Below are positions 1 through 64,000 of a stretch of 64,000 nucleotides of DNA, one piece after another. The notes under the pieces were generated by a model. It saw nothing but the letters and a program-made list of their open reading frames with translations, was not told the origin of the DNA and made no database searches. Numbering within the stretch: position 1 is the stretch's first letter; every line of letters starts with the position of its first letter. The stretch comes from Microbulbifer halophilus (GTDB lineage Bacteria; Pseudomonadota; Gammaproteobacteria; Pseudomonadales; Cellvibrionaceae): NCBI RefSeq assembly GCF_026183675.1, contig NZ_JAPIVK010000004.1:54728-118727 (forward strand), read 5' to 3'. The translations under genes were made by a program, and so were the position numbers.

Positions 1-45
1 GGGGCCGTCCCGGTATCTGCTTAAGGGGGCTGAGTTTAAACGCGA

Positions 46-104
46 AATGATGAATGGTCACGGACCGGGCATTCCGCATTCTTCATTCGTCGCTCATCAC
101 TTCA
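46..104. repeat. Short ATGATGAATG / CATTCTTCATTC intergenic repeat
   Basis: This short stretch next to the lacI-type stop codon combines ATGATGAATG with CATTCCGCATTCTTCATTC. Related words recur near 22303-22363, between lolB and ispE, and near 56241-56262, before ftsQ. It does not look coding. The role is unknown, and the similarity is approximate rather than exact. Confidence 0.35.
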
Positions 105-1144
105 ACGGGCGCCGGCCCACTGGAATCGCGCACTACCAGTTCCGGGGTAAACTCGCGCCTGATACCCGCCTCCTTGCTGGCCGAGCCGCTCTCCGCGCCC
201 TTGCCGCGGGTTCGGCTCAACAGCAGCGCGGCGGCGCACTTGGCGATTTCGTTGTTGGGCTGGTGGGCGGTGGTCAGTTTGGGCCAGGTCTGGCGGGAGA
301 AGGGGCTGTCCTCGAAGCCGACGATGGAGAGCTGTCCGGGAATGTCGATATTCATCAGGCGGGCGGCGAAGAGGGCGCCGGCGGCCATTTCATCGTTACT
401 GGCAAAAATGGCGGTGGGTGGCTGGTCCGACTGCAGCAGTTTCTTGGCGCCGCTGACACCCGAGTCAAACGAATACTCCCCCTTCAGGACCAGCCCCTCT
501 TCGAGGGAAATACCGGCAGTTCGCATGGCGCGGCGATAGCCGTCCAGGCGGCCGTAGGTGGAAACGTGCTCCTCGCCACCACAGAGAAAACCGATACGCC
601 GGTGGCCATGCTCCAGCAGGTGCCGGGTCAGGTCGTAGGCGGCGGCGCTGTCTTCCACCTGAATACAGTTGCCCTCATCTTCCAGCGCCGCTTCGCTGGA
701 GACGATACGGATATAGTCGACCCCCAGGTGCCTGACAGTGTCGATCACCGATTGGGTTTCCGAGAACGGCGGTGTCAGTACCAGGCCGGCGATCTTGGAG
801 TGTTCCACCAGGTCCTGCAGTTCCTCGTGTACTGCACCGGACCTGGAGTTGCTGGGGTGTATCAGCAGCTCGTAACCGCGCGCTTTGCAGGCATCGAGTA
901 TGCCGTTCTGCATGTCGATCACATAGTAGGCGTTCGGGTTGTCGTAGATAAACGCGATGGTGTAGGAGCGGGTACCGGCCAGGTTGCGCGCGGCGAGGTT
1001 GGGCTGGTAGTTGAGCTCCGCCACAGCCTCCATCACTTTCTTCCTGGTGGCGGGGCGCACGGAGGGTTCGTTGTTGATCACCCGGGAGACGGTCTTGATC
1101 GACACGCCGGCTCGCGCGGCGACATCGTTGATGGTCACTTTCAT
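83..1144 (-). CDS. LacI-family transcriptional repressor
   Basis: 353 aa, normal for the family. Residues 4-25 form the LacI helix-turn-helix (TINDVAARAGVSIKTVSRVI), followed by the hinge helix region (YQPNLAARNLAG). Residues 60-340 resemble a periplasmic-binding-protein sugar-sensing domain. The gene is divergent from pgi-edd-zwf-pgl-eda-gap-pyk. Palindromes of TGACAGCGCTGTCA type occur in the shared spacer (1424-1437) and before the TonB receptor gene (11145-11182), so it most likely represses sugar catabolism and outer-membrane uptake together and may repress itself. The effector sugar or sugar phosphate cannot be read from the sequence. In Pseudomonas a HexR (RpiR-type) regulator occupies the equivalent place beside zwf; none is present here. 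Confidence 0.9.
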   Translation of the reverse strand: MKVTINDVAARAGVSIKTVSRVINNEPSVRPATRKKVMEAVAELNYQPNLAARNLAGTRSYTIAFIYDNPNAYYVIDMQNGILDACKARGYELLIHPSNSRSGAVHEELQDLVEHSKIAGLVLTPPFSETQSVIDTVRHLGVDYIRIVSSEAALEDEGNCIQVEDSAAAYDLTRHLLEHGHRRIGFLCGGEEHVSTYGRLDGYRRAMRTAGISLEEGLVLKGEYSFDSGVSGAKKLLQSDQPPTAIFASNDEMAAGALFAARLMNIDIPGQLSIVGFEDSPFSRQTWPKLTTAHQPNNEIAKCAAALLLSRTRGKGAESGSASKEAGIRREFTPELVVRDSSGPAPVEVMSDE

Positions 1145-1384
1145 CTGTGGCGCTGGTCCTTATTGTGCGGGCTCTTCTGGCCGAATCCGGCATTTTAGCA
1201 GTAATGACGGCGGATTTATCGGCCTGGTCGCGGGAGCCTGGCGGTGGGCACTCCGGAGGCGTGCAAATTTGTGCCATACACAATCGTCACCATTCGTGGG
1301 TTCAAGTTTCGGGGGGCAGCGGTGAAGTGTCCCATCGGCAGGTACCCCGAACCCTCGGTTGTGAAGTTTTACTACAAATCAAAT

Positions 1385-1398
1385 TGACAGCGCTGCCC
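1385..1398. promoter_or_regulatory. Degraded LacI-type operator half-palindrome
   Basis: TGACAGCGCTGCCC keeps the left half and centre of the exact palindrome 39 bp downstream and loses the right half. As a second, weaker operator it could support looping or cooperative repression at pgi. Confidence 0.5.
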
Positions 1399-1423
1399 CT
1401 GTGTGGGAGTCTTCCACTGGAAA

Positions 1424-1437
1424 TGACAGCGCTGTCA
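1424..1437. promoter_or_regulatory. LacI-type operator, perfect 14-bp palindrome
   Basis: TGACAGCGCTGTCA is a perfect palindrome with the central CG typical of LacI-family operators. It lies 113 bp before pgi and is nearly identical to the paired sites before the TonB receptor gene. Assignment to the adjacent LacI-type protein is inferred from proximity. Confidence 0.75.
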
Positions 1438-1549
1438 ATATTGTTCCGGACCCGCTCGAGGCGATGGGATCCATGGCAGTGGCATAAGAAAGAACAATAA
1501 CCGGTCCCTGTCTCCCCCATGGCGGGGCCGCGACAATGGGGTTCTCACT

Positions 1550-3214
1550 ATGGATATCACCCGACTTCCCTCCTGGCAGCAACTGGAATCCCTGGCGCCG
1601 CAGATGCGGGCTCGCCATCTGCGCGAGCTGTTCGCCGGGGATCCGCGGCGGGGGCTGCGCTACTCGCTGGAACTGCCGGAATTCCTGTTCGACTACTCGA
1701 AGAATCTGGTCGATGATGAAGTTTTTGTAAAATTATTACAGTTGGCCCGGGATACCGGTCTGGAGGACTGGCGGACCGACCTGTTCTCTGGTGCGCCGAT
1801 CAACCGCACCGAGGGGCGTCCGGTTCTTCATCCGGCCCTGCGGGGTGGATTGCCGAATCCGGTCAGCCTGGACGGCGCGCCAGTGCAGGATCTGGTGGAA
1901 ACCGAGCTGGGGCGCTTGAAAGAGTTTGTAAATTTACTACATAATGGTGCCGTGACAGGATATACCGGCAGGCGCATCACCGATGTGGTCAATCTCGGGG
2001 TCGGCGGCTCCCATCTCGGTCCGGAAATGGTGATCGAGGCACTGCGGGCCCACCGTAGTGACGAGGTGCGGGTGCACTTTGTTTCCAATGTGGACGGGGC
2101 CCAGCTTGCGGATGTACTGGCCCGGCTGGATGTCGAGACCACCCTGTTTGCGGTGTCTTCGAAGACATTCACCACTGCCGAGACCATGACCAATGCACGC
2201 AGCGCGCTGCGCTGGCTCGGTGACCTGGCGCCGCGGACGCAGTTGCTGCGGCAACACTTTGTGGCGGTGACGGCCAGCCCGGAAAAGGCGCAGGCGTTCG
2301 GTATCGATCCCGGGCGCGTGTTCCGGTTCTGGGACTGGGTCGGCGGGCGTTTCTCGCTCTGGTCGGCGATCGGCCTGCCCATCGCCATCGCCCTGGGTTT
2401 CGAGCGCTTTCGCGAGTTGTTGGACGGGGCGGCCTCGATGGACCGGCATTTTCGCGAGGCGCCGCTGGAGGAAAATGCGCCGGTGCTGATGGCGCTGTTG
2501 AGCGTCTGGTACTGCACTTTCATGGGCTATCCGGCGCACGCCATTCTGCCTTACGAGCAGGCGCTGCATAGGCTGCCGGCGTATCTGCAGCAGGCGGAGA
2601 TGGAGAGCAACGGCAAATCTACCACCAGGGCGGGGGAGGAGGCCGGCTACGCAACCGGCCCGCTAATATGGGGCATGCTCGGTATCAACGGCCAGCACGC
2701 CTTTTACCAGTATCTGCACCAGAGCCCGGAAGTGGTGCCGGCGGATTTTATCGGCAGCGTTACACCGGGCCACGAGCTGGAAGGGCACCACGAGATTCTG
2801 CTGGCGAATATGTTCGCCCAGAGCCAGGCGCTGATGAACGGCGTCGATCGCGAACAGGTAAAGGCGGAACTGGCATCGAAAGGGTTGAGCGAAAAAGAGA
2901 TCGAACAACTGGCTCCCTACAAGGTGCACCGCGGCAGCAGGCCGAGCAACAGTATACTGTTGCGACAACTGAATCCCCGTTCGCTGGGCGCATTGATTGC
3001 GCTCTACGAGCACAAAATTTTTACACAGGGCGTCGTCCTGCAAATTTATTCTTTCGATCAATGGGGCGTGGAACTGGGCAAGGGGCTCGCCGCGGCACTA
3101 CAACCACAATTGGAGAGTGGTGAATTGCGCAGTCAGGATGCCTCCACCGCCCGCCTGATCGACTACTACCAGCGGGTAAGGAACGGCGCCGCAGCGCCGG
3201 AGACTGCCGGCTGA
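1550..3214 (+). CDS. pgi: Glucose-6-phosphate isomerase
   Basis: 554 aa cytoplasmic enzyme interconverting glucose 6-phosphate and fructose 6-phosphate. Visible marks are the phosphate-binding motif GVGGSHLGPEM (about 150-160), the signature GGRFSLWSAIGLP (about 265), the NGKSTTRAGE segment and the C-terminal signature YSFDQWGVELGKGL. It is the first gene of a seven-gene same-strand block. In this position it feeds fructose 6-phosphate, including recycled triose and gluconeogenic carbon, into the Entner-Doudoroff branch. The ATG has only a weak Shine-Dalgarno. Two AT-rich HexR-like palindromes lie inside the coding sequence and use TTA leucine codons, which are uncommon elsewhere in this GC-rich window. 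Confidence 0.96.
   Translation: MDITRLPSWQQLESLAPQMRARHLRELFAGDPRRGLRYSLELPEFLFDYSKNLVDDEVFVKLLQLARDTGLEDWRTDLFSGAPINRTEGRPVLHPALRGGLPNPVSLDGAPVQDLVETELGRLKEFVNLLHNGAVTGYTGRRITDVVNLGVGGSHLGPEMVIEALRAHRSDEVRVHFVSNVDGAQLADVLARLDVETTLFAVSSKTFTTAETMTNARSALRWLGDLAPRTQLLRQHFVAVTASPEKAQAFGIDPGRVFRFWDWVGGRFSLWSAIGLPIAIALGFERFRELLDGAASMDRHFREAPLEENAPVLMALLSVWYCTFMGYPAHAILPYEQALHRLPAYLQQAEMESNGKSTTRAGEEAGYATGPLIWGMLGINGQHAFYQYLHQSPEVVPADFIGSVTPGHELEGHHEILLANMFAQSQALMNGVDREQVKAELASKGLSEKEIEQLAPYKVHRGSRPSNSILLRQLNPRSLGALIALYEHKIFTQGVVLQIYSFDQWGVELGKGLAAALQPQLESGELRSQDASTARLIDYYQRVRNGAAAPETAG
1725..1741. promoter_or_regulatory. HexR-like palindrome inside pgi
   Basis: TTGTAAAATTATTACAG has half-sites TGTAA and TTACA separated by 5 bp, as described for HexR, the KDPG-responsive repressor of Entner-Doudoroff genes (TTGT-N-ACAA type). 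It encodes FVKLLQ with two consecutive TTA leucine codons. No hexR gene is in the window. Confidence 0.4.
1926..1942. promoter_or_regulatory. Second HexR-like palindrome inside pgi
   Basis: TTGTAAATTTACTACAT has the same geometry as the site 201 bp upstream, with one weaker half-site (CTACA). It encodes FVNLLH. Two such sites so close in a GC-rich gene are suggestive, but the evidence is sequence pattern only. Confidence 0.32.
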
Positions 3215-3232
3215 ACAACAGGCGAAAGGGTT

Positions 3233-5050
<1,818 letters not shown>

Positions 5051-5070
5051 GTGAGCGCGTACGGAATTCG

Positions 5071-5235
5071 GGTTTCGGAGTTCGAAATGCTTTTCGATGC
5101 CACAAGCCGGGGCGGGGAGCGCCTTTCTGTGACTGTCTGCGAGAGGGACCTCGCAGACAAGCCTACAGGGACGTATAGACGGCGTGTCCCAGAAAGGCGC
5201 TCCCCGCCCGGGCTGCCGAAACTGAACCCCGAAAC
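5071..5235. repeat. Palindromic element with conserved TACAGGGA core (copy 1)
   Basis: Arms at 5106-5129 and 5190-5213 match at 23 of 24 positions when inverted. They are flanked by shorter outer arms (5071-5090, 5221-5235) and enclose a small hairpin (TCTGCGA/TCGCAGA). The right part of the loop, TACAGGGACGTATAGACGGC followed by GTGTCCC, recurs in the element at 43497-43652, although the arm sequences there are different. It lies between edd and zwf, within the operon. Confidence 0.75.
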
Positions 5236-5277
5236 TTGAGTACAGAAAAACGCGATCCAACAACAGAGCAGAAAAAT

Positions 5278-6738
5278 ATGGCTAATGCTTTTGACATGGT
5301 GTTGTTCGGTGGCGGCGGGGACCTGTCGCTGCGTAAACTGATCCCGGCGCTCTACCGGGCGCACAAGGAGGGCGGCCTGGCTGAGGGCAGCCGCATCCTG
5401 CCCATTTGCCGCCGCCAGGGCGATGTGGACAAATATCTCGAGACCGCCCAGGACGCGCTGAAAAAACACCTGCGCGAGGGCGAATACAGCGAGTCCGTGT
5501 GGCGGGAGTTCAGCCAGATGCTGCGCGCGGTCAACGTGGATATTGCCAAACTGGACGAGCACTGGGACGAGTTGGCGGATATTCTCGGTGCCGACGAAGA
5601 GCGGGTGCGCCTCTTTTACCTGGCGATTCCGCCGGCGGTGTTCGGCATCTGCTGCGAAAACCTGTCCCTGAAGGGGCTGATCAACAGGCAGTCCCGCGTG
5701 GTGGTGGAAAAGCCGCTGGGCTACAACGCCCAGACCGCCGACGAGATCAACAGCAAGATCGCCACCTATTTCCCGGAAACCAGCATTTTCCGCATCGACC
5801 ACTACCTGGGTAAGGAAACGGTCCAGAACCTGCTGGCGTTGCGTTTCAGCAATGTGTTGTTCGAACACCTGTGGGATGCCAAGACCATCGACCATATCCA
5901 GATCAGCATTGCCGAGACCGTCGGTCTCGAAGGCAGGGCGGGCTTCTACGACGAGACGGGCGCGCTGCGGGATATGGTGCAGAACCACCTGTTGCAGCTG
6001 TTGTGCCTGATCGCGATGGAATCCCCCAACAGCATGTCGGCGAAGAATATCCGCGCCGAGAAAATCAAGGTGCTCGAGGCGCTGCGTCCGCTGGTGGGTG
6101 AAAAGGTGGACGAGAATATCGTCCGCGGCCAGTACGTCGCCGGCGGATACGACACCGAACTGGTGCCCGGCTATCTGGAAGAACTGGAGGCGGCCACCAG
6201 TAATACCGAAACCTTTGTCGCTATCCGCGCCCATATCGACAACTGGCGCTGGGCCGGAGTGCCTTTCTATCTGCGCACCGGCAAGCGCATGGAGAAGCGT
6301 TACGCGGAAATCGTGATCCAGTACAAGGATGTTTCCCACCACGTGTACGAGGAATCTGCAGGCCCGGTAGTCCCCAATCGCCTGGTGATCCGCCTGCAGC
6401 CGGAAGAGAGCATCAAACTGATGCTGATGGCGAAAAAGATGGACAGCCTCACCATGGAACTGCAGCCGGCAGAGTTGAACCTGACTTTGTCCGATACCTA
6501 CGACAGCTTCCGCAGCGACGCCTACAAACGCCTGATGCTGGACGCGGCCGCGGACAACCCGGCGCTGTTCATCCATCGGGAGGAAGTGGCTGCGGCCTGG
6601 GCCTGGGTGGATCCGATCATCGAGCACTGGCGCGAGACCGACAGCCAGCCGCAACTTTACCGCGCCGGAAGCTGGGGGCCGCAGGCCGCCAACGAGCTGC
6701 TGGAGCGGGACGGTCGCCACTGGTTCAACGCACAGTAA
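5278..6738 (+). CDS. zwf: Glucose-6-phosphate 1-dehydrogenase
   Basis: 486 aa from the ATG at 5278. This start is preferred over the in-frame TTG at 5236, which would add 14 residues partly encoded by the palindromic element. The enzyme oxidises glucose 6-phosphate to 6-phosphogluconolactone with NAD(P)+. The N-terminal dinucleotide motif (FGGGGDLSLRKLIPALY) is followed by the active-site signature RIDHYLGKE (about 180). Length matches Pseudomonas Zwf (about 489 aa). pgl follows after 27 bp, so the first two oxidative steps are co-transcribed. Confidence 0.95.
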   Translation: MANAFDMVLFGGGGDLSLRKLIPALYRAHKEGGLAEGSRILPICRRQGDVDKYLETAQDALKKHLREGEYSESVWREFSQMLRAVNVDIAKLDEHWDELADILGADEERVRLFYLAIPPAVFGICCENLSLKGLINRQSRVVVEKPLGYNAQTADEINSKIATYFPETSIFRIDHYLGKETVQNLLALRFSNVLFEHLWDAKTIDHIQISIAETVGLEGRAGFYDETGALRDMVQNHLLQLLCLIAMESPNSMSAKNIRAEKIKVLEALRPLVGEKVDENIVRGQYVAGGYDTELVPGYLEELEAATSNTETFVAIRAHIDNWRWAGVPFYLRTGKRMEKRYAEIVIQYKDVSHHVYEESAGPVVPNRLVIRLQPEESIKLMLMAKKMDSLTMELQPAELNLTLSDTYDSFRSDAYKRLMLDAAADNPALFIHREEVAAAWAWVDPIIEHWRETDSQPQLYRAGSWGPQAANELLERDGRHWFNAQ

Positions 6739-6765
6739 ACGCCCACCGGGCGAATGGAATTTCTC

Positions 6766-7476
6766 ATGGTAGAAGAAAAATTTTATTCCGATCGCGAGCG
6801 CCTGGTGCAGGCGCTGACCCAGGACTGCGCCAGCGCGTTGCAGAAGGGGATCAAGGAACACGGCCAGGCCAGTTTCATGGTTTCCGGCGGCAGCACCCCG
6901 GAGCCGGCCTATCGCGCCCTGTCCAAACGGCCGCTGCCGTGGCAGCAGATCAACGTCGCCCTTGTCGACGAACGCTGGGTGGAAAAAACGGAGAAGGGCA
7001 GCAATCAGGCGTTTATTGAAAAATGCCTGCTGCAGAACAACGCTGCCGAAGCACCTTTCCTGGGGATGAAAACGCCCCACGCCACCGCGGCCGAAGGCCA
7101 GGCCGATTGCGAGTGCGCCTACGGCGAGCTGCCGCGCCCGTTCGACATCTGCATTCTGGGCATGGGCGGCGACGGCCATACCGCCTCCCTGTTTCCCCAT
7201 GCACAGGGGCTGGAAGCGGCGCTGGACCCGGAGGCGACGCAACTGTGTCGTGCCATTACCGCGAAAAAAAGCGAGGTTACCGGCGAGCACACGGAACGCA
7301 TGACCCTGAGCCTCGCCGCGATCCTGCAGTCGCAGGATATAAAACTGCTGATTACCGGCGAGGAAAAACTCAAGGTCTACCGCGAGGCGCTGCTGGGCAG
7401 CGACGAACTGGCGATGCCGGTGCGCAGCATTCTCAAGCAGGGGCTGAAGCCGGTCACCGTCTACTGGGCACCGTAA
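6766..7476 (+). CDS. pgl: 6-phosphogluconolactonase
   Basis: 236 aa from the ATG at 6766; a second ATG at 6754 would add four residues and neither has a strong Shine-Dalgarno. It hydrolyses 6-phosphogluconolactone to 6-phosphogluconate. The glucosamine-6-phosphate isomerase-like fold shows in FMVSGGSTPEPAYRAL (about 30), VALVDERWV (about 65) and the LGMGGDGHTASLFP motif (about 130-143), which contains conserved Asp and His residues of this family. It sits between zwf and eda in the standard Pseudomonas-like order. Confidence 0.93.
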   Translation: MVEEKFYSDRERLVQALTQDCASALQKGIKEHGQASFMVSGGSTPEPAYRALSKRPLPWQQINVALVDERWVEKTEKGSNQAFIEKCLLQNNAAEAPFLGMKTPHATAAEGQADCECAYGELPRPFDICILGMGGDGHTASLFPHAQGLEAALDPEATQLCRAITAKKSEVTGEHTERMTLSLAAILQSQDIKLLITGEEKLKVYREALLGSDELAMPVRSILKQGLKPVTVYWAP

Positions 7477-7508
7477 AGAGGGCCCCGGCGGTTGCTATGG
7501 GGCCTGTT

Positions 7509-7529
7509 GTAGGGTGCGCCGCGCGCACC
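7509..7529. repeat. GTAGGGTGCGC-type repeat
   Basis: GTAGGGTGCGCCGCGCGCACC is a short imperfect palindrome between pgl and eda. Related sequences occur at 18618-18726 (two inverted copies) and 50939-50963. It is in the style of the widespread REP sequences of proteobacteria. Confidence 0.6.
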
Positions 7530-7555
7530 GTCGAGAAGGAAGCTGGAATTTAACG

Positions 7556-8188
7556 ATGCAAGACAATTTCTCCGAAGTACTCCAACAGGCCGGCGTCGTG
7601 CCGGTACTGGTTATCGATAAAGTCGAAGAGGCGCTGCCGCTGGCCCGGGCGCTGGTGGAAGGCGGCCTCAATGTGCTCGAAGTCACTCTGCGCACCGAGG
7701 CGGCCCTGGCCGCCGTGGAAGAGATTGCCAAACACCTGCCGGACGCCCATATCGGCACCGGCACCGTGCTCAATGGGGACGATGTCCAGCGTTCCGTCGA
7801 CGCCGGCGCGAGCTTCCTGGTGAGCCCGGGCGCGACAGAGTCCCTGCTGGACGCGGCGGACAAAACAGAGGTGCCGCTGCTGCCCGGCACCGCCAATCCC
7901 TCCGAAGTCATGCGACTGCTGGAGCGTGGCTATCGTTACCAGAAATTTTTCCCGGCCCAGGCCGCCGGCGGTGTACCGATGCTGAAGTCCATCGCCGGCC
8001 CGCTGGCCCAGGTGCAGTTCTGCCCCACCGGCGGTATCGGTCCGGGCAATGCTGCGGATTACCTGGCGCTGCCGAACGTAGTCTGTATTGGCGGCTCCTG
8101 GATGGCTGCACCCAAGCTGGTGCAGGAAAAAAACTGGGCGGAAATCACCCGCCTGGCAAAGGAAGCGAAGTCGCTGAAGGAGCAGTAG
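7556..8188 (+). CDS. eda: KDPG aldolase (2-keto-3-deoxy-6-phosphogluconate aldolase)
   Basis: 210 aa from the ATG at 7556; the open frame extends upstream to 7514, but that extension includes a repeat and no family residues. The enzyme cleaves KDPG to pyruvate and glyceraldehyde 3-phosphate, completing the Entner-Doudoroff pathway. Class I aldolase residues are in place: Glu42 in LEVTLRT, Arg46, and the Schiff-base lysine Lys130 in YRYQKFFPAQ. The phosphate-binding CPTGGI loop lies near 156-161. A purine-rich stretch (GAAGGAAGCTGGAA) precedes the start. Confidence 0.95.
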   Translation: MQDNFSEVLQQAGVVPVLVIDKVEEALPLARALVEGGLNVLEVTLRTEAALAAVEEIAKHLPDAHIGTGTVLNGDDVQRSVDAGASFLVSPGATESLLDAADKTEVPLLPGTANPSEVMRLLERGYRYQKFFPAQAAGGVPMLKSIAGPLAQVQFCPTGGIGPGNAADYLALPNVVCIGGSWMAAPKLVQEKNWAEITRLAKEAKSLKEQ

Positions 8189-8245
8189 GACACCGCTCCG
8201 GCTCCCGGGACTCGAGTAACAAATTTAAAAATTGAGGCTAGTGAG

Positions 8246-9277
8246 ATGAAAGTTAAAATTGCCATCAATGGCTATGGCCGCATCGGCCGCAATGTCACCC
8301 GCGCAATCTACGAATCCGGCTATGGCGATCGCGTGCAGTTGGTGGCCATCAACGACCTGGCACCGGTGGAAGCCAACGCGCACCTGACCCGCTACGACAC
8401 CATCCACGGCCGTTTCAACACCGATGTGGCTGTCGACGGCGAATCCCTGGTAATCGGCGGCGACCGCGTGCGCGTCTGCCAGGAGCGCGATCCGGCACAA
8501 CTGCCGTGGGAAGAGCTGGGTGTGGACTTGGTGCTGGAATGCACCGGCCTCTTCACCACCAAGGACACCGCGTCTGCGCACCTGGAAGCCGGCGCCGGGG
8601 CCGTTCTGATTTCCGCGCCCTCCAAGGATGCGGACCTCACCGTGGTCTACGGCGTAAACGATGACAAACTCACCTCGGATCACAAAATCGTATCCAACGC
8701 CTCCTGCACCACCAACTGCCTGGCGCCGGTGGCCAAGGCACTGCACCGCGAACTGGGTATCGAGCGCGGCTTCATGACCACCGTGCACGCCTACACTAAC
8801 GACCAGAACACCCAGGACGCAGTGCACAAGGATATCTATCGCGCCCGCGCCGCCGCCGACAACATGATCCCCACCAAGACCGGTGCCGCCGCCGCCGTGG
8901 GCCTGGTGCTGCCGGAACTGAAGGGCCTGCTGGATGGCATGGCTGTGCGCGTACCGGTGAACAATGTGTCCCTGGTGGACTGCCAGTTTATCGCCGGCCG
9001 CGAGACCACCGCCGAGGAAGTCAACGCAGCCATGCAGAAAGCCGCTGAGGCGAGTGGCGGTGTCCTGACCTTCTGCGACCAGCCGTTGGTGTCCTCGGAC
9101 TTCAACCATACCACCGCATCCAGCCACTTCGACGGCAACCAGACCCGCGTCAACGGCAACCTGGTGAAAGTCATGGCCTGGTACGACAACGAGTGGGGCT
9201 TCTCCCACCGCATGCTCGACACCAGCCTGGCCATAGCAGAAGCGCTGGAGCTGCAGAAAGCCACCGAACCCGCCTAA
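8246..9277 (+). CDS. gap: Glyceraldehyde-3-phosphate dehydrogenase
   Basis: 343 aa. It oxidises the glyceraldehyde 3-phosphate released by Eda to 1,3-bisphosphoglycerate. The N-terminal NAD-binding motif is [11 protein letters not shown]. The catalytic Cys154 lies in [12 protein letters not shown], with the partner histidine in [10 protein letters not shown] (about 181). Asp in VAINDL is the residue usually associated with NAD preference. A clear GAGG Shine-Dalgarno lies before the ATG. It is the sixth gene of the pgi-to-pyk block, a placement that fits glycolytic rather than gluconeogenic use. A 39-bp repeat separates it from pyk. Confidence 0.94.
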
Positions 9278-9290
9278 AAGGCACTTTTCC

Positions 9291-9329
9291 CTCCCCTCTC
9301 CCTCCGGGAGAGGGGCCGGGGGAGAGGGC
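9291..9329. repeat. 39-bp CTCCCCTCTCC repeat, copy 1
   Basis: This palindrome-rich repeat (CTCCCTCCGGGAG core) lies between gap and pyk. The same 39-mer recurs at 27461-27499 and, inverted with few changes, at 17371-17409 and 41891-41930. It is transcribed within the operon here and could form a stable RNA hairpin. Confidence 0.8.
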
Positions 9330-9376
9330 TTCTCCCCGGCTCCCCATACCCTGAACATAACTTCGAACTGGTTTTT

Positions 9377-10813
9377 ATGATCCGCCACACCAAAATCGTC
9401 GCCACTCTCGGCCCAGGCACCGACAAACCCCGCGTGATCGAGGAAATGGTCCGCGCCGGCGTCAATGTCGTGCGCCTGAACTTTTCCCACGGCAGCCCCG
9501 AAGACCACCGCAAGCGCGTGGAGGCCGTGCGCAGTGCCGCCACCGCCCAGGACAAGACGGTCGCCGTGCTCGGCGATCTGCAGGGCCCCAAGATCCGCAT
9601 CGCGCGCTTCGCCGAGGGCAGCATCTGGCTGGAGAACAACAGCGAATTCGCCCTGGACCTGGACTGCCCGCCGAACGGCGGCGACCAGACCCGGGTCAGC
9701 GTCGACTACCCGAGCCTGATCAGCGACTGCGAGACCGGCAATATCCTGCTGCTGGACGACGGCAAGATCCGCCTGGAAGTGACCGGCACCACACCGCAGA
9801 AGCTCTATTGCCGCGTGTTGCAGGGCGGCAAGCTGTCCAATAACAAGGGCATCAACCTGCTGGGCGGCGGCCTCTCCGCGCCGGCACTGACGGAAAAGGA
9901 CTACCGCGATATCAAACTGGCGGCGGAACTGGAAGTGGACTTCCTCGCCGTGAGTTTCCCGCGCTGCGCCGAAGATCTGGAAACCGCCCGCAGCGCCATG
10001 CAGGACGCCGGCAGCCAGGCCGCTATCGTGGCCAAGGTGGAGCGGGCGGAAGCCGTCGCCGACGACGAACAGATGGACAACCTGATCCTCGCCGCCGACG
10101 CCATCATGGTGGCCCGCGGCGACCTGGGCGTGGAGATCGGCGACCCGGCCCTGATCGGTGTACAGAAAAAGCTGATCAACCGTGCCAACGCCCTCAATCG
10201 CGGCGTGATCACCGCCACCCAGATGATGGAGTCCATGATCACCAGCCCCACGCCCACCCGCGCCGAAGTGATGGACGTGGCCAACGCCGTGCTGGACGGT
10301 ACCGACGCCGTGATGCTGTCTGCGGAGACGGCGGCCGGCGATTACCCGGTAGCGGCGGTGGAATCCATGGGCGAAGTCATCGTCGGTGCCGAACAGTACC
10401 TGGGTAGTGTATCGCGCCCGGCAGCCAGCCAGAGCGCCTCCGATCGCATCGACACGGTGATCGCCCAGGCCGCCATCGACGTGGCCGCGCGGGTCGAGAG
10501 CCTCTGCGCTGTGGCCGCACTGACCGAATCGGGCCGTACCCCGCGCATCATGTCCCGCGCCACCACCCAACTGCCGATCTACGCACTGACCCGCCACCCG
10601 CGAATCGCGCGCCAGTTGGTGCTGTTGCGCGGTGTGGAGCCGGTGGGTTTCGACCCGGCCTCGGTGCCGCTGGGCCACCTGACCGACTCGATTATCGAAG
10701 TGCTGGGCTCCCGCCTGGATCTGCACAAGGGCCAGCGGATCCTGATCACCCAGGGCGAGCGCCTGAATATGGGGGGTCACACCAACTCCATGCGCATCAA
10801 GGAAATCGAGTAA
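9377..10813 (+). CDS. pyk: Pyruvate kinase
   Basis: 478 aa, the usual bacterial length. It converts phosphoenolpyruvate and ADP to pyruvate and ATP. Family marks are the N-terminal TKIVATLGPGTDKP, the substrate segment VRLNFSHGS, the catalytic-lysine region IVAKVER (about 220), the Mg2+ site MVARGDLGVEI (about 250) and the ATQMMESMI helix (about 280). It closes the Entner-Doudoroff block, so the operon encodes lower-glycolysis steps at both ends (gap and pyk) but not phosphoglycerate kinase, mutase or enolase. Confidence 0.95.
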   Translation: MIRHTKIVATLGPGTDKPRVIEEMVRAGVNVVRLNFSHGSPEDHRKRVEAVRSAATAQDKTVAVLGDLQGPKIRIARFAEGSIWLENNSEFALDLDCPPNGGDQTRVSVDYPSLISDCETGNILLLDDGKIRLEVTGTTPQKLYCRVLQGGKLSNNKGINLLGGGLSAPALTEKDYRDIKLAAELEVDFLAVSFPRCAEDLETARSAMQDAGSQAAIVAKVERAEAVADDEQMDNLILAADAIMVARGDLGVEIGDPALIGVQKKLINRANALNRGVITATQMMESMITSPTPTRAEVMDVANAVLDGTDAVMLSAETAAGDYPVAAVESMGEVIVGAEQYLGSVSRPAASQSASDRIDTVIAQAAIDVAARVESLCAVAALTESGRTPRIMSRATTQLPIYALTRHPRIARQLVLLRGVEPVGFDPASVPLGHLTDSIIEVLGSRLDLHKGQRILITQGERLNMGGHTNSMRIKEIE

Positions 10814-11144
10814 TAATCCCCGCCGAGGCTGTTCTGTCGCCACTCCCGTGCGATGGAACAGCTTTCCCGACGCACCTCTCCCCGGGTTCTCGTCCTTCCC
10901 GCCAGTTTTGAAGCTGGACGAAAACTGTTACCGCTAAAATTGTCATTCATGACTTTTTAACGCCGTTTCCGTGCAGCCTTCGCGCCGTTTTATGACAATT
11001 TGTAAGCTGTTGATCTCTCGATAATTTTTCAGATATGTATAAATATTGAACAGATGGTGGAACCCAAGTACACGAATGCGGCGGTAAATTGCCGGCGAAG
11101 CAGTAGCTTTTTATTTTTTTTATGTGTATTGTCGATCATGAGAA

Positions 11145-11158
11145 TGACAGCGCTATCA
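11145..11158. promoter_or_regulatory. LacI-type operator before TonB receptor, distal copy
   Basis: TGACAGCGCTATCA differs from the pgi operator at one base. Together with the copy 24 bp downstream it forms a tandem pair about 100 bp before the receptor start codon. Confidence 0.72.
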
Positions 11159-11168
11159 TAAAAATGAA

Positions 11169-11182
11169 TGACAGCGCTATCA
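11169..11182. promoter_or_regulatory. LacI-type operator before TonB receptor, proximal copy
   Basis: This is the second TGACAGCGCTATCA copy. The 24-bp centre-to-centre spacing, just over two helical turns, would place two repressor dimers on nearly the same face of the DNA. Confidence 0.72.
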
Positions 11183-11251
11183 TTTAGCGGTACAAGGTGA
11201 AAAAAATTTCTAACCAAACCTTTATATCAATAAAAAAGGAAGGGGAAATCG

Positions 11252-13924
11252 ATGCTAAAGCGCAACAAACTCGCACTTTCTGTCAGTGCAGCTGTTCTCA
11301 GTGGCGGTCTCGCCGCTCCGGTGGCTGTGGCTCAGGATGCTGCTCTGGAAGAGATTACCGTTACCGGTATTCGGGGTGCCCTGCAGGACGCCGTCAATAT
11401 CAAACGCGATGCGACCGATCTGGTCGACGCCGTGTCTGCCGAAGATGTCGGCAAGTTTCCGGATTCCGACGTAGGTGAAGCACTGGGTCGTATTCCGGGC
11501 ATTACTGTCGGTCGCGCATTCGGCCAGGGCGCGTCCGTGTCCATCCGCGGGGCGGCGCCGACGATGACCCTGACTCAATTGAATGGCCAGAACGTTGCTT
11601 CCACCGGCTGGTTCGACAACATTCCGGTTGACCGCAGTTTCAACTATTCCCTGCTGCCGTCAGAGCTGATCGGTGGCATCGAAGTGTACAAGTCCTCCCG
11701 TGCCGACCTGAACGAAGGCGGTATCGGCGGCACTGTTATTGTCAAAACGCGCAAGCCGCTGGACATGGATGCGAATACTGCCTGGATTGGCACCAAAGGT
11801 CGTGTCGGTACCATCAGTGATGAACTGGCCCCGGAAGTTTCGGGCCTGTACAGCTGGAAGAACGATTCCGAGACTTTCGGTGTGTTGGTATCCGCTGCGG
11901 TTGAAGATCGTGAATATGTCCGTCGCGGTACCGAATCCGACTACCGCTGGTCCGGTGACGTTGCCCCGACCACCTTCCTGCAGGACCAGGAGCGCAAGGC
12001 GCTGGATCTGACACTGCAGTATGCACCGACTGACGCGCTGGCATTCACTCTGCACGCCATGTCCCTGGATTTACAGGCGGACAACACCAATACCAGCTCG
12101 TACTTGTTTACTTTGCCTCGGTATGGCGCGGATCATCCTCAAGAGGGTGAGCTGTTAGATAATGTCACTTGCCACAGTGCAAATGCTGCGGGTCTGTGTA
12201 CTTCCAGCACTACTGAAAATGCCACTGTAGCCAATAAAACCTTCAATCAAACCTGGGGCCGTAAATCGTCCATGGGTTCTGATACCTTCGACTTCAACAC
12301 CGAATATGAAGGCGATGGCTTCCGTCTGAGCGGCAATATCGGTGCCACCAAAGCGGACGGTGGTACTGACTTTACTACCAACTTCTCCCACTTTACCGAC
12401 GACATGTCCAGGTGGCAGGGTTCTATCGATGCCACTGGTAAGGAAATCCAGATCGATCCGACTCTGGATCCGAGCCTGACCCTCGACAATTACGCGGATA
12501 CGTCCAGTCCGGCTGGGTGGGCTGTCGCTGGCGGCCCCGTAGAGGACGAAGAAAGCTACGCTCAGTTGGATGTCGAGTTTGATCTGAACACGGGGATCCT
12601 GACTTCGTTCAAGACCGGTGCCCGCTGGACTGATCACGACGTCAATCGCCGCAGTTATCGTGGAATTTTCCACAAAACGCTTAACGAAGACGGTGACCTT
12701 GTGGACGACCCGGTTGTTGTCGATACATCCTCCCTCTATGGCGGTACCTATGAAGTCGGGCAGGACGGCTTTACTGCACCGAAACCCAATCTGGATGCAA
12801 TGGTCGCAGCAACGCGCGACAGCATTGATCACTGGGTGGAAGAGCGTGCAGGTCATTCCGACCTGAACGAAGAAAATACCGCCCTGTACGGCATGTTCAC
12901 TTTTGAGTCCGGCGCCCTGAGCGGTAACTTCGGTCTGCGTTACATCTCTACCGACGCGTCCCGCACCCAGTACGACCTGGATGGCACCGAGCCGGAAGAC
13001 GGCGAGATCGCTGCGAATATCGGCTACAGCTACTCCCTGTCCACCTACAGTTCCGACTACAGTGATGTGCTTCCTAGTGCCACCGTGCGCTATGAGCTGT
13101 CGGAGGATTGGGTGTTGCGCGCATCGGCATCCCAGGCGATCAGCCGCCCGAGTTATGACGATATGCTGGTGACCTACAATGGTTTTGCCGACGATCGTGA
13201 CAACAACCAGACGCAGCGGTTCGGCAGTGAGGGGCTGCTGCCGATGAAAGCCACCAGTGGCGACATCGCGCTTGAATACTACTACGGCGATGGCAACCTG
13301 GTATCCGCGACTTATTTCATGAAGTCTATCGATGACTTTGTGACCTCCGAAATCCTGGTCGACCAACAGATTGGTCTCGAGGATCCCGCCGGCGGTGATT
13401 CCTGGGCAGTAGAAACCCTGGAGAATACCGGTGGTGCCGACATCCGGGGGATCGAACTGCAGATCCAGCACGCATTTGACAATGGCTTTGGTGTGGCTGC
13501 CAACTACACCTATACCGATGCCGATGCACCGAAAGATGCGTTCATGGATCAGCTGCCGATCTTCACCGAGTCCTCCGAAACCGCGTATAACCTGGTTGGA
13601 TACTGGGAAAGCGATACCTTCTCCGCTCGTGCGGCATACAACTACCGCTCCGAATACCTGATCCGGGAAGGTGGTTTCTGGTATGGTAACCGTATGCACG
13701 ATGACTTCGGTTCTCTGGATCTGAGCTTCAACTGGTATGCTACCGATAACGTGGATGTTACCCTTGACGTTGTCAACGTCCTTGAGGAAGACGACATCCA
13801 GTACGGTGCTGCAAGTGCTGACAGTTCATCTACCGGTATGAAGGCTCCCCTCCAGGAGGGTTTCCCGGCCTGGTCGTTCCAGGGCGAAGCCGTGTACCAG
13901 TTGGGTGCCAGTTACAAGTTCTAA
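11252..13924 (+). CDS. TonB-dependent outer-membrane receptor
   Basis: 890 aa. A signal peptide (residues 1-28, ending PVAVAQ) precedes a TonB-box-like EEITVTG and a plug domain (about 45-170: DAVSAEDVGKFPDSDVGEALGRIPG, VSIRGAAPTMT). The rest is a beta-barrel rich in alternating aromatic strands, ending in an aromatic residue (YQLGASYKF). It resembles the long SusC-unrelated receptors that import oligosaccharides in Caulobacter, Xanthomonas and Cellvibrionales. The two operators upstream tie it to the Entner-Doudoroff operon, so a glucose-yielding sugar is a reasonable guess for the substrate. A strong Shine-Dalgarno (AAGGAAGGGG) precedes the start, and a terminator follows the stop. Confidence 0.92.
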   Translation: MLKRNKLALSVSAAVLSGGLAAPVAVAQDAALEEITVTGIRGALQDAVNIKRDATDLVDAVSAEDVGKFPDSDVGEALGRIPGITVGRAFGQGASVSIRGAAPTMTLTQLNGQNVASTGWFDNIPVDRSFNYSLLPSELIGGIEVYKSSRADLNEGGIGGTVIVKTRKPLDMDANTAWIGTKGRVGTISDELAPEVSGLYSWKNDSETFGVLVSAAVEDREYVRRGTESDYRWSGDVAPTTFLQDQERKALDLTLQYAPTDALAFTLHAMSLDLQADNTNTSSYLFTLPRYGADHPQEGELLDNVTCHSANAAGLCTSSTTENATVANKTFNQTWGRKSSMGSDTFDFNTEYEGDGFRLSGNIGATKADGGTDFTTNFSHFTDDMSRWQGSIDATGKEIQIDPTLDPSLTLDNYADTSSPAGWAVAGGPVEDEESYAQLDVEFDLNTGILTSFKTGARWTDHDVNRRSYRGIFHKTLNEDGDLVDDPVVVDTSSLYGGTYEVGQDGFTAPKPNLDAMVAATRDSIDHWVEERAGHSDLNEENTALYGMFTFESGALSGNFGLRYISTDASRTQYDLDGTEPEDGEIAANIGYSYSLSTYSSDYSDVLPSATVRYELSEDWVLRASASQAISRPSYDDMLVTYNGFADDRDNNQTQRFGSEGLLPMKATSGDIALEYYYGDGNLVSATYFMKSIDDFVTSEILVDQQIGLEDPAGGDSWAVETLENTGGADIRGIELQIQHAFDNGFGVAANYTYTDADAPKDAFMDQLPIFTESSETAYNLVGYWESDTFSARAAYNYRSEYLIREGGFWYGNRMHDDFGSLDLSFNWYATDNVDVTLDVVNVLEEDDIQYGAASADSSSTGMKAPLQEGFPAWSFQGEAVYQLGASYKF

Positions 13925-13941
13925 GATCGCGCGGCAAGGAA

Positions 13942-13970
13942 AAGCCCAGCTTTACGCTGGGCTTTTTTTT
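13942..13970 (+). terminator. Rho-independent terminator after TonB receptor
   Basis: The stem AAGCCCAGC/GCTGGGCTT has a TTTAC loop and runs into eight T residues, 18 bp after the receptor stop codon. It separates the receptor transcript from the DUF6445 gene, although read-through is possible. Confidence 0.9.
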
Positions 13971-13989
13971 GCCTGAAGGTAAGTGAAGT

Positions 13990-14676
13990 ATGGCAATACA
14001 GACTCTTGAGATCGGTGATGAAAAGAGAAAAGTCATGATTGTTGATGACTTTCTCGAGAACCCGGAAGAACTGGTTGCGTTTGCAAAGGAGGCAACATTT
14101 GCGCCGTGGCCCATGGCTGCAGAGCGCAAAGGATACCCGGGCGTCAGGGCGGCCGCACCTGAAGATCACTCCAGGCTTATCATGGATCGTATTGATCCTC
14201 TGGTTCGAGAGCAGTTCCAGGTGCCCCTGTCGGATAAACTCAAGATTCACCAGGAGACGCTCAATTTAATCACCGTGCCTGAAGAAGAGCTGGGTCCGCT
14301 GCAGAGGGCCCCCCATTTTGATACCAGTAATCCCAGGCTATTTGCCGTCCTGCTGTATCTTTGCGATGAGAGCCACGGGGGGACGGGTTTTTACCGGCAT
14401 AAAAGTACAGGCTATGAATCTATAACCCCTGAAAGGTGCGAGCATTATCTGGATTGCTGCTATATCGAGTTCAATAAATATCGCAGGCCGAAAAAGTACT
14501 GTTCGGAATCGGACGATTTGTTTTCCAGGATTGGGTTTATCCCTGCCCGATTTAACCGCTTGGTGGTTTATCGTGGAGTAATGTTGCACAGTGCGAATAT
14601 TCTAGGCGAGAAAAGTATCAGCTTCTGCCCCGCTACGGGGCGGTTGACTGCGAACCTTTTTGTTACCTATGAATAA
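13990..14676 (+). CDS. DUF6445-family protein, candidate Fe(II)/2-oxoglutarate dioxygenase
   Basis: 228 aa with no signal peptide, so probably cytoplasmic. The layout His109-x-Asp111 (APHFDTSNP), His200 (VMLHSAN) and Arg218 (GRLTANLF) matches the facial triad and 2-oxoglutarate-binding arginine of Fe(II)-dependent dioxygenases. Proteins of this type are commonly found beside TonB receptors, SapC proteins and tryptophan halogenase-like proteins. The gene starts 20 bp after the receptor terminator. Base composition is lower in GC than its neighbours. The substrate is unknown, and the enzymatic assignment rests on motif spacing only. Confidence 0.7.
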   Translation: MAIQTLEIGDEKRKVMIVDDFLENPEELVAFAKEATFAPWPMAAERKGYPGVRAAAPEDHSRLIMDRIDPLVREQFQVPLSDKLKIHQETLNLITVPEEELGPLQRAPHFDTSNPRLFAVLLYLCDESHGGTGFYRHKSTGYESITPERCEHYLDCCYIEFNKYRRPKKYCSESDDLFSRIGFIPARFNRLVVYRGVMLHSANILGEKSISFCPATGRLTANLFVTYE

Positions 14677-15071
14677 TCCATTTTTTGGCCTGTTAACCCG
14701 ATAGCCGAATAGGTTGCCACCTTAATGAGACTTTGAATGACTCCGTAATTATTGACAGGTCAACCTGGTTTGTGTGACCGAGGATCCTGTTTCCCGCGAT
14801 GCAGAGCAGTTCCGCTGGTACAGCCAGGCTTTAGCTCCTGTAGCTCTCCTTCCTGTCCCAAAGACCACCTCGTGCTCCACGGCTGTTCTGTCTGAACTTT
14901 ACCCAATACCTCGCTGGGGGCGGAATCACGGTGTACACCTGTATCCGCTTCGTTCCGGATAGCGCGAAACCCGGTAGAGACGCTGCCGGATAGGTGTTTC
15001 CCTTTTTCTTTCGGGGAAATATACTGTCCGCTTATTGAACACAATAATCAATCGAGAACAGGTATAGATGT
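14677..15071. other. Intergenic region before sapC-like gene
   Basis: This 395-bp region has no credible ORF or RNA gene. A possible promoter lies near its end: a TATACT -10 hexamer at 15020-15025 with a poor -35. Short inverted segments (GACAGGTCAACCTG at 14755-14768) are seen but not assignable. Confidence 0.45.
15020..15025 (+). promoter_or_regulatory. Possible -10 element of sapC-like gene
   Basis: TATACT lies 46 bp before the SapC-family start codon. The -35 region at the expected distance (TTTCCC) is weak, so an activator or another sigma factor may be needed. Confidence 0.3.
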
Positions 15072-15785
15072 ATGTCTGAGAATCAGCCCCCCAAAATCGT
15101 CCCCCTGCGCAGCGACGTCCACGGTAAGCTGAAAGTCCGTGAACTGGGCACCTTCGAGCATGTCAAGAGCGCGCATATGGTGCCGGTGACCGCCCACGAG
15201 TTCTCCCGCCTGGGGGCGGAGTACCCGATTGTTTTTGTCAAGAATTCCGAGACCGATCAGTTCCAGTCCGTGGCCCTGTTGGGCCTGAAGGTGGGTGAGA
15301 ACCTGTTCGTGGACGGCGACAAGTGGAAAGGGGTCTTCGTGCCCGGCAGTATCCGCAATCACCCGTTCGTACTGGCGCCCGCCGGTGAGAACAAAGAGCA
15401 GATGGTGGTCGGTCTGATCGAGAATAGCCCGGTTCTGGGTGAGGAAGAGGGCAACGCGCTGTTTTCCGATGGCGAAGAGACCGATTACCTCAAGGCGAAA
15501 AAGGAAAATCTGGTCGGCTATCTCGAGAGTGAGCAGATGACCAAGGCCTTCATCAGCGTGTTGGCGGAGAAGGATCTGCTGGCTTCCCAGAATGTATCCG
15601 TTACTGCCGGTGGGGAGAAGATCAACCTGGGCGGTGTCTACATCGTCGATGAGAAGAAGCTGGGTGAGCTGAGCGAAGAGGATTTCGCCGATTTCCGCAA
15701 GCGCGGCTTCCTGCCGCCGCTGTACGCGCAACTGACCTCCATGCACCAGTTCTCGCGACTGGCCAGGATGCAGGCGGAAGCCTGA
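15072..15785 (+). CDS. SapC-family protein
   Basis: 237 aa, no signal peptide or membrane segment. It matches the SapC family, named after a Campylobacter S-layer-associated gene, through VPVTAHEFSRLGAEYPIVFVKN near the N-terminus and the C-terminal FRKRGFLPPLYAQLTSMHQFSRLARMQ. In sugar-using proteobacteria SapC genes sit beside TonB receptors and DUF6445 or halogenase-like genes, as here. The biochemical role is not established. The start at 15072 is chosen because an overlapping ATG four bases earlier is out of frame and closes at once. A weak hairpin (15803-15825) follows. Confidence 0.85.
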   Translation: MSENQPPKIVPLRSDVHGKLKVRELGTFEHVKSAHMVPVTAHEFSRLGAEYPIVFVKNSETDQFQSVALLGLKVGENLFVDGDKWKGVFVPGSIRNHPFVLAPAGENKEQMVVGLIENSPVLGEEEGNALFSDGEETDYLKAKKENLVGYLESEQMTKAFISVLAEKDLLASQNVSVTAGGEKINLGGVYIVDEKKLGELSEEDFADFRKRGFLPPLYAQLTSMHQFSRLARMQAEA

Positions 15786-15802
15786 TCTGTTCCGGTGTCC
15801 GG

Positions 15803-15825
15803 ACAGGGCTGTAGCGGCCCTGTTT
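15803..15825 (+). terminator. Weak hairpin after sapC-like gene
   Basis: A seven-pair stem ACAGGGC/GCCCTGT is followed by only a short T-run (TTTCGG), so it is a weak or rho-assisted terminator at best. Confidence 0.35.
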
Positions 15826-15945
15826 CGGCGATCCCTCGCCTCCCTCCCTCTCTGGACACCGATTGCATTTCCTCTCCCTGCGGCGTCCGGCCGCTGTATA
15901 TCTTCAGAATGGTGGCGTCGTCTCGCGTACAATCGCCTGCGGAAA

Positions 15946-16072
15946 TCAATTTTTCAGAAAATCTGCGATTTCTTCTTTCATGTTGGAGTCGTTGCTCAGT
16001 TTGCAGTAGCGGTACTGCTCGAGCCTGCCGGTTGGCAGTGGGTGGGGGATGGGGATCTGGCGGAAAAAATGG
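15946..16072 (-). pseudogene. Possible gene remnant: orphan C-terminal reading frame
   Basis: Read on the minus strand, the interval after tRNA-Gln keeps an open frame that ends IPHPLPTGRLEQYRYC, then KLSNDSNMKEEIADFLKN and a stop at 15946. The composition (charged helix ending, no repeats) looks like a genuine protein C-terminus. The frame runs back into the tRNA gene and has no credible start except an internal ATG at 15981 that would give 11 residues. I do not recognise the family. It may be the scar of a lost gene beside a tRNA, a common integration point. Confidence 0.3.
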
Positions 16073-16144
16073 CTGGGGCGGTAGGATTCGAACCTACGCA
16101 TGACGGGATCAAAACCCGCTGCCTTACCGCTTGGCTACGCCCCA
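16070..16144 (-). tRNA. tRNA-Gln (TTG), copy 1
   Basis: 75 nt including an encoded CCA. The acceptor stem TGGGGCG pairs with CGCCCCA, the discriminator is G, the anticodon loop is TTTTGAT with anticodon TTG, and the T-loop is GGTTCGAATCC. It lies 38 bp downstream of tRNA-Met on the same strand, probably in one transcript. It is identical to the second copy at 21249-21323. Confidence 0.97.
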
Positions 16145-16182
16145 GTATCAGGACTGTGAAGCGACTGCTTACAGTTTGAAAA

Positions 16183-16259
<77 letters not shown>

Positions 16260-16309
16260 ACAGATTGTCTCGGCTCCCTTTATGCCTTCTGGGCTAACCG
16301 AGGGCGCGC

Positions 16310-16338
16310 ATTATCGGGCGCTCGGGCGGGCCTGTCAA
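16310..16338 (-). promoter_or_regulatory. Sigma70 promoter of the tRNA-Met/tRNA-Gln unit
   Basis: On the minus strand TTGACA is followed by a 17-bp spacer and GATAAT. The sequence after the -10 is very GC-rich (GCGCGCCC), the discriminator type of stringently controlled stable-RNA promoters. The tRNA-Met 5' end lies about 50 bp downstream. Confidence 0.8.
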
Positions 16339-16386
16339 GACCCATTTTAGTAATTTAATCAGTAAGTTAGCGTGTCTGCCGGGCCG

Positions 16387-17301
16387 CTATCGGCGGCGCC
16401 CGACGGCCGCCAGCAGCGAGCCGCTGACCACGGCGAAGGCGCCGATCCAGCTGATCCAGTTGAGCGGTTCCACTTCAATATAGTCCGGCCAGATGCGGCC
16501 GATCAGTGCGCTGAGCGCCAGGGTCATCAGTGGTACCAGGGACAGGGTGGCGCTGACCCGGGAGGCTTCCCAGGCCGCCATGGCCTTGGCGAAGGCGCCG
16601 TAGGCGATCAGGGTGTTGGCGGTCAGAAAGAGCAGCAGCGTCCAGCCCAGGGGGCTCAGCTCGATCACGCGGGTGGGATCGGCCATCGGCAGGAAGCACA
16701 GGGTGCCTGCCAGGTAGATAAGCACCAGCAGGCTCTGCGGGCGGGTACTGGTAACGATCTTTTTCTGGAAGAAGCCGTAGGTGGCCCAGGTGGTGGCGGC
16801 GATCAGGATAAAGCCGACGCCGATCAGGTATTCCGGGTCGGCACCGGTGACCAGTTCCTGCAGGCGCTGGTTGAAGAACAGTGGCAGGCCGGTGGCGACC
16901 ATCAGTACCCCCAGCCACTGGCGCGGGGAAAAATTTTCACCGAGCCAGATGACGCTGGCGAGCAACAGCAGCAGTGGCGCCAGCTGGATCAGCACCTGCA
17001 CGGCGCCGGCAGTGATATAGCTGAGGCCGCTGGCGTAGGCGATATAGTTGCCCAGCAGGCCGAGGACGGCAAAAGTGGTCAGTGGCAGGAGTTTGCGGGT
17101 AAACAGTTGGCCCAGGTGCAACTGGTGTGTCCAGCCGTAGTAGGCGCCGGCGAGCAGGGCGGCGCCGGAGAAGCGGTACCAGGTGACGGTGGCGGCGCTG
17201 ATATCGCCCAGCAGGCCTTTCATGGCGATGGGCAGCAGGGCCCACATGAAGGCGGTGGTCAGGGCCAGCGGCAGGCCGACTTTCCAGTTGGATTGGGGCA
17301 T
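16387..17301 (-). CDS. EamA/DMT-family inner-membrane transporter
   Basis: 304 aa with about ten hydrophobic segments arranged as two homologous EamA halves (about 10-140 and 155-295), ending in a basic VGRRR tail. The family (drug/metabolite transporter, RhaT/YdcZ type) exports or exchanges small metabolites. Substrate cannot be predicted. A good Shine-Dalgarno (GGGAG) precedes the ATG. It sits between ychF and tRNA-Met, where Pseudomonas has no gene, so it may be an insertion into the block. Confidence 0.85.
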   Translation of the reverse strand: MPQSNWKVGLPLALTTAFMWALLPIAMKGLLGDISAATVTWYRFSGAALLAGAYYGWTHQLHLGQLFTRKLLPLTTFAVLGLLGNYIAYASGLSYITAGAVQVLIQLAPLLLLLASVIWLGENFSPRQWLGVLMVATGLPLFFNQRLQELVTGADPEYLIGVGFILIAATTWATYGFFQKKIVTSTRPQSLLVLIYLAGTLCFLPMADPTRVIELSPLGWTLLLFLTANTLIAYGAFAKAMAAWEASRVSATLSLVPLMTLALSALIGRIWPDYIEVEPLNWISWIGAFAVVSGSLLAAVGRRR

Positions 17302-17370
17302 GGAATCTCCCCGGCCTTTACTCCCGATGGCGGGAGTATGGCTGGTGTGATGGGGTGGCAGGGGAGGTTC

Positions 17371-17409
17371 GCCCTCTCCCCCGGCCCCTCTCCCGGAGGA
17401 AGAGGGGAG
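17371..17409. repeat. 39-bp CTCCCCTCTCC repeat, copy 3 (inverted)
   Basis: This copy is in the opposite orientation to those at 9291 and 27461 and differs by few bases. Just beyond it, TGAGCGTAGCGAAGCCCAACAA (17427-17448) resembles TGAGTGCAGCGAAGTCCAACAA at 41838-41859, which also accompanies a copy of this repeat. Confidence 0.75.
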
Positions 17410-17507
17410 CTATTCTTTCGAACCTGTGAGCGTAGCGAAGCCCAACAAACAGTGGCGTGCAGGAGGTTGTAGAGGGCTCTCCGCACTCTTTGCCCGAGTT
17501 TCGGCCT

Positions 17508-18599
17508 TTACACGTTAAAGCGGAAGTGAATCACGTCACCGTCGGCGACCACGTAATCCTTGCCTTCCAGTCGCCACTTGCCCGCTTCCTTGGCGCCGGC
17601 CTCGCCGTTGTTGGCGATGTAGTCGTCGTAGCCGACCACTTCGGCACGAATAAAGCCCTTCTCGAAATCCGTGTGGATCCTGCCGGCCGCCTGCGGTGCG
17701 GTGGCGCCCACGGGGATGGTCCAGGCGCGGACTTCCTTGACGCCGGCGGTGAAGTAGGTGTGCAGACCCAGCAGCTCGTAACCGGCGCGGATGACGCGGT
17801 TCAGGCCCGGTTCCTCCATGTCCAGCCCCTCCAGGAACTCCTGCTTCTCGTCGTCTTCCAGTTCGGCGATTTCCGCTTCCAGCTTGTTGCAGATGGGAAC
17901 CAGTACCGCGTTCTCCTCGGCGGCGATGGCGGCCACTGCGTCCAGGTGCGGATTGTTGTCGAAACCGTCTTCGTCCACGTTGGCGATATACATGGTGGGC
18001 TTCAGGGTCAGCAGGGTCAGCTCGCGCAGGTCTGCCTGCTCGTCTTCGGACAGGCCGAAGGAGCGCAGCGGCTTGGCCTCGTCCAGGTGCGGCTGGATTT
18101 TTTCCAGCAGTGCCTTCATCTTGATGGCGTGCTTGTCCTGGCCCTTGGCGGCGCGGGTAAAGCGCTGCAGCGCCTTCTCCACTGTGTCCAGGTCCGCCAA
18201 CGCCAGTTCGGTGTTGATCACCTCGATATCCGATACCGGGTGTATCTGGTTGGCCACGTGGATCACATTGTCGTCTTCGAAACAGCGCACCACGTGGGCG
18301 ATGGCATCGGTCTCGCGGATATTGGCCAGGAATTTGTTCCCCAGGCCCTCGCCCTTGGAGGCGCCGGCCACCAGGCCGGCGATATCGGTGAATTCCATGG
18401 CGGTGGGAATCACCTTTTCCGGCTTGACGATCGCGGCCAGTCTATCCAAGCGCGGATCCGGCACCGGCACCACGCCGGCGTTGGGCTCGATGGTGCAGAA
18501 GGGAAAGTTCTCGGCGTCGATCCCCGCCTTGGTCAGCGCATTGAACAGCGTGGATTTGCCCACGTTGGGCAGGCCGACGATTCCGCAAGTAAAACCCAT
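17508..18599 (-). CDS. ychF: Redox-regulated ATPase/GTPase YchF (OLA1 family)
   Basis: 363 aa from the ATG at 18599, exactly the E. coli YchF length; the open frame continues 24 codons upstream through repeat sequence. It is an Obg-type P-loop NTPase that prefers ATP and binds the ribosome, linked to oxidative-stress response. Visible motifs are the P-loop GLPNVGKST (about 8-16), the switch I region [21 protein letters not shown] (G3) and the C-terminal TGS-like domain ([30 protein letters not shown]). It follows pth in the conserved rplY-pth-ychF order. Confidence 0.95.
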
Positions 18600-18617
18600 G
18601 GTGCTTTTTCCGTATGC

Positions 18618-18726
18618 GTAGGGTGCGCCGTGGCAGAAAACTGTTCCCTGCGTTGTCTGCATGACCGCCATCCATGGCGGCCTCGCACCGGTTGATTGGT
18701 TTACTGGTGCGCGCGGCGCACCCTAC
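18618..18726. repeat. Paired inverted GTAGGGTGCGCCG repeats between pth and ychF
   Basis: GTAGGGTGCGCCG at 18618-18630 is repeated in inverted orientation at 18714-18726, enclosing CCGCCATCCATGGCGG. The right copy overlaps the 3' end of pth and provides its TAG stop codon, so the repeat entered right at the end of that gene or replaced its original terminus. Confidence 0.7.
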
Positions 18727-19319
18727 GATTTTGTGTGGAGGTCTTTCATGGCCGCGCCCCAGTCGCCGCTGGCAGCAGCGGGCATCACGTCGATGGCGCG
18801 GTCGATGGCTTCCGCCAGTTGTTCCTGTTCCGCCCTGGGGGCGCGCTGCAGGACGTAGTTGACCACCTCGCGGGCATTGCCCGGGTGGTCGATGCCGAGG
18901 CGCAGGCGCATGAAGTCGCGGTTATTGCCCAGCGCGGAGATGATGTCCCGCAACCCGTTGTGGCCGCCGTGTCCGCCGCCGGCTTTCAGGCGCGCGGTCC
19001 CCGGGGGCAGGTCCAGCTCGTCGTGAGCGACCAGGATGGCCTCGGCGGGAATCTTGAAGAAGTGTGCCAGCGGGCCGACAGACTGGCCGCTGCGATTCAT
19101 GTAGGTGGTGGGAATCAGCAGGCGGATATCCTGCCCGCCGATCCGCACTCGGCCACTGAGGCCGCGATATTTCTTGTCGGACACGAGCTGGACGCCGTGA
19201 CGGCTGGCCAGCTCGGCGACAAAGTCGGCACCGGCGTTGTGGCGCGTCCGGTCGTACTCGGGGCCTGGATTGCCCAGGCCCACGATCAACTGGATTGGAG
19301 TGTCCGGTGCCCTGGCCAA
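18723..19319 (-). CDS. pth: Peptidyl-tRNA hydrolase
   Basis: 198 aa (E. coli 194). It releases peptides from prematurely dissociated peptidyl-tRNAs. Signatures are [20 protein letters not shown] (about 10-30), with the catalytic histidine in RHN, and the [10 protein letters not shown] loop (about 95-104). The C-terminal residues KDLHTKS end in a stop codon contributed by an intergenic repeat. It lies 11 bp after rplY and is probably co-transcribed with it. Confidence 0.95.
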
Positions 19320-19330
19320 AATACTGACCC

Positions 19331-19966
19331 TTACTCTGCGCCTTCGCCGCTTTCGTCTTCAGCCTCTTCGCCTTCGGCTTCTACGGCGCCGCGCGGTTTA
19401 TGTACTGAGGCGACAACCAGGTCGTGGTCTTCGCCGTGAGTCAGGTCCACGGATTCCACACCTGCCGGCAGCTTGAGGTCGGAAATGTGCAGTACGCCGT
19501 CCAGGTCCAGATCGGCCAGGTCCACGTCGATGTATTCCGGCAGTTTGGAAGCGGGAGCGCTGATTTCCAGCTCGGTCAGGGTATGGGAGACGATACCGCC
19601 CGCTTTCACACCCTTGCAGCTTTCCTCATTCAGGAAGTGCAGCGGCACTTTCATGTGTATCTTGGTGTTGGCGGAAACGCGCTGGAAGTCCAGGTGGTAG
19701 ATGATCTGCTGGGACGGGTGGCGCTGCAGGTCGCGCAGGATTACCTGCTCTTTCTTGCCGTCTACGTCCAGGTTCAGGACGGAGGAGAAGAAAGCCTCGT
19801 TTTCCAGTGCTTTCCAAAGCTCGCGGGCCAGTACGGAGACGGACTGTGGCTCGGTTTTGCCACCGTAGATGATGCCGGGTACGCGACCTTCCTCGCGACG
19901 CAGGCGGCGGCTCGCACCTTTCCCTTCGTCGCTGCGGACGCTGGCGTTCAGTTGGATATCAGACAT
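19331..19966 (-). CDS. rplY: 50S ribosomal protein L25/general stress protein Ctc
   Basis: 211 aa from the ATG at 19966; the upstream extension of the frame has no family residues. It is the long Ctc form: an N-terminal 5S-rRNA-binding L25 domain ([18 protein letters not shown], about 15-32) and a C-terminal TL5-like domain (about 95-185), then an acidic tail ([16 protein letters not shown]). It lies between prs and pth, the standard gammaproteobacterial order. Confidence 0.94.
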
Positions 19967-20065
19967 GGGGTAGACCTCGGGTTGTCTGCCCAGAGCGACC
20001 TGCGACCGGACCGCTCTGGCGTTGCTGTAGATCGGGCCTAGTATCGCGTGGCCCAAATAGTAAAC

Positions 20066-20085
20066 GCCCGGCGGTACAGCCGGGC
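20066..20085 (-). terminator. Hairpin between prs and rplY
   Basis: GCCCGGC and GCCGGGC form a strong GC stem in the rplY leader. On the minus strand it is followed by GTTTACTATTT, not a clean T-run, so it may attenuate rather than stop transcription. Confidence 0.4.
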
Positions 20086-20100
20086 GGGCGCGTATTATAC

Positions 20101-20143
20101 AGAGGACAGGGGGCAGAGGACAGAGGGCAGAGGGCAGATAGAG
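20101..20143. repeat. Polypurine GAGGACAG/GGGCAGA tandem repeats
   Basis: Several near-direct repeats of AGAGGACAGGG and CAGAGGGCAG make a 43-bp polypurine tract on the plus strand between prs and rplY. No coding sense is seen. Such tracts change length easily by slippage. Confidence 0.55.
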
Positions 20144-20171
20144 GATTCTGTTCTCTGTCTTCAGTTTTCCG

Positions 20172-21113
<942 letters not shown>

Positions 21114-21151
21114 TGCGAGTTCCTTTGGTTTCGTTTCTTTGAGAGGGGTGA

Positions 21152-21180
21152 GAAATAGTCTAGACGCCTGTGGTTGTGAA
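21152..21180 (-). promoter_or_regulatory. Candidate prs promoter
   Basis: On the minus strand TTCACA, a 17-bp spacer and TATTTC lie between tRNA-Gln and the prs start. Spacing is ideal and the hexamers are moderate. Read-through from the tRNA is an alternative. Confidence 0.4.
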
Positions 21181-21248
21181 AGCTGTCAGTGCGCAGTCAC
21201 CTTTTGCAGTGTGCGACACAGGCGGCCGCGAAGGATAGAGTAAGGGAA

Positions 21249-21323
21249 TGGCTGGGGCGGTAGGATTCGAACCTACGCATGACGGGATCAAAACCCGCTG
21301 CCTTACCGCTTGGCTACGCCCCA
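21249..21323 (-). tRNA. tRNA-Gln (TTG), copy 2
   Basis: 75 nt with encoded CCA, identical over its full length to copy 1 at 16070-16144. It lies between ispE and prs, the position of tRNA-Gln in Pseudomonas, so this is probably the ancestral copy. It starts 22 bp after the ispE stop codon and may be cut from the ispE transcript. Confidence 0.97.
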
Positions 21324-21345
21324 GCAGATCTGCTGCCCTGGCCGT

Positions 21346-22218
21346 TCAGGCCCCGGCTGCAATTTTCGCGAGTTGGCGATGGGTGGGGGATTCGTCTACC
21401 CCGGCGGCGACAAAGCCGCGCCATCTTTCCGGCAGTTCTGCCAGTGCCGCTTTGGCTGCAGTCGCCGAGTCGAACGCTGCGAAGACGCAGGCCCCGGTGC
21501 CGGTCAGTTGCGCCTGGGCAAACTGTTGCAGCCATTCTCGGGCCGCGCGGATTTCCGGGTAGAGGCGTTCGACCAGTGCCTGACAGTCGTTGCCGAAATG
21601 CTGTTCCAGCCAGCGACCGTCGAGCCGCCCCTCACGAAGGTGCGCTAATGTAATTGCGGCGGAATCTCTTGTCAAACCCGGGTGGCCGAATACCGCCGCA
21701 GTACTCACAGCACAGTCCGGCACCACCACCAGATAATGTCGCGGCGGCGTTTCCACCGGAACCAGTTTTTCCCCCACACCTTCCGCCCAAGCGGTGCGGC
21801 CGCGCACAAATACCGGCACATCCGCGCCCAGTGTGCGCCCGAGTTGCGCCAGCCGGCTCAGCGAGAGGTCGCACTGCCACAGGTGATTGAGCCCCAGTAG
21901 TGTCGTCGCCGCGTCACTACTGCCGCCGCCGATACCGCCGCCGTGGGGCAGTTTTTTCTGCAGCACAATATGCGCCCCCCTGCCGCAGCCGCTTTCCCGT
22001 TGCAACAGCCGCGCGGCGCGATAGATCAGATTCTCTTCGAGGGGTATCTCCAGGCTGCCGGAATCAACACTGATCTCGTTGTCGTCGCGGAGTTCAAGCC
22101 GGAGTTCGTCGCCGAAGTCCAGCAACTGAAACAGCGTCTGCAGTTCGTGATAGCCATCGGCCCGGCGGCCGAGGATGCGCAGGATCAGGTTGAGCTTGGC
22201 GGGGGCGGAGAGAAGCAT
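21346..22218 (-). CDS. ispE: 4-diphosphocytidyl-2-C-methyl-D-erythritol kinase
   Basis: 290 aa from the ATG at 22218; the frame runs upstream through non-conserved sequence. It is a GHMP kinase of the MEP isoprenoid pathway that phosphorylates CDP-methylerythritol. The substrate-binding start LSAPAKLNLILRILGRRADGYHEL and the ATP loop PHGGGIGGGSSDAATTL (about 98-114) are clear. The lolB-ispE-tRNA-Gln-prs order is conserved in gammaproteobacteria. No obvious Shine-Dalgarno is seen. Confidence 0.94.
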   Translation of the reverse strand: MLLSAPAKLNLILRILGRRADGYHELQTLFQLLDFGDELRLELRDDNEISVDSGSLEIPLEENLIYRAARLLQRESGCGRGAHIVLQKKLPHGGGIGGGSSDAATTLLGLNHLWQCDLSLSRLAQLGRTLGADVPVFVRGRTAWAEGVGEKLVPVETPPRHYLVVVPDCAVSTAAVFGHPGLTRDSAAITLAHLREGRLDGRWLEQHFGNDCQALVERLYPEIRAAREWLQQFAQAQLTGTGACVFAAFDSATAAKAALAELPERWRGFVAAGVDESPTHRQLAKIAAGA

Positions 22219-22302
22219 GGGCGGATGATGACAAATTTGTTGGGAACAAATTTGGACGCCGCAGGCGCCCAAAGGGTGAGCGCCATGGACGGCGCGAATC
22301 AA

Positions 22303-22363
22303 TGATGAATGATAACGTCCGCAGCTCTGTTCATCATTCACCCTTCATCGTTCACCATTCAAA
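22303..22363. repeat. Short ATGATGAATG / CATCATTCACC intergenic repeat
   Basis: AATGATGAATGATAACG at the left and TTCATCATTCACCCTTCATCG at the right form an imperfect inverted pair between lolB and ispE. It resembles the sequence at 46-104. Confidence 0.35.
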
Positions 22364-22988
22364 AGACCCACTCCTTGATCACCAGCGTTACATTCACCGG
22401 CCCCGCGGCCTGGCTGGTGGTCGCCTTGATCTTTGTCGGCAGCGTGTAGGGGCCGCGGTTCTCGTAGCCGCTGAAATTCAGTTGCCAGCCGGATTGCTGC
22501 AGGCTCTGCAGTTGCCCCCCGGCGTTGCGCTGCTCGCTGGCGCCGCCGCCGGGGGCGGCCAGGCCGCGGACCCAGTAGTACATCTCGTCGATCGGCAGCG
22601 GCCAGCCGAGGGTCTGCATGGTCAATTGTGCGGGACTGGGGGCGTGCACCGGCGGGTCGTCGCCGCGCTGCAGGCTGACGCCGGCGGGGCTGCCGCTGAT
22701 GACCGTGGCTCCTGCGCCCAGGGGGCCGCTCAGGTGGATGCGATAGCGGGGGGAGTTCTTCTGTTCCCAGGTCAGGTTGGCGCTGCCGTTGTCCTTCGGC
22801 GAGCGCACGCCGATTTTGCCCTTGATGGTCCAGCGTTGCAGCTGTTCCACCGATGGCTGCGTCTCCGGTGGCTGTTCCGCCGGAGCGGGCGGCTGGGTTT
22901 TCTGGCTGCTGCAGGCCACCAGCAGCAGGGCAAAGCAGCCGAGCAGTAACTTGGCGCCCTGCGGGGACTTTGGCCCGAGTCCCGTCAT
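22359..22988 (-). CDS. lolB: Outer-membrane lipoprotein receptor LolB
   Basis: 209 aa from the ATG at 22988, one base after the upstream TPR gene stop; an in-frame ATG at 23006 with a better Shine-Dalgarno (GGAA) would add six residues. It accepts lipoproteins from LolA and inserts them in the outer membrane. The signal peptide ends in the lipobox LVAC (Cys26). Conserved LolB features are WTIKGKIGVRSPKDNGSANLTWEQ and the region with LGWPLPIDEMYYWVRGL. It lies in the usual place beside ispE. Confidence 0.92.
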   Translation of the reverse strand: MTGLGPKSPQGAKLLLGCFALLLVACSSQKTQPPAPAEQPPETQPSVEQLQRWTIKGKIGVRSPKDNGSANLTWEQKNSPRYRIHLSGPLGAGATVISGSPAGVSLQRGDDPPVHAPSPAQLTMQTLGWPLPIDEMYYWVRGLAAPGGGASEQRNAGGQLQSLQQSGWQLNFSGYENRGPYTLPTKIKATTSQAAGPVNVTLVIKEWVF

Positions 22989-22989
22989 T

Positions 22990-24843
22990 TCAAGTATCCG
23001 ATGCATGCTGTTCCAGTGATTCGTTGATTTGCAGGCGCTTCATCGCCGCGGGAATGATTTTGCTCTGCGGGTTTTTTTCCAGGGCGTCGCGCCAGACCTG
23101 CATGGCCTGTTCGCGGTTGCCCTGTACCCAGAGGACTTCCCCCAGGTGGGCGGCTATCTCGTGATCCGGCAGTTGTTCCAGGGCTTTCCGCAGGTATTTT
23201 ACCGCTTCGCTGTGATTGCCCAGACGGTACTGTACCCAGCCCATGCTGTCGATGATGGCCGGATCGTCCGGCCGCAGTTCCAGCGCCTTGGCGATTAACC
23301 GGTGGGCTTCATCCAGGCGCTCTTCGTCCCCGATCAGCTCGTAGCCCAGTGCATTGAGGATGGTGGGGTTGTCGGGATCCTGCTGCAGCAGTTTGCGCAT
23401 ACCGCGTTCGAAGTCGGCGGTGTTGCCCAGTTGGTTGTTGAGCAGGGCGCGGGCGTAGATCAGGCGGCCGCTGCCGCTGTGTTGCTCCACGGCCCCATCC
23501 AGCAGTTCCAGCGCGCGCTGGTGCCGGTCGTGTTTCTGCAGCAGTTCGACTTCCATCAGGTAGAAGTGTTCGGACTGTTCCGGATGGCGCCGGCGCAGTT
23601 CGGCAAACCACTCGCTGTTGTCCTCGGCCTGGCCGCTGGCTGCCAGCAGTTCGGTGCCGCGTGTGATGGCCGGAACATAATCTCCGCCCGGCTCCACCTG
23701 GCGAAAGTGGGCGACGGCGGTGCCGGTATCGTTGGCCTCGTCGGCGATACCGCCGAGATAGAAGTGGGCCGCGGATTCGTGTTCGCCGAGGGCCAGCAGC
23801 CGCTCGAACAGTGGTTTTGCTTTGGTGTAGTTGTGGGTTTCGAAACGGATCAGCGCCAGCGACAGGACCATGTTGCCGTCGTGGGGGTGCTGCTTGACCA
23901 GCCTGGCGAACTGTCGCTGGGCCATCTCGAGATCCTCGCGGATCAGCAGGCGCGCATACTGCAGGCGCAGGCGGCTTTCGTCGGGGTAGACGGAAACCAG
24001 CTTTTCCAGCAGTTGCAACGCCTCACCCCGTTTCTCCTGGTCCACCAGGATATGGCTCTCCAGCAGCGGCGCGTCCAGGTTGTCAGGGTGCTGCTCCTGG
24101 ACGCGCCGGGCGATGCCCAGTGCCCGGGGGTAGTTTTCGGAAGCGCGCAGCATCATTGCCAGGGCCAGCGCCACTTCGCCGTTTTCGGGGTACTGGGCCG
24201 CCAGCTGCTCGAATTCGGGCAGCATGGCATCGGTCAGCGGCCGATTGGAGGTGGCGGTGGCGGCCAGGGACTGCAGCGGTGCATCGCCGCCCAGCGCCAG
24301 CGCCTTTTTCGCGTGCAGGAGGGCGTCGTCCAGGTCGCCGGCGAGGGTCAGTTCGGCGGTGGCCGCCAGTTGCGCCTCGGGGTTGTCCGGTTCCAGCTGT
24401 ACCCACAGTCGCGAGGCGCGCAGTGCCGCGCGGCGGGCGTTGAGAAAACGCGCGATGCGGGTGGCGCGGGCGGCCACGCCCGCATCCTGGGTGCGCTCCG
24501 CCTGGGTGTAGTAGTTGGCCAGGGCCACATCGTACTGTTCGCGGTTCCCGGCCACCTCCGCCACGAGCAGGGTGTAGAAAGCGTCGATGGGAAAGGCGCG
24601 TGCCGGGGATCCTGCACTTTCCGGCTCTGAGGCTTCGGTCTCTGCGGATTTGGCCTCCGTGGCTTCGGAGGACGCTTCGACGATTTCCTCCGGCGGCCTG
24701 TCCGCCGGGGCGCGGGTCGTTTCCGGCGTCTCTCGCGATTGCTCCGGCGCCTCTTGTGGCTGGTGGGCGCAGGCGCCCAGCAGCAGGCAGATGGCGGCGC
24801 CCAGCAGCGGGCGGGGTCGGTGGCTGTATCTGGCTGAAAGCAT
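22990..24843 (-). CDS. TPR-repeat outer-membrane lipoprotein (PA4667-like)
   Basis: 617 aa. The signal peptide has a lipobox LGAC (Cys25), then a Glu/Pro/Ala-rich linker (about 27-85), then many tetratricopeptide repeats to the C-terminus (clear examples: PTILNALGYELIGDEERLDEA; PAIIDSMGWVQYRLGNHSEA). It corresponds in place and architecture to Pseudomonas PA4667, between hemA and lolB. TPR lipoproteins of this kind are scaffolds for envelope machinery; a precise function is not known. It is divergent from hemA and ends one base before lolB. Confidence 0.88.
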   Translation of the reverse strand: MLSARYSHRPRPLLGAAICLLLGACAHQPQEAPEQSRETPETTRAPADRPPEEIVEASSEATEAKSAETEASEPESAGSPARAFPIDAFYTLLVAEVAGNREQYDVALANYYTQAERTQDAGVAARATRIARFLNARRAALRASRLWVQLEPDNPEAQLAATAELTLAGDLDDALLHAKKALALGGDAPLQSLAATATSNRPLTDAMLPEFEQLAAQYPENGEVALALAMMLRASENYPRALGIARRVQEQHPDNLDAPLLESHILVDQEKRGEALQLLEKLVSVYPDESRLRLQYARLLIREDLEMAQRQFARLVKQHPHDGNMVLSLALIRFETHNYTKAKPLFERLLALGEHESAAHFYLGGIADEANDTGTAVAHFRQVEPGGDYVPAITRGTELLAASGQAEDNSEWFAELRRRHPEQSEHFYLMEVELLQKHDRHQRALELLDGAVEQHSGSGRLIYARALLNNQLGNTADFERGMRKLLQQDPDNPTILNALGYELIGDEERLDEAHRLIAKALELRPDDPAIIDSMGWVQYRLGNHSEAVKYLRKALEQLPDHEIAAHLGEVLWVQGNREQAMQVWRDALEKNPQSKIIPAAMKRLQINESLEQHASDT

Positions 24844-25034
24844 AGAAGCGTGTCCGTACGTTGCACCGCGCGGGGCCCTGCGCGGGATGGCTGTTTATCG
24901 TCGAGTGGGCACGGGTAATTCTAGTCGCGATTTGCACTGGCGGCCGCGACCTGGCTCCTGAATCCCCGTCCCCTGCGCGCTGTTCGTCTCCACCCGGAAT
25001 CGGGCCCGGGAACGGATTAAACGGTGTTTCAACC

Positions 25035-25063
25035 TTGCAAGCCGTGCGGCCGACCGCGAAAAT
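25035..25063 (+). promoter_or_regulatory. Candidate hemA promoter
   Basis: TTGCAA, a 17-bp spacer and GAAAAT lie 34 bp before the hemA start. The -10 is imperfect, so confidence is low. Confidence 0.3.
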
Positions 25064-25096
25064 GCGCCCCCGAAAGCGGAACGCCGACAGGAATCT

Positions 25097-26374
25097 ATGC
25101 CAATCCTCGCCCTGGGTATCAATCACGACAGCGCGCCGATCGAGGTGCGCGAGCGGGTGGCGTTTGCCCCCGAAGTGATGCCCGCTGCCCTGGCAGAGGC
25201 GCGCCGGGCGCTGGCCTGCCCGGAACTGGCCATTCTCTCTACCTGCAACCGCACCGAAATCTACGGCGAGGTGGCGCCGGAGCGGCTGCTGGACTGGCTG
25301 GCCGGGTACCACGGGGTGTCGCGGGAACAGCTCGAGAGCAGCAGCTACAGCTACACCGGCGAGGCCGCCGTGCGCCATATGATGCGGGTGGCCTGCGGGC
25401 TCGACTCGCTGGTCCTCGGCGAGCCGCAGATACTGGGCCAGATCAAGTCCGCCTACGCGGTGGCGCGCGAAAGCGGCAGTGTCGGCAGCCTGTTGCACAG
25501 CGTTTTCCAGCAGGTGTTCGCAGTGGCCAAGAAAGTGCGCTCCGAGACCGCCATCGGCGAGAATCCGGTGTCCGTGGCCTATGCCGCCGTATCCCTGGCA
25601 TCGCGCATCTTTACCGACCTGGGCAAGCAGACGGCACTGCTGATCGGCGCCGGCGAGACCATCGAATTGGTGGCGCGCCACCTGCTGGAGCAGGGGATCG
25701 AGAAGCTGATTGTCGCCAACCGCACACTGGATCGCGCCCAACAGCTGGCGGAGAATTTCGGCGCCGAACCCATTCTGCTGGCGGATACCCCGGAATACCT
25801 GCCGCGGGCGGATATCGTCATCAGCTCCACCGCCAGCCAGCTGCCGATCCTCGGCAAGGGCGCGGTGGAGTCGGCGCTGAGAGAGCGCCGCCACAGCCCA
25901 GTGTTCATGGTCGATATCGCCGTGCCGCGGGATATCGAACCCCAGGTGGGCCAGTTGGACGATATCTACCTGTACACCGTCGACGACCTGCGGGGTGTGA
26001 TCGACGAGGGTCGCCGCTCGCGGGAAAAGGCCGCGGAGGCGGCCCGCGAGATCGTCGACAGGGCCGCTACCGAATTCATGCAGTGGCGCCGCTCCCGGGG
26101 CGCCGTGGACACCATTCGCAACTTTCGCGAAAGGGCCCAGGATATCAGCGACGGCGAACTGGAACGGGCGCTGCAGCAACTGGATAAGGGTGGGGACCCG
26201 CGGCGCCTGCTGGAGCAACTGGCGCGCTCGCTGACCAACAAGCTGATCCATGCACCCACGGTCAACCTGAAGCGCGCCACCGCCGGGGACGACCCGGAGC
26301 GGCTGCGCCTGGCGCGGGAAATCGTCGGCCTGGAGCCGCCCGCCGAAACAGAATCAGAGAAAAAGAATAGATGA
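25097..26374 (+). CDS. hemA: Glutamyl-tRNA reductase
   Basis: 425 aa. It reduces glutamyl-tRNA to glutamate-1-semialdehyde with NADPH, the first step of C5 tetrapyrrole synthesis. The catalytic Cys50 is in [26 protein letters not shown] (about 112) and the NADPH-binding [19 protein letters not shown] (about 180) follow, and the C-terminal dimerisation helix begins around 310. An AGGA Shine-Dalgarno precedes the ATG. The stop overlaps the prfA start (ATGA), the conserved hemA-prfA-prmC operon. Confidence 0.96.
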
Positions 26375-27453
26375 AAGACTCGCTACTGAACAAACTGGAA
26401 AACCTGGTGGAGCGCCACGAGGAGGTCTCGGCGCTGCTCGGCGATCCGGATGTGATCGGCGACCAGGGCCAGTTCCGCGACCTGTCCCGCGAATTCTCCG
26501 AGCTGGAGGAAGTGGTCAAATGCTACGGCCGTTACAGACAGCTGCAGGAGGATATGACCGCGGCGCGGGAAATGCTCGACGAGAGCGACGCGGACATGCG
26601 CGAGATGGCGCAGGAGGAACTGCGCGAGGCGGAAGAACAACTGGAGCCGCTGGAGCGCGAACTGCAGGCCCTGTTGTTGCCGAAGGATCCCAACGACCGC
26701 AAGAATGTCTTCCTGGAAATCCGCGCCGGCACCGGCGGCGACGAGGCGGCCATCTTCTCCGGCGACCTCTTCCGCATGTACTCCCGCTACGCCGAAAAGC
26801 AGGGCTGGCGCATCGAGGTGATCAGCGAGAACGAGGGCGAACACGGCGGCTACAAAGAGCTCATTACCCGCGTGTCCGGCGAGGACGTCTACGCGCGGCT
26901 GAAATTCGAATCCGGCGCCCACCGGGTGCAGCGGGTGCCGGAGACCGAATCCCAGGGCCGCATCCACACCTCTGCCTGCACCGTGGCGGTGATGCCGGAA
27001 CCGGACGAGCGCGATGCCGTGGAGATTGGCAAGGCGGATCTGCGCATCGATACCTACCGCGCCTCCGGCGCTGGCGGCCAGCACGTGAACAAGACGGATT
27101 CCGCCGTGCGCCTCACCCATGTGCCTACCGGCATCGTGGTGGAGTGCCAGGACGAACGCTCCCAGCACAAGAATCGCGCCAAGGCCCTGGCGCTGCTGCA
27201 GGCCAGGCTCTCCAGCGAACAGGAGGCCGCCGCGGCCCGGGAGATTTCCGACGCGCGCAAAAGCCTGGTGGGTAGCGGCGACCGCTCCGAACGCATCCGC
27301 ACCTACAACTTCCCCCAGGGCCGCGTCACTGACCACCGCATCGGCCTGACCCTGTACAAACTCGACGAAGTCATGCAGGGCGGGCTCGGGGAAGTGATCG
27401 AACCGCTGCGCACCGAGCACCAAGCGGACCAGCTCGCGGCGCTGGGACAGTAA
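26371..27453 (+). CDS. prfA: Peptide chain release factor 1
   Basis: 360 aa, the standard RF1 length. It recognises UAA and UAG. The GGQ motif, methylated by PrmC in bacteria, is in [20 protein letters not shown] (about 230-249). The anticodon-like tripeptide region lies in domain 2 ([16 protein letters not shown]). It overlaps hemA by 4 bp. A 39-bp repeat follows before prmC. Confidence 0.96.
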
Positions 27454-27460
27454 CGATTTT

Positions 27461-27499
27461 CTCCCCTCTCCCTCCGGGAGAGGGGCCGGGGGAGAGGGC
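27461..27499. repeat. 39-bp CTCCCCTCTCC repeat, copy 2
   Basis: This copy is identical to the one at 9291-9329. Its right end, GGGGGAGAGGG, lies 8-15 bases before the prmC ATG and appears to act as the prmC Shine-Dalgarno sequence. Confidence 0.8.
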
Positions 27500-27506
27500 G
27501 TCTGAT

Positions 27507-28352
27507 ATGGCCACCGTCAAACAGAATCTTCACCGCAGCCCCGAACTCACCCACAGCGACAGCGCCCGCCTCGATACCGAACTGCTGCTCGCCCACAGCA
27601 TCGGCCGCGATCGTACCTGGCTCTACACCTGGCCCGAGTATGAATTGAGAGGAGAGGAGCAGCGCCGTTTCGACGCCCTGTTCGAGCGCCGCAAAAGCGG
27701 CGAGCCGGTGGCGCACCTGGTCGGCGAGCGGGAATTCTGGTCGCTGCCGTTGAAAGTCGATGCCTCCACCCTGATCCCGCGCCCGGATACCGAACTGCTG
27801 GTGGAAACCGCGCTGGAACTCTGCCCCGGAGAAAAACGGCGCGCGCTGGACCTGGGCACCGGCAGCGGCGCCATCGCGCTGGCGCTGGCGAGCGAAAGGC
27901 CCGGCTGGCGGATTCTCGCCGCGGAGAAATCCGCGGATGCGGTTGCGCTGGCGGAAGAGAATCGCCGTGCGCTGGGGTTCGACAATGTGGAGATCCTACA
28001 GAGCGACTGGTTTGCGCAGATAGCGCCGCAACAGTTTGACCTGGTCGTCAGCAACCCGCCCTACATCGATGCCGCCGATCCGCACCTGGCGCAGGGTGAT
28101 GTGCGTTTCGAACCCAGGTCGGCACTGGTTGCCGACCGCGAGGGGTTGGCCGATATCGAGCGGATTGCGCATGAAAGCCTGCACTTCCTGGAAGAGGGAG
28201 GCTGGCTGCTGGTCGAGCACGGCTGGCAGCAGGCCGGGGCAGTGCGAAAAATTTTCGCCGCCGCCGGCTTTCAGGATATCGAGAGCCGCAACGACTACGG
28301 CAACCGGGAGCGCATTACGCTAGGCCGTTGTCAAACATCAAAAAATAAATAG
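27507..28352 (+). CDS. prmC: Release factor glutamine methyltransferase
   Basis: 281 aa. It methylates the glutamine of the GGQ motif in RF1 and RF2 using S-adenosylmethionine. The SAM-binding motif is ALDLGTGSGAIALAL (about 112-126) and the catalytic NPPY motif, which holds the target glutamine, is in VVSNPPYIDAADPHL (about 182). ELLVETAL and the N-terminal helical domain match the family. It is coupled functionally and by operon to prfA. Confidence 0.95.
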   Translation: MATVKQNLHRSPELTHSDSARLDTELLLAHSIGRDRTWLYTWPEYELRGEEQRRFDALFERRKSGEPVAHLVGEREFWSLPLKVDASTLIPRPDTELLVETALELCPGEKRRALDLGTGSGAIALALASERPGWRILAAEKSADAVALAEENRRALGFDNVEILQSDWFAQIAPQQFDLVVSNPPYIDAADPHLAQGDVRFEPRSALVADREGLADIERIAHESLHFLEEGGWLLVEHGWQQAGAVRKIFAAAGFQDIESRNDYGNRERITLGRCQTSKNK

Positions 28353-28405
28353 CCAACATCAAAGAGCCACATCGGCGACTCCCGTCATTTGATATTGGAT
28401 TTCCG

Positions 28406-29995
28406 TCACTCGTCATCACTGTCCGCATCATGCGCCTCGACGTCCGGCGGGCCCTCGTCGGTAGGCGGCGCCTCGGGGGCAGTGCTTTCCGGTTCGGTGT
28501 CATCGCCGTCTTCCCCGGGCTGCGGTTGTTGCGGCTTGTCCTCCGGCTCGCTTTCCGCGGTCACTTCCGCCGGCGGGCTGATCTGTTCTTGCGGTGCCCG
28601 GATACCGATGTGGTAGGCGGCAAAGCCCGGTTGTACCACCTGGTTCATCGCCATGCCGAGAACGCGGCCGTCGTGCTCGGAACGGATTTCCTTGCGCACA
28701 TTGGTGATCGGGTTGGTGATGGTGCCCAGCAGGTCGCCCTCGCGCACCGACTCGCCCAGCTCCACTTCACTGAAAATGATGCCGCCGGTGGTGGCTCGCT
28801 GCCAGGTAGAGTTGTAGTAGACGGGTTCCGGGTCGCCCCAGAGGCGGAATTTGCTCACCATGTCCAGCTGGTTCAGCAGGGTGCGGATGCCCTTGACGCT
28901 GTGGCTGACGGAGCGCTCGTCCAGCACCATGGGCGCACCGGCCTCGAGGGTGACGGTGGGAATGCCGGCCTCCACCGCGGCGCGCCGCAGCGTGCCCTCG
29001 GCGCCGTCGCTGTGCAGCACCACGGTGGAGCCGAAGCCCTTGGTCAGTTTGACCACCTTGGGGTCGTGGAGGTCGGCGCGCAGTTGTGGCAGGTTGGTGC
29101 GGTAGAAAGAGCCGGTGTGCAGGTCCACCACCGCGTTGCAGTGTTCGATTACCTCGTTGAAAAACGAATAGGCGATACGCGAGGCGGAAGAGCCTTCCGG
29201 ATGCCCGGGGAAGTGGCGGTTCAGGTCGCGGCGGTCGGTCAGGTAGCGGGAGCCGCGGTGGAAGCCCTGCAGGTTGACGATGGGCACACCGATCACGGCG
29301 CCGTGCAGCTTGTCCTTGTCCAGGTTGTACATCACCCGGCGCACCGTCTCGATCCCGTTCAGTTCGTCGCCGTGGATCGCCGCGGTCATGCACAGGGTCG
29401 GCCCCGGTTGGGCACCGTTGACCACCAGCACTGCGGTGGGACTGTAGACGCCCTCGAAATGCTGGCTCGGCGACCAGGCCAGGCGGGTGGAGGTGGCGGG
29501 GGGCACTTCGGCGCCGAGCAGGCGCAGGGGCTTGCGGGTTTCCGGCGCAGGTTCTTCCTGTTTTCCCTTCTCCGTGTCCGTGCCGGCATCGGCCGTGGGC
29601 TTTTCCGGTTGTGCCTCTTTGTCTTCCATCACCGGCTGATCCAGTTCGAGGTTTTCCGCCCGCGGTATCGGCTGTCCTTCCGCGATATCCGGTTTTTCCG
29701 CAGTTTCCGTTTCAGCGGTCGTGTCCGCGGGCGTCTGTGCCACTTCCTCCAGTGGCTGATCCAGTTCCAGGTTTTCCGCTTTGGGGACCGGCTTGTTCTC
29801 GGTGCTCTCCCCGTTTGCGGTCGGTTGCTCTGTTTTCGGCGCCCGCTCCTCCCGGGTTTCTTCTTCCCCCTGCGCGGCGACTGTCTCCTGCGGCTCCTCG
29901 CCGCTCTCTGTCCAGGCAAATACCGGGGCTGCGGCCAGTAACAGGGTGAGACACAGGCTCTGGCGGGTGGGGCTCAGGGACGAGCGCAAATGCAT
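28406..29995 (-). CDS. Secreted AstE/aspartoacylase-like zinc carboxypeptidase with acidic tails
   Basis: 529 aa from the ATG at 29995. A signal peptide (1-27, ending VFAW) is followed by about 125 residues of Glu/Pro/Thr-rich low complexity. This contains a duplicated P(K/R)AENLELDQP unit at 71-81 and 111-121. The catalytic domain (about 155-480) carries the M14-type zinc ligands His208 and Glu211 (AAIHGDELNG) and His293 (VVDLHTGSF). A second acidic Pro-rich tail of about 45 residues ends DADSDDE. Typical AstE-type proteins are about 320 aa and cytoplasmic, so export and the tails are unusual. Substrate unknown. It converges on prmC. Confidence 0.8.
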   Translation of the reverse strand: MHLRSSLSPTRQSLCLTLLLAAAPVFAWTESGEEPQETVAAQGEEETREERAPKTEQPTANGESTENKPVPKAENLELDQPLEEVAQTPADTTAETETAEKPDIAEGQPIPRAENLELDQPVMEDKEAQPEKPTADAGTDTEKGKQEEPAPETRKPLRLLGAEVPPATSTRLAWSPSQHFEGVYSPTAVLVVNGAQPGPTLCMTAAIHGDELNGIETVRRVMYNLDKDKLHGAVIGVPIVNLQGFHRGSRYLTDRRDLNRHFPGHPEGSSASRIAYSFFNEVIEHCNAVVDLHTGSFYRTNLPQLRADLHDPKVVKLTKGFGSTVVLHSDGAEGTLRRAAVEAGIPTVTLEAGAPMVLDERSVSHSVKGIRTLLNQLDMVSKFRLWGDPEPVYYNSTWQRATTGGIIFSEVELGESVREGDLLGTITNPITNVRKEIRSEHDGRVLGMAMNQVVQPGFAAYHIGIRAPQEQISPPAEVTAESEPEDKPQQPQPGEDGDDTEPESTAPEAPPTDEGPPDVEAHDADSDDE

Positions 29996-30159
29996 GCGAT
30001 GACTCCAGGTAGGGAAATGGAAACTCAGGTTGTTCGGCACGGGAAGTGCCTACTAACGGCACCCCGCACAGGTTCCCGAAACCGAACCCGAGTAGGAAAA
30101 TACGACGCGATTATAGCCAATGCGTTCCGGGGGTTTTGTATCCCGTCGACGAATTGGGA

Positions 30160-31512
30160 TCAGGTCCGCAACAGCGTTTTGCGACTGGTGCGCCAAAGGC
30201 GTAGGCCCAGCAGGATCGACGCCACGCCCAGGCCGATACAGATACCGGTCCAGTAGCCGTAGACACCCCAGAGGGTTTCCCCCAGCCAGTAGGCGGAAGT
30301 CAGCCCCACCAGCCAGTAGGAAAAGAGCTGCAGGTACATGGGCACGCGGGTATCCCGGTAGCCCCGCAGCGCGCCCCAGGCCATGGCCTGGGCCACGTCC
30401 ACCAGTTGGAAGGCTGCGCACAGCAACAGCAGGTTGGCGGCCACGGCAATGATATCCGCATTGCCGGTGTAGAGCTGCACGAACAGGTAGCGCAGGCTGA
30501 TCAGCACCAGGCCGCAGGCGAGCGCGTAGAGCAGGCCGCTGCCGACCCCCACCAGGCTGGCGAAGCGCGCGCGTTTCGGCCGATCCTGTCCCAGCAGTTG
30601 CGCCACGCGGATACTCAGCGCCTGTGCCAGTGCCAGCGCCACCAGGTAAAAAATGGAGCCGACATTCAGGCTTATCTGGTGGGCGGCGACAATGGTGGCG
30701 CCGTAGGGGGCCAGCAGAATCGTCAGGCTGGCAAAGAAGGTGACCTCGCTGCCGGCGCCGACACAGATCGGCAGGCCCACGGCCAGCAGGTGGCGCTGGG
30801 TCGGCCAGTGGGGCCTGGGTGGCAGCGCCTTCAGTTGCAGGGCGCGGTAGGCCGGGTCGTTACCGGCGTGCCAGAAGAGGGCGGCGGCGATGGACCAGCT
30901 CACCAGCGCCGTGGCCCAGCCGCAGCCGGCACCGCCCATGGCGGGAATCGGCCCGGCGCCGAACACCATGGCGATATCCAGCGGGATATTCAGAACCGCC
31001 GCGGCCAGGTAAATGCGCATCACCGGCCGCACCTGACCCATCCCCTCGCAGTAGCCCCGCGCCGCGGTACCCATGGCGAAGGGCAGGGTGCCGGTGGCCA
31101 GTGCCAGCAGGTACTGCTCCAGCACCCGGCGCACCGGTTCCTCGGTGTCGATCCACTGGCTCCACCAGGGCACCGCCAGCAGGGCGCCGACGACGATCAG
31201 TCCGCCCACCAGCGCGATCCACAGCGCCTGCTGCAGCTGTCGGGCGGCTCCCCGCTCGTCCCGGCCGCCGCGCAGGTGGGCGACGATTGGCGATACCGCC
31301 GCCAGCAGCCCCATGATGGCGACTGCACAGACGGCCCAGACACTGGAACCCAGCGCCAGGCCGGCCAGGTCCACCTCGCCCGCGCGGCCGGCGACGATGG
31401 TGTCGGTGACCCCCATGCTGACGACCGCCAGGTTGCTGATCACCAGCGGACCGCCGAGGTTGGTCAGGTGCGAGAGGTCGGTGGCGATGGCCCGTCTGTA
31501 CAGCTTGATCAT
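30160..31512 (-). CDS. MATE-family multidrug/metabolite efflux transporter
   Basis: 450 aa from the ATG at 31512, with about 12 hydrophobic segments in two six-helix halves. N-terminal LTNLGGPLVISNLAVVSMGVTDTIVAGRAG and the central PICVGAGSEVTFFASLTILLAPYGATIVAAHQI are typical of MatE domains of the NorM type, which export cations or drugs in exchange for Na+ or H+. It is divergent from the DEAD-box helicase gene; the spacer contains an extended -10 promoter for the helicase. Substrate not predictable. Confidence 0.9.
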   Translation of the reverse strand: MIKLYRRAIATDLSHLTNLGGPLVISNLAVVSMGVTDTIVAGRAGEVDLAGLALGSSVWAVCAVAIMGLLAAVSPIVAHLRGGRDERGAARQLQQALWIALVGGLIVVGALLAVPWWSQWIDTEEPVRRVLEQYLLALATGTLPFAMGTAARGYCEGMGQVRPVMRIYLAAAVLNIPLDIAMVFGAGPIPAMGGAGCGWATALVSWSIAAALFWHAGNDPAYRALQLKALPPRPHWPTQRHLLAVGLPICVGAGSEVTFFASLTILLAPYGATIVAAHQISLNVGSIFYLVALALAQALSIRVAQLLGQDRPKRARFASLVGVGSGLLYALACGLVLISLRYLFVQLYTGNADIIAVAANLLLLCAAFQLVDVAQAMAWGALRGYRDTRVPMYLQLFSYWLVGLTSAYWLGETLWGVYGYWTGICIGLGVASILLGLRLWRTSRKTLLRT

Positions 31513-31641
31513 TGGCAGGATACCGGGATCGCAAGAAAAGAGGGGCTGAATTATGGATGGCGCTTCCGGTCCGTTCAATCGGCTCCCGGAACCGGCCCCG
31601 CAACCCGGGGAAATAAGCATTCGGGCCAGTCACCCTATAGG

Positions 31642-31650
31642 TGGTATACT
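31642..31650 (+). promoter_or_regulatory. Extended -10 promoter of the DEAD-box helicase gene
   Basis: TGGTATACT is a TGn-TATACT extended -10 element 35 bp upstream of the helicase start. No good -35 is present, as is usual for extended -10 promoters. Confidence 0.4.
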
Positions 31651-31684
31651 CGCCGATTGATTGAGCATTTGAGCGAGTATTCAC

Positions 31685-33154
31685 TTGATAGGAAAGCTGT
31701 TCCGCAGGTCCACCGACGAAGACGAATCCCGGAAGTCCCCCTCCGCGCCGGAGAAATCCACCCAACCCGCGAGCCGGGACGAGGCCGCCGGGAACGGGCC
31801 TCGTCGCGACAATGGGAGCAGGGGCGGAAAGGGCAGGGGTCGCAAGGCGGCCGCCGGGCGCGCGCCCTGGTCCCTGGACCAGTTTCGGGTGCCGGAACAG
31901 GAGGGCAAGGTACGCTTCCACGACCTGGACCTGCCGCTGGACCTGATGCATGCCATCTACGACCAGGGTTTCCAGTACTGCTCGCCGATCCAGGGCCGAT
32001 CGTTGCCGCACACGCTGAACGGCCACGACCTGGTGGGCAAGGCCCAGACCGGCACCGGCAAGACTGCCGCTTTCCTGATCACCATCATCGACGACCTGCT
32101 CAAGAATCCGTTCGAGGGCGAGCGCTACGCCGGTGAGGCGCGCTCGTTGATCATCGCCCCCACCCGCGAGCTGGTGATGCAGATCGCCGACGACGCCAAG
32201 GCCCTGTGCAAGTACACCGACCTGGAGATTCACACGCTGGTGGGCGGCATGGACTACCAGAAGCAGCAGCGCCGGCTGAACGAGCGCCTGGTGGATATTC
32301 TGGTCGCAACTCCCGGCCGCCTGCTGGATTTTGTCGGCAACCGCGATTGCTATCTGGACCAGGTGGAAATCCTGGTGATCGACGAGGCCGACCGCATGCT
32401 GGACATGGGCTTCATCCCCCAGGTGCGCCGCATCGTCCGCCAGACACCGCGCAAGACCCATCGCCAGACCATGTTCTTTTCTGCCACCTTCACCCCGGAA
32501 GTGGACACACTGGTGGACCAGTGGACCGAGGACCCGATCATCGTCGAGATCGAGCCGGAGCGGGTGGCCACCGACAGTGTCGAGCAGCATGTCTACCTGG
32601 CCGCGAGCGAGGAGAAGTACACACTGCTGTACAACATCCTGCAGAGCGACGCCGTGGAGAGCCTGCTGGTGTTCGCCAATCGCCGCGACCAGTGCCGCCG
32701 CCTGCACGAGAACCTGACCGCCCACGGCATTCCCGCCGGCCTGCTGTCCGGTGAGATTCCCCAGAACAAGCGCGTGCGCACCCTGGACGATTTCAAGTCC
32801 GGCAAGACCCGGGTGCTGGTGGCCACGGACGTGGCCGGCCGCGGTATCCATATCGACGGTATCAGCCATGTGGTGAACTTCACCCTGCCGGAAGAGCCCG
32901 AGGACTATGTCCACCGCATCGGCCGCACCGGCCGCGCGGGCAAAACCGGCACCTCCATCAGCTTCGCCTGCGAGGACGACGCCATGCGCCTGGAGCCGAT
33001 CCAGGAACTGCTGGGCGAGAAGCTCAATTGCGAGCAGCCGCCGGAGGAACTGCTGGCGGAGCCGCCCAAAGTGAAGGTAAAACGCAGCAGCGGCCCCGGT
33101 GGCGACAAGCGCGGCGGGGGCGGGCGCCGGGGCGGCGGCCGCCCGCGGCGTTAA
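31685..33154 (+). CDS. rhlB: DEAD-box ATP-dependent RNA helicase, RhlB-like
   Basis: 489 aa, starting with TTG; the next in-frame ATG would remove the N-terminal extension. A basic, disordered N-terminus (1-65) precedes the helicase core: Q-motif [13 protein letters not shown] (about 96), motif I AQTGTGKT (120-127), [30 protein letters not shown], and [12 protein letters not shown]. The C-terminus is Arg/Gly-rich (RRGGGRPRR). The RhlB name follows overall resemblance to Pseudomonas RhlB; another DEAD-box subfamily is possible. It is a monocistronic unit with its own terminator. Confidence 0.85.
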
Positions 33155-33170
33155 TCTCCCGGGCACAAAA

Positions 33171-33196
33171 AACGGAGGCAATGCCTCCGTTTTTTT
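33171..33196 (+). terminator. Rho-independent terminator after rhlB
   Basis: AACGGAGGCA and TGCCTCCGTT form a perfect stem followed by a run of T residues, 17 bp after the stop codon. The symmetrical A-run on the left means it may also serve the converging dolP transcript. Confidence 0.92.
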
Positions 33197-33225
33197 ATGG
33201 GCGATCCGTCTGGCAGTAAGGAATC

Positions 33226-33298
33226 GTCATACCGGCGCAGGCCGGTATCCAGTCCCGGCGTGCGGCCCTGGATTCCGGCCTTCGCCGGAATGACGCTA
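33226..33298. repeat. ATTCCGGCCTTCGCCGGAAT-type inverted repeat pair
   Basis: CGTCAT-ACCGGCGCAGGCCGGT-ATCCAG at the left mirrors CTGGAT-TCCGGCCTTCGCCGGA-ATGACG at the right. Each half is a hairpin and the whole is an inverted pair. Repeats of this sequence type are common between genes of many proteobacteria. Confidence 0.7.
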
Positions 33299-33315
33299 GG
33301 GAGTCCCGGCGGTCC

Positions 33316-33906
33316 TCAGTCGATATATTCCACCGCCTTCACCACCTTCTGCACGCCGCCGATGCTGCGGGTAACCTCCGCTGCGCGCTCGGCTTCGGCG
33401 CGGGTCAGCAGGCCCATCAGGTAGATCACGCCGTTCTCGGTGATCACCTTGATGCGGCCGCTGTCGACTTCATCGTTGGCCAGCAGCACACTCTTTACCT
33501 TGGTGGTCAGCCAGGCGTCATTGCTGCTGGCGAGCAGGGAGACATTGCCGCGCACCTGGATCTCGTTGTAGACCTGGCGCACATTCTGTACCTGTTGCGC
33601 GGTGCGGCCGGCGAGCAGGCGCATTTCGTTGTCCTGTATCTGGCCGGTCAGCAATACCACACCGTTGAATACATTGACGTCGATATTGGATGCTTTCAGG
33701 TCCGGGTGCGCCTTGTTGATATTGACCGTGGTGACCGTATCGATCTTCTGGTCGTCCATGTAGGTACCGAAGGAGCGCTCCCCCGGGTCCTGCTGGATGG
33801 GGCCGTCGTGTGTGGCTTCGAGCACGGTGCTGCAGCCGGCCAGGGCGGCGCTCAGGGTCAGGGCGGTAAAGAATCGGTTGAGTTTGGTCATCGGTTTTTT
33901 TCTCAT
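33316..33906 (-). CDS. dolP: BON-domain outer-membrane lipoprotein (DolP/YraP-like)
   Basis: 196 aa from the ATG at 33906, preceded by GAGG and lying 4 bp after the SIS-gene stop; an upstream in-frame ATG would overlap that gene. The signal peptide ends in lipobox LAGC (Cys25). Two BON domains follow (about 48-115 and 125-192; NGVVLLTGQI and NGVIYLMGLL are the diagnostic strands). DolP supports outer-membrane integrity and BAM function. The dolP-SIS-yraN-lpoA order is as in Pseudomonas PA4426-PA4423. Confidence 0.9.
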   Translation of the reverse strand: MRKKPMTKLNRFFTALTLSAALAGCSTVLEATHDGPIQQDPGERSFGTYMDDQKIDTVTTVNINKAHPDLKASNIDVNVFNGVVLLTGQIQDNEMRLLAGRTAQQVQNVRQVYNEIQVRGNVSLLASSNDAWLTTKVKSVLLANDEVDSGRIKVITENGVIYLMGLLTRAEAERAAEVTRSIGGVQKVVKAVEYID

Positions 33907-33910
33907 GGGT

Positions 33911-34501
33911 TCAGTCCTCGTAGCCACCGAACAGGCTGTTGTCGATCAGGTCGCACAGGCAGAAGATGGTCAATAGATGCACCTGGTGTACCTCTGCTGC
34001 GACTTCGGACGGCACGCGGAGTTCAATATCGTCCGTATCCAGCAGCGCGGCACAGTCGCCGCCCTCGCCACCGGTCAGGGCGAGGATGCCCATATCGCGA
34101 TCGCGCGCGGCGCGCATGGCCTGCACCAGGTTGGAGTCGTTGCCGTCGCTGCTGACAATCACCAGCAGGTCGCCGGGTTGGCCCAGGGTGCGCACCGGCC
34201 TGGCGAAGGTTTCCGCGCGGCCGTGGTTGCGCGCAACGGTACCGATGGTGACGCCGTCGCTGCAGAGTGCCATGGCGGGCAGGCCGGGCCGTTCGCGGTC
34301 AAAGCCGCCCAGCAACTGGGAGCAGAAGCTCTGTGCCAGGGCGCCACTGACGCCGTTGCCGCACAGCAGCAGTTTATTTTCCCCCAGCAGCGCGTGCACG
34401 ATCATGTCGCTGGCTTCGGCCACCAGCGGCGCCAGCAGTTCGCCGGCGTTCATGGTGGCTTCCAGGCTGCGGTGAAATAGGGTTACGACTCGCTGTTCCA
34501 T
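33911..34501 (-). CDS. diaA: SIS-domain protein, DiaA/GmhA-like
   Basis: 196 aa, a single SIS (sugar isomerase) domain: KLLLCGNGVSGALAQSFCSQLLG (about 43), LLVIVSSDGNDSNLVQAM (about 112) and the C-terminal helix EVAAEVHQVHLLTIFCLCDLID. DiaA binds DnaA and helps replication initiation; GmhA makes heptose for LPS. Location beside yraN and lpoA favours DiaA. Where GmhA-type proteins usually show NGGSA, this one has NGVSG, which weakens the isomerase reading. Confidence 0.85.
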   Translation of the reverse strand: MEQRVVTLFHRSLEATMNAGELLAPLVAEASDMIVHALLGENKLLLCGNGVSGALAQSFCSQLLGGFDRERPGLPAMALCSDGVTIGTVARNHGRAETFARPVRTLGQPGDLLVIVSSDGNDSNLVQAMRAARDRDMGILALTGGEGGDCAALLDTDDIELRVPSEVAAEVHQVHLLTIFCLCDLIDNSLFGGYED

Positions 34502-34582
34502 TGATTCCTTGATGATTTCATAGGCGACCGGAGCGACAATATAAAATTACCGGGGTTCGCCTGTTCGCTTGCAGGCAAGCTC

Positions 34583-34945
34583 CTACAGAGCGCCAAAGGC
34601 GTTTTCGATCCACTGGATATTCCCCGCATCGCCCTCTATGGCAACCACGTCGAAGCGGCAGGGGCAATCGAGTCTGTGTTGTTGCAGGTAGCTGTCCGCG
34701 GTGGCCAGCAGCTTGCGTTGTTTGCGTGCGTCCACGGTGGCGCTGGCGGAGCCGTAGCGGCTGCTGCGGCGGTAGCGCACTTCCACGAATACCAGTGTGT
34801 CGCCGTCCCGCGCGATCAGGTCGATCTCGCCGTGGCGACAGCGGTAGTTGCGGGCTTTGATTTTGAGGCCGGCCCGCTGCAGATGGCGCGCGGCGGATTC
34901 CTCCATGCGCGCGCCCAGTTCGCCCGCGGGCCTAAAGAGTTTCAC
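34583..34945 (-). CDS. yraN: UPF0102 family YraN protein, nuclease-like fold
   Basis: 120 aa. The PD-(D/E)XK-like core is visible: the N-terminal Glu helix (ARMEESAARHL), HGEIDLIARDGDTLVFVEVRYR (Asp then E-V-R) and a Tyr-containing helix (SYLQQH). The family is widespread and of uncertain function, presumably nucleic-acid related. It overlaps the 3' end of lpoA by 14 bp, implying translational coupling. Confidence 0.92.
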   Translation of the reverse strand: MKLFRPAGELGARMEESAARHLQRAGLKIKARNYRCRHGEIDLIARDGDTLVFVEVRYRRSSRYGSASATVDARKQRKLLATADSYLQQHRLDCPCRFDVVAIEGDAGNIQWIENAFGAL

Positions 34946-36866
34946 GGTTCCCGGTCAGTTCGAGCTCCCCGGATTCCTCCGGTGAGCGGGGCTCGGCGGT
35001 GGTGACCGGAACCGGCGATCCCTCGTCGATGCGGGCCCAGATCTGCTCGCGCACGATGCGGCCGCCGGCGTCGAGGCTCAGGGCCCCGGTCAGGCCGTGC
35101 ACCTGCTGTTGCGGGAACTGGCGCAGCATCGGCAGCCGCGGATACAGGCGGAACGCATCGGCGCCGAGCGCGTAGAGGCGGGCGAAGGCCGGCGCCGGCG
35201 AGGCCTGCTGCTCGATATTCTTTTTGGTGTGGTTGTCCTTCTCGAACAGCCAGGGCAGCGCGGTGAAGTGAATGCCGTTCATGTCCCTGTCACGGGTGCG
35301 GTTGATATCCCCCTCGAACACCTGCGAAGTGGCGTAGATGGGCAGGTCGCCGGCGTAGAAGAAGGTCAGCATCGGGTTGATCTGGCGCGCCTGGTCGGGC
35401 TGGGCCAGGGTGACGATCATGTCCACGTCACCGCGGCGGCGTGGCGTGAATTCCAGCGGCGCCGCAAGCTTGCGGCGCAGGGCCGCCTCGCGCGATTTGC
35501 TGTCCTCGATCAGCAGCGCGTCGCTGACCATTTTCGAGAAATTGCTGTTGTCGTAGAAGGTGCGGATGATGCTGACGCTGCCACCCTGGCGCTCCCATTC
35601 CTCGCGGAAGGCCTTTGCACCGCGCTGGCCCCAGCCGGCGTCGGTGGCCAGGACCATCGCCTGGCGATGACCCTGGCGGTAGGCGTGGCGGGCCACCTGG
35701 CGCGCCTCGTCCTCGATGGCGAGACCGAACTGCACCAGGTCGTCGGTGAGGCGGGCGCTGTCGTCACCGGAATCCGGGGCGTAGTTCAGCGCCAGTGTGG
35801 GCACCGGCAGTTTCTCGGTGGCCAGCAGGTTGGCGACCTTGCGCTTGTCCAGCGGGCCGACGATGGCCTGGGCACCGGTATCCACGGCGCTCTGGTAGAC
35901 CTCTTCGAAGGGTTGGTCGGTGCCGGTATCGTACACCTGCACCGCCGGGGCCGGTGCGCCGGCGTCCAGCGCCGTGTAGTAGGCGGCCATGAAACCGTCG
36001 CGGATGGCGCGGCCGGCGCTGCCCAGCGGGCCGGAGAGCGGCAGTAGCAGGGCGATGCGGTCCGGGCGCTGGGCGGCCAGTTGTTCCAGCAGGCGCAATG
36101 CCTGCGGCGGATGGCTGGCGGCACTGTGGTGTGGCCACTGCTGGCGCCAGCGGCTGAGGGCGGTCAGCTGCGAGCTGATATCGGTCTGGGTGTCGCGGCC
36201 CAGCAGGGCCAGCTGGTACCAGCCGCGCATCCGCGTGTCGACACTCTCGTCGGCGCGCAGGTGCAGTTCGCTGGACGGCAGCTGGGTCAGCAGTTGCCAG
36301 AAGTCATCGTTGTTTGCGGCGATATCCTCTTCGCTCTCGGCCATATCGGCGATCTGCCGGCGCTCGGCAATGGCGCTGTCGAGGTCGCCCAGCAGCCCCC
36401 AGAGATCGGCGCGCAGGTCGCGCAGGGGCAGGGCGGTGTCGGCGGGCAGCCGCGGCCAGGTGGCGTCGAGGCGCGGCGCCGTGGCCAGGTCGAGCGCGCG
36501 GAAGAATTCGTCTTCGGCGGCCAGCAGGTTGCCGTACACCTGTGCGTAGCGGGCGTACTGCACGTCGTCCAGGTGTTCCGGCTCGACCTGGATAGCGGCT
36601 TCCCTGGCGGTCGCGTTATCCCCCAGCTCGTATAGAATGGCGGCCGCCTGCAGGCGCTGCTCGTCGCGCATCGGCGACGGCAGTGTTTCGGCACTGCGCA
36701 GCAGGCGTACGGCGTCGCTGCGGCTGGCGGTTTCGGAACCGGTTTCCACCGGCATCTGCAGGTCGGGTTGCGGCGATTGGGTCTGGCAGGCGGCCAGGGC
36801 CAGCGCCAGGGCGCCGGCCGCAACTCGGGTGACAATCGGGGTCGCGCGCCGGGACAGGGCGGACAT
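34932..36866 (-). CDS. lpoA: LpoA (LppC) outer-membrane lipoprotein activator of PBP1a
   Basis: 644 aa from the ATG at 36866, chosen for its GGGAG Shine-Dalgarno over an upstream TTG. Lipobox LAAC (Cys27). The N-terminal half (about 40-270) is a TPR-like helical region; the C-terminal half (about 275-620) is a periplasmic-binding-protein-like domain (RIALLLPLSGPLGSAGRAIRDGFMAA). LpoA spans the periplasm to stimulate the peptidoglycan synthase PBP1a. It is divergent from rsmI. Confidence 0.92.
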   Translation of the reverse strand: MSALSRRATPIVTRVAAGALALALAACQTQSPQPDLQMPVETGSETASRSDAVRLLRSAETLPSPMRDEQRLQAAAILYELGDNATAREAAIQVEPEHLDDVQYARYAQVYGNLLAAEDEFFRALDLATAPRLDATWPRLPADTALPLRDLRADLWGLLGDLDSAIAERRQIADMAESEEDIAANNDDFWQLLTQLPSSELHLRADESVDTRMRGWYQLALLGRDTQTDISSQLTALSRWRQQWPHHSAASHPPQALRLLEQLAAQRPDRIALLLPLSGPLGSAGRAIRDGFMAAYYTALDAGAPAPAVQVYDTGTDQPFEEVYQSAVDTGAQAIVGPLDKRKVANLLATEKLPVPTLALNYAPDSGDDSARLTDDLVQFGLAIEDEARQVARHAYRQGHRQAMVLATDAGWGQRGAKAFREEWERQGGSVSIIRTFYDNSNFSKMVSDALLIEDSKSREAALRRKLAAPLEFTPRRRGDVDMIVTLAQPDQARQINPMLTFFYAGDLPIYATSQVFEGDINRTRDRDMNGIHFTALPWLFEKDNHTKKNIEQQASPAPAFARLYALGADAFRLYPRLPMLRQFPQQQVHGLTGALSLDAGGRIVREQIWARIDEGSPVPVTTAEPRSPEESGELELTGNRETL

Positions 36867-36912
36867 ACTCTTCTCCCGCAAAACTTAACTCTTGATTATG
36901 GGGTCGTGCACT

Positions 36913-37755
36913 ATGGGGACGGATCAGGCGCTGCTTTATATTGTTGCCACGCCCATTGGTAACCTGGCCGATATGGTACCGCGAGCCATTGAAGTTCTAC
37001 AATGCGCCGATCTGGTTGCGGCGGAGGACACGCGTCACAGTCAGCGGCTTTTTTCCCATTTCGATATCGATACGCCGCTGATGGCCTACCATGACCACTC
37101 GGACGACAGGCGCACCGGGCAGATACTGCAGAAGCTGGAACAGGGGCAGACGGTGGCATTGATCTCCGATGCCGGTACGCCGTTGATTTCCGACCCGGGC
37201 TATCGGCTGGTGCGCGAGGCCCGCGGCCGCGGCATTCGCGTGGTGCCTATCCCCGGCGCCTGCGCCTTTGTCGCGGCCCTCAGCGCCGCCGGTCTGCCCA
37301 GCGATCGCTTCAGCTTCGAGGGTTTCCTGCCGGCGAAATCCGGCGCGCGCGAAAAGGCGCTGCAGGGGCTCGCGAGCGATGACCGCACCCTGGTTTTCTA
37401 CGAGGCCCCGCACCGGGTGGCCGATACCCTGGATGCAATGGCAGCGGTGTTCGGCGGCGATCGCGAGGCGGTGATCGCCCGGGAAATCTCCAAGGCGTTC
37501 GAGACGGTCCACCTGGCGCCGCTGGAGGAGCTGGCGGCATGGGTGCGCGCCGACCGCAACCAGCAGCGCGGCGAGATAGTGCTGCTGGTGCGCGGCGCCG
37601 ACCGCCGCCCGAGTGCCGAGCTGGACGGCGAGGCGCAGCGGGTCATGAAGCTGCTGATGGCCGAGCTGCCGCCGAAGCGCGCCGCGGCGCTCGCGGCGGA
37701 GATTACCGGCGTGAACAAGAAGGCACTGTACAACTGGAGCCTGGAGCAGAAATAG
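36913..37755 (+). CDS. rsmI: 16S rRNA 2'-O-methyltransferase (C1402)
   Basis: 280 aa from the ATG at 36913; an in-frame ATG at 36898 would add five residues. It methylates the ribose of C1402 of 16S rRNA, acting with RsmH on the same nucleotide. Tetrapyrrole-methylase family marks are LYIVATPIGNLADM, AEDTRHSQRL, ISDAGTPLISDPGYRLV and PIPGACAFVAALSAAGLP. Normally rnpB and mraZ follow directly; here two extra genes intervene. Confidence 0.95.
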   Translation: MGTDQALLYIVATPIGNLADMVPRAIEVLQCADLVAAEDTRHSQRLFSHFDIDTPLMAYHDHSDDRRTGQILQKLEQGQTVALISDAGTPLISDPGYRLVREARGRGIRVVPIPGACAFVAALSAAGLPSDRFSFEGFLPAKSGAREKALQGLASDDRTLVFYEAPHRVADTLDAMAAVFGGDREAVIAREISKAFETVHLAPLEELAAWVRADRNQQRGEIVLLVRGADRRPSAELDGEAQRVMKLLMAELPPKRAAALAAEITGVNKKALYNWSLEQK

Positions 37756-37820
37756 CCGTTCGCGGGGGCGAGCCCCACCCACCACCGACACCCAACCACT
37801 GCCGAACGACTAATCTCCCT

Positions 37821-37980
37821 AGTGGGCCGTGCGTAAAGTTGTGTAACAAAGGAGCCCAGCCAAAACGTCCAGACCAAGGCGGGAAAGCGCTGGAATAGTG
37901 GTTCTGTTTCGAGCTTTCTCAACGCAGAGCTGGGCGCTTTGGCGCAGCGAACTGTTACAGAACTTTGCGCACGGCCCACT
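37821..37980. repeat. 160-bp imperfect palindrome
   Basis: The terminal arms AGTGGGCCGTGCG-AAAGTT-TGTAACA match in inverted orientation over 28 nt with two differences, and end exactly at 37821 and 37980. Inner paired segments continue (GCCCAGC...GCTGGGC; GAAAGC...GCTTTC), so the whole strand could fold into one long hairpin. It lies between rsmI and the ATP-grasp gene. No ORF inside is convincing. It resembles a non-autonomous repetitive element. Confidence 0.75.
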
Positions 37981-38030
37981 AATTGAGGGGCCCGTTTGCG
38001 GGCCGCCAGCAATCGACACGGGAGCCTGGC

Positions 38031-39329
38031 ATGACCGCGCATGTCTTTGTCATCGGCCTGGATCACTTCCACCTCCGGCAGTTGCGGACCATCCGCAACG
38101 CCGGGGACTACCGCTTCCACGGCCTGCTGCCCTACGACATGGTGGTCAATCCCGAGACCTATCCCATCGGCGAGATGATCGAGCAGGGGAGGCGGGAGCT
38201 CTCCGCTGCCGGTGTGCCGGTGGAGGCCGTCATCGGTCACTGGGACTTCCCCACCACGGCGCTGCTGGCCGTTTTCCGGCGGGATCTCCGCCTCCCGGGG
38301 CCGGGTCTCGCCGCCACCCTGATCGCGGATCACAAATACTGGAGCCGCCTGCGCCATAGGGAGGTGATCCCCGAAAGCGTGCCCCGTTTCCAGAGCCTGG
38401 ATCCGTTCGACCCGGAGGCGGAGCACCGGGTCGAGCTGGATTTTCCCTTCTGGATCAAGCCGGTGATCGGTTTCTCCTCGCAGATGGTATACCGGGTGGC
38501 GGACGCCGCGGAGCTGCACCGCGCCCTGTCGGGCATCCGGCGGGGCATCGGCCGCTTTGGCGAGCCCTTTGCCCGGTTGATGGAACTGGCCCGGATACCG
38601 GCGGACATTCCTGCGGAGATAGAGGCCAACCACTGTGTTCTGGAAAAGCCCATCGACGGTTGGCAGTGCACGCAGGAGGGCTATATCCAGCATGGCGAGG
38701 TGGTGGTCTACGGCACCGTGGATTCCGTTCGCGAGGGACCGCTCGATTCCTCCCTGAGCCGCTACGAGTTTCCCTCCCGCCTGCCGGAGGCGGTCAGGGC
38801 GCGGATGGTGGCCATCACCGAGCGGGCCATTCCCGCCCTGGACCTGGACGACACCCCTTTCAATGTCGAGTACTTCTGGGACCGGGACAGCGACCGGATC
38901 GGGCTGCTGGAGGTCAACGCCCGCATCTCCAAATCCCACTGCCCGCTGTTCGCCGACCTGGCCGGCGCCTCCCATCACGAGGTGGCGGTGGATGTTGCCC
39001 TGGGGCGCCGGCCGGATTTCCCCCGCTGGGAGGGCGAGCACCGGGTCGCGATCAAGTTCATGCTGCGCCGCTTCGAGGACGGAATCGTCACCCGGGTTCC
39101 CGGCGAGGCCGAGCTCAGGGCACTGGAGGCGGAGTTCCCCGGTACGCGGATTCAGGTGGAAGTGAAGGTGGGGGACCGCCTGTCCGAACTGCGCGGCCAC
39201 GAGGTCTACAGCTACGAGGTGGCGGTAATTTTCATGGGTGGCCGCGACCACGGGGAACTGGAGCGCCGCTACCGTGCGCTGGTGGAAAAGCTGCCGCTGG
39301 AAATCGACAAAGAGGGACTGGAAGCGTGA
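38031..39329 (+). CDS. ATP-grasp ligase of unknown substrate
   Basis: 432 aa from the ATG at 38031, which has a good GGGAG Shine-Dalgarno. Residues 1-100 look like a Rossmann-type pre-ATP-grasp domain (FVIGLDHFHLRQLRTIRNAG). The ATP-grasp fold then shows Lys102, FWIKPVIGFSS (Lys143), VLEKPIDG (Glu205), FNVEYFW (Glu280) and the Mg2+ loop LLEVNARIS (Glu294, Asn296, Arg298). Such enzymes join a carboxylate to an amine or thiol through an acyl phosphate. I cannot assign the substrate. Its stop overlaps the GTG start of the next gene, so the two are coupled. The pair interrupts the conserved rsmI-rnpB-mraZ order. Confidence 0.8.
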   Translation: MTAHVFVIGLDHFHLRQLRTIRNAGDYRFHGLLPYDMVVNPETYPIGEMIEQGRRELSAAGVPVEAVIGHWDFPTTALLAVFRRDLRLPGPGLAATLIADHKYWSRLRHREVIPESVPRFQSLDPFDPEAEHRVELDFPFWIKPVIGFSSQMVYRVADAAELHRALSGIRRGIGRFGEPFARLMELARIPADIPAEIEANHCVLEKPIDGWQCTQEGYIQHGEVVVYGTVDSVREGPLDSSLSRYEFPSRLPEAVRARMVAITERAIPALDLDDTPFNVEYFWDRDSDRIGLLEVNARISKSHCPLFADLAGASHHEVAVDVALGRRPDFPRWEGEHRVAIKFMLRRFEDGIVTRVPGEAELRALEAEFPGTRIQVEVKVGDRLSELRGHEVYSYEVAVIFMGGRDHGELERRYRALVEKLPLEIDKEGLEA

Positions 39330-41350
39330 AGATCATCGACCCCCTGCCGCAACCGCTCCGCGAGATCGAGTACATCCAGATCCCGATAAGCGACGGCACC
39401 CGGCTGGCCGCGCGGATCTGGATGCCGGAGAACGCCGAGGCCGAACCGGTGCCCGCCATCCTTGAGTACATTCCCTACCGCCGGCGGGACGGCACCCGCA
39501 GCCGGGACGACATCATGCACGCCTGGTTTGCCGCCCGTGGCTACGCCTGTGTGCGGGTGGATATCCGCGGCAGCGGCGACTCCGAGGGCGTGCTGGAGGA
39601 CGAATACCTGCAGCGGGAGCTCGACGACGGCCTGGAAATCATACGCTGGATCGCCGAACAGCCCTGGTGCAATGGCAGGGTGGGCATGATCGGTATCTCC
39701 TGGGGCGGCTTCAACGGCCTGCAGATCGCCGCGCTCAGGCCCCCGGAACTCAAGGCCGTGGTCAGCGTGGCCTCCACCGACGACCGCTACGCGGACGACG
39801 TCCACCATATGGGCGGCTGCCTGCTGGGGGACAACCTGTCCTGGGCCTCCACCATGTTCGCCTGCAACGCCCTGCCGCCGGATCCGGAGATCGTCGGCGA
39901 GCAGTGGCGCGACCTGTGGTTCCAGCGCCTGCGCGGCAGCGGCCTGTGGCTGGAGAAGTGGCTGCGCCACCAGCGCCGGGACGACTACTGGAAGCACGGC
40001 TCGGTCGGTGAGGACTGGGATGCCATCCGGTGCCCGGTCATGGCCGTGTCCGGCTGGGCGGACGGCTATACCAACGCCGTCTTCCGGCTGCTGGCCAACC
40101 TGCGGGTGCCTCGCCTGGGGCTGGTGGGGCCCTGGAGCCACAAGTATCCCCACCAGGGCGTGCCGGGCCCCGCCATCGGCTTCCTGCAGGAGTGTCTGCG
40201 CTGGTGGGACAAATGGCTGAAGGGCCGCGAGACCGGCATCATGGAGGAGCCCATGCTGCGGGCCTGGATGCAGGATCACCAGCCCCCCACCACCTATTAC
40301 GAGCAGCGCCCCGGCCGCTGGGTGGGCGAGCCCGACTGGCCCTCGCCCAATATCCGCGAGCGCCCGCTGATACTGGCCAGCCCCGGCACCCTGGAGTGGC
40401 CCCACACCGAGGTGGACGAGGCGATGATGACCATCCAATCGCCGCTTTCCGTGGGCCTCTTCGCCGGCAAGTGGTGCTCCTACGCCGCCACCCCGGACCT
40501 GCCCCACGACCAGCGCGAGGAAGACGGCGGTGCCCTGGTGTTCGACTCTGCCAGACTGACAAAGCCCCTGGAGATCCTCGGCGCCGCGCGGCTGGAACTG
40601 ACGCTGGCCGCGGATCGCCCGGTGGCGATGCTGGCCGTGCGCCTTTCCGATGTGGCCCCCGACGACAAGGTGACCCGGGTGACCTACGGCCTGCTCAACC
40701 TCACCCACCGCGATGGCTCGGAAAATCCGCGACCGCTGGAGCCGGGCAGGCGCTACCGTGTGCGGCTGCACCTCAACGATATCGGCCATGCCTTCCCCGT
40801 GGGCAACCGACTGCGGCTGTCGATCTCCACCTCCTATTTCCCCCTGGCCTGGCCGGCCCCGGAGCCGGTGCGGCTGACCATCTTCACCGGTGCCAGCCGG
40901 TTGCTGCTGCCCGAGCGCCCGCGACGGGATACCGAGGATGAGGCCATCGCTTTCCCGCCGCCGGAGGGGGCACGGCCCGCGGCGGTGCGGATGGTTCGCG
41001 AGGGACAGCACAAATGGCGCGTGATCCGGGACCTGGAGACGGATATCTCCACCCTGGAAGTGATCAACGACGACGGCATCGTCCATATCGAGCCGGTGAA
41101 CCTGCACATGCAGCGAAAGACGCTGGAGTGGTACAGCTACCGGGGAGACGACTACACCTCGCCGGAGGGCGAGACACTGTGGGAGTGGGGCTTTCGCCGG
41201 GGTGATTGGAATATCTACACGGTGACCCGCACGGTGCTCGATTCCACGCCCTCGCATTTCCGTATTCACGCCGAACTGGATGCCTACGAGGGCAGGAAGC
41301 GCGTCTACTCCGACAACTGGGACGTGGAAATACCCCGCGACCTGATCTGA
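39326..41350 (+). CDS. CocE/NonD-family alpha/beta hydrolase (X-Pro dipeptidyl-peptidase type)
   Basis: 674 aa starting with GTG at 39326 inside the ATP-grasp stop (GTGA); GAGGG lies upstream. An in-frame ATG at 38660 would run through the ATP-grasp gene and is rejected. The catalytic serine is Ser125 in GISWGGF, with Asp246 (SGWADGY) and His272 (PWSHK) completing the triad. The jelly-roll domain typical of CocE/PepX follows (about 350-530). Then come about 110 extra residues with a Trp-rich stretch (LWEWGFRRGDWNIY), longer than a minimal member. There is no signal peptide. Family members cleave esters, acyl-amides or X-Pro peptides. Confidence 0.85.
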   Translation: MKIIDPLPQPLREIEYIQIPISDGTRLAARIWMPENAEAEPVPAILEYIPYRRRDGTRSRDDIMHAWFAARGYACVRVDIRGSGDSEGVLEDEYLQRELDDGLEIIRWIAEQPWCNGRVGMIGISWGGFNGLQIAALRPPELKAVVSVASTDDRYADDVHHMGGCLLGDNLSWASTMFACNALPPDPEIVGEQWRDLWFQRLRGSGLWLEKWLRHQRRDDYWKHGSVGEDWDAIRCPVMAVSGWADGYTNAVFRLLANLRVPRLGLVGPWSHKYPHQGVPGPAIGFLQECLRWWDKWLKGRETGIMEEPMLRAWMQDHQPPTTYYEQRPGRWVGEPDWPSPNIRERPLILASPGTLEWPHTEVDEAMMTIQSPLSVGLFAGKWCSYAATPDLPHDQREEDGGALVFDSARLTKPLEILGAARLELTLAADRPVAMLAVRLSDVAPDDKVTRVTYGLLNLTHRDGSENPRPLEPGRRYRVRLHLNDIGHAFPVGNRLRLSISTSYFPLAWPAPEPVRLTIFTGASRLLLPERPRRDTEDEAIAFPPPEGARPAAVRMVREGQHKWRVIRDLETDISTLEVINDDGIVHIEPVNLHMQRKTLEWYSYRGDDYTSPEGETLWEWGFRRGDWNIYTVTRTVLDSTPSHFRIHAELDAYEGRKRVYSDNWDVEIPRDLI

Positions 41351-41429
41351 GAGTGCCCGACCGCGAGCTGGCCACTAACTGCCAAATACTCCTTGCCTTC
41401 CCCGGCCCGGCCAATTAATCTCCGCCGCC

Positions 41430-41794
<365 letters not shown>

Positions 41795-41890
41795 CGACAG
41801 ATTTTCCCCGTCGGTTTGACGACCGGCGCAGGTTGGAGTGAGTGCAGCGAAGTCCAACAAGGGGGCTGGGGAACCACCGGGCCTTCCGGT

Positions 41891-41930
41891 CCCCTCTCCC
41901 CCGGCCCCTCTCCCGATGGGAGAGGGGAGC
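41891..41930. repeat. 39-bp CTCCCCTCTCC repeat, copy 4 (inverted)
   Basis: This is the inverted copy between rnpB and the small secreted-protein gene, with ATG replacing the usual CCTCC loop region. TGAGTGCAGCGAAGTCCAACAA just before it (41838-41859) is also shared with the copy at 17371. Confidence 0.75.
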
Positions 41931-41946
41931 TGTGCGGGGAGCGTCT

Positions 41947-42489
41947 TTATGGCTGTTGCGGCTGGGCCGCCGCGGCAAAGGCCTGCATCAACTGGTTGAT
42001 CTCTGCCTTGTGTTCGGCCGCTGCACTCAGGTCGTCCTTCCCGACGCAGGGGAAGTCCTCCCTGAACTGGGCTTCCATCTCTTCAGCCGCTTCCGGTGCC
42101 CGCTGCGCAAGATTCTGCATCATTGTCTGCTTCATGCCGGCGGAGAAGCCGGCCATGGTGGCCTGCAGGTACACGGCGTACTGCTCCGCACTGTCCAGGC
42201 CGTGCTTCCTGGCGATGGCGTCGACCGAGTCGTAGACATCGTGCTTCTGCAGTTTTTCCCTGATGAAGGCCTGCCTTTTCTCCAGGTCACAGCGGTCTGC
42301 CTCAGACACGGGTTTGTTTTCGTCGGACTCCGATTCCGAGGCGAGGGAGGATTCCTGCAGGAGCGGCGCGATTTCCGGGGAGGCCGCCTGCAGCTTTTCC
42401 AGGTTTGCCGGGGTGATCACGGTGTCGGCGTGCGCTGGCAGGCCCAGGGTGAGTGCCAGCAGTGCGGCGGTCAGTGATAGTTTCTTCAT
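41947..42489 (-). CDS. Small secreted/periplasmic protein of unknown function
   Basis: 180 aa. A clean signal peptide (1-21, MKKLSL...GLPAHA) is followed by a helical, Glu/Gln/Ala-rich mature protein. It has two cysteines about 80 residues apart (CDLEKRQ and FPCVGKD), which could form a disulfide. A strong AAGGAG Shine-Dalgarno supports expression. I do not recognise the family. It is convergent with rnpB and divergent from mraZ and is not part of the usual dcw neighbourhood. Confidence 0.72.
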   Translation of the reverse strand: MKKLSLTAALLALTLGLPAHADTVITPANLEKLQAASPEIAPLLQESSLASESESDENKPVSEADRCDLEKRQAFIREKLQKHDVYDSVDAIARKHGLDSAEQYAVYLQATMAGFSAGMKQTMMQNLAQRAPEAAEEMEAQFREDFPCVGKDDLSAAAEHKAEINQLMQAFAAAAQPQQP

Positions 42490-42807
42490 GAAACGCTCCT
42501 TGTCGCAATTGATCGGCCCGGAACGATACTGGCTTGCCCAAAAGCTGACAAGTCGGGCCCCCGGCCCCGTCTTCCATGAGTGTTCCCCGCCGCAAACCGC
42601 GCCAGCTGCCCTAATCGGTATCAGTGTTCGCTAACACCATTCATTTCAGTCGCATTCCCTCGGAACTTAAAGTAACTTCTCAGGTTGAATAAGTAAGTAC
42701 TTGCTCAGCTTTGCAAATACCGCTGTAAAAAACGCCTGTCTATTTCCTGTTCAGCGCTGGAGGCCGCGAAGTTACTGGGAGTTCGCCGCTCTTTGCCGGC
42801 GATTTCC

Positions 42808-42835
42808 TTGACTTTAAGCGGGCCAGATTTATAGT
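42808..42835 (+). promoter_or_regulatory. Candidate dcw (mraZ) sigma70 promoter
   Basis: TTGACT, a 16-bp spacer and TATAGT make one of the better promoter matches in the window. The predicted start site (about 42842) coincides with the first MraZ box, an arrangement suited to repression. Confidence 0.65.
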
Positions 42836-42842
42836 GTCGGAA

Positions 42843-42876
42843 GTGGAGAAAAGTGGAATTTTGTGGGTCTGAGTGG
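42843..42876. promoter_or_regulatory. MraZ-box array (four GTGG units, 10-bp spacing)
   Basis: GTGGA, GTGGA, GTGGG and GTGGT begin at 42843, 42853, 42863 and 42873, exactly one helical turn apart. MraZ is known to bind direct TGGG-type repeats spaced this way before its own gene. A fifth GTGGG at 42894 is one base off phase. Confidence 0.75.
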
Positions 42877-43027
42877 TTTGTTGATGGTCGTGAGTGGGTG
42901 TTTACACCGCGACGATGAAAATCGCGCACAGATCCGTATAAAAATCCGCCAATAGATCTCTCGTTTGAATCGGCGCGCCGGCAGCGTTTTTACCTGCGCA
43001 TTTGCAAACAACGCACTTGGACAAAAA

Positions 43028-43471
43028 GTGTATCTAGGCAGCCACGCAATCAATATGGACGCCAAGGGGCGTCTGGCCATTCCGGCGCGGGTCCGCGACA
43101 CGCTGCTGGAGGATTGCGGTGGGCGCCTGGTGATAACGGCCCATACCGAAGAGCGCTGCCTGCTGGTGTACCCAGAGCCCCAGTGGCAGGAGATTCTTCC
43201 GAAGATTGAAGCGCTTTCCAGTTTCAACAAGGTGGCGCGGCGCGCCCAGCGGCTGTTGATCGGTTACGCCTGTGAACTGCAGGTGGACGGCAACGGCCGC
43301 GTGCTGATTCCGCCCACTCTGCGGGAATACGCCCACCTGGAGAAAAAGCTGATGCTGGTGGGGCAGGGCAAGAAGCTGGAACTGTGGAGCGAAGAGAGCT
43401 GGATGACCTGGCTCGACGACAGTGAAGGCGAGGGTGAAATGCCGGAGGAGATGGCTTCGCTCTCTTTGTAA
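43028..43471 (+). CDS. mraZ: Transcriptional regulator MraZ
   Basis: 147 aa starting with GTG at 43028. The open frame continues 21 codons upstream from a TTG, but homologues begin at the residues corresponding to [15 protein letters not shown]. Two SpoVT/AbrB-like halves are seen: [14 protein letters not shown] (about 11) and [16 protein letters not shown] (about 86). MraZ forms a ring that represses the dcw operon by binding GTGG-type boxes, which are present in the leader. First gene of the cluster. Confidence 0.92.
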
Positions 43472-43496
43472 TGCCCGGGATTTGAGAAATATGGTC

Positions 43497-43652
43497 TCGG
43501 GAAATGTTGATGTTCGATGCGAAGGCCCTGCTGCCAGCGGCTGTTTGCGGGACCTTCTGCGGCCATGGATGGCCGTGGAGAGCGTACAGGGATGTATTCA
43601 CAGCGTGTCCCGCAAACAGCCGCTGGCAGCAGGGCCGCCCCGAACCCCGAAA
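43497..43652. repeat. Palindromic element with conserved TACAGGGA core (copy 2)
   Basis: The arms at 43523-43552 and 43607-43636 are a perfect 30-bp inverted repeat; GGCCATGGATGGCC forms an inner hairpin. The core TACAGGGATGTATTCACAGC followed by GTGTCCC matches copy 1 between edd and zwf, while the arms do not. It occupies most of the mraZ-rsmH spacer. Confidence 0.8.
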
Positions 43653-43694
43653 GAAGGGGGCGGAGGTCAGCACATAAAGGAGAAGGTAAAAAGG

Positions 43695-44618
43695 GTGTCT
43701 CAGGAACTGCATCGCAGTGTGTTATTGCGCGAGGCCGCGGACGCCCTGGTTACCGACCCGGGCGGTTTTTATATCGACGGCACCTTCGGTCGCGGCGGCC
43801 ACAGTGCGGTGATACTGGAAAGGCTGGGCGAGGGCGGCGAACTGCTGGGGGTGGACAAGGATCCGGAAGCAGTGGATTACGCCCGCGAGCGCTTTGCCGG
43901 CGACGGGCGCTTCTCGATCTGGCACGGCTCCTTTGCCGATATGGACGAGGCCGCCGCGGACAGGGTCGGACAGGTGACCGGCATATTGCTGGACCTGGGT
44001 GTCTCCTCGCCGCAACTGGACCGGGCCGAGCGCGGTTTCAGCTTCCGGCAGGATGGCCCGCTGGATATGCGCATGGATACCAGCCGCGGCATTAGTGCGG
44101 CGGAATGGGTCAACAGCGAGTCGGAAGCGGAACTCGTCAGGGTTTTCAAAGAGTACGGCGAAGAGCGTTTCGCCCGTCGCATGGCCGGCGCCATCGTGCG
44201 CCGCCGTGCAGAAAAGCCGTTCGAGCGCACCCTCGATCTGGCGGAAGTGGTCAAGGCAGCCAATCCCGCCTGGGAAAAGGGCAAGCACCCGGCGACACGG
44301 GTATTCCAGGCAATCCGCATCCATATCAATGGAGAGCTGGACGACCTGAAGCAGGCGCTGGAGAAGTCGCTGCAACTGCTGGCCCCCGGCGGTCGGCTGG
44401 TGGTGATCAGCTTCCACTCGCTGGAGGACCGCCTGGTGAAGCGGTTTATCCGCGAAAAGGAACGCGGCCCCAAACTGCCGCGCGGCCTGCCGGTGATGGA
44501 CACCGAGATCGTCAGGCCGCTGCGCTCGGTGGGCAAGGCGATCAAGGCGAACGACGTCGAGGTGGACGAAAACCTGCGCTCGCGCAGCGCCGTGATGCGG
44601 GTCGCCGAGAAGTGTTGA
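43695..44618 (+). CDS. rsmH: 16S rRNA N4-methyltransferase (C1402)
   Basis: 307 aa from the GTG at 43695, preceded by AGGAGAAGG; the frame is open for 91 codons upstream, but these cover mraZ and the palindrome. It methylates N4 of C1402 in 16S rRNA, the partner modification to RsmI. SAM-binding GTFGRGGHS (about 33), [12 protein letters not shown] (about 98) and the C-terminal [16 protein letters not shown] are diagnostic. Second gene of the cluster. Confidence 0.94.
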
Positions 44619-44754
44619 GCGATTGGCGGATAGCGGTGAAGAAGCCGTTAAACCGCCGGTTACAAACTCGGGTTTCGGGGAGCCGTAGCGGGGTGCGCCT
44701 TGTGCCGCCGGGGACTTCGTCTCCAGAACCTGCGTTGCAAAAGAGTAGGCGCCT

Positions 44755-45030
44755 ATGAGAGGCAAACGAACATTGCTGGTAGCCGCCCTGTGGCTCGGCA
44801 CCATCGCCTCGGCACTGGCGGTGGTCCACACCACACAGCGCAGCCGCGCGCTGACCGCCGAGCTGGTGGAAGCGCAGAAAATCCGCGATGAACTGCGCTT
44901 CGAACAGGAGCGCCTGCTGCTGGAAAAGGGCGCCTGGTCGGCCTACAGCCGCATCGAAAAGGTGGCGCGGGACGAACTGAACATGCATGTACCGTCGCCG
45001 GATGAGCGGGTGCTGGTGCCGGCGGAATAA
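44755..45030 (+). CDS. ftsL: Cell division protein FtsL
   Basis: 91 aa bitopic membrane protein: short cytoplasmic N-terminus, one hydrophobic segment (about 4-24), then a periplasmic coiled coil (TAELVEAQKIRDELRFEQERLLLE) and the conserved end VARDELNMHVPSPDERVLV. It forms the FtsQLB complex that activates FtsWI. The position between rsmH and ftsI is universal. Confidence 0.93.
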   Translation: MRGKRTLLVAALWLGTIASALAVVHTTQRSRALTAELVEAQKIRDELRFEQERLLLEKGAWSAYSRIEKVARDELNMHVPSPDERVLVPAE

Positions 45031-45050
45031 CGAAAAGATTGAACGGAGCC

Positions 45051-45125
45051 CGCCGTAGGAGCCTGCTTGCAGGCGAAGAGAACGGAGCCGCTGAGGTCTT
45101 CGCCTGCAAGCAGGCTCCTACGGCG
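45051..45125. repeat. Perfect 28-bp inverted repeat between ftsL and ftsI
   Basis: CGCCGTAGGAGCCTGCTTGC... at 45051-45078 is exactly complementary to 45098-45125, with a 19-nt loop. Single copies of the unit (TTCGCCTGCAAGCAGGCTCC) occur at 56294-56313, and a degenerate one at 34558-34586. It resembles Pseudomonas-type REP pairs. In RNA it would give a very stable hairpin between ftsL and ftsI. Confidence 0.85.
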
Positions 45126-45165
45126 ACATAGTCCAAACAGATAAAGCGATAGGGATGGGAGCGCC

Positions 45166-46926
45166 ATGGGCGCAGTCAAGAAACAGCAGATCAAGCCGGG
45201 TATCGCCCGCTGGCGCTTTGCGCTGGTGGCGCTGCTGTTGTGCCTGCTCGCCCTCTCGCTGGTTTTCCACCTGGCGCGGCTGCAGGTGTTGCCGCAAGAA
45301 GAGCGGGGTTACCGCTTCCTGCAGGACCAGGGCAACGCGCGCACCATCCGCACCGAAGAGATCGCCGCCTACCGCGGCTCCATCGTCGATCGCAACGGCG
45401 AGCTGCTGGCGGTCAGTACCCCGGTGCACAGCCTCTGGGCCAACCCGCGGCTGCTGCGCGAAGCCGGCGCGGGAGAGTTGCGCCAACTGGCCTCGGCACT
45501 GGAGATGAAACCGGCCGCCCTCAGCGGGCGACTGGAAAAGTATCGCGACAAAGAGTTCATGTACCTGCGCCGCCACCTGGCGCCGGAGCAGGCGCAGAAA
45601 GTGCTGGAACTGGATACCTCCGGTGTCTACAGCAAGAAGGAATACCGGCGCTTCTATCCGGCCGGTGAAGTTGCCGCGCAACTGCTCGGTTTCACCAATA
45701 TCGACGACCGCGGCCAGGAGGGTATGGAGCTCGCCTACGACCAGTGGCTCTCCGGCGTGCCCGGCACGCAACAGGTGGTCAAGGACCTGAAAGGGCGCAC
45801 CGTGCAGGATCTGGCCGTAAAGCGCGAGGCGCGACCGGGGCGCGACCTGCGCCTGTCCATCGACCTGCGGCTGCAGTACCTGGCCTATCGCGAACTCAAG
45901 CATGCCGTCGCCGAGAACGAAGCCTCTTCCGGCTTTATGGTGATCCTGGATACCCGCAGCGGCGATGTGCTGGCGATAGCCAACCAGCCGTCCTTCAACC
46001 CGAACAACCGCCGCGGCCTGACTGCGGCGGCGATGCGCAACCGGGCACTGATCGACCAGTTCGAGCCGGGTTCCACGGTCAAGCCGATCACCGCGCTGGC
46101 GGCGTTGGAAAGTGGTCGCTATCGGCCGCACACCCCCGTCGACACCAGTCCGGGCTATATCCGTGTGCCCGGCAAGACGTTGCTCGATCACCGCAACTAC
46201 GGCGTGATTGACCTGACCAAGGTGATCACCAAGTCCAGCCAGGTGGGCATCACGAAAATTGCCTTGGACCTGGAACCAAATAACGTGCGCGGACTCTTTT
46301 ACCGCCTGGGATTGGGCGAGACGGTCGGCACCGGCTTTCCCGGCGAGGCGGCGGGAATCCTGCCCAGTCGCAGTCGTTGGCAGCCCATCGAGCGGGCCAA
46401 CTTCGCCTTCGGTTACGGCTTGACGGTGAATGCCGTGCAGCTTGCGCAGGCCTACAGTGTGATTGCCAACGCCGGGCTGAAACGCCCGGTTTCGTTGGTT
46501 TTGAGCGACAACAAAGCCGACACCGAGCCGCAGCAGGTGGTCGAAGCGCCACTGGCGCGGGAAGTGACGACGATGCTGGAAACCGTCATCGGCCCCCGCG
46601 GTACCGGCAAGCGGGCCGACGTGGAAGGCTACCGTGTCGCCGGCAAGACCGGCACGGTACACAAGGTGGGCAGCGAGGGTTACGTCGACAACCGCTACCG
46701 CTCCGTGTTTGCCGGCTTTATTCCCGCCGACCGGCCGCGCCTGGCGGCAGTGGTGGTGATCGACGATCCCCGCCAGGCCAAATATTACGGTGGCGAAGTG
46801 GCCGCACCGGTGTTCGGATCGGTCATGGCCGGCGCCATGCGCCTGCTGCAGGTGCCGCCCACGGAAGTGGAATCGGCGGAACAGCAGCTGGCAGTGCAGT
46901 TGAGCGAGAGAGGTAGCGAATCGTGA
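45166..46926 (+). CDS. ftsI: Peptidoglycan transpeptidase FtsI (PBP3)
   Basis: 586 aa, inner membrane. One N-terminal membrane segment (about 18-38), a pedestal domain (about 55-215) and a penicillin-binding transpeptidase domain. The nucleophile is Ser303 in STVK and the KTG triad is 494-496. The middle SxN motif reads Ser357-Ser-Gln359 instead of Ser-Ser-Asn. It works with FtsW to build septal peptidoglycan. The TGA overlaps the GTG start of murE by four bases. Confidence 0.95.
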   Translation: MGAVKKQQIKPGIARWRFALVALLLCLLALSLVFHLARLQVLPQEERGYRFLQDQGNARTIRTEEIAAYRGSIVDRNGELLAVSTPVHSLWANPRLLREAGAGELRQLASALEMKPAALSGRLEKYRDKEFMYLRRHLAPEQAQKVLELDTSGVYSKKEYRRFYPAGEVAAQLLGFTNIDDRGQEGMELAYDQWLSGVPGTQQVVKDLKGRTVQDLAVKREARPGRDLRLSIDLRLQYLAYRELKHAVAENEASSGFMVILDTRSGDVLAIANQPSFNPNNRRGLTAAAMRNRALIDQFEPGSTVKPITALAALESGRYRPHTPVDTSPGYIRVPGKTLLDHRNYGVIDLTKVITKSSQVGITKIALDLEPNNVRGLFYRLGLGETVGTGFPGEAAGILPSRSRWQPIERANFAFGYGLTVNAVQLAQAYSVIANAGLKRPVSLVLSDNKADTEPQQVVEAPLAREVTTMLETVIGPRGTGKRADVEGYRVAGKTGTVHKVGSEGYVDNRYRSVFAGFIPADRPRLAAVVVIDDPRQAKYYGGEVAAPVFGSVMAGAMRLLQVPPTEVESAEQQLAVQLSERGSES

Positions 46927-48443
46927 CTCGACACCCACAATCCCGACGGAAAGTGTCCCTGCAGGAACTGGTTCCCGGCTACGCCGGCATTCCCGACGTG
47001 GCGGTATCCGGCGTGGCGCTCGACAGCCGCCTGGTCAAACCGGGCGATGTCTTCATGGCCCTGCGCGGCAGCGTGGTGGACGGGCGCGAATTTGTCGACG
47101 CGGCCATCGCCGCCGGTGCTGGTGCGGTGCTGGCGGACGGCGACCGACTGCAGTGCGACACCCGCGAGGGCGTCGAGGTGGTCAGTGTGCCCGGCCTGGC
47201 GAAGCGCGTGGGGGAAATCGCCGCGCGCTTTTACGGCAATCCCAGCGAAGGCATCTACCTGGTGGGTGTGACCGGCACCAACGGCAAGTCCACCTGTGCC
47301 TACCTGACGGCGCAACTGCTGGCGCGGCATTTCGATTCCGCCGGCGTGATGGGCACCATCGGCAACGGTATCTGGAAAGACGGTGACATCGAACTGCATG
47401 AAACCGGGCTCACCACACCGGACCCGGTGCGCCTGCAGGCGGAATACGCCGACTTCCGCGATCGCGGCGTGACCGCCGCGGCGATGGAAGTGTCCTCCCA
47501 CGCGCTGGCGCAGGGGCGGGTACACGGCCTGATTTTCGATACCGCCATCTTTACCAACCTGTCGCGGGATCACCTGGATTACCACGGCAATATGGCTGCC
47601 TACGGCGCCGCCAAGGAAAAACTGTTCGGCCTGCCGAAGCTGAAGCGCGGTGTGATCAACCTGGATGACCCCTTCGGTGGCCAACTGGCGGAGCGCTGCA
47701 AAATCCGCGGCCTGCGGGTGATCACCTACGGCCTGCAGGCCGGCGACCTGCACGTGACCGACCTGCAGCGCCACGACAGCGGCTTTTCGGTACAGCTAAC
47801 ATCGCCCTGGGGCGACGGCGAACTGCGGGCACCGCTGATCGGCGATTTCAATATTCACAATGCGCTGGCGGTGGTCGCCGCGGCGGCCTCCGGTGGTATG
47901 CCGTTCGAGGAGATTCTCGAGGTCTTCCCGGACATCAAGCCGGTGCCCGGCCGTATGGAACGGGTGAAGGTGGATGGCGCAGAGGGCGAGGTAAGCGTGC
48001 TGGTGGACTATGCCCACACGCCGGAGGCGCTGCGCGCGGCCCTGGCGGCGGCGCGCCCCTATTGCAGCGGCAGGCTCTGGTGCGTGTTCGGCTGCGGCGG
48101 CGATCGCGATACCGGCAAGCGCGCCCCCATGGGGCGCATCGCCTCGGAAATGGCCGACCGCGCCATCGCCACCAGTGACAACCCGCGCGGCGAGGAGCCG
48201 CAGAAAATCATCGACGATATCGTCGAGGGCGCCGCGAGCAATATCGAAGTGGAAATCGATCGCGCGGCGGCCATCGCCCGCGCCGTCGACGCTGCCGAGC
48301 CCGGCGATATCGTGCTGATCGCGGGCAAGGGCCACGAGGATTACCAGATCATCGGCGCGGAAAAAATTCATTTCTGCGATCGCGAACAGGCTGCGGTCGC
48401 GCTGCGCAAGCGCGCCGATCGCGTCGGGGGGGAAGCGGAATGA
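46923..48443 (+). CDS. murE: UDP-MurNAc-tripeptide synthetase (meso-DAP adding)
   Basis: 506 aa, starting with GTG and overlapping ftsI. It adds meso-diaminopimelate to UDP-MurNAc-L-Ala-D-Glu. The ATP loop is GVTGTNGKST (about 116) and DNPRGEEP (about 420) is the DNPR motif that selects meso-DAP over lysine, as expected for a gram-negative. The C-terminal domain ends with GKGHEDYQI. It overlaps murF by four bases. Confidence 0.95.
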   Translation: MTRHPQSRRKVSLQELVPGYAGIPDVAVSGVALDSRLVKPGDVFMALRGSVVDGREFVDAAIAAGAGAVLADGDRLQCDTREGVEVVSVPGLAKRVGEIAARFYGNPSEGIYLVGVTGTNGKSTCAYLTAQLLARHFDSAGVMGTIGNGIWKDGDIELHETGLTTPDPVRLQAEYADFRDRGVTAAAMEVSSHALAQGRVHGLIFDTAIFTNLSRDHLDYHGNMAAYGAAKEKLFGLPKLKRGVINLDDPFGGQLAERCKIRGLRVITYGLQAGDLHVTDLQRHDSGFSVQLTSPWGDGELRAPLIGDFNIHNALAVVAAAASGGMPFEEILEVFPDIKPVPGRMERVKVDGAEGEVSVLVDYAHTPEALRAALAAARPYCSGRLWCVFGCGGDRDTGKRAPMGRIASEMADRAIATSDNPRGEEPQKIIDDIVEGAASNIEVEIDRAAAIARAVDAAEPGDIVLIAGKGHEDYQIIGAEKIHFCDREQAAVALRKRADRVGGEAE

Positions 48444-49831
48444 TCAGTCCCCTCTCCCTGCAACAGCTGCAAGGTCGTTTCGGCGGTGAGCTGGTGGGCG
48501 GTCCGGTGTCGTTCGAACATGTGTGCACGGATACACGCGCGCTGGACGAACAGGCGGTATTCGTCGCCCTGAAGGGAGAGAAATTCGACGCGCACGACTT
48601 TGTCGCCGACCTGGAAGGGAAAGTACGGGGGCTGGTGGTGGATCGCGAAATTCCCGACTGCGCACTGCCGCAGTGGCGCGTGCCGGACACCACCGTGGCG
48701 CTGGGCCAGATCGGCCAACTGTGCCGCGAGCAGTTCAATGGCCGCGTCATCGCGATCACTGGTTCCAGCGGCAAGACCTCGGTCAAGGAAATGCTCGCCG
48801 CCATCTTCGGCCAGCGCCACAAGCCCTGCGTGACCCATGGCAACCTGAACAACCAGTTCGGCCTGCCCATGACACTGTTCGGCCTGGAGCCGGATCACGA
48901 TGTGCTGATTCTGGAGATGGGCGCCAGTGGCCCGGATGAAATCGGCTACCTGTGCGGTATCGGCAAGCCGCAGGTGAGTGCCGTCAACAACGTGATGCCG
49001 GCGCACGTGGAGGGCTTCGGCTCCGTGGATGCGATTGCCGCGGCCAAGGGCCAGATCTACACCGGCCTCGAGGCCGGCGGTACTGCGGTCATCAATGCCG
49101 ACGACAACTACGCGAACTACTGGCGCGATCGCCTGCCGGAGGGGATACACCGCCTGGACGTGGGGCTGGGGCACGACTGCGCCATCCACACGGACAATAT
49201 CGAACTGGATGCGGAGGGCCGCCCGACCTTCGACCTGGTGATCGAGGAACTGACCCACCGGGTCAAACTGCAGTTGCTCGGCGAACACAATGTGCACAAC
49301 GCGTTGGTCGCCGCCGGCTGCGCCTTCGCCGCCGGTGTGCCCGCGGCGGAAATCGCCAGTGGCCTGGATTTGGTGGCCGGCGTAAAGGGCCGCATGCAGG
49401 AGCATCGCGCCGCCGGGGGCGCCACCGTGATCGACGACAGCTACAACGCCAACCCGGGTTCCGTGGCGGCGGCGATCGATCTGCTGGCGCAGCGCCGCGG
49501 CAAGAAAATCCTGGCGCTGGGCGATATGGCGGAACTGGGCGCGGATGCAGAGGAAATGCACCGGCAGATCGGCGAGCTGGCGCGCCAGCGCGGGCTGGAT
49601 GCGCTGTTTACCCTGGGCCCGCTGGGCAGCGCTGCCAGTGCCGCCTTCGGCGCAGGGCGGCATCTGCCGCTGAACAATTTCCGGGACCGGGAGTCGCTGA
49701 TCGCGGCGCTGGCCCGCGAACTGAATGACAACACCACGGTGCTGGTGAAAGGTTCCCGCAGTGCTCAAATGGAACTGGTAGTGCAGGCACTCACCGAGGA
49801 TGCACCCACTACAGATGACGGGAACGACTGA
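48440..49831 (+). CDS. murF: UDP-MurNAc-pentapeptide synthetase
   Basis: 463 aa. It adds D-Ala-D-Ala to the UDP-MurNAc-tripeptide. The ATP loop is [14 protein letters not shown] (about 109), then [18 protein letters not shown] and [13 protein letters not shown]. The C-terminal domain includes [15 protein letters not shown]. Its D-Ala-D-Ala substrate is normally made by Ddl, whose gene is not in this cluster. Confidence 0.95.
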
Positions 49832-49842
49832 GAGGTAAAACG

Positions 49843-50928
49843 ATGCTGCTCTGGCTGGCAGAACTATTACAACAACATGTGAGCACTTTTGCAGTGTTCA
49901 ACTACCTGACGGTGCGCGCCATTCTGGCATCGCTGACCGCGCTGGGCATTTCCCTGATCGTGGGCCCGCGCATGATCACCTGGCTGAACCAGTTGCAGGT
50001 GGGCCAGGCGGTGCGCGACGACGGCCCGCAGACCCACCTGAGCAAATCCGGCACGCCTACCATGGGCGGCACCCTGATACTCGCGGCCATTTTTTCCTCG
50101 GCACTGCTCTGGTCCGACCTGAGCAACCGTTTCGTCTGGGTGACACTACTGGTGACTTTCATATTCGGTGCCGTGGGCTTTGTCGACGACTATAAAAAAG
50201 TCGTGCACAAGAATCCGCGCGGCCTGATCGCGCGCTGGAAATACCTGTGGCAGTCCGTCGCCGGGATGGGGGCGGCCCTCTACCTATACGCAACCGCCGC
50301 CAGCCCGGCGGAGACCCAGTTCTTCGTGCCATTTTTCAAGGATATCGCCATCGACCTGGGGCCGGTGTTCTTTATCCTGCTGACCTATTTCGTGGTGGTG
50401 GGCTCGAGCAACGCGGTCAACCTGACCGACGGCCTCGACGGCCTGGCGATCATGCCCACGGTGATGGTGGGCGGTGCGCTGGGTGTGATTGCCTACCTGG
50501 CCGGGCACGTGGAGTTCGCCACCTACCTGCATATACCGTCGATCACCGGCGCCGGCGAGCTGGCGGTCTTCTGCGCCGCGCTGTGCGGGGCCGGGCTCGG
50601 GTTCCTGTGGTTCAACACCTACCCGGCCCAGGTTTTCATGGGCGATGTGGGTGCGCTGGCGCTGGGTGCGGCACTGGGCATCATCGCCGTGATCACACGC
50701 CACGAAATCGTGCTGTTCATCATGGGCGGTGTCTTCGTGATGGAGACCGTCTCGGTGATCCTGCAGGTGGCGTCGTTCAAACTGACCGGCAAGCGCCTCT
50801 TCCGCATGGCGCCACTGCACCACCATTTTGAATTGAAAGGCTGGCCGGAACCGCGGGTAATCGTGCGTTTCTGGATCATCACCGTGGTACTGGTGCTGGC
50901 GGGCCTGGCGACGCTGAAATTGCGCTAG
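49843..50928 (+). CDS. mraY: Phospho-MurNAc-pentapeptide translocase
   Basis: 361 aa, about ten membrane helices. It transfers phospho-MurNAc-pentapeptide from UDP to undecaprenyl phosphate, forming lipid I. Catalytic motifs: [20 protein letters not shown] (about 47), FVDDYKK (about 116), [13 protein letters not shown] (about 190) and the histidine-rich [11 protein letters not shown] (about 325). An AGAGG Shine-Dalgarno precedes the ATG. A 137-bp spacer with repeats follows. Confidence 0.96.
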
Positions 50929-50938
50929 GCGTAACCGG

Positions 50939-51019
50939 ACGGTGCGCACGACGCGCCCTACGAAACAGAACGAAGCGAGTCGGAAAACGCAGGATGGGCA
51001 AAACGCAGCGTGCCCATCA
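50939..51019. repeat. Repeats between mraY and murD (GGTGCGCACGACGCGCCCTAC and AGGATGGGCAAAACGCAGCG)
   Basis: The first unit (50939-50963) belongs to the GTAGGGTGCGC family. The second (50991-51019) starts AGGATGGGCAAAACGCAGCG and ends TGCCCATCA; its ends pair (GATGGGCA/TGCCCATC). An almost identical 29-mer lies at 56328-56356, where it begins ftsQ. Confidence 0.75.
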
Positions 51020-51065
51020 AAATGGATGAACGAATGAAAGGGCTATATTCAGAGCCAATAAACCA

Positions 51066-52454
51066 ATGACACTGATCGCGACCTCGGAGAAAAAAGTGGT
51101 AATCGGCATGGGCGCAACCGGTCAATCGGTTGTGCGCTACCTGCTGCGCGCCGGTTTTTCGCCTCTGGTCGCGGACAGCCGCCCGCAGCCGCCTGGGCTG
51201 GAAAAATTCCGGGAGGAATTCCCGGACGTACCGGTGGAAACCGGCCCGCTGAGCCCGGACACCATGCGCGGCGCCACAGAGATTATCGCCAGCCCGGGCA
51301 TCGCCCTGGCCGAACCGGCGTTGCGGGAGGCGGTCGAGGCGGGCATCCCGGTTGTCGGCGATATCGAACTCTTCGCGCGCGAACTGAACAGCCTGGAGCA
51401 GCCGCCGAAACTGGCCGCGATCACCGGCTCCAACGGCAAGAGCACCGTGACCCGGCTGCTGGGATTGATGGCGGAGGAGGCCGCGGTAAAAGTAGCCGTG
51501 GGTGGCAATATCGGCGTGCCGGTACTGGATCTGCTGACGCAGCCGCTGCCGGAGTTGTTTGTGCTGGAGCTGTCCAGTTTTCAGCTGGAAACAACCAATA
51601 CGCTGGCACCGACGGCGGCCACCATTCTCAACCTGAGCGCGGACCATATGGACCGCTACGACAGTATGGTCGACTACCACCGGGCCAAGCAGCGGATCTA
51701 TCGCAATGCGCAGCAGTTGGTGGTAAACCGCGCGGACCCGTTGACCCGCGGTCCCCTGTCGAAACACAGCCGCGAGTGGAGTTTCGGGCTGGATCAGCCG
51801 GACCTGCAACAGTTCGGCCTCTGGCAGGGTGGCGGCGAGGCCTGGCTGGCACAGGGCCGGGAAAAGCTGCTGCCGGTGAGCGAGCTGGCCATGGTGGGTA
51901 CCCACAATGTGGCCAATGCACTGGCGGCCCTGGCACTGGGCAATGCACTGGAACTGCCGATGGCGGCGATGCTGTCGGTGTTGCGCCGTTTCAACGGCCT
52001 GGCGCACCGCTGCGAACGGGTTGCCGACCTGGAGGGTGTCACCTACGTGAACGATTCCAAGGGCACCAATGTGGGCGCCACCCGCGCGGCACTGGAAGGG
52101 CTTGCCACGGATGTGCGCAGGATCGTGCTGATTGCCGGCGGCGAGGGCAAGGGCGCAGATTTCGCGCCGCTGGCGGAATCTGCCGACACGATGCGCGCAC
52201 TGGTCACCATCGGTATCGACGGCGAAAAGATTGCGGAGGCCCTTGCCGGGAAAACGGAAATTCAATCCGCCGCCTCCATGGGCGACGCGGTAACACGGGC
52301 GTGCGCACTGGCCCAAGACGGCGACTATGTGCTGCTGTCGCCCGCCTGCGCCAGCTTCGATATGTACCGCAATTTTGAGGCGCGCGGCGACGATTTCCGG
52401 CGCGCGGTCGGGGCGCTGACGGGCTCTTCACAGACCGCCGGAGGTGCCGCATGA
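51066..52454 (+). CDS. murD: UDP-MurNAc-L-Ala:D-Glu ligase
   Basis: 462 aa. It adds D-glutamate to UDP-MurNAc-L-alanine. The N-terminal UDP-binding domain has VIGMGATGQSVVRYLL, the ATP loop is ITGSNGKSTVTRLLG (about 119), and VGTHNVANALAALAL plus YVNDSKGTNVGAT follow. The C-terminus has LLSPACASFDMYRNFEARGDDF. The start codon lacks a clear Shine-Dalgarno. It overlaps ftsW by four bases. Confidence 0.95.
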   Translation: MTLIATSEKKVVIGMGATGQSVVRYLLRAGFSPLVADSRPQPPGLEKFREEFPDVPVETGPLSPDTMRGATEIIASPGIALAEPALREAVEAGIPVVGDIELFARELNSLEQPPKLAAITGSNGKSTVTRLLGLMAEEAAVKVAVGGNIGVPVLDLLTQPLPELFVLELSSFQLETTNTLAPTAATILNLSADHMDRYDSMVDYHRAKQRIYRNAQQLVVNRADPLTRGPLSKHSREWSFGLDQPDLQQFGLWQGGGEAWLAQGREKLLPVSELAMVGTHNVANALAALALGNALELPMAAMLSVLRRFNGLAHRCERVADLEGVTYVNDSKGTNVGATRAALEGLATDVRRIVLIAGGEGKGADFAPLAESADTMRALVTIGIDGEKIAEALAGKTEIQSAASMGDAVTRACALAQDGDYVLLSPACASFDMYRNFEARGDDFRRAVGALTGSSQTAGGAA

Positions 52455-53674
52455 ATCCGGCGCAGGGCGAAAAGCTGCAGACGGAAAAGAAAGTCGACTG
52501 GGTGCTGCCGTTCTGCGTGCTGGCCCTGGTCAGCATCGGCGTGGTAATGGTGGCTTCCGCCTCCATTGCCTTCGCGGCGGATATCTACGGTGACCCCTGG
52601 TATTTCCTCAAGCGTCACCTGGTATTCCTGGCCGTGGGCGCGGGTGCCGCGCTGGTGGTGAGCCAGATTCCGCTGTCGGCCTGGTCGAAACTGTCCTGGC
52701 CGCTGCTGTTGTTCTGCTGCCTGCTGTTGGTGGCAGTGCTGGTGCCGGGTATCGGTCACGAGGTGAACGGCAGTCGCCGCTGGCTGACATTCGCCGGCTT
52801 TACCGTGCAACCGGCGGAAGTGGCGAAGTTTTGCCTGCTGGTATTTTTTGCCAGCTTCCTGACGCGTCGCAACCGGCAGCTGCACCACTGGAGCAGCTTT
52901 ATGGTGCCGGTGGTGATTCTCGGGCTGGTGGCGCTGCTGCTACTGGCGCAGCCGGATTTCGGTTCCGTGGTGGTGATTTCCGGCACCCTGCTGGCAATGG
53001 TATTCCTGGCCGGCGCGCGGTTGCCGCATACCTTCCTGCTGGTGGGGTTGGCGGCCAGTGCCCTGGCGTTGCTGGCACTGATGAGTCCCTATCGGCTGCA
53101 GCGGTTGACGACTTTCCTGGATCCCTGGAGGGACCAGTTTGCCGGCGGCTACCAGTTGACCCAGTCGCTGATCGCTTTCGGTCGCGGCGAGTGGTTCGGT
53201 GTGGGGCTCGGCAACAGTGTGCAGAAACTGTTTTACCTGCCGGAGGCGCACACGGATTTTATTTTCGCCATCCTTTCGGAGGAATGGGGCATGGCCGGAG
53301 GCATGGTGGTGATCGGACTGTTCGCCGCGCTCACCTGGTCGCTTTTGCGGCTGGTGCGCGATGCACTGGCACAGGAAAAATTTTTCGCCGCGCTGCTGGC
53401 GTTCGGCATCGCGGTGCTGCTGGCGGGGCAGGCGTTCGTGAATATGGGCGTGGCCTCGGGCCTGCTGCCCACCAAGGGGCTGACACTGCCATTTGTCAGT
53501 TCCGGCGGCAGTAGCCTGGTGATCTGCTGTGCGCTGTTTGCGCTGGCACTGCGCCTGCAGGCGGAGTTGCGGATTGAAACAGAGGGCGAGAGAACGGGCG
53601 GTTCTGTTCGACAGCTGCCGATCTTCAACCCGCTGCAGCTCGGGGACAGGAATGTGAAAGGGGAGGCGGCCTGA
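52451..53674 (+). CDS. ftsW: Peptidoglycan glycosyltransferase FtsW
   Basis: 407 aa SEDS-family membrane protein, about ten helices. It polymerises lipid II at the septum together with FtsI. Signatures: GSRRWLTFAGFTVQPAEVAKF (about 101), QPDFGSVVVI (about 177), the loop GGYQLTQSLIAFGRGEWFGVGLGNSVQKLFYLPEAHTDFIFAI (about 234-276) and FVSSGGSS near 350. It overlaps murD by four bases and murG by one base. Confidence 0.95.
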   Translation: MNPAQGEKLQTEKKVDWVLPFCVLALVSIGVVMVASASIAFAADIYGDPWYFLKRHLVFLAVGAGAALVVSQIPLSAWSKLSWPLLLFCCLLLVAVLVPGIGHEVNGSRRWLTFAGFTVQPAEVAKFCLLVFFASFLTRRNRQLHHWSSFMVPVVILGLVALLLLAQPDFGSVVVISGTLLAMVFLAGARLPHTFLLVGLAASALALLALMSPYRLQRLTTFLDPWRDQFAGGYQLTQSLIAFGRGEWFGVGLGNSVQKLFYLPEAHTDFIFAILSEEWGMAGGMVVIGLFAALTWSLLRLVRDALAQEKFFAALLAFGIAVLLAGQAFVNMGVASGLLPTKGLTLPFVSSGGSSLVICCALFALALRLQAELRIETEGERTGGSVRQLPIFNPLQLGDRNVKGEAA

Positions 53675-54783
53675 TGGTTGAAGAGAAGATGCTGCACCCC
53701 GGCGCGTTCTCGGGGAAAAAATTTCTGCTGATGGCCGGCGGTACCGGCGGCCACGTATTTCCGGCGCTGGCCGTGGCCCGCGCTCTGCAGTCGCAGGGTG
53801 CGAGCGTCGAGTGGCTGGGTACCGAGCGCGGTATCGAAGCGCAGCTGATTCCGGAGGCGGGTATCCCGCTGCACTTCATCACTGTCGAGGGGGTGCGCGG
53901 CAGGGGCAAGCTGGCGCTGCTGAAGGCGCCGCTGCAGATTGCCCGCGCCGTGCGCCAGGCCGGCGCGGTGGTCAGGTCGGTGGCGCCGGACGCGGTGCTG
54001 GGATTCGGCGGCTTTGCCACCGGCCCCGGCGGTGTTGCCGCGCGCATGGGCGGTATACCGCTGATCATCCACGAACAGAATGCGGTGGCCGGCACCACCA
54101 ACCGGTTGTTGGCACGCATCGCCAGTCGTGTGCTGGAAGCTTTTCCCAGCGGCCTGCCCGGCGGCCGGCAGGTGGGCAACCCGGTGCGCGACGAGATAGT
54201 GCAGTTGCCGGCGCCGGAATCGCGCATTTCCCGGCAGCGGCCGCTGCGCCTGCTGGTGCTGGGCGGCAGCCTCGGTGCCGTGGCGATCAATGAGCTGGTG
54301 CCGCGGGCGATCGCAATGTTGCCGGAAGAGTTGCGACCGCAGGTGGTGCACCAGGCCGGCAAGCGCCACCTGGATATCGCGCGGGAGTCGTACCGGCAGG
54401 CGGGCATCGGCGATGCGGAAGTGGTGCCGTTTATCGCCGATATGGCGAACGCCTACGGCAACACCGACCTGATCATCTGCCGCGCCGGCGCGCTGACAGT
54501 GTCGGAGATCGCCGCCGCCGGTGTGGGGGCCATCATGGTGCCGTTTCCGTTTGCAATTGACGATCACCAGACCAGAAACGGCGAGTGGTTGCAGAAGGCG
54601 GGCGGCGCAATTGTGCTGCAGCAGGATACGCTGACGGCGGAACAACTGGCGGAGCAGCTGACAGACCTGTTCGCACAGCCGGAAAAACTACAGGCAATGG
54701 CTACCGCCGCGCGCGGTGCGGCCATGATCGACGCCACGGAGCAGGTGCTGGACGCCTGCCGCGAAGAAATGACAGGGCACTGA
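53674..54783 (+). CDS. murG: UDP-GlcNAc:lipid I GlcNAc transferase
   Basis: 369 aa, peripheral membrane GT-B enzyme that completes lipid II. Glycine-rich loop MAGGTGGHVFPALAVA (about 20-35), GFGGFATGPGGVAARMGGIPLIIHEQNAVAG (about 111-141) and the donor-site region ICRAGALTVSEIAAAGVGAIMVPFPFAIDDHQ (about 270-301). About 13 N-terminal residues precede the usual start of homologues. Confidence 0.95.
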   Translation: MVEEKMLHPGAFSGKKFLLMAGGTGGHVFPALAVARALQSQGASVEWLGTERGIEAQLIPEAGIPLHFITVEGVRGRGKLALLKAPLQIARAVRQAGAVVRSVAPDAVLGFGGFATGPGGVAARMGGIPLIIHEQNAVAGTTNRLLARIASRVLEAFPSGLPGGRQVGNPVRDEIVQLPAPESRISRQRPLRLLVLGGSLGAVAINELVPRAIAMLPEELRPQVVHQAGKRHLDIARESYRQAGIGDAEVVPFIADMANAYGNTDLIICRAGALTVSEIAAAGVGAIMVPFPFAIDDHQTRNGEWLQKAGGAIVLQQDTLTAEQLAEQLTDLFAQPEKLQAMATAARGAAMIDATEQVLDACREEMTGH

Positions 54784-54794
54784 GGTAATTGACT

Positions 54795-56243
54795 ATGTCC
54801 ACAGAGAGCAACCGCTACAGCGTGCCCACCATGCGCCGCATTCGCCGCATTCACTTTATCGGTGTCGGCGGCGCCGGTATGAGCGGTATCGCCGAGGTGC
54901 TGCAGAACCAGGGCTACGACGTATCCGGTTCCGACCTGAAGGAGTCTTCGGTCACCGAGCGCCTGCGCGAGCTCGGTGTCACCGTGCAGATAGGCCACGG
55001 TGCGGACAATGTGCGCGATGTGGATGTGGTGGTGAACTCCTCGGCGGTACACGGCGACAACCCGGAGCTGGTGGCTGCTCGGGAAAACCGCATCCCCATC
55101 GTGCGCCGCGCGGAAATGCTGGGTGAACTGATGCGCTATCGCTACGGTATTGCCGTGGCCGGCACGCATGGCAAGACCACCACTACCAGCCTGATTGCAT
55201 CGATCTTTGCTGCGGACAGGAAAGACCCGACGTTTGTCATCGGTGGCCTGGTGAACGCCGCCGGTGCCAACGCCGCCCTGGGCGAGAGCCGCTACCTGAT
55301 TGCCGAGGCGGATGAGAGCGATGCGTCCTTTATTCACCTGCAGCCGATGGTCACCGTCATCACCAATATCGATGCGGACCATATGGAGACCTACGGCGGC
55401 GACTTCGAAAAGGTCAAACAGATTTTCGTCGACTTCGTGCACAACCTGCCGTTCTACGGTCTGGCGGTAGTCTGCGGGGACGACGAGCATATTCGCGAAG
55501 TGACACCGCAGTTCTCGCGCCCGATATCCACCTACGGTTTCGATGAGGGCAACGACTTCCGCATCGTCGAAGTGCGACAGGAGCCATTGCACAGCTATTT
55601 CAGCGTGCGGCGCCCGGATGGCGAACTGCTGGAAGTCTGCGTCAATACGCCGGGGATTCACAATGTCCTGAATGCGACCGCGGCGATTGCCGTGGCCACG
55701 GAAGAGGGGGCCAGTGACGAGGCGATTCGCGAGGGACTGAAAGGTTTCCAGGGCGTCGGCCGTCGCTTCCAGGTTTTTGGTGACTACGCGGTGACCGACG
55801 AAGCGGGCGCGGAAAAAGTGATGCTGGTGGACGACTACGGCCACCACCCGCGGGAAGTGGGCGCCACCGTGCAGACAGTGCGCGACGGCTGGCCGGACCG
55901 CCGCCTGGTGATGATCTACCAGCCGCATCGCTACACCCGCACGCGGGATCTGTTCGAGGATTTCGTCGATGTGCTGTCGCGGGTGGACAAACTGATACTG
56001 CTGGATGTGTACAGCGCAGGCGAGCAACCGATTCCCGGTTCCGACGGGCGCACCCTGGCGCGCAGCCTGCGCAACCGCGGCCTGGTGGATCCGATCTTTG
56101 TCGAGACCATCGACCAGGTGCCGCCGGTACTGGCGGACCTGCTGGAACCCGGCGACATAGTCCTGACCCAGGGCGCGGGCAATGTCGGTGCCCTGTCGCA
56201 GCAGTTGGCCAAGTGGCGATTGGGGGAGAGGAATGCGGAATGA
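54795..56243 (+). CDS. murC: UDP-MurNAc:L-alanine ligase
   Basis: 482 aa from the ATG at 54795 with GAGG nine bases upstream; a TTG six bases earlier is less likely. It adds the first amino acid, L-Ala, to UDP-MurNAc. [16 protein letters not shown] (about 23), the ATP loop [14 protein letters not shown] (about 119), IADADESD-type [11 protein letters not shown] and [15 protein letters not shown] (about 350) are present. Normally ddlB follows; here the next gene is ftsQ, after a repeat-filled spacer. Confidence 0.95.
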
Positions 56244-56330
56244 TGAGTGCTGAATGCGGAATGGCGGCGAACGGCTGCGGAGGCCTCTCAATATTCGCCT
56301 GCAAGCAGGCTCCTACAGGGACTGCGTAGG
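56244..56330. repeat. Repeat-filled murC-ftsQ junction (ddlB absent)
   Basis: This 87-bp junction consists mostly of repeats: a CTGAATGCGGAATGG word related to 46-104, a single TTCGCCTGCAAGCAGGCTCC unit (56294-56313) matching the ftsL-ftsI hairpin arms, and the start of the AGGATGGGCAAAGCGCAGCG unit that continues into ftsQ. No trace of ddlB coding sequence is visible. Confidence 0.65.
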
Positions 56331-56356
56331 ATGGGCAAAGCGCAGCGTGCCCATCA
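56328..56356. repeat. AGGATGGGCAAAGCGCAGCG repeat overlapping the ftsQ start
   Basis: This copy differs from the unit at 50991-51019 at one of 29 positions. Its internal ATG (56331) is the predicted ftsQ start and the repeat encodes the first residues, MGKAQRAHQ. Confidence 0.75.
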
Positions 56357-57137
56357 GAAAAAGAAAAAACCCGTCCGCGGCGCCCGCCCGATTGCCGATG
56401 GCGACGGGCGCGAGGGCCGCAACTGGCGGCCGCTGCTGATCGTTGTGCTGGCCATTGGCATACTGGCCGCAACGAGTTACGGCGGCCTCTGGCTCTGGCA
56501 GCGCGCGCCGGTGGACGAACTGAGCCGTGTCGACGCGCTGGAGGAGGTTCGGGTCAAGGGCCCGTTTCGCGCGGTGACCCGGCGGCAGATAGAAGAGATA
56601 TTGCTGCCGCACCTGAGCGAAGGTTTTTTCGGCGCGGATATCGGCGCAATGCGCGCGGCACTGCTGGAGAACCCGTGGATCACCGCCGCCTCGGTCAGCA
56701 GGCGCTGGCCCCGGGGAGTGGAAGTGGCGGTACGGGAAGCCCGGCCGCTGGCGGCCTGGGGCGACGACAGATTGCTGGTGGCGAGCGGCGAGCTGCTGTC
56801 CCGGCCGGCGGAGATGGAAACCGGTCGCCTGCCGGAGCTGGCCGGCGACGAGGAACTGGTGGAGCGCATTGTCGCCCAGTACCAGGCACTCGCGGGGCTT
56901 CTGACCACGCGGGATATGGAAGTGAAAAGGTTGTCCTTCGACGACCTGGCCGGGTGGCGGCTGGAGCTGGTATCCGGAGTGGAACTGCACCTGGGGCACG
57001 ATGAACTGCTGGAGCGGGTCAATCGTTTCCTCAGCCTGAGTCGCGGTGTTCTGGCGGAACACCTGGCAAAGGTGGCGCGGGTGGATACCCGCTACAGCAA
57101 CGCGGTGGCGGTGCAGTGGAAGGAAGGCAAAAAGTAG
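56331..57137 (+). CDS. ftsQ: Cell division protein FtsQ
   Basis: 268 aa from the ATG at 56331. A cytoplasmic basic N-terminus (MGKAQRAHQKKKKPVRGAR) is partly encoded by a repeat unit. One membrane segment follows (about 34-57), then the periplasmic POTRA domain (VDALEEVRVKGPFRAVTRRQIEEIL, about 66-90) and the beta domain (ENPWITAASVSRRWPRGVEVAVREARPLAAWGDD). It scaffolds FtsL and FtsB. It lies directly after murC, without the usual ddlB. Confidence 0.92.
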   Translation: MGKAQRAHQKKKKPVRGARPIADGDGREGRNWRPLLIVVLAIGILAATSYGGLWLWQRAPVDELSRVDALEEVRVKGPFRAVTRRQIEEILLPHLSEGFFGADIGAMRAALLENPWITAASVSRRWPRGVEVAVREARPLAAWGDDRLLVASGELLSRPAEMETGRLPELAGDEELVERIVAQYQALAGLLTTRDMEVKRLSFDDLAGWRLELVSGVELHLGHDELLERVNRFLSLSRGVLAEHLAKVARVDTRYSNAVAVQWKEGKK

Positions 57138-57254
57138 GCGAAATCAACGGTTGGGCGCACCCCACCGGCAAAACAGAATACAAAGCGAACGCTGTGCCCT
57201 GGTCCGTTATCGGGAATGCGGTCCGGAGTTCAGTTGAGCGAGGTTGGAACAAAA

Positions 57255-58493
57255 ATGACACAAGCATCCGATCACCGCATGATCGTGGGTCTGGATATCG
57301 GCACTTCCAAAGTGGTCGCGATTGTCGGCGAGGTATCCGGCGATGGCGACCTGAATATCGTCGGTATCGGCTCGCACCGCTCCACCGGTATGAAGCGGGG
57401 TGTGGTGGTGAATATCGAATCCACGGTGCAATCGATCCAGCGCGCGGTGGAAGAGGCGGAACTGATGGCCGGCTGTGAAATTCACTCGGTCTACGCGGGT
57501 ATCGCCGGCAGCCATATTCGCAGCCTGAACTCCCACGGCATCGTGGCGATCAAGGATCGCGAAGTGACCCAGCAGGATGTGGACCGGGTGATCGATGCCG
57601 CGCGCGCAGTGGCGATTCCGGCGGACCAGAAAATCCTGCACACGCTGCCGCAGGAGTACCTGATCGACAACCAGGAGGGCGTGAAGGAACCGCTGGGGAT
57701 GTCCGGCGTGCGGCTGGAGGCGAAAGTGCACCTGGTCAGCGGCGCGGTCAATGCGGCGCAGAATATCGAAAAGTGCATCCGCCGCTGTGGCCTCGAAGTC
57801 GAGGACATCATCCTGGAACAGCTCGCCTCCAGCTACTCGGTGTTGACCGACGACGAAAAAGAGCTGGGCGTGTGCATGGTGGATATCGGCGGCGGCACCA
57901 CCGATATCGCCGTGTTTACCGGCGGCTCCATCCGCCACACGGGTGTGATCCCGATCGCCGGTGACCAGGTGACCAACGATATCGCCATGGCGCTGCGCAC
58001 ACCCACGCCCCATGCGGAGGAACTGAAAGTCAAGTACGCCTGCGCGCTGGCGAAGCTGGCGCGCGAGGGCGAGACCATCAAGGTACCCAGTGTCGGTGAT
58101 CGCGCGCCGCGGGACCTGTCCCGCCAGGCGCTGGCGGAAGTGGTGGAGCCCAGGTACGACGAACTCTTCACCCTGGTGCAGGCGGAACTGCGCCGCAGCG
58201 GTTTCGAGGACCTGTGTGCAGCGGGTGTGGTGCTGACCGGCGGCTCCTCGAAAATGGAAGGCGCGGTGGAACTGGCCGAGGAGATTTTCCACATGCCGGT
58301 GCGCCTGGCGGTGCCTCAGGGTGTGGCGGGACTGACCGATATCGTCAGCAACCCGATTTACTCCACCGGCGTGGGCCTGCTGATGTACGCCATGCGGCAG
58401 GACGAAGTCGGCGCGGGCGTCAGCCAGCGCCCGCATCGCGACGAAAACCCCTGGTGGGACAAGGTAAAACACTGGTTTCGGGGAAATCTGTAG
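57255..58493 (+). CDS. ftsA: Cell division protein FtsA
   Basis: 412 aa from the ATG at 57255; 13 upstream in-frame codons are not conserved. It is an actin-like ATPase that anchors FtsZ to the membrane. Phosphate-1 motif VGLDIGTSKVVAIVGE, the 1C domain, phosphate-2 MVDIGGGTTDIAVF (about 208) and the adenosine motif VVLTGGSSKMEG are clear. The C-terminal amphipathic membrane-targeting helix is WWDKVKHWFRGNL. Confidence 0.96.
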   Translation: MTQASDHRMIVGLDIGTSKVVAIVGEVSGDGDLNIVGIGSHRSTGMKRGVVVNIESTVQSIQRAVEEAELMAGCEIHSVYAGIAGSHIRSLNSHGIVAIKDREVTQQDVDRVIDAARAVAIPADQKILHTLPQEYLIDNQEGVKEPLGMSGVRLEAKVHLVSGAVNAAQNIEKCIRRCGLEVEDIILEQLASSYSVLTDDEKELGVCMVDIGGGTTDIAVFTGGSIRHTGVIPIAGDQVTNDIAMALRTPTPHAEELKVKYACALAKLAREGETIKVPSVGDRAPRDLSRQALAEVVEPRYDELFTLVQAELRRSGFEDLCAAGVVLTGGSSKMEGAVELAEEIFHMPVRLAVPQGVAGLTDIVSNPIYSTGVGLLMYAMRQDEVGAGVSQRPHRDENPWWDKVKHWFRGNL

Positions 58494-58646
58494 GGGAGGC
58501 CGGGACCGTCGGGACCCGGAAATAGAGAGCAAAGCGCAGACCTGCACCCATCGGATTTTTTCGAGGTTTTGGGAAAGGTCGATTGAGAAAGAGTTTCGGG
58601 TGGTATCTCCACCCGAGGTTCCGGGGCCCGAGGGTCCCGGGATCCC
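58494..58646. repeat. Imperfect palindrome between ftsA and ftsZ
   Basis: Arms 58494-58522 and 58619-58646 (GGGACC-GTCGGGACCCGG type) match with about five differences over 28 nt. An inner GGGTGG-TATCT-CCACCC hairpin is present. The 190-bp ftsA-ftsZ spacer is unusually long for this tightly packed pair, and ftsZ-specific promoters, if any, would have to sit here or inside ftsA. Confidence 0.65.
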
Positions 58647-58683
58647 GAACGGAATTTGACATGAGCAAAAAAGGGGAACAGAG

Positions 58684-59901
58684 ATGTTCGAACTAGTCGA
58701 TAGCGTACAGGACAAGCCTGTCATCAAAGTGATCGGTGTCGGCGGCGGTGGCGGCAATGCTGTGAAGCATATGATCGTCAGCGAAGTGGAGGGTGTGGAT
58801 TTCATCTGCGCCAATACGGACGCCCAGGCACTGAAAGATATCGAGGCGCGCACCATTCTGCAGTTGGGTAACAATATTACCCGCGGCCTCGGCGCCGGTG
58901 CCAACCCGGATGTGGGCCGCCAGTCGGCGATGGAGGACCGCGAGCGTATCGCCGAAGTCCTGCAGGGTGCCGATATGGTGTTCATCACTGCCGGCATGGG
59001 CGGCGGTACCGGCACCGGCGGTGCGCCCATCGTGGCGGAAGTCGCCAAGGATCTGGGCATCCTGACCGTCGCCGTGGTTACCCGTCCCTTCAAGATCGAA
59101 GGGCGCAAGCGTTCGCAGGTGGCCGAAGAGGGCATCATCGAGCTGCGCGACAAGGTCGACTCCCTGATCACCATCCCCAACGATCGCCTGCTCGAGGTAC
59201 TGGGCAACAAGGTCACCATGAAGGGTGCCTACAAGGAGGCGGACAATGTGCTGCTGGGTGCGGTACAGGGCATCGCCGACCTGATGATCCGCCCGGGGAT
59301 CATGAACGTGGACTTCGCCGATGTGCGCACCGTCATGTCCGAAATGGGCATGGCGATGATGGGGTCCGGCGCCGCCGTGGGCGAGAACCGCGCCCGCGAG
59401 TCCGCGGAGAAAGCCGTGCGCAGTCCGCTGCTGGACGACGTCAACCTGCAGGGCGCCCGCGGTATCCTGGTGAATATCATCACCGGCAGCGAAGACGGCG
59501 GCTGCCAGGAGCTGACCCTGGGTGAGTACTCCGAAGTGGGGGAAATCGTGCAGGAGATCGCCTCCGACGATGCCACCGTGGTGATCGGCACCGCCGTGGA
59601 CGACAAGCTGGGCGACGAGATGCGTGTGACCGTGGTCGCCGCCGGCCTGGGCGAGGGTGCCCAGCAGGGTGCGCGCCCCACCAAAGTAGTGGATAACACC
59701 CGCCGTGCGGAACTGCGCGAGCCCCGTGAAGGTCAAAGCGCCATGGGCAATCAGGGTGCCATGCCCGGTCGCGAGGCCGTGGAGACCCGCGCGCGCGCAG
59801 AGAGCGAGCGTCCCAAGCGCCCGGCGCCGGGACTGAATCCGTCAGATGCGGATATGGAATACCTGGATATCCCGGCATTCCTGCGCCGCCAGGCGGATTG
59901 A
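58684..59901 (+). CDS. ftsZ: Cell division GTPase FtsZ
   Basis: 405 aa tubulin homologue that forms the Z-ring. N-terminal IKVIGVGGGGGNAVKHM, NTDAQAL, the GTP signature GMGGGTGTGGAPIVA (about 103-117) and the T7 loop FADVRTVMSEMG. A variable linker (about 320-385) leads to the C-terminal peptide DMEYLDIPAFLRRQAD, the site for FtsA, ZipA and MinC. A GGGGAA Shine-Dalgarno precedes the ATG. Confidence 0.97.
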   Translation: MFELVDSVQDKPVIKVIGVGGGGGNAVKHMIVSEVEGVDFICANTDAQALKDIEARTILQLGNNITRGLGAGANPDVGRQSAMEDRERIAEVLQGADMVFITAGMGGGTGTGGAPIVAEVAKDLGILTVAVVTRPFKIEGRKRSQVAEEGIIELRDKVDSLITIPNDRLLEVLGNKVTMKGAYKEADNVLLGAVQGIADLMIRPGIMNVDFADVRTVMSEMGMAMMGSGAAVGENRARESAEKAVRSPLLDDVNLQGARGILVNIITGSEDGGCQELTLGEYSEVGEIVQEIASDDATVVIGTAVDDKLGDEMRVTVVAAGLGEGAQQGARPTKVVDNTRRAELREPREGQSAMGNQGAMPGREAVETRARAESERPKRPAPGLNPSDADMEYLDIPAFLRRQAD

Positions 59902-60063
59902 TTCGGCCGCTACTCGACCGACACGCTGTAGGCGCCTGCCCCGCAGGCGATGGAAACGGCCCTGCCGCTGGATCCCAATGCCCCGGGAAGGTGAGGTGCA
60001 CCGCTGAATCTGCGGTCCCCCGCGCGGGCCGGGAACAGGGTCCACACAGCCAGAAATGCCGGA

Positions 60064-60136
60064 CAGCCGCCGCGTCGAGGCAGCACACCGCTCATGTCAC
60101 CCGGCCCCCGGCCGGGCTGCCTCGGGGTAGCGGCTG
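60064..60136. repeat. Nested inverted repeat downstream of ftsZ
   Basis: Three nested pairings are seen: CAGCCGC (60064-60070) with GCGGCTG (60130-60136), CGAGGCAGC (60076-60084) with GCTGCCTCG (60116-60124), and an inner CCGGCCCCCGGCCGG. It could act as a rho-assisted terminator or RNA stabiliser for the ftsZ message; no T-run follows. Confidence 0.55.
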
Positions 60137-60242
60137 CAAAATCCGGTTTATTGCTGTGGTTATTTTGATTGGTTCGGGCTATCGATCGGGTTAACAAATT
60201 TTTACAGCGTTGGAACCATTTCGCACCTTAGAATTGCGCTGA

Positions 60243-60271
60243 TTGAACGATTGAGATCGGGGTAGCAATAT
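60243..60271 (+). promoter_or_regulatory. Candidate lpxC promoter
   Basis: TTGAAC, a 17-bp spacer and CAATAT lie about 150 bp before lpxC. The extended -10 at 60365-60373 is an alternative or second promoter. Confidence 0.35.
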
Positions 60272-60426
60272 GGCGCCGCAATCTTCGCGCTAAGCTATTC
60301 TGAGAGTATGGGGCGACCAGTGGGGATGACCGGGCGGCCAAATATAGTTTTGGTGCTGGTTTTCTGGTACTATCGCCCGCTTGCTGCGGCCTTTGTGCCG
60401 CTTACCGACTGGGAAATGACAGATAC

Positions 60427-61338
60427 ATGATCAAACAGCGCACCCTCAAAAATGCTATTCGCGCCACTGGCGTGGGGCTCCACACCGGCAAGAAGGTCGT
60501 CCTGACCCTGAAACCGGCGCCCGTGGATACCGGCATTGTCTTCCGCCGGGTCGATCTGGATCCGGTGGTAGAAATCGAAGCCCGCGCGCAAAATGTGGGC
60601 GATACCCTGCTGTCCACCACCCTGGTCAAGGACGATGTGCGCATCGCCACCGTCGAGCACCTGCTGTCCGCCATGGCGGGCCTGGGCATCGACAACGCGA
60701 TCGTCGAACTGAGTGCGCAGGAAGTGCCGATCATGGATGGCAGCGCCGGACCCTTTGTGTTCCTGATTCAGTCCGCGGGAATCCAGGAACAGTCGGCGGC
60801 GAAGAAGTTCCTGCGTATCAAGAAGCCGGTAACTGTGGAGGAGGGCGACAAAGTAGCCAGCTTCCTGCCGTTCAACGGCTTCAAGGTGTCTTTCACCATC
60901 GATTTCGACCACCCGGTGTTCCAGAACCGCAACCTGAGCTCCTCGGTGGATTTCTCCAGCACTTCCTTCGTCAAGGAAGTGAGCCGCGCGCGCACCTTCG
61001 GTTTCATGCACGAGATCGAGTACCTGCGCTCCAAGGGCCTGGTGCAGGGCGGCAGCGTGGACAACGCCATCGTGATCGACCAGTACCGGATTCTGAACGA
61101 GGGTGGGTTACGCTATGAAGACGAATTCGTGAAACACAAGATTCTGGACGCCATCGGCGACCTCTACTTGCTGGGCACCAGCCTGATCGGCGAGTTCGAG
61201 GCGCACAAATCCGGACACGCGCTCAACAACAAGTCCCTGCGCAACCTGATGGCGCAGGAAGACGCCTGGGAAATGGTGACCTTCGAAGACGAAGAGGAAG
61301 CTCCCATTTCCTACGTCAAGCCGATACTGGCAGTCTGA
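60427..61338 (+). CDS. lpxC: UDP-3-O-acyl-N-acetylglucosamine deacetylase
   Basis: 303 aa zinc enzyme, the committed step of lipid A synthesis. Zinc ligands are His78 ([13 protein letters not shown]) and the His and Asp of [14 protein letters not shown] (about 237-241). [18 protein letters not shown] and [20 protein letters not shown] are conserved. It has its own leader and a terminator, following ftsZ as in most gammaproteobacteria. Confidence 0.96.
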
Positions 61339-61650
61339 GCCAGATATCGAGAAGCCGGCATGAAAATTGCCGGCTTTTTCATGAGGCACTTCCCTGTGCT
61401 TCACCCGCTTTGCGGGCAGCCTTTGGCTGTGCAGAACGGCACTCTTGCCGTTTTGTGTTTGTGTGGGGCCCGTTGCGGGTTGCCACCGGCGCATGAAATG
61501 TGCGCCCGTTACAATTCCCGACAACCGGCCGCTGTAACATGGGATGGAATGGCCGGTTGCGAAGCCATCGGAAAGGCGTGAATGCGGGGCGGTAAATGCC
61601 CGCCGAAAGAGCATACCAAAACAACAAACAGCGAATTTCACGCGCCTGTT
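61339..61650. other. lpxC to M23-peptidase intergenic region (no dciA)
   Basis: This 312-bp region begins with the lpxC terminator. It is then filled with small palindromes (CCCGCTTTGCGGG at 61397-61409, AACGGCACTCTTGCCGTTT, GCCCGTTGCGGGT) up to about 61500. The dciA gene that lies here in Pseudomonas is absent, and no eroded copy is visible. Confidence 0.55.
61352..61379 (+). terminator. Rho-independent terminator after lpxC
   Basis: AAGCCGGCA and TGCCGGCTT form a stem around GAAAA..., ending in TTTTT, 14 bp after the lpxC stop codon. Confidence 0.88.
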
Positions 61651-62586
61651 ATGAAGATAATCCTGGTTAACGATCGCGGCGTCACGCGCACTTTTGGCTT
61701 CGGCGGCCTCAGCAAGGCCCTGCTGGGCCTGTGCCTGCTGAGCCTGCCGGTGGGCGCCTTCCTGGCCGGCGTCAACCTGCCGGTGGCGGAGTCGGATGTC
61801 TTCGACTCCCGCACCGCCAAGGCCTGGGGCAAGGCGCTGCGCAAGCAGCGGGAACAGATCAAAGAGGCCGACCGCGAGGCCCGCGAGCAACTGACCGCAC
61901 TCACCGTCAAGCTGGCGGAGATGCAGGCGCGCCTGACCCGGGTGGATGCCCTGGGTGAACGCCTCACCACCGCGGCCAAGCTGGACGAGGGCGAGTTCCA
62001 GTTCGGCGACACCCCGGCCGTGGGCGGCCCGGAAGACCCGGCCATCGCCGGCGCCTCGGAAATGCCCTACCAGCCGCCGGAATTTCTCGAGGTGATTGGT
62101 GACCTTTCGGACCAGATCGAAAACCGCCAGATGCAGCTCGGCACCCTGGAGACACTGCTGGCCGATCGCCAACTGCAGGAAGAACAGTTTATCGCCGGCC
62201 GCCCCATCGCCAGCGGCTGGATGTCTTCCCGCTATGGCTATCGAACCGATCCCTTCAGTGGCCGCCGCACCTGGCACAGCGGGCTGGATTTCGCCGGCAA
62301 GAACGGTTCCGATGTGGTATCGGTAGCCGCCGGCGTGGTTACCTGGGCTGAAGACCGTTACGGCTATGGTCAACTGGTGGAAATCAACCACGGCAATGGC
62401 TACAAGACCCGCTACGGTCACAACAGCGAACTCAAGGTGAAACTGGGCGACGTGGTCAAGAAGGGCCAGGTCATTGCCCTGATGGGTTCCAGCGGCCGCT
62501 CCACCGGCCCCCACGTACACTTCGAGGTGTACAAGAACAACCGCCCGGTCGACCCCGCCAGCTATATCCGCCGCACTGGCAGATAG
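61651..62586 (+). CDS. M23-family (LytM) peptidoglycan endopeptidase, membrane-anchored
   Basis: 311 aa from the ATG at 61651. An N-terminal membrane anchor (about 19-40) is followed by a coiled coil (about 55-105), a linker with a second short helix (about 143-180) and a complete LytM domain. The zinc and catalytic residues His209 and Asp213 (HSGLDFAG), His288 and His290 (GPHVHFEVY) are all present, so it should be an active DD-endopeptidase, not an EnvC-type activator. It corresponds to PA4404 in Pseudomonas, just before secA. Confidence 0.92.
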   Translation: MKIILVNDRGVTRTFGFGGLSKALLGLCLLSLPVGAFLAGVNLPVAESDVFDSRTAKAWGKALRKQREQIKEADREAREQLTALTVKLAEMQARLTRVDALGERLTTAAKLDEGEFQFGDTPAVGGPEDPAIAGASEMPYQPPEFLEVIGDLSDQIENRQMQLGTLETLLADRQLQEEQFIAGRPIASGWMSSRYGYRTDPFSGRRTWHSGLDFAGKNGSDVVSVAAGVVTWAEDRYGYGQLVEINHGNGYKTRYGHNSELKVKLGDVVKKGQVIALMGSSGRSTGPHVHFEVYKNNRPVDPASYIRRTGR

Positions 62587-62780
62587 CGTCTATCCTTCCT
62601 AGTTGCGCAACAGACAGTCTCCCGGGAGCGCTACGGCTCAAGGAGAAAGTTGCTAGTCGTTGCGCCTTCCTGTTTACTTGCACCCCTCGTTGCAAAGCGC
62701 GCTCGACACGGGTGTCGGTATCAAAATTCCCCCGGCCCAGGCGGCCGGCAGCGCAAATAAAATGAAGTGGTTTCTGGATA

Positions 62781-64000
<1,220 letters not shown>

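Follow-up and report, generated by a model that had tools for sequence, protein, structure and literature searches.

A coupled ATP-grasp ligase and CocE/NonD-type hydrolase of Microbulbifer halophilus: a candidate module for making and recycling a small peptide-like amide

Two overlapping genes of Microbulbifer halophilus encode an ATP-grasp protein having the fold of L-amino acid ligases and a serine hydrolase of the CocE/NonD type, and the same two genes are found side by side in unrelated bacterial lineages. We give about an even chance to the reading that they constitute a make-and-recycle module for a small peptide-like amide, which would serve as an osmolyte or a nitrogen store. The genes lie in a stretch of 64,000 nucleotides, hereafter called the window (assembly GCF_026183675.1, contig NZ_JAPIVK010000004.1, positions 54,728 to 118,727). 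A preliminary description of this DNA had proposed a pair that makes and then releases or recycles one small molecule. The ligase-like fold of the first protein and the linkage of the two genes now support this proposal in part, while the sharing of one molecule by two enzymes working in opposite directions is what we infer from them. Here, we describe the two proteins, the distribution and genomic context of their genes, and the other roles that may be considered for them.

Organization of the Locus

The elements of the locus are as follows (coordinates are those of the window).

37819 to 37981, no strand assigned: MITE-like element with 29-bp terminal inverted repeats, the inverted arms being 93% alike
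38031 to 39329, + strand: ORF1, predicted ATP-grasp amide ligase with an L-amino-acid-ligase fold, 432 aa (ATG at 38031, stop at 39327 to 39329; Pfam, AF2 model and fold match)
39326 to 39329, + strand: GTGA overlap of the ORF1 stop and the ORF2 start
39326 to 41350, + strand: ORF2, CocE/NonD (peptidase S15) hydrolase with an extra C-terminal domain, 674 aa (GTG at 39326, stop at 41348 to 41350; TIGR00976 and CocE fold match)
41429 to 41800, + strand: rnpB, the downstream neighbor, given for context only (Rfam RF00010, 323.9 bits)

Both reading frames are intact, and the GTGA junction is as initially described. No sigma-70-type promoter was found in 37700–41500. The MITE-like element, which ends 49 bases upstream of the ORF1 ATG and has 54 match rows in its own genome, some copies being counted on both strands, is probably unrelated to the function of the pair.

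The pair had also been described as an insertion between rsmI and rnpB. In a scan of gene order covering 20 of the 29 other rsmI loci of Microbulbifer, the distance between rsmI and rnpB is at most 1.5 kb in 11 of 15 loci that lack the pair there versus one of five that have it. The pair sits between the two genes in the window and in two relatives (G023 and G035), whereas in two others (G025 and G047) it follows rnpB, so that the order rsmI, pair, rnpB is true of the window and two relatives, not of all.

The ATP-grasp Protein

ORF1 matches Pfam ATP-grasp_4 with 46.3 bits (cut-off 27). Its AF2 model (pLDDT 94.9) can be superimposed over its full length on the L-amino acid ligase BL00235 (3vot; Z 32.1, 387 residues aligned, 18% identity), the top match among the solved structures that were realigned, and it also matches BacD/YwfE (Z 28.8), enzymes of the PurK/PurT types (27–28) and RizA (26.5). 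A phmmer search relates ORF1 to 3vot at E 1.6e-5; with a profile of 83 ORF1 relatives, urea amidolyase and carbamoyl phosphate synthetase outscore BL00235, on a sub-stretch shared among them. Five residues, K143, E280, E294, N296 and R298, are invariant in 83 sequences, bearing out the lysine and metal loop of the preliminary description; from their roles in ATP-grasp enzymes, we take the following to be the corresponding elements.

38457 to 38459, + strand: K143, ATP-grasp lysine in FPFWIKP, invariant in 83 sequences
38910 to 38924, + strand: metal loop E294-x-N296-x-R298, all three residues invariant in 83 sequences

BL00235, BacD/YwfE and RizA share with ORF1 the full-length ATP-grasp fold, the lysine and the metal-loop residues, but they are only 14–18% identical to it, and the metal loop reads E-V-G in BL00235 and E-V-N in ORF1. 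To our knowledge, none of these ligases has a hydrolase partner. No NCBIfam model reaches its cut-off for ORF1 (nine matches at E up to 1), which leaves the protein outside the characterized families represented there. Judging from its fold and residues, ORF1 probably forms an amide bond, and this reading is strengthened by the match of the whole fold with L-amino acid ligases.

The Hydrolase

ORF2 matches Peptidase_S15 (242.6 bits) and PepX_C (150.6 bits) of Pfam as well as TIGR00976 CocE_NonD (240.4 bits, above the curated cut-off of 66.3). Among the fold relatives of its model are CocE (Z 26.9, 483 residues), alpha-amino acid ester hydrolase and X-Pro dipeptidyl aminopeptidase. Its features are listed below.

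39392 to 40147, + strand: S15 catalytic domain, residues 23–274 (Pfam PF02129)
39698 to 39700, + strand: Ser125 nucleophile in GISWGG, invariant in 60/60 sequences and aligned with the CocE serine motif
39779 to 39805, + strand: acidic lid motif DDRYADDVH, residues 152–160, signature of the ORF2 clade
40061 to 40063, + strand: Asp246 of the triad in GWADG, invariant in 60/60
40139 to 40141, + strand: His272 of the triad in GPWSHKYPH, invariant in 60/60
40235 to 40897, + strand: PepX_C jelly-roll domain, residues 304–524 (Pfam PF08530)
40985 to 41347, + strand: extra C-terminal beta-rich domain, about residues 554–674 (outside the CocE matches; conserved residues; strands in the model)

The complete Ser-Asp-His triad and the jelly-roll noticed earlier are thus confirmed, and Tyr51, aligned with a CocE tyrosine, is likewise invariant in 60/60 sequences. 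ORF2 shares the triad, PepX_C and TIGR00976 membership with S15 hydrolases such as cocaine esterase, alpha-amino acid ester hydrolase and PepX, enzymes of a type that can cleave esters as well. It differs from them in three respects: the clade-specific lid, the added C-terminal beta domain and the frequent ATP-grasp partner. D152, D153, R154, D157, D158 and H160 of the lid are invariant in 60/60 sequences and absent from the CocE alignment; such a lid, acidic and conserved, points to a substrate that is cationic or bears an amino group. As for the extra C-terminal residues pointed out initially, the structural matches to CocE stop near residue 535, the model shows more strands at 554–670, and this part is retained in the eight distant relatives aligned.

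Linkage and Distribution

The linkage of the two genes is evident at several scales. In Microbulbifer, the same 16 of 48 genomes carry both ORF1 and ORF2, six of them being of the window type. Among the best 80 ORF1 relatives from named genomes, the hydrolase adjoins the ligase within 400 bases in 60, of which 58 have the ligase first and both genes on one strand; in 15 of the 80, no ORF2 was found in the flank fetched. A phylum sample gave 11 positive genomes, 10 with an adjacent pair (two of them, G000 and G119, also belong to the class sample). In the class sample, ORF1 is present in 15 of the 16 genomes whose ORF2 match exceeds 1000 bits and in none of the 15 with a weaker best match (ORF1 at E up to 1e-20). 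Homologues are thus mostly linked, and the distances of ORF1 and ORF2 correlate with each other (r 0.885 without control for the species tree; 55 pairs, consisting of the window and 54 loci, after exclusion of six of the 60 adjacent loci in which the hydrolase is cut).

A tree of ORF1 homologues contains a 12-row clade without ORF2 within 400 bases; three of its rows have ORF2 2–5 kb away, and one ends at a contig end. One homologue (L046_246) was scored as lone in the tree because a second ATP-grasp gene separates it from the hydrolase. Another row (L252_P1plain), in a wrong frame with six stops and an end branch of about 10, was discounted; the drawing has its root on this row.

The adjacency of ligase and hydrolase recurs in unrelated lineages: the pair is found in Pseudomonadota and Thermodesulfobacteriota as well as in a few genomes classified under other phyla, and most carriers are, judged by name, halophilic, marine or soda-lake bacteria. 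Plasmids of Paraburkholderia fungorum and of Sphingobium yanoikuyae, neither of them known as a halophile, also encode ORF1 relatives of about 33% identity. In the subset of loci whose neighbors were inspected by eye, no third gene recurs beside most pairs; automatic clustering of neighbors, swamped by shadow frames, served only as a guide. The other neighbors differ between loci, and therefore the pair is regarded as a two-gene module. Beside ORF2 relatives at two loci (L195 and L205) lies a protein of 313–318 aa that looks ATP-grasp-like by eye and has no Pfam match at E up to 0.01.

A two-gene module with variable neighbors might also be an anti-phage or toxin-type system, but we regard this as extremely unlikely: neither ORF1 nor ORF2 has a match in PADLOC at E up to 0.01 (0 families), Pfam reveals no toxin-like domain, and the pair stays by rsmI in all six window-type Microbulbifer genomes, starting within about 3.1 kb of it. 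A defense role was rejected on the PADLOC result.

Genomic Context and Proposed Function

The proposed make-and-recycle process would run as follows: ORF1 would use ATP to convert a small carboxylic acid, which is probably an amino acid or one of its derivatives, to an acyl phosphate and couple this to an amine. The product would be a cytoplasmic amide, small and peptide-like. The serine hydrolase ORF2 would cleave this amide, or a close derivative, to regain the building blocks. In hosts living in salt water, brine or soda lakes, the amide would most likely act as a compatible solute, as a nitrogen reserve or in both ways.

Several contexts give circumstantial support to an osmolyte or storage amide, as had been guessed at the outset; the substrate itself is our inference. 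Ectoine synthase is present in nine of 13 adjacent-pair genomes of the class sample versus 44 of 356 others (Fisher p 6e-6, the genomes not being independent) and was not found in the other four of the 13. In five of 17 genomes of one family, it is fused to an ORF1 homologue, and in four of these five the EctC-ATP-grasp fusion adjoins ORF1-ORF2; the window ORF1 has no EctC domain by Pfam. Genes cphB-cphA-iadA lie directly upstream of ORF1-ORF2 in three genomes of the same family (G429, G421 and G420). In two genomes of one other family, a BCCT transporter gene is directly followed by the gene for an ORF2 relative (44–45% identity). Each of these three contexts (fusion, cyanophycin and BCCT) was seen in a single family, and the BCCT one involves distant ORF2 relatives. 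M20 deacylase and GNAT genes adjoin ORF1 homologues in several halophiles, and relatives of the Aquisalimonas neighbors occur among the 80 loci as M20 in eight, GNAT in six and a Ddl-like ATP-grasp in five.

The cyanophycin genes could be read otherwise. Cyanophycin metabolism resembles the pair in combining ATP-grasp amide synthesis (CphA) with dedicated hydrolases (CphB and IadA), and ORF1 and ORF2 might be accessories of isopeptide turnover, processing beta-aspartyl dipeptides freed from cyanophycin. Besides the physical joining in three genomes, one of them (G429) has an M20 gene after the pair, and another locus (L100) has an iadA-like gene at its edge, starting some 5.7 kb from the pair. 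However, among the loci searched the gene set adjoins the pair in one family only, ORF1 is not CphA, and cyanophycin synthetase is missing from the window genome, where the best of three partial cphA matches has E 4.7e-10 over residues 486–860 of 885. This role is considered very unlikely.

It is rather unlikely, though less so, that the pair belongs to specialized metabolism, with ORF1 making a dipeptide-like natural product (a signal, an inhibitor or part of a siderophore), ORF2 acting as a tailoring or resistance hydrolase, and salinity being irrelevant. Such a role would suit the patchy distribution and the paralogous copies within one genome, and one fusion (G326) comes after a NIS-siderophore-like operon with IucA/IucC, a lysine/ornithine oxygenase, a GNAT and a decarboxylase. 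This operon is why a siderophore role was considered; it was rejected, as siderophore genes, present at G326, were not found at the remaining four fusion loci, all of which were retrieved. Nor does a transporter, regulator or third biosynthetic gene recur in the loci read by eye, which argues against specialized metabolism in general.

Alternatively, both enzymes might work in one direction, ORF2 maturing or transferring the ORF1 product instead of degrading it. Alpha-amino acid ester hydrolases, which the ORF2 fold resembles, can transfer acyl groups by aminolysis, and the GTGA overlap and short gaps indicate tight coupling. Against this, ORF2 relatives without ORF1 adjoin transporter genes, BCCT as identified by Pfam and oligopeptide-type ABC by eye (L192, L198 and L200), which fits the breakdown of imported substrates, and we regard a one-direction pair as unlikely.

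In the gene system for N-acetylglutaminylglutamine amide (NAGGN), an ATP-grasp synthetase (model TIGR03103) has an M42-type hydrolase as its partner. This system works like the proposed module, a ligase and a peptidase encoded together making and recycling a peptide-like solute, but the pair is not the NAGGN system itself: TIGR03103 is not among the nine NCBIfam matches of ORF1 at E up to 1, and the ORF1 partner is of the S15/CocE type, not M42. M42-like peptidases seen by eye near ORF1 homologues at two loci (L102 and L103) were also dismissed, their only matches, to models for lysyl aminopeptidase and PRK09961, lying below cut-off. NAGGN is reported as a solute of halophiles, and carbamoylglutamine amide as a solute of Ectothiorhodospira marismortui (PMC1224877). 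The latter was considered as the product and set aside; a literature search on it gave no results.

A more specific version of the make-and-recycle reading, which we regard as distinctly unlikely, is that the module makes and unmakes an undescribed class of compatible solutes. ORF1 would take the part of EctA, the acetyl-CoA-dependent enzyme of ectoine synthesis, but would use a free carboxylic acid to acylate a diamino acid. A fused EctC domain would then close the ring to give substituted ectoines, while with the unfused pair the open amide would itself be the solute, and the CocE-type hydrolase would free the building blocks in response to a drop in salinity or a demand for nitrogen.

Implications

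If the pair makes a peptide-like compound that serves as osmolyte or nitrogen store, it would represent a new route by which bacteria cope with salt, in which an ATP-grasp enzyme would be coupled to ectoine-type chemistry.

Gene pair and predicted enzymes

The preliminary description noted two genes with a GTGA junction, and ORF calling in the window confirmed that both are complete and overlap, the GTG start of the second (39326) lying inside the stop of the first. The features concerned are as follows:

37819-37981, no strand: MITE-like element of about 163 bases just before ORF1, with 29-bp terminal inverted repeats 93% alike
38031 (ATG) to stop at 39327-39329, + strand: ORF1, ATP-grasp ligase gene, 432 aa, complete
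39326 (GTG) to 41350, + strand: ORF2, CocE/NonD (peptidase S15) hydrolase gene, 674 aa, complete
41429-41800, + strand: rnpB, the next gene after the pair

A simple scan found no sigma-70-type promoter for the pair.

ORF1 matches ATP-grasp_4 of Pfam (46.3 bits; cut-off 27) and, barely above cut-off, CPSase_L_D2, and no NCBIfam model reached its cut-off. Residues K143, E280, E294, N296 and R298 are unchanged across the 83 aligned sequences; we assume for them the roles they have in ATP-grasp enzymes. When an AlphaFold2 model (mean pLDDT 94.9, pTM 0.92) was realigned with 999 Foldseek-ranked chains, the top match was the L-amino acid ligase BL00235 (3vot_A; Z 32.1, rmsd 3.3, 387 residues), followed by YwfE/BacD (Z 28.8), PurK/PurT types (27-28) and RizA (26.5). 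By contrast, when a profile of the 83 sequences was searched against PDB sequences, BL00235 ranked below both urea amidolyase and carbamoyl phosphate synthetase, on a shared sub-stretch. From the predicted fold and the residues, amide (peptide) ligation is the likely reaction of ORF1.

ORF2 scores far above the cut-offs of Peptidase_S15, PepX_C and TIGR00976 (CocE_NonD), and all 60 sequences compared share its Ser125, Asp246, His272 and Tyr51. Its structure model (pLDDT 86.9, pTM 0.89; below 50 at residues 153-165 and 383-395) is closest to cocaine esterase (Z 26.9, 483 residues), then to a Staphylococcus CocE/NonD protein (25.9), PaL (25.0), alpha-amino acid ester hydrolase (about 24) and X-Pro dipeptidyl aminopeptidase (22.5, 20.1). 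These matches end near residue 535, and additional strands are modeled at residues 554-670. Amide or ester hydrolysis is accordingly suggested by the model and the residues as the likely activity. Unlike CocE, in whose alignment it is absent, ORF2 has a lid-region motif, DDRYADDVH (residues 152-160), with D152, D153, R154, D157, D158 and H160 invariant in all 60 sequences; this motif may bind a positively charged group, in a stretch where the model is uncertain.

Linkage of ligase and hydrolase

ORF1 has matches (E up to 0.001) in 16 of 48 Microbulbifer genomes, and ORF2 (E up to 1e-40) in exactly these 16. Six of them, the window's own genome (G000), G023, G025, G035, G046 and G047, carry a pair of the window type (ORF1 identity 76-100%) together with a second type, and the main matches in the other ten are only ORF1 relatives of 37-41% identity. 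The second pair of the window genome lies on contig 24 (36% and 63% identity to ORF1 and ORF2), and contig 28 holds a solitary ORF1 homologue (44%), which adjoins an AgcS amino-acid symporter gene. In G035 a group II intron (Rfam RF01999, RF00029) containing, by eye, a reverse-transcriptase-like ORF splits the hydrolase gene (L231 8715-12608).

In named genomes, 422 ORF1 relatives were confirmed, the best 80 of which were analyzed. ORF2 lies within 400 bases of ORF1 in 60 of these 80, in ligase-hydrolase order on one strand in 58 and in reverse order in 2; in the other 20, ORF2 is further off in the locus (3), the contig end intervenes (2) or the fetched flank holds none (15). A class sample of 369 genomes gave ORF1 matches in 20 (E up to 1e-20) and ORF2 matches in 31 (E up to 1e-60): the genes are adjacent in 13 genomes (1 divergent, 2 hydrolase-first), unlinked in 2 (G168, G283), and ORF1 is alone in 5. 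A phylum sample of 398 genomes, sharing the window genome and G119 with the class sample, gave ORF1 in 11, with ORF2 adjacent in 10 and a 28% relative as the eleventh. The preliminary description had envisaged a make-and-release or make-and-recycle pair acting on one small molecule; homologues are mostly linked, in the best 80 as in the phylum-sample positives, and the proposal therefore withstands the test of linkage. A broken second hydrolase and ligase copy adjoins one reverse-order pair (L217 9874-12448, G294).

Protein distances of ORF1 and ORF2 in 55 adjacent pairs, uncorrected for the species tree, correlate with r 0.885 (top of 2000 permutations, 0.19). Class-sample ORF2 falls into two groups: 16 genomes above 1000 bits, 15 of which have ORF1 (exception G249), and 15 with weaker matches only, all of which lack an ORF1 match at E up to 1e-20. 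In the ORF1 tree (93 rows, disregarding L252_P1plain, read in the wrong frame), many lone genes, defined by the absence of ORF2 within 400 bases, form clades of their own. The largest, of 12 rows, includes Aquisalimonas, Nitrococcus, Halorhodospira, Wenzhouxiangella and the contig-28 copy; ORF2 is 2-5 kb distant in 3 rows, and a contig end cuts 1. Eleven plasmid records match ORF1, all below 60% identity (best 33%; Paraburkholderia, Sphingobium), with the relatives annotated as ATP-grasp domain-containing proteins.

Genomic place in Microbulbifer

Insertion between rsmI and rnpB, as first described, holds for the window, G023 and G035 but not for G025 and G047, where the pair is downstream of rnpB. 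Twenty rsmI loci were scanned of the 29 other Microbulbifer loci fetched: the distance from rsmI to rnpB is at most 1.5 kb in 11 of 15 loci without the pair there versus 1 of 5 with it. The window-type pair begins within about 3.1 kb of rsmI in all six genomes. Because its other neighbors, read by eye, vary by lineage, the pair appears to form a module of its own. The MITE-like element gives 54 match rows at about 40 separate places in the window genome, and among the loci compared it occurs only in those covering the same place. One copy directly follows an ectC gene (G000:C55:16252-16416).

Neighboring genes and habitat

In one bacterial family (f164), 5 of 17 genomes searched encode an ectoine-synthase domain joined to an ORF1-like ATP-grasp domain (about 560-580 residues; PF06339 at 132.9 bits in the one protein scanned):

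L182 11053-12807; also L252, L253, L254, L255: ectoine-synthase–ATP-grasp fusions, 5 genomes

The fusion is beside a convergent ORF1-ORF2 pair in four (G326, G429, G421, G418), with an M20 gene called between them in G326, G429 and G418; in G420 pair and fusion are on different contigs, the fusion with an M20 gene after it. The G326 fusion is directly downstream of a NIS-siderophore-like operon.

Immediately upstream of ORF1-ORF2 in G429, G421 and G420 are genes for cyanophycinase, cyanophycin synthetase and isoaspartyl dipeptidase (pathway according to PMC10206079 and PMC12661447). Those of G429 score above cut-off for TIGR02069, TIGR02068 (1119.6 bits) and TIGR01975, and the others match them at 71-83%. 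Among the loci compared, the finds beside pairs beyond this family were limited to an iadA-like piece at the L100 edge and weak 25-35% matches to cphA. ORF2 relatives (44-45% identity) lie downstream of BCCT transporter genes in two genomes of one family (G319, G412), and in Aquisalimonas and kin the ORF1 homologue is grouped with GNAT, M20 and Ddl-like ATP-grasp genes and one or two ORF2 genes. The fusion, cyanophycin, BCCT, Aquisalimonas and AgcS contexts, each local to a few lineages, offer hints that all relate to amino-acid-like or compatible-solute metabolism.

Some loci have other neighbors. A lone ORF1 homologue of Halomonas nitroreducens (L109 9372-10682) has an aspartokinase gene (TIGR00657 above cut-off) 54 bases downstream. 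A 313-318 aa protein without a Pfam match, having a stretch that resembles the ATP-grasp lysine motif (FPVFSKPIYNMRGMG), adjoins ORF2 relatives (L195 6418-7374, L205 3246-4187). By eye, phosphoenolpyruvate-carboxykinase-like genes adjoin ORF2 relatives at L202 and L206 (G312, G408), the former also with acetylglutamate-kinase-like and aminotransferase-like genes.

About 65 of the best 80 of 422 carriers are, as we take it from record titles and known ecology and with no habitat control, halophilic, marine, saline or soda-lake organisms. Ectoine synthase (PF06339 above cut-off) is encoded by 53 of the 369 class genomes: by 9 of 13 with an adjacent pair versus 44 of 356 others (one-sided Fisher p 6e-6), and by 9 of 20 with any ORF1 (p 6e-4), related genomes not being independent. 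The 13 genomes represent 10 families, in 6 of which a pair genome has ectoine synthase.

Proposed role

In the open-licence literature, no paper combining 'ectoine synthase' with 'ATP-grasp' was found, nor, among the matches listed, any combining ATP-grasp with CocE or CocE NonD. Titles and abstract beginnings of open-licence cyanophycin papers mention no ligase–hydrolase pair of this kind, and a word search of the main text of PMC10206079 returned neither 'ATP-grasp' nor 'CocE'. Each enzyme comes from a known superfamily, and no described system was found in that literature for the pair.

Linkage suggests that ORF1 and ORF2 act on one molecule, and distribution and contexts point to a role as osmolyte or nitrogen store. 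The logic of the pair resembles that of the NAGGN system. Taken as a whole, the reading that ORF1 would form an amide and ORF2 would hydrolyze an amide or ester in one molecule, serving the cell as an osmolyte or nitrogen store, has in our estimate an even chance of being correct.
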